The position numbers were made by a program, and so were the translations under genes. DNA of 20,866 nucleotides from positions 1-20,866 of IMG/VR virus record IMGVR_UViG_3300020411_003825, one strand, 5' to 3'. Numbering within the stretch: the first letter of the stretch is position 1; each line of letters starts with the position of its first letter. This document shows, piece by piece, positions 1 to 20,866 of this stretch. Source of the DNA: a virus. The notes under the pieces are model-generated. The model searched no databases and was not told the origin of the DNA. It worked only from the letters and a program-made list of their open reading frames with translations.

Positions 1-1187
1 TCACCAATTGCTCTTACCATTTGCAATGGAACATAAGGACAATAGAAAATACCCGCATCGTATGGGCTTGATCCTTTGTAACCAACAATCATATAATTTG
101 TTTCTTGGTTAGCGGCAAATGGATCAATGTATACTTTATAGCGACCATTAAGAACACCAGCAAAAGTATTACCAGTATCGTCAACATTAAGTCCGGTTTG
201 TAGTGCAGGAGTATAATCAAGAACACCAGCCATTTGAAGTGCAGAAGCAACATCAGATGCACAAATGATCATATTACCTTTACCTCTACGTGTATCTTTT
301 GCGATTTGGTTAGCTTCACGTTCAATCTGGAACATTAGTCCTTTGAACTTTTCTACTGACCATCTACCATTAGAATCAACATCAAGGTCAAAAGTACCAC
401 TTTGAGCTGTTCCATATGTAGCACCGGTGGAAGCTGTGGATCCGATTGATCTAACAACTTCTCTGTTAATCTCTGCGAGAATTTCAGCGGAAAGAATGTT
501 AGCCAATTCGGTTTCAGCGTCAAGACCATGAATAGCTTTAAGGTCTTGAGCAAGTTCCATTGAATATGCACCTTTGAGTGCTCTACTTACTGCTGTTACA
601 GTAACTTTCTCAATAGAGAAAGACATTTCTGGAATTGCATCACCATTTACTTCTGGATCATTAGCACCTCTAAGTTCAGCATTTTGTGTGGACATACCAG
701 TGATGAAATCATAAGAACCATCAGCAGGATTGTTACCAGCTTGAAATGTTGAGTTATTAGTATTAGCAGATGAATATGCAGTTTCAGCTTCATTAAAGAG
801 TGCTTCTGTATCTTTAATACTTGAGTGACCACTTGCATATCTGGCTCTCATTGCGAAAATAAGTCCAGTTGGTCCTGTCATTGGTTGAACACCACAAATG
901 TCATAAGCAACCAAGTTTGGCATCGCACGTCTAACGAGTGAGATCAAAACTGGATCATAGATGTCAATTGGTCCTGTTCCAGCTGTTGAACTAGATCCAG
1001 CCATAACAGTTGATGGGGACGATTCTGAAAGTAGTCCCATTCCACCTTGTTGCTCTCTCATAGAACGCTCTTGGTTCTCCAAGATCACTGCAGTTACCTG
1101 CTTTTTGTATGGGTCTTTAATTGCTTCCAAATCTGGATGATCAACTACAGGAGCCCATTTTCTTTGAATGTCTTCAGCGATATACAT
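1..1187 (-). CDS. 23: Major capsid protein gp23 (3' end outside window)
   Basis: T4-type major capsid protein that forms the hexamers of the prohead shell. The first 395 residues are visible; T4 gp23 has 521, so the C-terminal quarter lies beyond the left edge. The ATG at 1187 begins MYIAEDIQRKWAPVVDHPD, the usual start of marine T4-like gp23, and has AGGAG at 1196-1200. The sequence then reads through typical gp23 segments (VRRAMPNLVAYDICGVQPM, TGPTGLIFAMRARY). A gp21-type cleavage motif, L53-S54-E55 followed by Ser, sits after a Glu/Gln-rich stretch, so about 55 residues are probably removed on maturation. It follows gp22 by 19 bases, and an AATAAATA late-promoter-like box overlaps the gp22 stop. 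The family assignment is secure; the cleavage site is inference from the T4 consensus. Confidence 0.97.
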   Translation of the reverse strand, partial: MYIAEDIQRKWAPVVDHPDLEAIKDPYKKQVTAVILENQERSMREQQGGMGLLSESSPSTVMAGSSSTAGTGPIDIYDPVLISLVRRAMPNLVAYDICGVQPMTGPTGLIFAMRARYASGHSSIKDTEALFNEAETAYSSANTNNSTFQAGNNPADGSYDFITGMSTQNAELRGANDPEVNGDAIPEMSFSIEKVTVTAVSRALKGAYSMELAQDLKAIHGLDAETELANILSAEILAEINREVVRSIGSTASTGATYGTAQSGTFDLDVDSNGRWSVEKFKGLMFQIEREANQIAKDTRRGKGNMIICASDVASALQMAGVLDYTPALQTGLNVDDTGNTFAGVLNGRYKVYIDPFAANQETNYMIVGYKGSSPYDAGIFYCPYVPLQMVRAIG

Positions 1188-1206
1188 CGTTTATTCTCCT
1201 AAAAAA

Positions 1207-2445
1207 TTATTTATTATTTGTTGTTCTAGACAACATATCAAGATAAGCCTTCATCTGGCTATCTCTTGCCTCTTCTTGAATATTCTCAATTTCTTCATTA
1301 ATTTCTTCAGTTGTAGATGTTGTTTCTTCAACTACATCTTCACTAACTACAGCAGCTTTTGTTGGAAAATATGATTCTTTCAACAAATTTAATTTTGCTT
1401 TATATTGTTCTTCTGAATCAAATTCAACACCCTCTGAAAGACTGCTAATTTTTTCTTTTTGTGTATCAGCAAGATCATCACATACATCATTTAAAATTTC
1501 ATCCTTTTTAGCTTCAGCTAAACTTTGTTTCAATTTGATATTTTTATCAATTTCTTCATTAAGTTTAACTTCAAGATCTTCTACTTTATCAAAAAGGTCA
1601 TCTACAATATCAACCTTTTCTTCTGGGATGTCAATGTAATGTTCTTTGAAAAGATTTCTCAATCCATTCATAAAATCATCAGTAAGTTCAGTTTTAATAC
1701 CTTTTTCAACTGCTAATTTATTATCTTCCATCCACTCTGATACAACATAATTTAAATAATTATCTACTTTTTCTACCATTTCATTTTGAAATGTTTTTGT
1801 AGATTCTTCAATTTCTTGTAAATATTCTTCTTCTATTTGAGAAACTCTTTTATTTACTTCCTCAACTACTTTAGATTTTACAGCTGATTCAAAAATTTCT
1901 TTTGCTTTTTCTTTGAATTCTTCTGAAAGATCTTCGCCAGCAATAGCTTGAATATCTGCTTCTGTGTCCAATTCAATTTCATCTGAAGTCAAGTCTTTTC
2001 TTGAATAAAGAATTTTTTCTTGTGCTTCAGCAATAGCTGGATCAGAATCTTCTTCCATTTTTTCTACATCAAGTTCTACAATATCTTGAATTAATCCAAA
2101 TTTTTCGCCAAGTTCTTCTTTACTCATATTTTTCAACATTTCATAGACTTGAGCAACCATTCCATTTTTGGAATTACTTACCTTGTCTTCAGAAACTGCT
2201 GGTTTGACAGAATTACCTTGAGTTGGTTGTGAAGAGTCTCCACCAGATTTATCAGCTTTTCTTGCTGGTGCCTTTTTAGTACCAGCTTCCAATTTATTTG
2301 CTTTACCTGTATCTGGATTATCTCCACCTAAATCTTGAACCCCTGCAGGAGCTTCATCTAGCTCTTCCACGGGAGCTTCATCAATTTGATTTCCAGAAGT
2401 TTGTTCTTCGACTACTTCTGTTTCTTTCTTTTGATCTTCTAACAT
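1207..2445 (-). CDS. 22: Prohead core scaffold protein gp22
   Basis: Major internal scaffold of the prohead, degraded by gp21 during maturation. It lies between gp21 and gp23 as in T4. The protein is highly acidic and Glu/Lys-rich with long predicted coiled coils: VSQIEEEYLQEIEE around residue 200 and a longer heptad-like stretch around 280-310. The N-terminal 80 residues are low-complexity and rich in E, D, G, P and K. The C-terminus (ARDSQMKAYLDMLSRT) is typical of marine gp22. I start it at the ATG at 2445 (412 aa) because AGGAG at 2454-2458 sits 8 bases upstream; the only in-frame extension begins at a TTG at 2472 and would overlap that ribosome site. At 412 aa it is much longer than T4 gp22 (269 aa). 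Many Glu residues give candidate L/I-x-E cut sites. An exact TATAAATA lies just upstream. Confidence 0.92.
   Translation of the reverse strand: MLEDQKKETEVVEEQTSGNQIDEAPVEELDEAPAGVQDLGGDNPDTGKANKLEAGTKKAPARKADKSGGDSSQPTQGNSVKPAVSEDKVSNSKNGMVAQVYEMLKNMSKEELGEKFGLIQDIVELDVEKMEEDSDPAIAEAQEKILYSRKDLTSDEIELDTEADIQAIAGEDLSEEFKEKAKEIFESAVKSKVVEEVNKRVSQIEEEYLQEIEESTKTFQNEMVEKVDNYLNYVVSEWMEDNKLAVEKGIKTELTDDFMNGLRNLFKEHYIDIPEEKVDIVDDLFDKVEDLEVKLNEEIDKNIKLKQSLAEAKKDEILNDVCDDLADTQKEKISSLSEGVEFDSEEQYKAKLNLLKESYFPTKAAVVSEDVVEETTSTTEEINEEIENIQEEARDSQMKAYLDMLSRTTNNK
1208..1215 (-). promoter_or_regulatory. Late promoter-like box before gp23
   Basis: On the minus strand this reads AATAAATA, one base from the T4 late promoter TATAAATA. 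It overlaps the gp22 stop codon and lies about 20 bases before the gp23 ATG, leaving a short leader that begins just before the AGGAG ribosome site. T4 gene 23 also has its own late promoter. A chance match is possible in AT-rich DNA. Confidence 0.5.
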
Positions 2446-2453
2446 TGTTTTTG

Positions 2454-2458
2454 CTCCT
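2454..2458 (-). promoter_or_regulatory. Ribosome binding site that fixes the gp22 start
   Basis: The minus strand reads AGGAG with 8 bases before the ATG at 2445. Because it falls inside the longer TTG-started reading frame, it favours the ATG as the true start. Confidence 0.75.
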
Positions 2459-2493
2459 AACTGAGTTTTCAAATATATATTAATATCTGTTAT

Positions 2494-2501
2494 TATTTAT
2501 A
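2494..2501 (-). promoter_or_regulatory. T4-type late promoter before gp22
   Basis: An exact TATAAATA on the minus strand, the consensus recognised by the T4 late sigma factor gp55. It sits in the 60-base gap between the gp21 stop and the gp22 start, about 50 bases before the gp22 ATG. Position, strand and exact match support it. Confidence 0.7.
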
Positions 2502-2505
2502 ATAA

Positions 2506-3153
2506 TTATAACTTAGAAATAAAGTCAGCAAAAGCATTTAATTTAGTTTCATCTAAACTATTTGCTGAAGCATTTCTAATACTCTTATTATATTTATCTA
2601 TTTCTGTTTCTTTAATTACACCATTATCCCAAATCCACTCTTTACCTTCCATAATACCTTCTACAAAGGCATTTGGAGCAGATGGATCAGCAACAATGTC
2701 TCCCGCAGTTGAGAGATAATAATCATTTCCAACTATACTACCATTTCTACTAGGTGTTAAAGAACCCATTCCTCTAGAAGATACTCCTAAAGTTGCACCT
2801 GCACTAATAAGTTCTCTTACAATTTTACCATTTGGTGTATTTAAAATTTTAGCTTCTCCAATAAAATCATTACCTTCTTTATGTAAATCAGTTATCATAT
2901 GTGAGACTCTATCTAAATTAACTGTTGGGCCATCGGGATGACCAAGTTCACCAAAAGCTCTATTTTTAGTTACATATTCTTTATTATATCTATTAACTTC
3001 ATTTTCTAAAACTTTAAGAGGATAAGTTCTTTTATTTCTATTTTGTTGTTCAGCTTGCATAAAAATTCCACGAATCTTAAATTGCTCCCCGCCCTCTTTT
3101 GTTGTTTCAGAAATATATTCCAATTCTTCAGAAATTTCTGTTATGAGTTTCAT
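2506..3153 (-). CDS. 21: Prohead maturation protease gp21
   Basis: Serine protease of the T4 gp21 family that cleaves the prohead core and shell proteins after L/I-x-E motifs. At 215 aa it matches T4 gp21 (212 aa). Conserved parts are the N-terminal beta region with FKIRGIFMQAEQQNRNKRTYP, the AFGELGHPDGPTVNLDRVSH segment containing the likely catalytic His72, and GATLGVSSRGMGSL with the likely nucleophile Ser125 or Ser126. The C-terminal tail after about residue 180 is Lys- and Asn-rich and may be removed by self-cleavage. The N-terminus contains I-S-E and Y-I-S-E motifs that fit autoprocessing. The ATG has GAGGGAGA upstream and overlaps the gp68 stop as ATGA, implying coupled translation. 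Exact catalytic residue numbering is inferred from motif context. Confidence 0.95.
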   Translation of the reverse strand: MKLITEISEELEYISETTKEGGEQFKIRGIFMQAEQQNRNKRTYPLKVLENEVNRYNKEYVTKNRAFGELGHPDGPTVNLDRVSHMITDLHKEGNDFIGEAKILNTPNGKIVRELISAGATLGVSSRGMGSLTPSRNGSIVGNDYYLSTAGDIVADPSAPNAFVEGIMEGKEWIWDNGVIKETEIDKYNKSIRNASANSLDETKLNAFADFISKL

Positions 3154-3581
3154 TTTTTCTCCCTCATTTTTTTAATTCTTTCTTTTCTTTTAGCAATTAA
3201 ATCCCTATACATTTTTCCCCCAGGTCGAGTGAAAGCTTTCATTTTAGCTTGTTGTGCAGGATTCTTTTTTAACCTATCAACTAATTTTTCAATCTGTTGT
3301 TTTTGTCCAGGACTCGCACTTTGTAATTTAGATGCAGATAAATCTTTTCTTACCCTAAGTTTTAGAGATTGTAAAAATTTTCTCCTAGATTGCTTTCTTA
3401 ATGCTTCGTTTCCACCAGTAGGAATAGATCTCATTTTATTTCTTCTAAGAGCAGCTACTCTTTTTGGTTTTGACCTGGCAAAATGAATTTTTCTTTTAAA
3501 TCTTTGATTAGGTGTTAATGCTTCATCAAAGTCTAATATATTTTCTACTATTTCAGATCTAAAAAATTTAAATGTTTTCAT
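3150..3581 (-). CDS. 68: Prohead core protein gp68-like
   Basis: Very basic 143-aa protein in the position of T4 gene 68 (141 aa), between gp67 and gp21. T4 gp68 is a minor prohead core component affecting head shape. The protein is full of Lys and Arg (KRKIHFARSKPKRVAALRRNKMRS; RKERIKKMREKK at the C-terminus), as expected for a core protein that pairs with acidic gp67 and gp22 or binds DNA. Its start, MKTFKFFRSEIVENIL, resembles the MKTFKEF-type peptide of the accessory genes at 17-20 kb, and its first 15 coding bases are identical to two of them. It begins immediately after the gp67 stop and its own stop overlaps gp21. I assign it mainly by position, length and charge; sequence similarity to T4 gp68 cannot be measured here. 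Confidence 0.75.
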   Translation of the reverse strand: MKTFKFFRSEIVENILDFDEALTPNQRFKRKIHFARSKPKRVAALRRNKMRSIPTGGNEALRKQSRRKFLQSLKLRVRKDLSASKLQSASPGQKQQIEKLVDRLKKNPAQQAKMKAFTRPGGKMYRDLIAKRKERIKKMREKK

Positions 3582-3902
3582 TTATCCACTAGCTGACATT
3601 GGTTCTTGTAAAGTTTCTGTTGGTTGACCATCAAAAGGATCAACAACTTGAATTTGGTCCCCTGATCTATCCATTCCTGCTAATCCACCTTCTTGTTCAG
3701 ATTCCATATCATCTGTTGTAATTTCTTCAGGTTCTTCAGGAACATCATCTTTAAATAATCCTTGAGCTACTTCAGCTTTCCTTACTTCAAGTTCATCCAT
3801 TGATCTTTGTCCCAAAACACCAAGGATTCCTTCTTTAGCTCTATTATTATCTCCTACCATAATAGCTGATACAATATCCGCACTTGTAAAAACATCATCC
3901 AT
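3582..3902 (-). CDS. 67: Prohead core protein gp67-like
   Basis: Acidic 106-aa protein directly after the portal gene, where T4 has gene 67 (80 aa, acidic prohead core protein, processed by gp21). The first 60 residues form a probable helical part (DIVSAIMVGDNNRAKEGILGVLGQRSMDELEVRKAEVAQGLF); the rest is disordered and rich in Glu, Asp, Pro and Gly (DDVPEEPEEITTDDMESEQEGG). The ATG at 3902 has AAAGGAGAAA upstream. The marked opposite charge of this protein and its basic neighbour fits a paired role in the core. The call rests on synteny, length and charge. Confidence 0.75.
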   Translation of the reverse strand: MDDVFTSADIVSAIMVGDNNRAKEGILGVLGQRSMDELEVRKAEVAQGLFKDDVPEEPEEITTDDMESEQEGGLAGMDRSGDQIQVVDPFDGQPTETLQEPMSASG

Positions 3903-3919
3903 AAATTTCTCCTTTAATA

Positions 3920-5497
3920 TTAATATCTACCACCCATTGAATCTTCTTCGGGGTTACTATATTTAGGATCATTTTGCTCTTCAGTCATTTCACTATCAAG
4001 TTGATCCGATTCTTCTTCTGTCTGTCTTAAAATTTTATTCCTAACAAACTTATGTGAATAATATTTACCCGCATATTCATCCATATCTCTAAGAAGATTT
4101 GCTCTATTTTGTAACAATTCTGCTTCTTTCAATTCAGCAAAATGTGAATCTGTTTCAAATTGATAATGAATTTTTTCTTTCATCATTACCCAATCTTCTT
4201 CAGCTATAATATTTTTCATTCTTAATTGTTTTTCTAAAAGAGTATCAAATAATGTGGTAAATTTTTTTCTAAGTCTTTCAATGAATCTTGTAAATTTTAA
4301 TTCATCTCTTGTAATTTCTGTTGCTCTACCTAAAGTAAAACTAGCTTCTGTCTCTAATCTTGATATTGGTACATTTAATGATTTGTATAATTTCTTTTGA
4401 AAGTATGTAATGTCTTCAATTTCACCAAGATTTTGACCACCAGGCAAAGTAGTAATCTCTGTACCTCTTCCACCTTCTCTTCTTGGAAGCCAATAGTCTT
4501 CTAACATAGTCATAACTTTTCTATCATCTCTAACTTCACCAGTTTCAGCATTGTAAATTAATTTATTTTTGTACCTTTGCATAATATCTCTAAGATATTG
4601 TTCTGCTTTCATTTTTGGTAAATTACCAACATCAATATAAAATATTCTTCTTTCTGGTGCTCTTGAAATTCTGTAAATAACAAGTGAATCTTCAATCATT
4701 CTTAATTGATTAAGTGGTTTGATTGCTTTATGTAAATGTGATATTACCATTTTTCTACCAGCATTTGTAACGCCAGATCCCGCATAAGCAATCATATCAG
4801 GAGCAATTCTTAATGTTTTTTTATTGTAATCTCCTGTTGCACCACCTAATGAATTTTTTGCTCCAGCAACAACTGGTTTATCATTATACAAATAATACTC
4901 ATAATATTCACCAGACATATCTTTTTTCAATCTAGAACCTTCTGGTATTTTTTCATCAGCTTTTTTCTTTTCTCTGACTTTTCTAATTTTTAATGGATCT
5001 ATATATCTTAATTCTTGAATACCTGAGGTTGGATCATTTGGATCAATAACACATTGGTAATAAATTCTACCATCAACATACCATTTTCTATAAATGTCAT
5101 ATCCACTATTATCAAAATCAAGAAGTCTTAATATTTCAGAAAATTCAAATTGGATTTTATCTTTAATTTTATCAGTTACATTTAAATTATGTAATGATAT
5201 TGCAACAGGTGGAACATCTCTTCCTGTTATTATTGATTCATTTATAATATCATCAATTGCTTGATCAACTTCTGGTTGAAGAACCATTGTTCTATATCTA
5301 CTAATAAGGTCTGCTTCATTTTTTGCAGTTCCTTCCATATCAACATAAGTACCATAAGCACCACCAGCAGACATACCATATGAAGATGCTATATCATAAG
5401 TACCTTCTAAATCATCAGGTTTAGCAAATGCTAATAATGGTTTTTCTTCATCTTTTTTTCCACCTATTTTAAATCCAAATAAATTTATTTCTGCCAT
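3920..5497 (-). CDS. 20: Portal vertex protein gp20
   Basis: Portal protein that starts prohead assembly and forms the channel for DNA packaging and ejection at the unique vertex. At 525 aa it is almost exactly the size of T4 gp20 (524 aa). Diagnostic segments are YRTMVLQPEVDQAIDDIINE (about 68-87), YRKWYVDGRIYYQ (136-148), QELRYIDPLKIRKVREKK (161-178), the crown/stem region with RAPERRIFYIDVGNLPK, and the late segment with FTLGRATEITRDELKFTRFI. The C-terminus is acidic and disordered. The ATG at 5497 has AAGGAAT upstream. This gene region is the usual gp20 diversity marker of marine T4-like phages. Confidence 0.97.
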   Translation of the reverse strand: MAEINLFGFKIGGKKDEEKPLLAFAKPDDLEGTYDIASSYGMSAGGAYGTYVDMEGTAKNEADLISRYRTMVLQPEVDQAIDDIINESIITGRDVPPVAISLHNLNVTDKIKDKIQFEFSEILRLLDFDNSGYDIYRKWYVDGRIYYQCVIDPNDPTSGIQELRYIDPLKIRKVREKKKADEKIPEGSRLKKDMSGEYYEYYLYNDKPVVAGAKNSLGGATGDYNKKTLRIAPDMIAYAGSGVTNAGRKMVISHLHKAIKPLNQLRMIEDSLVIYRISRAPERRIFYIDVGNLPKMKAEQYLRDIMQRYKNKLIYNAETGEVRDDRKVMTMLEDYWLPRREGGRGTEITTLPGGQNLGEIEDITYFQKKLYKSLNVPISRLETEASFTLGRATEITRDELKFTRFIERLRKKFTTLFDTLLEKQLRMKNIIAEEDWVMMKEKIHYQFETDSHFAELKEAELLQNRANLLRDMDEYAGKYYSHKFVRNKILRQTEEESDQLDSEMTEEQNDPKYSNPEEDSMGGRY

Positions 5498-5508
5498 AAT
5501 ATAATTCC

Positions 5509-6162
5509 TTAACTTGTTAATCTTGCATAATATTGATTACTAATAAAATTGACTCCTTCATCAGGATTAATGTAATCATAACTTGTTTCAAAAAATTGAT
5601 AATCAAATGTGCAAGAATATTCTTCAATTTGATTTGCAGCATCCCATGATAAAGCAATATCAGTTAACGTCACAGGATATATAGACACAAAATTATATGC
5701 CTTTATAGGTTTACTATTTTGTGAATATTGAACCGCTTTTGCTGATCCATAAATTGCTGAAGAAACTTTGGACACACCTGTATCAATTTGGGAAGTTGAT
5801 CCGTCTAAACTTGATAAATCTGAATAGTATCCACTTGGGTATGTCATACCTATTTTATCAGCTCCAGTGGTATAATCTAACCACTTTTCTAAAGCATTTC
5901 TTAATTTAAAATCTTCATCATTAATAAATGTTACTGTCCACTGAGGATAAGTTCTTTCGCCTGGTTCTTTAAAATTTCTTCCTAGATAATTTACATTTGT
6001 TGACGTTGTTATTACAGATGGTAAAAACGAAGACTTTGCATTCCATGATGAATCAATGCCTGTAGAAATTCCTGTAGGAAACGTCAAAAATATATCAAAT
6101 AGGTGAGGCCTAGCCCCACCATACTTTAATCCTTTTGATCGAAAACTATCTATACTGAACAT
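5509..6162 (-). CDS. Tail tube protein gp19-like (third copy)
   Basis: Member of the T4 gp19 tail tube family (217 aa; T4 gp19 is 163 aa). The core motif YPQWTVTFINDEDFKLRNALEKW (about 72-94) is the closest of the three paralogues to the classic gp19 signature, and the N-terminus SFRSKGLKYGGARPHLFDI aligns with both neighbours. Compared with the 184-aa copy it carries extra residues in the middle (about 97-145, Ser/Gly/Asp-rich). The C-terminus is less typical. It may be the main tube subunit or a tube initiator/completion paralogue (as gp48 and gp54 are in T4); sequence alone does not decide. No clear ribosome site precedes the ATG, but the start lines up with the paralogues. It ends with the same bases as the next gene (-LTS stop). 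Confidence 0.88.
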   Translation of the reverse strand: MFSIDSFRSKGLKYGGARPHLFDIFLTFPTGISTGIDSSWNAKSSFLPSVITTSTNVNYLGRNFKEPGERTYPQWTVTFINDEDFKLRNALEKWLDYTTGADKIGMTYPSGYYSDLSSLDGSTSQIDTGVSKVSSAIYGSAKAVQYSQNSKPIKAYNFVSIYPVTLTDIALSWDAANQIEEYSCTFDYQFFETSYDYINPDEGVNFISNQYYARLTS

Positions 6163-6174
6163 AAGATTATAATA

Positions 6175-6729
6175 TTAACTTGTTAAGTTTGAACTTTTAA
6201 CTGTTATATCAGTTGATCCAATTGTAAAATAATCATATCTCCATGTTACAGTATATTCTTGAAAACCTTCAGTTCCCCAATCTAAACTAATATCACCTAA
6301 TGATAATGGAAAAGCATTTACCAATGTATAAATATTTGAATCTGATTTTCCGTCTTTATGGAGTTGTTTTACAGTTAAATTAATATAATCACCAGAACTA
6401 TAACTTCCTGCATTTGCATCACGTGTCCCATCTTCAGATCCTGACATTTCTTTAATATAATCAACAATATAAGATCTAAAAGAACCTTCATCATTCATCA
6501 TAGTCATTGTCCATGGATCAAAAGTTCTTGCTCCCGCCAATTTCAATGGCCTTCCTCTCCAATTTATAGGAAGTACATTTAAATTTGTTCCTGGCAATTG
6601 CGCTGATCTAACCATATAAGAATGATCTTCTGTGAAATCAGTTGATCCAACTTTAACTTCAAATAAAGTAGGTCTTGCACCACCTTTTGTAAGAGCCGCT
6701 CTAATATTATCTACTGAAAATGATGCCAT
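6175..6729 (-). CDS. Tail tube protein gp19-like (second copy)
   Basis: A 184-aa tail tube family protein, the most compact of the three tandem copies and so closest in length to T4 gp19. It has the N-terminal FSVDNIRAALTKGGARPTLFEV motif, an LPGTNL turn (about 45-50) and the FDPWTMTMMNDEGSFR core (70-85). The C-terminal part reads VNAFPLSLGDISLDWGTEGFQEYTVTWRYDYF, which matches the end of the gp19 fold and has equivalents in both neighbours. A strong AAGGAGG is placed in the last codons of the preceding gene, whose stop directly abuts this ATG. It probably builds the tube inside the sheath with one or both paralogues. Confidence 0.88.
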   Translation of the reverse strand: MASFSVDNIRAALTKGGARPTLFEVKVGSTDFTEDHSYMVRSAQLPGTNLNVLPINWRGRPLKLAGARTFDPWTMTMMNDEGSFRSYIVDYIKEMSGSEDGTRDANAGSYSSGDYINLTVKQLHKDGKSDSNIYTLVNAFPLSLGDISLDWGTEGFQEYTVTWRYDYFTIGSTDITVKSSNLTS

Positions 6730-7329
6730 TTAACCTCCTTGCTTCTTCGTTACTTCATTGTGAATTGCGTGCTGATATTGCCATGTACAAGTAAATGTTT
6801 CAATAGTATTAACAGCATCATGACTTAATTCTATAGGAGATAAATTACTTGGCCAGACACCTATCAATTTTACTTTTGTAATTGGTTTATCATCAGCCTC
6901 GGAACTTCCATCTATACTGTAAGTTTTTATTTCCGCAGTTGCGGTCAATCCTTTATGTGGTACACCCATTGTTCTCACGTTTCCTGTAACACTATTAATT
7001 CCTTCCATCCAAGATTCAATGGCTCTTCTAATTGGCATTCCTTCATCGTTAATAATTGTTGTTGTCCAATCACCAAAAGTTGTATCACCAGCAAAGTAAA
7101 CTGTTCTTCCAAAATAAGATATTGGAATTTCACCTTGATTATAACCTGGTAAAGTTGTTGCATTACACAAATATTCTAATTGTGTTGTTTTATCAGATGG
7201 AGTACTTAATCCAATAGCAACATCTCCAATTGAAGGTACTCCTGAAATTGAAACTGAAAATAAATTAGATCTTGCACCTGAAGTTTTTAAAGCAGAACTA
7301 AAGCTTTCTACACTAAATCCGACTGCCAT
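6730..7329 (-). CDS. Tail tube protein gp19-like (first copy)
   Basis: A 199-aa gp19-family protein directly after the tail sheath gene, the position of gp19 in T4. It contains GARSNLFSVSI (18-28), LPGYNQGEIPISYFGR (60-75), FGDWTTTIINDEGMPIRRAIESW (85-107) and a C-terminal VWPSNLSPIELSHDAVNTIETFTCTWQYQ segment equivalent to those of the two following genes. It is clearly divergent from both, so the duplication is old. The ATG has TAGGAGAT upstream, formed by the end of the sheath gene. By position this copy has the best claim to the name gp19; by core motif the third copy does. I leave the symbol empty for all three. Confidence 0.88.
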   Translation of the reverse strand: MAVGFSVESFSSALKTSGARSNLFSVSISGVPSIGDVAIGLSTPSDKTTQLEYLCNATTLPGYNQGEIPISYFGRTVYFAGDTTFGDWTTTIINDEGMPIRRAIESWMEGINSVTGNVRTMGVPHKGLTATAEIKTYSIDGSSEADDKPITKVKLIGVWPSNLSPIELSHDAVNTIETFTCTWQYQHAIHNEVTKKQGG

Positions 7330-7340
7330 TTTTTAATCTC

Positions 7341-9584
7341 CTATCTTTGTCCAACTACTTCACTAAATTCTACTCCTGTTCTTACAGCAACAAAATTAAG
7401 TTCAATAAAGTTAATGGATCTAGCTGGTTTCACATATATTGAACCAACAAACTGATTGTTATCAACAACAGAAGGTGTATTATTTGAATCATCACAAACT
7501 ACTAGAAAATCTGTAATTCCACCTCTTGCTTGAATGTCCCTTAAAAATGGTTCAACAATGGCTGTAAATTGTGATCTTGTAAATTCATCATTAAATTCAA
7601 ATAATGATTGTTGTGCCGCTATTGATATTGATTTTTCCAAACTAATGAAGAGTCTTCTTACATTAATTCTATCAAAAGCATTTGGTTTGGCTAATAAAGT
7701 TTTATCTCCAAACAATAATGTTCCTTGTCCAGGAAATCTAACAACAGAATTAATACCTTGTTTGTACATTCTATCTCTATCATCAGCTGATGGATTAAAA
7801 ACTAATTCAACAACACTTCTAATTTGACCTCTAGTAAATCCAGCAGGAGAATAAAATGAACCAAAACCATCTTCAGTCGCAACAGCTAATCCAGCACAAT
7901 CTGAATTTAGAGGAATGTATCTTGTTGCTGCACCATCTGATATTTTTTTCCATCCAGAATCTAATGAAGCATATGATGAACTAGGTAATTGATTTCTGAA
8001 AGCTATTACGTTAGTTGCTTGATTAGTTTCACTTAAAACGTCAGACAATTCTGGTGAACAAAATACCATAATATCTTTTCTATATTCTGCTACAGATGAA
8101 ATAACATGATTACATACTGCAGCACTTGCTCCACCAGTAAATAATACTGAAATATCAGAATCTACTGGTTCTTTGAATTTATTAAATCCATCAATAAGTT
8201 CTGCGTCTGTAAGAGTTGTTCCTGAAACACCTCCATTAAAATCCCACGTTTGTCTGAATCCACCAGAAGGAAAAACTGTACCACTTGCCGCTTCAGAACC
8301 CCATGGAGATTCATGTCCGCTAATTGCATTTGTTCCTACATCTTGAGGATGATTCATAAACCAACAATAAGGACTATTATTAATTCTAGTTTTATAATAA
8401 TCACCATGATCATTATTACTTGCAACTGATAAATTGTTATAGAATTGTAATGCATTTCCTGCTTTTGATTCACTTGCTGTAACGCCCCACTTTCCATCTG
8501 AATTAACAATAGCAACATGAATTTCATCATAATGACATCCTACATTTGATCCCCAATCAGATGTTGATGGTGCTGAAGCACCGCATTGTGAAGCGAATTC
8601 CCATTCTCTAGAATAATTTTGATCACTTGCTGTAACACCAGACCTCTTAGTTGCAAACATTTGGGTTGCACTTGTAATAGATTGAATTTGCAATACTGTT
8701 TCACCACCAGGGCCAATTCTTATGTAATCTCCTTCAACAAATTGATGTTGAAATTGTGTATCATTTCCATCAATTTGAGTACTATCTTTAGCAATAGTCA
8801 CTGAACCCATCATATTTACTGTTTCTTCTCTATAAGCAGATCTTACTAATCTTGTAACTGTTGTACTAGCCATTGAAGCTACAGCCCCAGCTGTGGCTCC
8901 GGCTCCATATCCTGCTACTGTAATAACTCCACCAGCAATATTTACTACTACTGCTTGAACTATTGGTCCATCGTTTTGTGATTGATATTCTATAACATCA
9001 CCAAGTACTAGTTCTTGAAGTTCATTTGTACCACCAACTTGACCACCAGAAGTTACTGTTACACCGCCTGCATTATCAATTGTCCATTGACCATCAAGAA
9101 TTTTTTCTTCTTTGTCTGGACCGCAAATTGAAATTTTTAAACTATTACCTCTTTCTCCGGCATATTTTGCAACAAAAGGACCAAAATCACTAGTGACTAA
9201 TCCACCAGAAGCTTCATCATATCCAAGTTCATATGCTTTTGAATTTTTAATTAAAACTGTGTTTCCTGCAACAGTAGCTCCCCAAGTTGAATTTGCTGTT
9301 GTTGCATTTAATGCTGAAGAATTTGCTACTCTACTTATTTCTAATGTCCCACCATAATTGAGAAAATTTTGTGCAGAAAGGTAAGAAACAGCAGTAGCTT
9401 CATTTTTTTTCCAAAATATTTGTTTAAGTTGTGTATCATTGGAAACCGCGCTATTCATAGGATCTTCAATTGGACCCCAAAGAAATGGGCCTGAAAATCC
9501 ACCACGGGTTGTTGCGATTGTAGGCACTACTGTAGTTAGATCAATCTCTCTAGATAGTACGCCTGGACTGATAGTGAAAGGCAT
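7341..9584 (-). CDS. 18: Contractile tail sheath protein gp18
   Basis: Tail sheath protein of 747 aa (T4 gp18 has 659), which stacks in rings around the tube and contracts to drive it into the cell. The N-terminus PFTISPGVLSREIDLTTVVP and the C-terminus INFIELNFVAVRTGVEFSEVVG are typical sheath arms; the C-terminal third (RGQIRSVVELVFNPSADDRDRMYKQGINSVVRFPGQGTLLFGDKTL, then DRINVRRLFISLEKSI) is the most conserved part. The middle, roughly residues 100-480, is Gly/Ala/Ser-rich and holds the variable surface domains, which explains the extra length. ACAGGAGAA precedes the ATG. It begins a promoter-marked unit followed closely by the tail tube genes. Confidence 0.97.
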   Translation of the reverse strand: MPFTISPGVLSREIDLTTVVPTIATTRGGFSGPFLWGPIEDPMNSAVSNDTQLKQIFWKKNEATAVSYLSAQNFLNYGGTLEISRVANSSALNATTANSTWGATVAGNTVLIKNSKAYELGYDEASGGLVTSDFGPFVAKYAGERGNSLKISICGPDKEEKILDGQWTIDNAGGVTVTSGGQVGGTNELQELVLGDVIEYQSQNDGPIVQAVVVNIAGGVITVAGYGAGATAGAVASMASTTVTRLVRSAYREETVNMMGSVTIAKDSTQIDGNDTQFQHQFVEGDYIRIGPGGETVLQIQSITSATQMFATKRSGVTASDQNYSREWEFASQCGASAPSTSDWGSNVGCHYDEIHVAIVNSDGKWGVTASESKAGNALQFYNNLSVASNNDHGDYYKTRINNSPYCWFMNHPQDVGTNAISGHESPWGSEAASGTVFPSGGFRQTWDFNGGVSGTTLTDAELIDGFNKFKEPVDSDISVLFTGGASAAVCNHVISSVAEYRKDIMVFCSPELSDVLSETNQATNVIAFRNQLPSSSYASLDSGWKKISDGAATRYIPLNSDCAGLAVATEDGFGSFYSPAGFTRGQIRSVVELVFNPSADDRDRMYKQGINSVVRFPGQGTLLFGDKTLLAKPNAFDRINVRRLFISLEKSISIAAQQSLFEFNDEFTRSQFTAIVEPFLRDIQARGGITDFLVVCDDSNNTPSVVDNNQFVGSIYVKPARSINFIELNFVAVRTGVEFSEVVGQR

Positions 9585-9601
9585 TCTGATTCTCCTGTAA
9601 T

Positions 9602-9613
9602 TTATTATATTTA
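9602..9613 (-). repeat. 12-base direct repeat, copy near gp18
   Basis: Minus strand TAAATATAATAA, identical to 9669-9680. The two copies flank an inverted repeat in the gap between gp17 and gp18. AT-rich; may be promoter-related (see the late promoter-like box at 9675-9682). Confidence 0.5.
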
Positions 9614-9628
9614 GTAGACATTTAGCGT

Positions 9629-9646
9629 GTTAAGAAAGAACTTAAC
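9629..9646. other. Small inverted repeat between gp17 and gp18
   Basis: GTTAAG, a six-base loop AAAGAA, then CTTAAC: a perfect 6-bp stem. No T-run follows on either strand, so it is not a standard intrinsic terminator. It could be an RNA hairpin in the gp18 leader. Confidence 0.4.
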
Positions 9647-9668
9647 CTACTTATGTTCACGTATAACC

Positions 9669-9680
9669 TTATTATATTTA
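9669..9680 (-). repeat. 12-base direct repeat, distal copy
   Basis: Second copy of minus-strand TAAATATAATAA (the other is 9602-9613). This copy is part of the sequence GATAAATATAATAA, so it includes a near-consensus late promoter. Confidence 0.5.
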
Positions 9681-9682
9681 TC
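9675..9682 (-). promoter_or_regulatory. Late promoter-like box before gp18
   Basis: Minus strand GATAAATA, one base off TATAAATA and fitting the looser NATAAATA form. It lies about 90 bases before the gp18 ATG in the 137-base gap after gp17, the longest gap in the structural block, so a promoter here is reasonable. Confidence 0.45.
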
Positions 9683-9721
9683 AAATTTACGATCTCTATT
9701 AGACTTTCCATTTTTCAATGT

Positions 9722-11353
9722 TTAAATTTCAGAATCCCAATACAATCCAGATTTAAATTCTTTCCATTCATGATAATCAATAGATTCTGAATCACCTAAT
9801 CCATCATTATAAAATCCCAATGGTAATGAATGTTCATCACTCATTCTTTCTTGTTGTTCTAATAATTCTTTTCTAATATCTGAATCTGTTATTTCTTTAA
9901 AATATCTTTGATTTACCAACCAACCAAACAAAACTAAACACATAACCAAATCATCATTGTATCCTTCTTCAGCTTGATATGATGTTCCTTTTTCAGCAAA
10001 GGTCATTAATTCAGAAATAATATCATAATCTTCAATATACAAATGATCTTTTTCTACTAATTCTTTCAATGTTGAACATCCCATTCTTTTAACATTTTTA
10101 GATGTGACAATACCTATTCTAGAATTTTTCTTAAATCCTCCACTAACTTCTTGACCACCATGAGCCGCTGATGTTATTATTGTATTTTCATATTCAATAT
10201 CATAGTATAAAATGTCAGCAACTTGATTTCCATTTCCATTTGTTTCAATCAAACAATATGAATTATTATATTTTTTAGAAACTTGTTCAACCAAATGAGG
10301 AAATATAATTGGTGATACTTCATTATTTCTATATTTTGCAACAACTTTGTATGGTATTTGTGTAACATCTAAAATTAAAAAAGCTGAATAATCTTGACCC
10401 ACACCTGAAGCAGTATCAACTAAAGTGCAATAAATTTTACCTTTTTCTGGTTCTTCATAAACATCAAGTTCTTCTTGTTTTCTAATTGGGGGTTTATAAG
10501 GCATGTTTCTTAACTTGCTTGGATCAATTAATGTATTAGTAGATCCCAAAAATTCACATTCAAACTCTTGTCTCCATTGTCTTTCACTAGTATTCTCAAT
10601 AGTTTGTTTTTTCCATTCTTCATCTCTACCAGGAACATCATCCCAATTGATAGCAAATGGTATATATGTATTTCTTTTTTCTTCTGCATCAACCCACATT
10701 TTATAAAATTTATTCATTCCATTAGGAGTTGATACAATAAAAACTTTTGTAGATTGTCCAGATGAAATAGTGGGATATACAGAATCAAAAAATTCTTCCG
10801 CCAATGATGGTGGATCAACGTGTGCAAACTCATCAAGAAAAATTACATTAAAAGAAGAACCTCTAACCGCAGATGATGATGTTGCTGCCGCCATTACTTT
10901 ACTTCCATTTTCTAATTCAATATTACCTTTGTTCCAAACTGATATACCTTGTTGTAACCAATTGGGCAAATGTTCAAATGACATTTGTAATCTACTTAAA
11001 AGTTCCCTAGCAAGGGCACCTTTATTTGCTAGAATACCGACTTGAACACTTTCATTAAAAATTATGTAATGAAGAAGATATGATATAATTGTAGTAGATT
11101 TGCCAGATTGTCTAGGAAGTTTTGAAATTACAAATCTATTGTTATGAAAAGTTTCAATCATCCTTTCTTGATATTCATATAATTTAAAAGGAACTAAACC
11201 ATGATCTACATGAACAATTTGTACATAATTTTCAATAAAGTATTTTGGATCAGTTGAACACTTGAGCAATTCTTTTACTTGTTCAGGTGTAAACTCTATT
11301 TGTACATTAGAATTTTTTAAATTTGGATTACCAAGATAATTTTCAGAGGGCAT
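9722..11353 (-). CDS. 17: Terminase large subunit gp17
   Basis: DNA packaging motor: an N-terminal ATPase that translocates DNA through the portal and a C-terminal nuclease that cuts concatemers. Visible motifs are the Walker A RQSGKST (81-87), Walker B IFLDEF (171-176), the coupling motif VSTPNG (207-212), and the RNase H-like nuclease acids: Asp313 in LVDTASGVGQDYSA, Glu370 in CLIETNGNG and Asp467/Asp468 in YNDDLVM. At 543 aa it is shorter than T4 gp17 (610) but usual for marine relatives. The start MPSENYLGNPNL matches marine gp17 proteins. The ATG overlaps the stop of the upstream membrane-protein gene (TAATG), suggesting coupled translation. The expected small terminase gp16 is not recognisable next to it. 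Confidence 0.97.
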   Translation of the reverse strand: MPSENYLGNPNLKNSNVQIEFTPEQVKELLKCSTDPKYFIENYVQIVHVDHGLVPFKLYEYQERMIETFHNNRFVISKLPRQSGKSTTIISYLLHYIIFNESVQVGILANKGALARELLSRLQMSFEHLPNWLQQGISVWNKGNIELENGSKVMAAATSSSAVRGSSFNVIFLDEFAHVDPPSLAEEFFDSVYPTISSGQSTKVFIVSTPNGMNKFYKMWVDAEEKRNTYIPFAINWDDVPGRDEEWKKQTIENTSERQWRQEFECEFLGSTNTLIDPSKLRNMPYKPPIRKQEELDVYEEPEKGKIYCTLVDTASGVGQDYSAFLILDVTQIPYKVVAKYRNNEVSPIIFPHLVEQVSKKYNNSYCLIETNGNGNQVADILYYDIEYENTIITSAAHGGQEVSGGFKKNSRIGIVTSKNVKRMGCSTLKELVEKDHLYIEDYDIISELMTFAEKGTSYQAEEGYNDDLVMCLVLFGWLVNQRYFKEITDSDIRKELLEQQERMSDEHSLPLGFYNDGLGDSESIDYHEWKEFKSGLYWDSEI

Positions 11354-11577
11354 TAATTTTTCACTATAAAATCAACCTTTTCATTTTTATTTGTTGCAGT
11401 AGCTAGTGTATGAATATCTTTTCTAATCATAGCAATGTCCTCTTGTATAGAGGACACTTTTTCTTTAACTACTGCTATGTCTGTCTTATGTGTTACTGTT
11501 TCCAAAGACATCCAACCAACTAATGCTAATACAGCAGTGAGAAATATTGGTTCTATCTTTGTCCAGTGTCTGGTCAT
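11353..11577 (-). CDS. Small one-helix membrane protein, possible holin
   Basis: A 74-aa protein with a positively charged N-terminus (MTRHWTKIE), one hydrophobic segment (about residues 10-26, IFLTAVLALVGWMSLET) and a charged helical tail with coiled-coil spacing (AVVKEKVSSIQEDIAMIRKDIHTLA). A single N-terminal membrane helix followed by a periplasmic helical region is the layout of the T4 holin, though much smaller. With a secreted hydrolase encoded 5 kb upstream on the same strand, a holin or other lysis role is possible, but nothing in the sequence proves it. Its stop overlaps the gp17 start. No clear ribosome site precedes the ATG, so the start is moderately sure. Confidence 0.65.
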   Translation of the reverse strand: MTRHWTKIEPIFLTAVLALVGWMSLETVTHKTDIAVVKEKVSSIQEDIAMIRKDIHTLATATNKNEKVDFIVKN

Positions 11578-11597
11578 GATTCAAACTAATGAAAACA

Positions 11598-12317
11598 TTA
11601 AGGAGAATTGTCTATAAATTGGAGTCCAACTGCACCATTGTTGGCCAGAGTTTCAAACTGTTGTGCAGTTACATGCATGTCATGGCCATAGGTCGGGTGA
11701 ATATTTGAAGGTGGTGGTGGAATCATGATATCAAGCAGATCAAAGTTACCAGGATATGAGCCTGACTGATTTGTTTGAAAATTTGTAATTATTCCAAAAA
11801 AACTATTAGAATTATTCCATGCGGCACCAGGTGGTGCTTGATAATGCATTAAAAGAGGATTTCCAGGTGTTATGGGCATCCCTGAAGCAGAAAGGCCCGC
11901 ATACAAACCATCAGCTGTTGCTACTTCTAAACTCAACGTATTAGTTCCTGCATTCCAACCAACATATACTGGTGAAAAGTAATCCAATCCATTTGCGTCA
12001 TTTATAAAAACTGCTAGGTTTGGATTCGGTGGAAATGGAGCATCTTTTGATATTCCTGTTGCTGCAGAAAAAGAAACACCTGTCAATGATCCGGTTCCTG
12101 CTGTAATTGATATCTCATCATTTGGGTTTTTTCTTATAAGAACCATTCCGTTAGCAGGAACTTGCATACTATTGCCAAAACCTGCACCCTGTGGTCCTAC
12201 ATTAACAGTAAGAGGATTTGATCCTGAAGTTTCTGTCACACAAACTATAGACGATTTGAATATATCATCAGCAACCGCGCCACTAGAAGCGGCAGTTCTT
12301 AAATTAATTGGTTCCAT
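11598..12317 (-). CDS. Unknown protein, probable virion component
   Basis: A 239-aa protein I do not recognise. The first 90 residues look like a small beta-rich domain (SSIVCVTETSGSNPLTVNVGPQG, GMVLIRKNPNDEISITAG). A Pro-rich linker (DAPFPPNPNLAVF) leads to a second Gly/Asn/Ser-rich half containing MIPPPPSNIHPTYGHDMHVTAQQFETLANNGAVGLQFIDNSP. Composition rich in Gly, Ser, Asn and Thr, no membrane segment or signal peptide, and a position between fibre genes and gp17 all suggest a structural or tail-associated protein. It has its own exact TATAAATA promoter about 20 bases upstream and AAGGAAAA before the ATG, so it is probably expressed strongly late. It appears to head the transcription unit that includes gp17. 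Confidence 0.75.
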   Translation of the reverse strand: MEPINLRTAASSGAVADDIFKSSIVCVTETSGSNPLTVNVGPQGAGFGNSMQVPANGMVLIRKNPNDEISITAGTGSLTGVSFSAATGISKDAPFPPNPNLAVFINDANGLDYFSPVYVGWNAGTNTLSLEVATADGLYAGLSASGMPITPGNPLLMHYQAPPGAAWNNSNSFFGIITNFQTNQSGSYPGNFDLLDIMIPPPPSNIHPTYGHDMHVTAQQFETLANNGAVGLQFIDNSP

Positions 12318-12337
12318 ATTATTTTTTCCTTTTTAAC

Positions 12338-12345
12338 TATTTATA
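12338..12345 (-). promoter_or_regulatory. T4-type late promoter before the 239-aa gene
   Basis: Exact TATAAATA on the minus strand, placed in the 29-base gap after the fibre gene and 21 bases before the next ATG. Spacing is the same as for the box before gp23, leaving a leader of about 15 bases with the ribosome site. Confidence 0.7.
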
Positions 12346-12346
12346 A

Positions 12347-14380
12347 TTATGCATATGGGTAAGCTGTACCATCATGACCAATTGAAACCCAACCATCAAG
12401 TGGACCTTTATATACTAACCAAATTGTTGCTCCTACACCTATTGGAGTAATACTAGCAGGATTCGCACCATCAATTGGATGATTATCAGTCGCATCTGGA
12501 TAAATGGTTACGGGATTGCCTCCAACAGTATGAACAATCATAACTTCATGGCCAAGAACTGGTGGTTGGCCACCAGCTGTTCCAGGAATATCAATATCTA
12601 CTGGACCTGCATCTGATTCAACAAATAATCTTTCTCCTGCCACCGCAGTATAGGGACTATCACCAGTAGTAACAAATTTCCACCCACCAACAAATGCACT
12701 TTGTCCAGCTGGTGGTGCAGTATAACCACTGCCTAATTGTGATGATATATATGCTTTTGTTGATTGTTGACTTGGTACGCCTGTAGCAGAATCTGATGCA
12801 AAATCATCTTCATCCAATACTGTTACACTACTTCCTCCACCAGAAATACCTTTAACTTGAACTTGATTACCCATGTAGGCATGATTCACACATTGATAAT
12901 GTAAAATGGATGGAGTTGATTCTGTTACCGCAATTGAAGTATAAGCACCACTTGTTCCTGGTGTTCCTGTCTCAGTTACACCTGTTGTATAAGGAGTTGT
13001 TTTTGCAGCATCTTCATAAAATCTAATACCATGAGTAGCATTAGAAGCTTCACCTTGATCAAATTTATAAGTTTTTCCAGGAACTAAATCTAAAAATGGT
13101 GATTCATAATCTACTCCATTAATTCTAAAAGTATAACCTGAATTTGATCCTTGTCCATTATATCGATGCATCGATGTTTTTGTTATTACCATAACGATTA
13201 TTTCAACTTCTACACCAGTTTCAGCAACAGCAGTATTCATTGTTCCTGGTAAACCAGCAACAGTAGCACCACTAAAGTTGACTGTTGAATGTGTAAAGTC
13301 ACACGTACCTGCTGACATTTTTAAAGATCCACCAATATCAATATCTACACCACCTGATACTGTCGCCGTTCCAGTAATGTTTACACCACCTGAATAATCA
13401 ACAATGTTTGATAGATTTACATCACTATTATCAAGTCCTCCAACAGTAGCACCACTAAAGTTGACCGTTGAATGTGTAAAGTCACACGTACCTGCTGACA
13501 TTTTTAAACTTCCACCAATATCAATATCTACTGCTCCTGAAACTGCTGCTGTTCCAGTAATATTTACGCCACCTGTATAATCAGAAATGTTTGATAAATT
13601 ATTAATAGCTGAAACTGAATTATCAACATAATTTTTAATAGATTGTGATGATGAAACACTTGTAGTAGAAACACCAGAATCAAAAGCATCACTATTAATA
13701 AGATTAAGAAAAAATTCGGAAGCGGCTTCAAATTTATTTGCTGATGCATTCCATTTTAAAATTTGACCATCAGAAATTGATGTTATATCAACGTCACCCA
13801 TAGATCCAACAGACTCACCACTTAATATTAATGTAGTATCTGTATCATCCATTGGTTGCCAAGCAGCGCCATTATATTTTAATACTTGTCCGGATGTAGC
13901 ACCTGATGTTGTTACATCTAATAATTCACCAATATTAGTGCTTCCAGGTAAAGCATCAACATATGTTTTAATTGATTGTTGTGTTGCTAAAGCAGTTGAT
14001 GAATTTGTAGTCATATCATCTTCATCAAGAATAGCATTAACTTTTTCACCCTGAAAAAGACTTATACCATCTGCAGAAATATTTACTTCCGCAGAACCAT
14101 CAATTTCTACACTAACATTTGCATTAGCACCTGCATCATTAATTTGAACTTTATTATCATCCAATTCAATTTTATTTAAATAAATTGGATTATCTATTCT
14201 TTCTTGTGTTGGTGCAGTTGGATCATGAACATAATGCAAATTATTATAAAATGATGAACCATCACCTATTTTAATTCTTTTTGTATCTGTTTCATATGCC
14301 AATTCGCCTACAGACAAAACAGTATTATTACCATACCAGTTATCTGCAGTGTCTCTTCTTATTTGTATTTGAGTAGCCAT
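12347..14380 (-). CDS. Large modular tail fibre-like protein
   Basis: A 677-aa fibre or adhesin-like protein. The N-terminal MATQIQIRRDTADNWYGNN...GELAYETDTKRIKIGDG (1-41) is the small domain seen at the start of many phage fibres and of the Bordetella phage tropism determinant (Mtd N-terminal type). Then follow a DEDDM...QQSIKTYVD module (119-142), two VLKYNGAAW/ILKWNASANKF beta units (166-218), two tandem 61-residue repeats (about 262-383), a cupredoxin-like domain (about 410-510, with His450, Cys497 and His500), a second DEDD...QQS module (523-545) and a C-terminal domain (about 560-677) ending GWVSIGHDG that is also found in the 489-aa neighbour. ACGGAGAA precedes the ATG. Likely part of host recognition; the receptor is unknown. 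No fibre-specific chaperone gene is apparent. Confidence 0.85.
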   Translation of the reverse strand: MATQIQIRRDTADNWYGNNTVLSVGELAYETDTKRIKIGDGSSFYNNLHYVHDPTAPTQERIDNPIYLNKIELDDNKVQINDAGANANVSVEIDGSAEVNISADGISLFQGEKVNAILDEDDMTTNSSTALATQQSIKTYVDALPGSTNIGELLDVTTSGATSGQVLKYNGAAWQPMDDTDTTLILSGESVGSMGDVDITSISDGQILKWNASANKFEAASEFFLNLINSDAFDSGVSTTSVSSSQSIKNYVDNSVSAINNLSNISDYTGGVNITGTAAVSGAVDIDIGGSLKMSAGTCDFTHSTVNFSGATVGGLDNSDVNLSNIVDYSGGVNITGTATVSGGVDIDIGGSLKMSAGTCDFTHSTVNFSGATVAGLPGTMNTAVAETGVEVEIIVMVITKTSMHRYNGQGSNSGYTFRINGVDYESPFLDLVPGKTYKFDQGEASNATHGIRFYEDAAKTTPYTTGVTETGTPGTSGAYTSIAVTESTPSILHYQCVNHAYMGNQVQVKGISGGGSSVTVLDEDDFASDSATGVPSQQSTKAYISSQLGSGYTAPPAGQSAFVGGWKFVTTGDSPYTAVAGERLFVESDAGPVDIDIPGTAGGQPPVLGHEVMIVHTVGGNPVTIYPDATDNHPIDGANPASITPIGVGATIWLVYKGPLDGWVSIGHDGTAYPYA
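13258..13623 (-). repeat. Tandem 183-base repeat in the fibre gene (two copies)
   Basis: Two adjacent copies, 13258-13440 and 13441-13623, each encode 61 residues containing GGVNITGTA.VSG.VDIDIGGSLKMSAGTCDFTHSTVNFSGATV. The stretch encoding the GTCDFTHSTVNFSGATV part is nearly identical at the DNA level while the rest has mostly third-base changes and small substitutions. The exact outer borders are approximate. It extends the fibre shaft. Confidence 0.85.
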
Positions 14381-14389
14381 TTTTCTCCG

Positions 14390-14740
14390 TTAAATAATTG
14401 GTGAAGCATCACCACCATTTATAATTTGCATTCCTGTTGGATTATATGGTGCTTCTGCATTCCCACCACTTAATCCAAAAACATTTAAATAACCAAAATT
14501 TGGTAAAGCTCCTGTAACATCCGTAGAAAGATCTACTTGATTTATTGTAATTTGTTGACCATCTACTTCAAGATAATCATATCCTCCTATTAAATTTATT
14601 CCAGGTCTACTTACCCATTCTCCATTTTCATCACAAATCAAAACATCATTATTAGCAGCACCCGTGGCATTTATCCCAGATAAATCATCAAGAGACATCT
14701 GGGATGAATAATAATTTCTATATCTACTTAATTTTGCCAT
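14390..14740 (-). CDS. Small fibre-associated structural protein
   Basis: A 116-aa protein of unknown exact role between two fibre genes. It begins MAKLSRYRNYYSSQMSLDDLSGINATGAANNDVLICDENGEWVSRPG, a version of the 'DLSDV...G.VL.yd..tgkW' unit that recurs in phage fibre shafts and also in both neighbours (NDNNILAFDTATGKW in the 489-aa protein, VLKYNGAAW in the 677-aa protein). The second half (YLEVDGQQITINQVDLSTDV) is beta-rich and Gly/Asn-rich. Length is too short for a whole fibre, so it may be an adaptor or a shaft piece. It starts two bases after the 489-aa gene stop and ends 10 bases before the next ATG. Its ribosome site is weak, so translation is probably coupled. Confidence 0.75.
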   Translation of the reverse strand: MAKLSRYRNYYSSQMSLDDLSGINATGAANNDVLICDENGEWVSRPGINLIGGYDYLEVDGQQITINQVDLSTDVTGALPNFGYLNVFGLSGGNAEAPYNPTGMQIINGGDASPII

Positions 14741-14741
14741 A

Positions 14742-16211
14742 TTAGTTCTCTGTTAATACCCAACCATTAATTTCATCATAATATACCAATTCACAAGCAC
14801 CTCTTTCTGTAGCAATAACAAAATTTGTTTCTTCTTTCATAATTTTATGTCCATTTCTATCCACAATAATATTATGGATATGTGAAGATCCTGTTACATC
14901 AATAAGTTTTACAGTATCACCAGACTGTGCTGAAACAGGTAATTGTATTGTTACAGGTCCTGTTTCACAATCAACTAATAATTTATCTCCTTTACTAGCA
15001 GTCCTATTTCCAATAATTGGAATCCAACCATTTGTGTCAGTTGTATATACAGGAGTTCTTTGATCATCTGAACTAGCACCCCCACTACCACCAAGACCAG
15101 GAGTAAAATGTTCATAGACATATAAAATATCAGGAGCGTTTTGTTTTATTTGAATATTTACATAAGATCCAGGTTCTCCCGGATTTCCTATAACTTCTAC
15201 ACCTTCAGTATATTCTATACCACCATTATGTACACCATCAGGAGTAGTGGAAAATCTAATTTGTTTTCCTATCATTGATCCATTACTTACATCAAATCTA
15301 TAATTTGCACCTTTTTGAAAATGTAAAGGATATCTAACGTGTAAATTATTTTTTATAGGATTACCATCAATGTGAAATACTTGTTGTGATATACTTCCAT
15401 CCATAGAAACAGTTACATTCATTGTTTGTGATGTTTTTGATTCAACAAATGCTATAACAGATTGTTGTGTTACTAATGCAGTTGCTGAATTACTTGACAT
15501 ATCATCTTCATCATAAACTGCATCAATTGGACCAGATGATGGTGCGACTAATGTTGCTGTTGAATTAGCAAAAGTAACTATACCAGTATGCATTCCTGAA
15601 GAATAACTAAAATCTGCGCCAGTTCCACCAAATTCAGGAGAAATCTTTGTAGCATTCCATGTACCAAAATCTATTGTTCCAACAATATGAATGGAAACCG
15701 CTCCTTCAGCTGGTATCAATCCTGCTTCAATGGCATCTTGGTTTGTCCATTTGCCTGTAGCTGTATCAAAAGCTAAAATATTATTATCATTTGGAACCGC
15801 ATCCACATTAACATCATTTAAATCATCGACTTTTCTGGTTGATACATGATATTTTGTTGCTAAGACATCAGTATTGGCATATATTGTTAAGTAATCACCA
15901 TCAGCATATGGAATATCAGTATGTGTGATTTCTGTAACAATTCCTGGTTCTTGTACAGGTTGTTCAGTTGTAGAATATGCGCCACCCCTAACTATAAATG
16001 AAGAATTATTAGATATTGTTTCTTGTACTCCTAAATCACCAATAAGATCAAAAGAAAAAGTTGAATTACCAGTTAATATACCTGCTAAATTTTCAATTGT
16101 AGTTCTTTTAATTTTATTACCATCAGAAGCATCATTTACAACAAGTGAATCTGCTGTTGACAATTGTAAATCAGTAATTAAATCTAACTCACTTATTACT
16201 TTGTTTCCCAT
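14742..16211 (-). CDS. Tail fibre-like protein, second modular copy
   Basis: A 489-aa structural protein with fibre character. The N-terminal 45 residues (MGNKVISELDLITDLQLSTADSLVVNDASDGNKIKRTTIENL) form a common phage fibre start. A KVDDLNDVNVD...NNILAFDTATGKWTN unit follows (128-157), then FGGTGADFSYSSG (194-206), a DEDDMSSNSATALVTQQSV module (234-251), a diverged cupredoxin-like domain (about 278-374) that lacks the Cys seen in the 677-aa protein, and the shared C-terminal domain (about 395-489: GDKLLVDCETGPVTIQLP ... ELVYYDEINGWVLTEN). The order of the last three modules is the same as in the 677-aa protein, so the two are partly duplicated. The ATG overlaps the stop of the hydrolase gene. 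Likely binds to the tail or to the host surface; not identifiable further. Confidence 0.82.
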   Translation of the reverse strand: MGNKVISELDLITDLQLSTADSLVVNDASDGNKIKRTTIENLAGILTGNSTFSFDLIGDLGVQETISNNSSFIVRGGAYSTTEQPVQEPGIVTEITHTDIPYADGDYLTIYANTDVLATKYHVSTRKVDDLNDVNVDAVPNDNNILAFDTATGKWTNQDAIEAGLIPAEGAVSIHIVGTIDFGTWNATKISPEFGGTGADFSYSSGMHTGIVTFANSTATLVAPSSGPIDAVYDEDDMSSNSATALVTQQSVIAFVESKTSQTMNVTVSMDGSISQQVFHIDGNPIKNNLHVRYPLHFQKGANYRFDVSNGSMIGKQIRFSTTPDGVHNGGIEYTEGVEVIGNPGEPGSYVNIQIKQNAPDILYVYEHFTPGLGGSGGASSDDQRTPVYTTDTNGWIPIIGNRTASKGDKLLVDCETGPVTIQLPVSAQSGDTVKLIDVTGSSHIHNIIVDRNGHKIMKEETNFVIATERGACELVYYDEINGWVLTEN

Positions 16212-16771
16212 TAAATATCTTTCGATGAATAAAAAATATGTCTATCTATTTTAACTGTTTTTCTAACATTTTTAGCCCATCTAGGATCTGGAATATAATC
16301 TGCATGATAAAAAGTAGCACCATCTGTTATATCAACGTGTTCTCTATCTTTAAGTAAGAACCTTGCTACCTCTACTGATTTTTTCCAAAGTTTACCCTTA
16401 AATGGTACATCATGTTTACCATCACAGTACCAGCTAAACTGGCATCTGTCTCTTATTGGAAAACCATTTTTATAATGTTTTCCTTGGGTTATAACTCCAC
16501 AAACTGTATTTGGGAATTTAACACTACTCATTCTATTTAGTACTACTTGACCGACAGCAATTTTTCCTGCGGTGGATTCGACCGCCGCCTCAAAGTAAAT
16601 ATTCTTAGACATACAATCCAAATCAACAGGATCTATAATTTTTTCTTCACTAAAAATTGTTGGTTGAATTGTTGGGGCGGGGGGAACCCAAATATCTTGA
16701 GTTATATTACTGTTTGCTACAGTAAATGGAATTATTAATAATAGTATTGTTGTTGTAATTATGCGTAACAT
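16211..16771 (-). CDS. Secreted SleB/CwlJ-type cell wall hydrolase
   Basis: A 186-aa peptidoglycan hydrolase of the Hydrolase_2 (SleB/CwlJ) family, probably the endolysin. Residues 1-20 form a signal peptide (MLRIITTTILLLIIPFTVANS), a short Pro-rich linker follows, and the catalytic domain runs from about 50 to 182. Family motifs are KNIYFEAAVESTAGKIAVGQVVLNRM with the likely catalytic Glu61, VCGVI, CQFSWYCDG, GATFYHADYIPDPRW and DRHIFY. Four Cys (53, 91, 110, 116) in an exported protein may form disulphides. Export by the host Sec system would put it in the periplasm without needing a large-hole holin. AAGAGG precedes the ATG and an exact TATAAATA lies about 130 bases upstream. It leads the fibre operon, so a virion-associated role is an alternative to lysis. 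Confidence 0.9.
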   Translation of the reverse strand: MLRIITTTILLLIIPFTVANSNITQDIWVPPAPTIQPTIFSEEKIIDPVDLDCMSKNIYFEAAVESTAGKIAVGQVVLNRMSSVKFPNTVCGVITQGKHYKNGFPIRDRCQFSWYCDGKHDVPFKGKLWKKSVEVARFLLKDREHVDITDGATFYHADYIPDPRWAKNVRKTVKIDRHIFYSSKDI

Positions 16772-16833
16772 ATTACCTCTTAATATGGGTTATAAAAAGC
16801 CTACCAAGTTTTTAAGTTTTTTATTTTTTTTAT

Positions 16834-16848
16834 GAAGTAGGATACTTC
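16834..16848. other. Small inverted repeat upstream of the hydrolase gene
   Basis: GAAGTA, three-base loop, TACTTC: a perfect 6-bp stem. On the plus strand it is followed by TTTT, but no gene is transcribed that way. On the minus strand, which is transcribed, it lies in the leader between the TATAAATA and the hydrolase ATG, and an A-rich stretch follows. Confidence 0.4.
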
Positions 16849-16890
16849 TTTTGATATATGATAGGCATGTTGAAACCTTTCCTTTGAGTT

Positions 16891-16910
16891 GTAGTTATAT
16901 TTATAACTAC
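16891..16910. repeat. Perfect 20-base palindrome around a late promoter
   Basis: GTAGTTATATTTATAACTAC has two perfect 9-base arms and a 2-base centre. It contains the TATAAATA box (16898-16905) and the stop codon of the 126-aa gene. Such a dyad could bind a dimeric protein or form a hairpin at the 3' end of the upstream mRNA. Confidence 0.7.
16898..16905 (-). promoter_or_regulatory. T4-type late promoter before hydrolase and fibre genes
   Basis: Exact TATAAATA on the minus strand at the start of the 135-base gap that separates the accessory operon from the hydrolase gene. The leader would be about 120 bases, longer than at the other late promoters here, and contains a 6-bp inverted repeat. 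Confidence 0.65.
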
Positions 16911-17287
16911 TTATCCTCTGTACTCCTAGTGATTTCAAGGATTTTATCGATTTGTTTTTGTAGTTTCTCAGTTCTATTTGGCCAATAAATATATTCCTTA
17001 TCTGGATTTTTTTGCAAATTTTTCAATAAAGGAATAATCATTTTTTCCAAATCTTTAAAAACTTGAGAATTTTCACTTTGATATTTTTCTTCTAATTCTT
17101 TTTTTCTAGCATCAACCTCCAATGTCAACATAGTTTGAATTGTATCTAGTCTTTCTAAAACATGATTGCTTTGTACTTCAACTTTTCCAACAGCTTCTGC
17201 TGTTTTAGAAGGACTAACTATTTCACCAAGTTCATCCGCGTCAACCGCAGAAAACCCAAAATCAAAATCTTCCCAATCTTCAGACAT
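16907..17287 (-). CDS. Unknown acidic coiled-coil protein
   Basis: A 126-aa protein of a kind found in marine T4-like phages, function unknown. It starts with an acidic aromatic peptide, MSEDWEDFDFGFSAVDADEL, which looks like a short binding tail. A linker follows, then a long helical region with heptad-like spacing (VLERLDTIQTMLTLEVDARKKELEEKYQ, 43-70). The C-terminal part, MIIPLLKNLQKNPDKEYIYWPNRTEKLQKQIDKIL (83-117), is the part I would expect to be most conserved. TAGGAAAAT precedes the ATG, placed at the stop of the upstream gene. It is the last gene of the accessory operon. No membrane segment, enzyme motif or capsid targeting-like start is seen. Confidence 0.8.
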   Translation of the reverse strand: MSEDWEDFDFGFSAVDADELGEIVSPSKTAEAVGKVEVQSNHVLERLDTIQTMLTLEVDARKKELEEKYQSENSQVFKDLEKMIIPLLKNLQKNPDKEYIYWPNRTEKLQKQIDKILEITRSTEDK

Positions 17288-17293
17288 ATTTTC

Positions 17294-18472
17294 CTATTTA
17301 AATCCTAAATCTTTTAATTGATTAATGGTATCAGTAGCACTTGTATGATGAATGCCGATACCACCTTTTGCTCTAAACTCTTTTATATTACCCGCATGAT
17401 CATCAATTAAAACATTAGGTCTTCCATCTCTACCATCTTTAGCAAACTGTTGTTTATCTTGTCTAGAAACTGCTCTCATATCACTCTGTTTTAAATTAAA
17501 ATGTTTTTTCATCCATTTAGTTTTATCACTTGCTGCTTGTTTAGATATATCACCTCTACTTTCTCTAGGTATAGCAGTCAACATAATTGGATTATATTTA
17601 CCAATAAAATTCCAAAGTTTTTTTGCATCTGGCATTAATGGTAATTTAGCAAAAGTGTCTTTTGGAAGATCCGGCCAAAACTTATCCTTAAACCTTGTTC
17701 CTAAAATTTTACCAGTAAAGGCATGAAAATCAGCAATTACTCCATCCATGTCACAATAGATTTGTGGGGTATCAAATTCATCTAATTCAATTTCTTCTCT
17801 CATTTTTAATCTTTTTTCTTTATCAATCCATTTTTTAGCAATATGATTTTGTAAAGGTTCTTGAACTATTGATCTTATCTTAACAAAAACTTTTCTAAAT
17901 ACATCTTCACTAGCATCATTATTATCAACAATAATAAAATTTTTATTACCAAAGTAACTTTGAAATTTTCCAAGATTTTTTTGAACATCTTCCCAACTTG
18001 TTTTTACAATTTTATCTGGTAATGTTCTGGGTCGCATTTGATTTCTTTGTAATGCAACATCAAGAGATGTATTTACAAAAATCATTAATGTATCATATCC
18101 AAGTCCTCGCAATCCTTCTGAAGCTGATTTAATTTTATCAAAATCTTTTCCAGTACCATCAATAATCATTCCAAGTCTTCCATCAACCCATTGTTTCATT
18201 CTCATCTTTGTAAGTTTCTTTGCTTTATCTCTAATGATTTGAGATTTTTCAAAATCTTTTTCATCAAATTTAGTGAAATCCATTCCTAAACCAGATGATT
18301 TTAATTTAAGTTCATATATATCATCTGAATTAACAACTTTCATTCCTAAACCACCTGTCGCTTTCCCAGCAACATATGATTTACCAGAACCTGGGCCACC
18401 TGCTAAAAATATTGCTTTAAATATTGAGGGATCATACATTCCCTCAATCATAAATTCATTAAAAGACTTCAT
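17294..18472 (-). CDS. P-loop kinase fused to HAD phosphatase (Pnkp-like layout)
   Basis: Two-domain protein of 392 aa. The N-terminal kinase of the zeta-toxin/polynucleotide kinase type has Walker A GGPGSGKS (about 25-32), NSDD (48-51), the Walker B-like IIDGTGKD (103-110) and an Arg-rich lid RNQMRPRTLP (143-152). The C-terminal HAD domain has motif I DMDGV (241-245), the motif II Thr in IMLTAIP (about 299), a Lys in DKTKW and motif IV IDDHAGN (356-362). Kinase first, HAD second is the order of T4 Pnkp, but the substrate cannot be told from sequence; DMDGV is also common in phage nucleotidases. It begins MKSFNEFMIEG, a capsid targeting-like peptide. I prefer the ATG at 18472 because that peptide then starts at Met1; an in-frame ATG at 18487 would add five residues. 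The start overlaps the preceding gene. Confidence 0.85.
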   Translation of the reverse strand: MKSFNEFMIEGMYDPSIFKAIFLAGGPGSGKSYVAGKATGGLGMKVVNSDDIYELKLKSSGLGMDFTKFDEKDFEKSQIIRDKAKKLTKMRMKQWVDGRLGMIIDGTGKDFDKIKSASEGLRGLGYDTLMIFVNTSLDVALQRNQMRPRTLPDKIVKTSWEDVQKNLGKFQSYFGNKNFIIVDNNDASEDVFRKVFVKIRSIVQEPLQNHIAKKWIDKEKRLKMREEIELDEFDTPQIYCDMDGVIADFHAFTGKILGTRFKDKFWPDLPKDTFAKLPLMPDAKKLWNFIGKYNPIMLTAIPRESRGDISKQAASDKTKWMKKHFNLKQSDMRAVSRQDKQQFAKDGRDGRPNVLIDDHAGNIKEFRAKGGIGIHHTSATDTINQLKDLGFK

Positions 18473-19043
18473 ACCATTCATCACCATTTTTCTTTGTATA
18501 ATACATACTAGTTTCTATTTTTTCTTCTAATGTAAATTGTTCATCTCTCATTTTTAATAAAAACTTTTGATTCCTTTGCTTTCCTTTATGTAATTTTGAA
18601 AACAAATCTTGAAATTTATTTCCTCTACTATCTACTGAAATACTTTTTCCACCGTGATCAAAATTTGCATGAATTTTTCCATGATGATTACCTGGAGACT
18701 TATTTGTTCCTATTAATGAAAAATCATCATTATCTTTATGAATGACAGAATGTTGATCATATTTTTTGCCCAATTCCATCATGTGTTTTCTTTCAATGTT
18801 TGGAATCATTAAAGATTTTTCTTTTACAAATCCACCCTCTTCTTTATATCCACCTCTCATTTCAATATAACCATGTCCCAATTTTCTAACATGATTTTTC
18901 AACTCAGTAAATCTTTTTTCATTTTCTTCATCTGAATGTTCTTGTCTATGTGGAGACATAATACCAAATTTTGGTGTTTTGTTTACATGATGCATTACTC
19001 TTGATAAACTAGATTCCTGCAATGTTTGTTTAAATGTTTTCAT
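18459..19043 (-). CDS. DUF3293-like protein with capsid targeting-like start
   Basis: A 194-aa protein resembling the DUF3293 family: TPKFGIMSPHRQEHSDEENEKRFTELKNHVRKLGHGYIEMRGGYKE (about 24-69) followed by EKSLMIPNIERKHMMELGKKYDQHSVIHKDNDDFSLIGT (75-113) matches the family pattern of an opening region, an 'E.N..R...L...' helix and a closing 'LG..Y.Q.AVI' unit. The C-terminal third is His-, Lys- and Gly-rich and unlike the family core. It begins MKTFKQTLQESSLS; L-Q-E followed by Ser would suit gp21 cleavage. The family's biochemical role is unknown to me. AAAAGGAAAA precedes the ATG and the start overlaps the stop of the upstream gene as ATGA. The family assignment is from memory of the motif pattern. 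Confidence 0.75.
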   Translation of the reverse strand: MKTFKQTLQESSLSRVMHHVNKTPKFGIMSPHRQEHSDEENEKRFTELKNHVRKLGHGYIEMRGGYKEEGGFVKEKSLMIPNIERKHMMELGKKYDQHSVIHKDNDDFSLIGTNKSPGNHHGKIHANFDHGGKSISVDSRGNKFQDLFSKLHKGKQRNQKFLLKMRDEQFTLEEKIETSMYYTKKNGDEWYEVF

Positions 19044-19354
19044 AATTTTCCTTTTCCAAAATTTGATACATTAATTGGTTTACCTTTTCTATCTGGATTG
19101 CTGTCATGTTTTCTTTTTGCTCTAGTTGCAGCACCTCTTTCTTTTTTAGAAAGTTGTTGTCTTTTTTTCTTTGACATACATTTTGGTTTAGGTCCATCAC
19201 CTTTACCGTCACCATCAGTATCATCTCTAGCACAATCACCTACAACTTTACCTTTTGAGTCTACTCTTTTCCAATCACCGTCAGGATGATCTTTAGAAAA
19301 CCATTTTCTCAAATCTTCTACAAAGACTCCGTATGACTTCAACCTTTTTTCCAT
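19040..19354 (-). CDS. Small basic protein, DUF5872-like
   Basis: A 104-aa basic protein. The region DLRKWFSKDHPDGDWKRVDSKGKVVGDCARDDTDGDGKGDGPKPKCMSKKKRQQLSKKERGAATRAKRKH resembles the short phage family I know as DUF5872 (L.KWF.E.W..I...G....CG......PKC.P..KA..L.K.ER). Two Cys (in GDCARD and PKCMSK) flank an Asp/Gly-rich loop that could bind a metal ion; this is inference. The C-terminal half is Lys- and Arg-rich and may bind nucleic acid. It starts MEKRLKSYGVFVEDLRKWF, so unlike its neighbours it has no MKTFKEF start. It overlaps the 57-aa gene upstream by 16 bases and the DUF3293-like gene downstream by four. AAAGGTGG lies just before the ATG. Confidence 0.75.
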   Translation of the reverse strand: MEKRLKSYGVFVEDLRKWFSKDHPDGDWKRVDSKGKVVGDCARDDTDGDGKGDGPKPKCMSKKKRQQLSKKERGAATRAKRKHDSNPDRKGKPINVSNFGKGKL

Positions 19355-19512
19355 CCACCACCTTTAGATTTATACCACTTTGCTGCCCAACCATTTGCAT
19401 AAGCGGATGGGTAAACATCAAATTTAGATTTTGCTAATGACTTAGCTTTTGACCAAAGTTTAGGATTTGTTGGTTTATTTTCTTCTGAAATGAATTCTTT
19501 AAATGTCACCAT
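19339..19512 (-). CDS. 57-aa small basic protein with capsid targeting-like start
   Basis: A short gene that is easily missed. The ATG at 19512 overlaps the stop of the upstream gene (ATGGTGA) and translation gives MVTFKEFISEENKPTNPK, then LWSKAKSLAKSKFDVYPSAY, then ANGWAAKWYKSKGGGWKKG and a TGA at 19341-19339. The KPTNP.LW..AK..AK.KFDVYPSAYAN.WAAKWYK..GGGW pattern is one I know from many marine phage proteins and small ORFs of unknown function. The first 10 residues match the MKTFKEF...E peptide, with I-S-E directly before Glu as a possible gp21 cleavage site, which would leave a basic, aromatic-rich peptide of 47 residues. It overlaps both neighbours, as coupled genes do. Confidence 0.85.
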   Translation of the reverse strand: MVTFKEFISEENKPTNPKLWSKAKSLAKSKFDVYPSAYANGWAAKWYKSKGGGWKKG

Positions 19513-19778
19513 GCTTTACAACTCCAATATCTTGCTTTAGTTCTTGGTCCAGGGTTATCACAATTATGTCTTGCTCTAAAAGATTTTCTTCTAGCGGGGT
19601 TGGACTTTTTAATTCTCATGTTGGGATCACCGAACTCAACTTTTTTAACATTACCAGTTGATGGATCTTTAACATAAACCTTAGACTTTTTAACATCCCC
19701 CTTCATTTTCTTACCCAAAGGAACGTCTCTACCTTGATACTCTGCTTCAGATATCATATATTCTTTAAATGTTTTCAT
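19506..19778 (-). CDS. Small basic DUF6321-like protein with capsid targeting-like start
   Basis: A 90-aa very basic protein. After the start MKTFKEYMISEAEYQGRDV, the rest (LGKKMKGDVKKSKVYVKDP, NVKKVEFGDPNMRIKKSNPARRKSFRARHNCDNPGPRTKARYWSCKAW) matches a short conserved family of phage and bacterial proteins I know as DUF6321, function unknown. Two Cys and one His in RARHNCDNPG and YWSCKAW might form a small metal or disulphide site. I-S-E followed by Ala is an ideal L/I-x-E cleavage site for gp21, removing 11 residues. AAGGAAATAAAA before the ATG is supplied by the end of the upstream gene. High Lys/Arg content would suit a DNA-associated internal virion protein, but this is inference. Confidence 0.82.
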   Translation of the reverse strand: MKTFKEYMISEAEYQGRDVPLGKKMKGDVKKSKVYVKDPSTGNVKKVEFGDPNMRIKKSNPARRKSFRARHNCDNPGPRTKARYWSCKAW

Positions 19779-19780
19779 TT

Positions 19781-20866
19781 TTATTTCCTTACATTGGCAA
19801 CTGAATCTCCAGGTTTCCCTGTCTTATTTAATATTGATACATGATATATTCTGTTTGGGTCAGGATTTGATTGAATCAAATCTGTAACATAATCCCTCAT
19901 CTCACTTTGTTGACGTATAGTAGTGTACCACGATATTCTATCATTGTCAACTATTTTTTGTGGCTTGTTGAAATGTATTGGAAAATCAACATCAGAAAAA
20001 GTCGCTCCTTTAAATTCTGCTTTCATTTTTTTCCACGCATTTCCAGAAGCTAATGTTATATGTAAATCTTTATCTTCTAATGGTTTCAAATCTGGTTCTC
20101 TTTCCAAAACCATTTTCTGCATTCGCTTTATTATATTTATCTCTTTTTGTTTTAACTTATATTTGAGAACACTTTCAACTTTTACTTCTTCATTCATTTT
20201 AATTTGTGACATTAATGATTTTTTATCATTTTTACCTGTCTTGACTGCGTGTTTTAATAACATTTTTAAAGCATCACCAATTTGTCTACCTTTTAATCCT
20301 GCTTGTGAAAGATCTCTACCATCTACTCCTAAATTTTTAAGTGAAGTTGGTTTACCTTTTCTTCTCATATCTGCTAATATCATTGATAAAGTTTTTTGTC
20401 TTTTAGTTTTTAAATATTCATCAATATTTTTTATTGCAGAAGGATGGCTAGAAGTATATTGTATTAATTCAAATTCATTCTTTAATATGTCTGGATTATG
20501 AATTACCATAACAACACCTTCTATTGATTTTTTTATTTCATTAGAAATTCTCATTGTTTTCTGTGCATTTTCACCAGCTAACCATTTATAATCTTTTAGT
20601 AAAATTCCTAAAAAAGCAGGAAACGCTGACTTTTCTAATTTATCCATCGCATCAAAATCAATATCTTTTATTCCCCTAAATATATAATTCATCAATCCTG
20701 TTTTAATCATCAATTTAATACCTTTACTTGGTACAGTAGATTTTGTAAACATTTTTATAAATTCTTCTTGGAATCTATCAGGAGAAACAGTTGTTATATT
20801 TTTTGCTTGTTTTTTAATTTCTCTTTCAGTATTAGATTCTAAATTAAAGTCAAATCTCGCAGCAAA
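19781..20866 (-). CDS. CCA/poly(A)-type nucleotidyltransferase fused to 2H phosphoesterase (5' end outside window)
   Basis: The reading frame is open to the right edge, so the true start and catalytic palm domain lie outside. Visible part: 361 aa. The first 38 residues (FAARFDFNLESNTEREIKKQAKNITTVSPDRFQEEFIK) match the neck of class II CCA-adding enzymes and poly(A) polymerases ('R.AARF.F.....T........I..VS.ER...E'). At about residues 177-205 of the visible part, LGVDGRDLSQAGLKGRQIGDALKMLLKHAV matches their body/tail ('GxDL...G.kG..IG..L'). After a linker, the C-terminal 130 residues carry two motifs 73 residues apart, LHITLASG (H-x-T) and YHVSILNKTGKPGDS (H-x-S), the signature of 2H phosphoesterases. 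No stop separates the parts; an internal ATG at 20197 could also give the 2H part alone. It is the first visible gene of the accessory operon. Confidence 0.82.
   Translation of the reverse strand, partial: FAARFDFNLESNTEREIKKQAKNITTVSPDRFQEEFIKMFTKSTVPSKGIKLMIKTGLMNYIFRGIKDIDFDAMDKLEKSAFPAFLGILLKDYKWLAGENAQKTMRISNEIKKSIEGVVMVIHNPDILKNEFELIQYTSSHPSAIKNIDEYLKTKRQKTLSMILADMRRKGKPTSLKNLGVDGRDLSQAGLKGRQIGDALKMLLKHAVKTGKNDKKSLMSQIKMNEEVKVESVLKYKLKQKEINIIKRMQKMVLEREPDLKPLEDKDLHITLASGNAWKKMKAEFKGATFSDVDFPIHFNKPQKIVDNDRISWYTTIRQQSEMRDYVTDLIQSNPDPNRIYHVSILNKTGKPGDSVANVRK

Follow-up and report, generated by a model that had tools for sequence, protein, structure and literature searches.

A putative internal capsid cargo operon with T4-type targeting tags in a marine T4-like phage

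Positions 17294–20866 (minus strand) of the window, by which we mean the whole 20,866-nucleotide stretch of viral DNA analysed here, very probably represent a late capsid-cargo operon from a marine, T4-like phage of Kyanoviridae type, in which the tags would be trimmed by gp21 and the enzymes delivered with the DNA. The earlier note on this DNA had proposed a capsid targeting sequence (CTS) cut by gp21, and hence an internal-protein cargo operon; this is now supported by four independent lines of evidence, namely the T4 geometry of the tags, the conservation of the predicted cleavage site at module boundaries, its reuse in fused proteins, and mass spectrometry (MS) of cyanophage virions. Each cargo protein would start with a T4-type CTS of 9–11 residues, the aromatic-centred half of which would bind it into the prohead core; as the head matures, gp21 encoded by the same phage would cut at the hydrophobic-x-Glu end, and the trimmed enzymes would stay in the head and then enter the host with the DNA. 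Cleavage and enzyme function in the window phage are predicted from sequence, and injection with the DNA we only infer.

Targeting tags at the gene starts

The source record is a 20,866-base fragment and the scan for cargo was confined to that length. The five gene starts named earlier are all as described and all lie on the minus strand. Mapping of the T4 CTS has assigned targeting to residues 4 and 7 and processing to residues 8 and 10 (PMC9026906). We used a fixed, T4-derived pattern, with an aromatic residue at about position 4 and hydrophobic-x-E at about residues 8–10. Of the 23 window genes tested, exactly those starting at 19778, 19512, 19043 and 18472 matched, confirming the proposed likeness of the accessory starts to the T4 CTS. 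Like the tags of T4 IPI, IPII and IPIII (MKTYQEFIAE/A in IPII and IPIII, MKTFKEF...ITE/A in IPI), which are of equal length, they combine aromatic residues 4 and 7 with a hydrophobic residue 8 and Glu 10; both aromatics are present in 19778, 19512 and 18472, whereas 19043 has F4 but T7. The pattern occurs in 32 of 860 non-redundant genes of related loci, which is beyond chance (50 codon shuffles gave 5.4 +/- 2.3 matches, maximum 11), and all 127 untruncated matches in IMG/VR (127/127) stand at the starts of open reading frames of at least 41 aa.

The first three cargo genes encode small, basic proteins. P0001 (19506..19778; 90 aa; phrog_7595, function unassigned) begins with MKTFKEYMISE (19746..19778), for which the predicted gp21 cut is ISE/AEYQG, and P0002 (19339..19512; 57 aa; DUF5872-like with E 1.2e-4, below the Pfam cutoff) begins with MVTFKEFISE (19483..19512), predicted to be cut at ISE/ENKP. 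The tag of P0004, MKTFKQTLQE (19014..19043; predicted cut LQE/SSLSR), has Thr at residue 7, where T4 targeting calls for an aromatic residue; distant relatives have Phe there. That of P0005, MKSFNEFMIE (18443..18472; predicted cut MIE/GMYDP), has Met at P3, a position at which its relatives carry L or I; E10 and G11 are invariant among them. Beyond these four, further elements were found as a variant in gene 19040–19354 and as a CTS in relatives of the truncated gene at 19781–20866.

The gene at 19040..19354 (P0003; 104 aa; DUF6321-type according to the annotation of a cyanophage relative) had been overlooked in the earlier note, and its CTS-like element, MKSYGVFVE/DLRKWF, read from an in-frame TTG (19316..19342), is an addition to it. 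In relatives MKTYRVYKE, MKSFKEYLTE or MTYDEFRE precedes the same DLR.WF body; across the family P1 is E in 25 of 32 members and P3 is mostly F or Y, with strict [LI] in only 5 of 32.

Three of the starts (19778, 19043 and 3581) share the 15 bases ATGAAAACATTTAAA, which an exact search found nowhere else in the window and with which T4 ipI also begins. The identity could mark a recombination target for the exchange of cargo cassettes, as had been suggested, and cargo modules have indeed been both gained and lost between relatives (locus L027, for example, is without P0006 and P0001–P0003). We nevertheless consider this most improbable. The genome's own codon usage predicts this spelling of MKTFK with P = 0.40, so that the identity is unremarkable; the nearest relative spells the P0004 start ATGAAAACTTTTAAA, unlike the window, and synonymous spellings dominate in IMG/VR, where the exact one accounts for only 16 of 129 matches. 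A meaning of the repeat at the DNA level is unnecessary.

Predicted gp21 sites in relatives and in the head genes

The L/I-x-E position, conservation of which among relatives had earlier been singled out as decisive, is kept. In 70 of 80 relatives, drawn from five module families that are not related to one another, strict [L/I]-x-E stands directly at the module boundary; its background frequency is 0.45% per position. The counts are 14/18 for relatives of P0001, 19/20 for P0002 (also when the domain is embedded in a longer protein), 12/12 for P0004 (one of whose relatives has three residues inserted in its tag), 14/15 for P0005 and 11/15 in the fifth family. The tags themselves vary in sequence and length, but the site before the conserved body stays; thus AEYQG is preceded by IAE, ITE, LQE, LEE or IEE in relatives of P0001. 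In a whole-genome scan of HTVC008M and Melnitz, both near relatives of the window phage, tags of HTVC008M homologues were degenerate, weak, shifted or absent, and tag conservation is for this reason lineage-dependent. CTS-headed relatives include an ADP-ribosyltransferase (at locus L131 of the wider set), a glucosaminidase and a SAM lyase.

The predicted processing enzyme, the prohead core serine protease gp21, is encoded at 2506..3153 (minus strand; Peptidase_S77, E 2.3e-36). For gp23, the major capsid protein, the predicted maturation site is LSE/SSPS (E55; 1023..1031, minus strand), which obeys the same rule as the cargo sites and the T4 counterpart of which is FLTE/AEIGG. The core protein at the gp68 position (3150..3581, minus strand) starts with MKTFKFFRSE. 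The claim that this start belongs with the accessory tags stands in part: the targeting half, MKTFKFF, is present, but residues 8–10 are R-S-E where I/L-x-E is expected, which rules it out as a sixth full CTS. Judging from its sequence, the gp68-like protein may share only the core-binding half.

Enzyme modules and fused cargo

P0004 (18459..19043; 194 aa) is S-adenosylmethionine-lyase-like (DUF3293). Compared with the T3/Svi3-3 family of phage SAM lyases at the level of profiles, it reaches 35.6 bits with PF23780, for which the cutoff is 28, and 40.8 bits with PF11697, for which it is 25. The residues invariant in its family, G64-x-Y66, E75-x-S77 and Q97-x-S99, agree by eye in order and spacing with G56, Y58, E69, S71 and Q104 of Svi3-3, albeit the position of Svi3-3 E105 is His in P0004. 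Its AlphaFold model, with pLDDT 49, is too poor to judge the SAM-lyase fold, and a comparison of P0004 with PDB sequences gave no match.

P0005 (17294..18472; 392 aa) combines a P-loop kinase (zeta/AAA_33) with a HAD 5'-nucleotidase-like phosphatase. The top PDB fold matches, 2ia5 and 1ltq, are T4 polynucleotide kinase/phosphatase and cover both domains with E ~1e-5, at TM-scores of only 0.2–0.3; the HAD part is nearest to NT5C in Pfam, below the cutoff. A predicted internal gp21 site, IELDE/FDTP (E232; 17777..17791, minus strand), lies at the kinase/nucleotidase junction, within a linker (residues 224–234) that is predicted to be unstructured (pLDDT < 50), and stand-alone relatives start with MKKFRDYLVE/FDAP.

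The truncated gene P0006 (19781..20866) encodes the C-terminal part of a poly(A)/CCA polymerase-like protein followed by a 2H-like domain, with an internal junction M-N-E/EVKVES at 20189..20197 (minus strand). Its complete relatives begin with MRKFKNYIIE/SNVSHALKP, and at locus L036 the C-terminal domain is a separate, CTS-headed gene, LGFKNFLKE/QVEVES. This domain has a conserved HxT...HxS and a sub-threshold match to the Pfam 2'-5' RNA ligase superfamily (E 0.0078), so that its assignment to the 2H type is a lead only. DUF6267, which carries a KWDGAP motif and is CTS-headed in several relatives, was considered as an RNA ligase and set aside, as a PDB profile search for it gave nothing relevant.

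Fused relatives carry the same sites where their domains meet, and in some of them a complete CTS is found internally, for example TFKEYFELDE/FDNP (L015) and LKTFKQHLEE/ATYQG (L080). Larger fusions occur in L024, L039, L040 and L080; those of the window, P0005 (kinase and HAD) and P0006 (poly(A) polymerase and 2H-like), have two domains each and adjoin head and tail genes. The presence of sites between the domains of fused proteins, E232 included, suggests that cargo is made as polyproteins cut by gp21: one tag would package one polypeptide, which would then yield separate enzymes. The predicted payload would comprise the SAM-lyase-like protein, the Pnkp-like kinase/phosphatase and the CCA/poly(A)-polymerase-like protein with its 2H-like domain, and its most likely task is to counter restriction and RNA-cleaving defences during the first minutes of infection. 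Only tentatively, and as a joint proposal that may well fail, do we extend this to marine T4-like phages at large: they might package multi-enzyme polyproteins via one tag and separate them by gp21 in the prohead at internal sites, the window's kit combining an anti-restriction SAM lyase with activities for tRNA/RNA repair (a 5'-kinase, a phosphatase, a CCA/poly(A) polymerase and a 2H phosphoesterase), all of which would be delivered before phage gene expression. Such a polyprotein mode, if real, would be directly testable by mass spectrometry.

The peptide might alternatively bring its proteins into the prohead core to serve there as gp67 and gp68 do, in the scaffold or as part of the core, with a role in head assembly or DNA condensation and no injection. 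The gp68-like protein also has MKTFKFF, T4 IPIII aids head assembly (PMC9026906), and P0001–P0003 are small and basic; however, P0004, P0005 and P0006 keep intact enzyme signatures, no role in the core is plausible for the tagged ADP-ribosyltransferase, glucosaminidase and SAM lyase, and gene content varies freely among close relatives. We regard a purely structural role as unlikely.

Cyanophage virions and other internal-protein systems

According to the available parts of the published proteomes, the strict CTS pattern matches 3 of the 219 proteins of phage S-CREM2, and all three were detected by MS in virions (p = 0.013; p = 0.0027 among non-structural proteins); one of them is a homologue of P0004. 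The same sources list virion-detected cytidylyltransferases/NMNATs in four cyanophages, all of them tagged: MKNFSSFLTE/A in S-CREM2, MRFRQFIIE/A in S-SZBM1, MKSFLQFLKE/A in S-SCSM1 and MKKFSAFLNE/A in S-SM1. In these phages, the hosts of which are cyanobacteria, the virion SAM hydrolase and cytidylyltransferase/NMNAT are thus headed by the same tag as the window cargo. The available passages of the proteome papers note the presence of these enzymes and give no targeting signal or processing. Three tagged proteins of at most 165 aa each, S-SZBM1 _191 and _192 and S-SCSM1 ORF30, went undetected in the virion proteomes, as far as the available parts of these extend.

In the passages available, the authors of the S-CREM2 and S-SCSM1 studies name contamination of the CsCl preparations as a possible source of non-structural proteins. 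Contamination would fit a reading in which the shared start ATGAAAAC... is only translation-friendly or typical of the lineage and the enzymes act in the producing cell; A-rich starts do favour initiation, the genome is AT-rich, and codon bias accounts for the 15 bases. Against this, the peptide and the [LI]xE that follows it are conserved under varying synonymous spellings, the element is also present within fused proteins, at places where it can have no bearing on translation start, and all three S-CREM2 proteins picked out by the tag are virion proteins. We find this explanation very improbable. If the cargo reading is correct, it would explain the recurrence of SAM hydrolase and NMNAT in cyanophage virions, which the authors, in the passages available, could not tell from contamination, and from sequence alone a 10-residue rule would predict which of the unknown genes in the T4-like phages that abound in the sea encode virion cargo.

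The T4 internal-protein system, so far a few coliphage anti-restriction proteins, would likewise come to include a broad payload of exchangeable enzymes carried by ocean phages. T4 shares with the window phage an S77 protease and cargo bodies that are dispensable and variable; unlike the T4 internal proteins, the window cargo, as known from its sequence, consists mainly of enzymes, in one operon and with fusions bearing several predicted gp21 sites. T4 Alt, an ADP-ribosyltransferase that is injected and that gp21 trims at both ends, is similar in being enzymatic cargo, but the window has other activities and no ADP-ribosyltransferase. The polyvalent proteins of phages and conjugative elements (Iyer et al. 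2017) are effectors of several domains for which packaging and injection have been proposed, and share ART-PolyVal domain types; their processing was attributed to zincin metallopeptidases, whereas the fusions described here have prohead-protease sites at their junctions and occur alongside short single-domain versions headed by a CTS. DarB and the other Dar antirestriction proteins of phage P1 are also targeted to the capsid N-terminally, although sequences and head are unrelated, the signal is longer and there is no [LI]xE tag. In SPN3US and phiKZ, head propeptides are removed from ejection proteins by an S77-related protease before ejection into the host; these propeptides mostly exceed 100 residues and the cleavage motif differs.

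Tagged genes in the accessory operon

The window covers part of a T4-like phage genome; the whole record comprises 20,866 bases and the rest of the genome is absent from it. The cultured phages that best match its kinase gene are two Kyanoviridae, methylophage Melnitz and pelagiphage HTVC008M. In Melnitz-1 the kinase/HAD gene region (L003:14603-15902) is annotated as several short CDSs and the tblastn match, in two pieces, spans three features, which points to a gene that is split or miscalled. Genes for gp23, gp22 (T4_CASP, E 1e-70), the prohead protease gp21 (Peptidase_S77, E 2e-36), gp68- and gp67-position proteins and further head, tail and terminase proteins lie on the minus strand, as does the accessory-gene operon (17294-20866), located at the opposite window end from the head genes.

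A fixed pattern for the capsid targeting sequence (CTS) was derived from the geometry of T4 internal protein IPIII: an aromatic residue at about position 4, a large or hydrophobic one at about 7 and L/I/M-x-E at 8-10, with a shift of one allowed. The pattern was designed after T4 and the window had been seen, and the cyanophage proteomes constitute the independent test. When 23 window genes were tested, only the four accessory genes named in the earlier note fitted it; all gene starts quoted in that note are correct. On a 50-kb T4 stretch it recovered IPII and IPIII with one false positive, gene e; T4 IPI starts with MKTFKEF, encoded by ATGAAAACATTTAAAGAATTT, and has its cleavage site later (ITE/A; the slash marks the predicted gp21 cut). 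In related loci, 32 of 860 non-redundant genes match, versus 5.4 ± 2.3 (maximum 11) in 50 codon shuffles.

A stricter DNA pattern, MKTFK[EQ][FY][LIM]xE, yielded at least 129 matches in IMG/VR; all but two of the 129 listed continue as ORFs of at least 41 codons, the two ending at contig ends. The 15-base word that the earlier note saw at three gene starts (19778, 19043 and 3581) indeed occurs exactly three times in the window. The window's spelling is used in only 16 of the 129 matches listed, so conservation lies in the peptide and not in the DNA. With this genome's codon use, identical spelling of MKTFK has a 40% chance from codon bias alone. About a third of the strict matches listed belong to a family of ~190 aa, MKTFKEYL[TASV]E/[SN]KK.Y.FK[IV]KVAGELPE.F... 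(L109:6420-7010 and ~45 similar), for which no Pfam match was found. The gp68-position proteins of the window (3150-3581, MKTFKFFRSE) and of L033 (3867-4241, MKTFRIFKDE) are scaffold-core proteins that bear only the targeting half of the tag, a hint that the tag mimics a contact made in core assembly.

Predicted cleavage sites at tags and domain junctions

In T4, residues 4 and 7 serve targeting, and 8 and 10 processing (PMC9026906). Relatives of the window proteins differ in the sequence and length of the tag but keep Glu directly before the conserved body and L/I two residues earlier. Conservation of this position, on which the earlier reading depended, was found in five families: [LI]xE precedes SSLSR in 12/12 relatives of P0004 (18459-19043; LQE, IDE, LEE, LVE, IHE, INE or IQE), one with a three-residue insertion upstream of the site; G.YDP in 14/15 kinase relatives of P0005 (17294-18472); K/ENxPTNP in 19/20 relatives of P0002 (19339-19512); AEYQG in 14/18 relatives of P0001 (19506-19778); and the HAD domain in 11/15. 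The counts take in related sequences, thinned only by removing entries whose bodies were nearly identical and whose upstream residues were the same; the [LI]xE background in cargo bodies is 0.45% per position. The sixth family, P0003 (19040-19354), deviates, with Glu in 25/32 relatives and mostly F or Y at P3; its tag opens with ATG in relatives and, in the window, with an in-frame TTG. The window's major capsid protein has LSE/SSPS at the matching place.

A cleavage-type site recurs at the domain junction in several fused relatives of the cargo domains. One 986-residue ORF (L039) has YLEE/KNVPTNP, NISE/DLRKWF and QLAE/GINDP, and a fused protein of L080 has TLTE/GVHDK; whole internal tags occur in L015 (SQTFKEYFELDE/FDNPQIYC) and L080 (LKTFKQHLEE/ATYQG). 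The window's P0005 is a further example: IELDE/FDTP precedes its HAD domain, stand-alone relatives of which begin MKKFRDYLVE/FDAPTIYCDMDG. In the AlphaFold model (mean pLDDT 78.5), E232 falls within residues 224-234, a linker of low confidence that connects two confidently modelled domains. P0006 (19781-20866), poly(A)-polymerase-like and cut by the window edge, has a complete relative beginning MRKFKNYIIE/SNVSHALKP, and MNE/EVKVES before its C-terminal domain; in L036 the same domain has a tagged gene of its own, and about a dozen tagged genes stand in a row there. Injected effectors with several domains have been described as polyvalent proteins, metallopeptidases being held responsible for their processing (PMC5512222); a limited literature search turned up no account of gp21 sites where the domains of injected proteins join.

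Tagged proteins in cyanophage virions

The S-CREM2 proteome report lists 52 virion proteins (PMC10665884). The strict pattern matches 3 of 219 annotated S-CREM2 proteins: ORF6, a SAM hydrolase homologous to P0004 (MKDFDSFLEE...LEE/SSLSR), ORF14, an APH-like kinase (VKRFDAFLTE/E), and ORF154, a cytidylyltransferase (MKNFSSFLTE/A). All three are among the virion proteins listed (p = 0.013 against all proteins, 0.0027 against non-structural ones). The virion-detected cytidylyltransferase/NMNAT is also tagged in S-SZBM1 (MRFRQFIIE/A; PMC9146016), S-SCSM1 (MKSFLQFLKE/A; PMC9602691) and S-SM1 (MKKFSAFLNE/A; PMC3037559). Tagged S-SZBM1 _191 and _192 and S-SCSM1 ORF30, all of at most 165 aa, were not detected in their virion proteomes. 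The authors for S-CREM2 and S-SCSM1 state that contamination of the CsCl preparations cannot be excluded (PMC10665884, PMC9602691).

A small tagged family, MK[TS]FK[SQ]F[LMI].E/[SA][VI]NISGDFNG, recurs in cyanophages (L088-L091, S-SZBM1 _191; L215:44215-44535, S-SCSM1 ORF30; L116:755) and is undetected in two virion proteomes. The Cas9-like virion protein S-CREM2 ORF12 (L084:7704-10313; annotated start MTSRWSNWSTGSDKKPLRFASFMAEAA) contains CTS-like RFASFMAE/A at about residues 18-25; its true start may lie further down, and in that case this Cas9-like nuclease would be tagged capsid cargo.

The targeting principle is that of the T4 internal proteins, and reviews have already suggested that evolution uses the CTS to package a variety of proteins (PMC9026906, PMC3012670). 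In a limited literature search, neither the tag in marine T4-like phages nor its link to cyanophage virion enzymes was found described. We therefore regard it as a variant of the T4-type system.

Predicted cargo functions

P0004 scores above Pfam cutoffs for S-AdoMet_lyase and DUF3293. Its GxY, ExS and QxS motifs, invariant in close relatives, correspond by eye to the active site of Svi3-3 in their order and spacing; the fold model is poor. SAM lyase would starve methylation-dependent restriction, as established for T3 (PMC7877911). In P0005 a zeta/AAA_33-type kinase is joined to a 5'-nucleotidase-like HAD domain; T4 polynucleotide kinase/phosphatase and the Pnkp1/Rnl/Hen1 complex are the best PDB matches of the P0005 model, over both domains and with low TM-scores. 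P0006 joins a poly(A)/CCA polymerase-like part to a domain bearing conserved HxT...HxS. Such cargo would form a payload that, as infection begins, counters restriction and defences that cleave RNA. Among tagged proteins from other loci are ADP-ribosyltransferase, zeta kinase, glucosaminidase, lytic transglycosylase-like and DUF6267 proteins. The latter (L035:5620-6843, L007:4818-6050, L190:4820-6031) have a conserved KWDGAP (KxDG ligase-like), are often CTS-headed and adjoin other cargo genes; they are possibly an RNA-ligase-like partner, a reading for which a PDB profile search with DUF6267 gave no support. L027 lacks the upstream cargo genes; there, a sigma-70-like site close to consensus (9940-9980; TTGACA, 17 bases, TATGAT) lies immediately upstream of the CTS-headed SAM-lyase-like gene.
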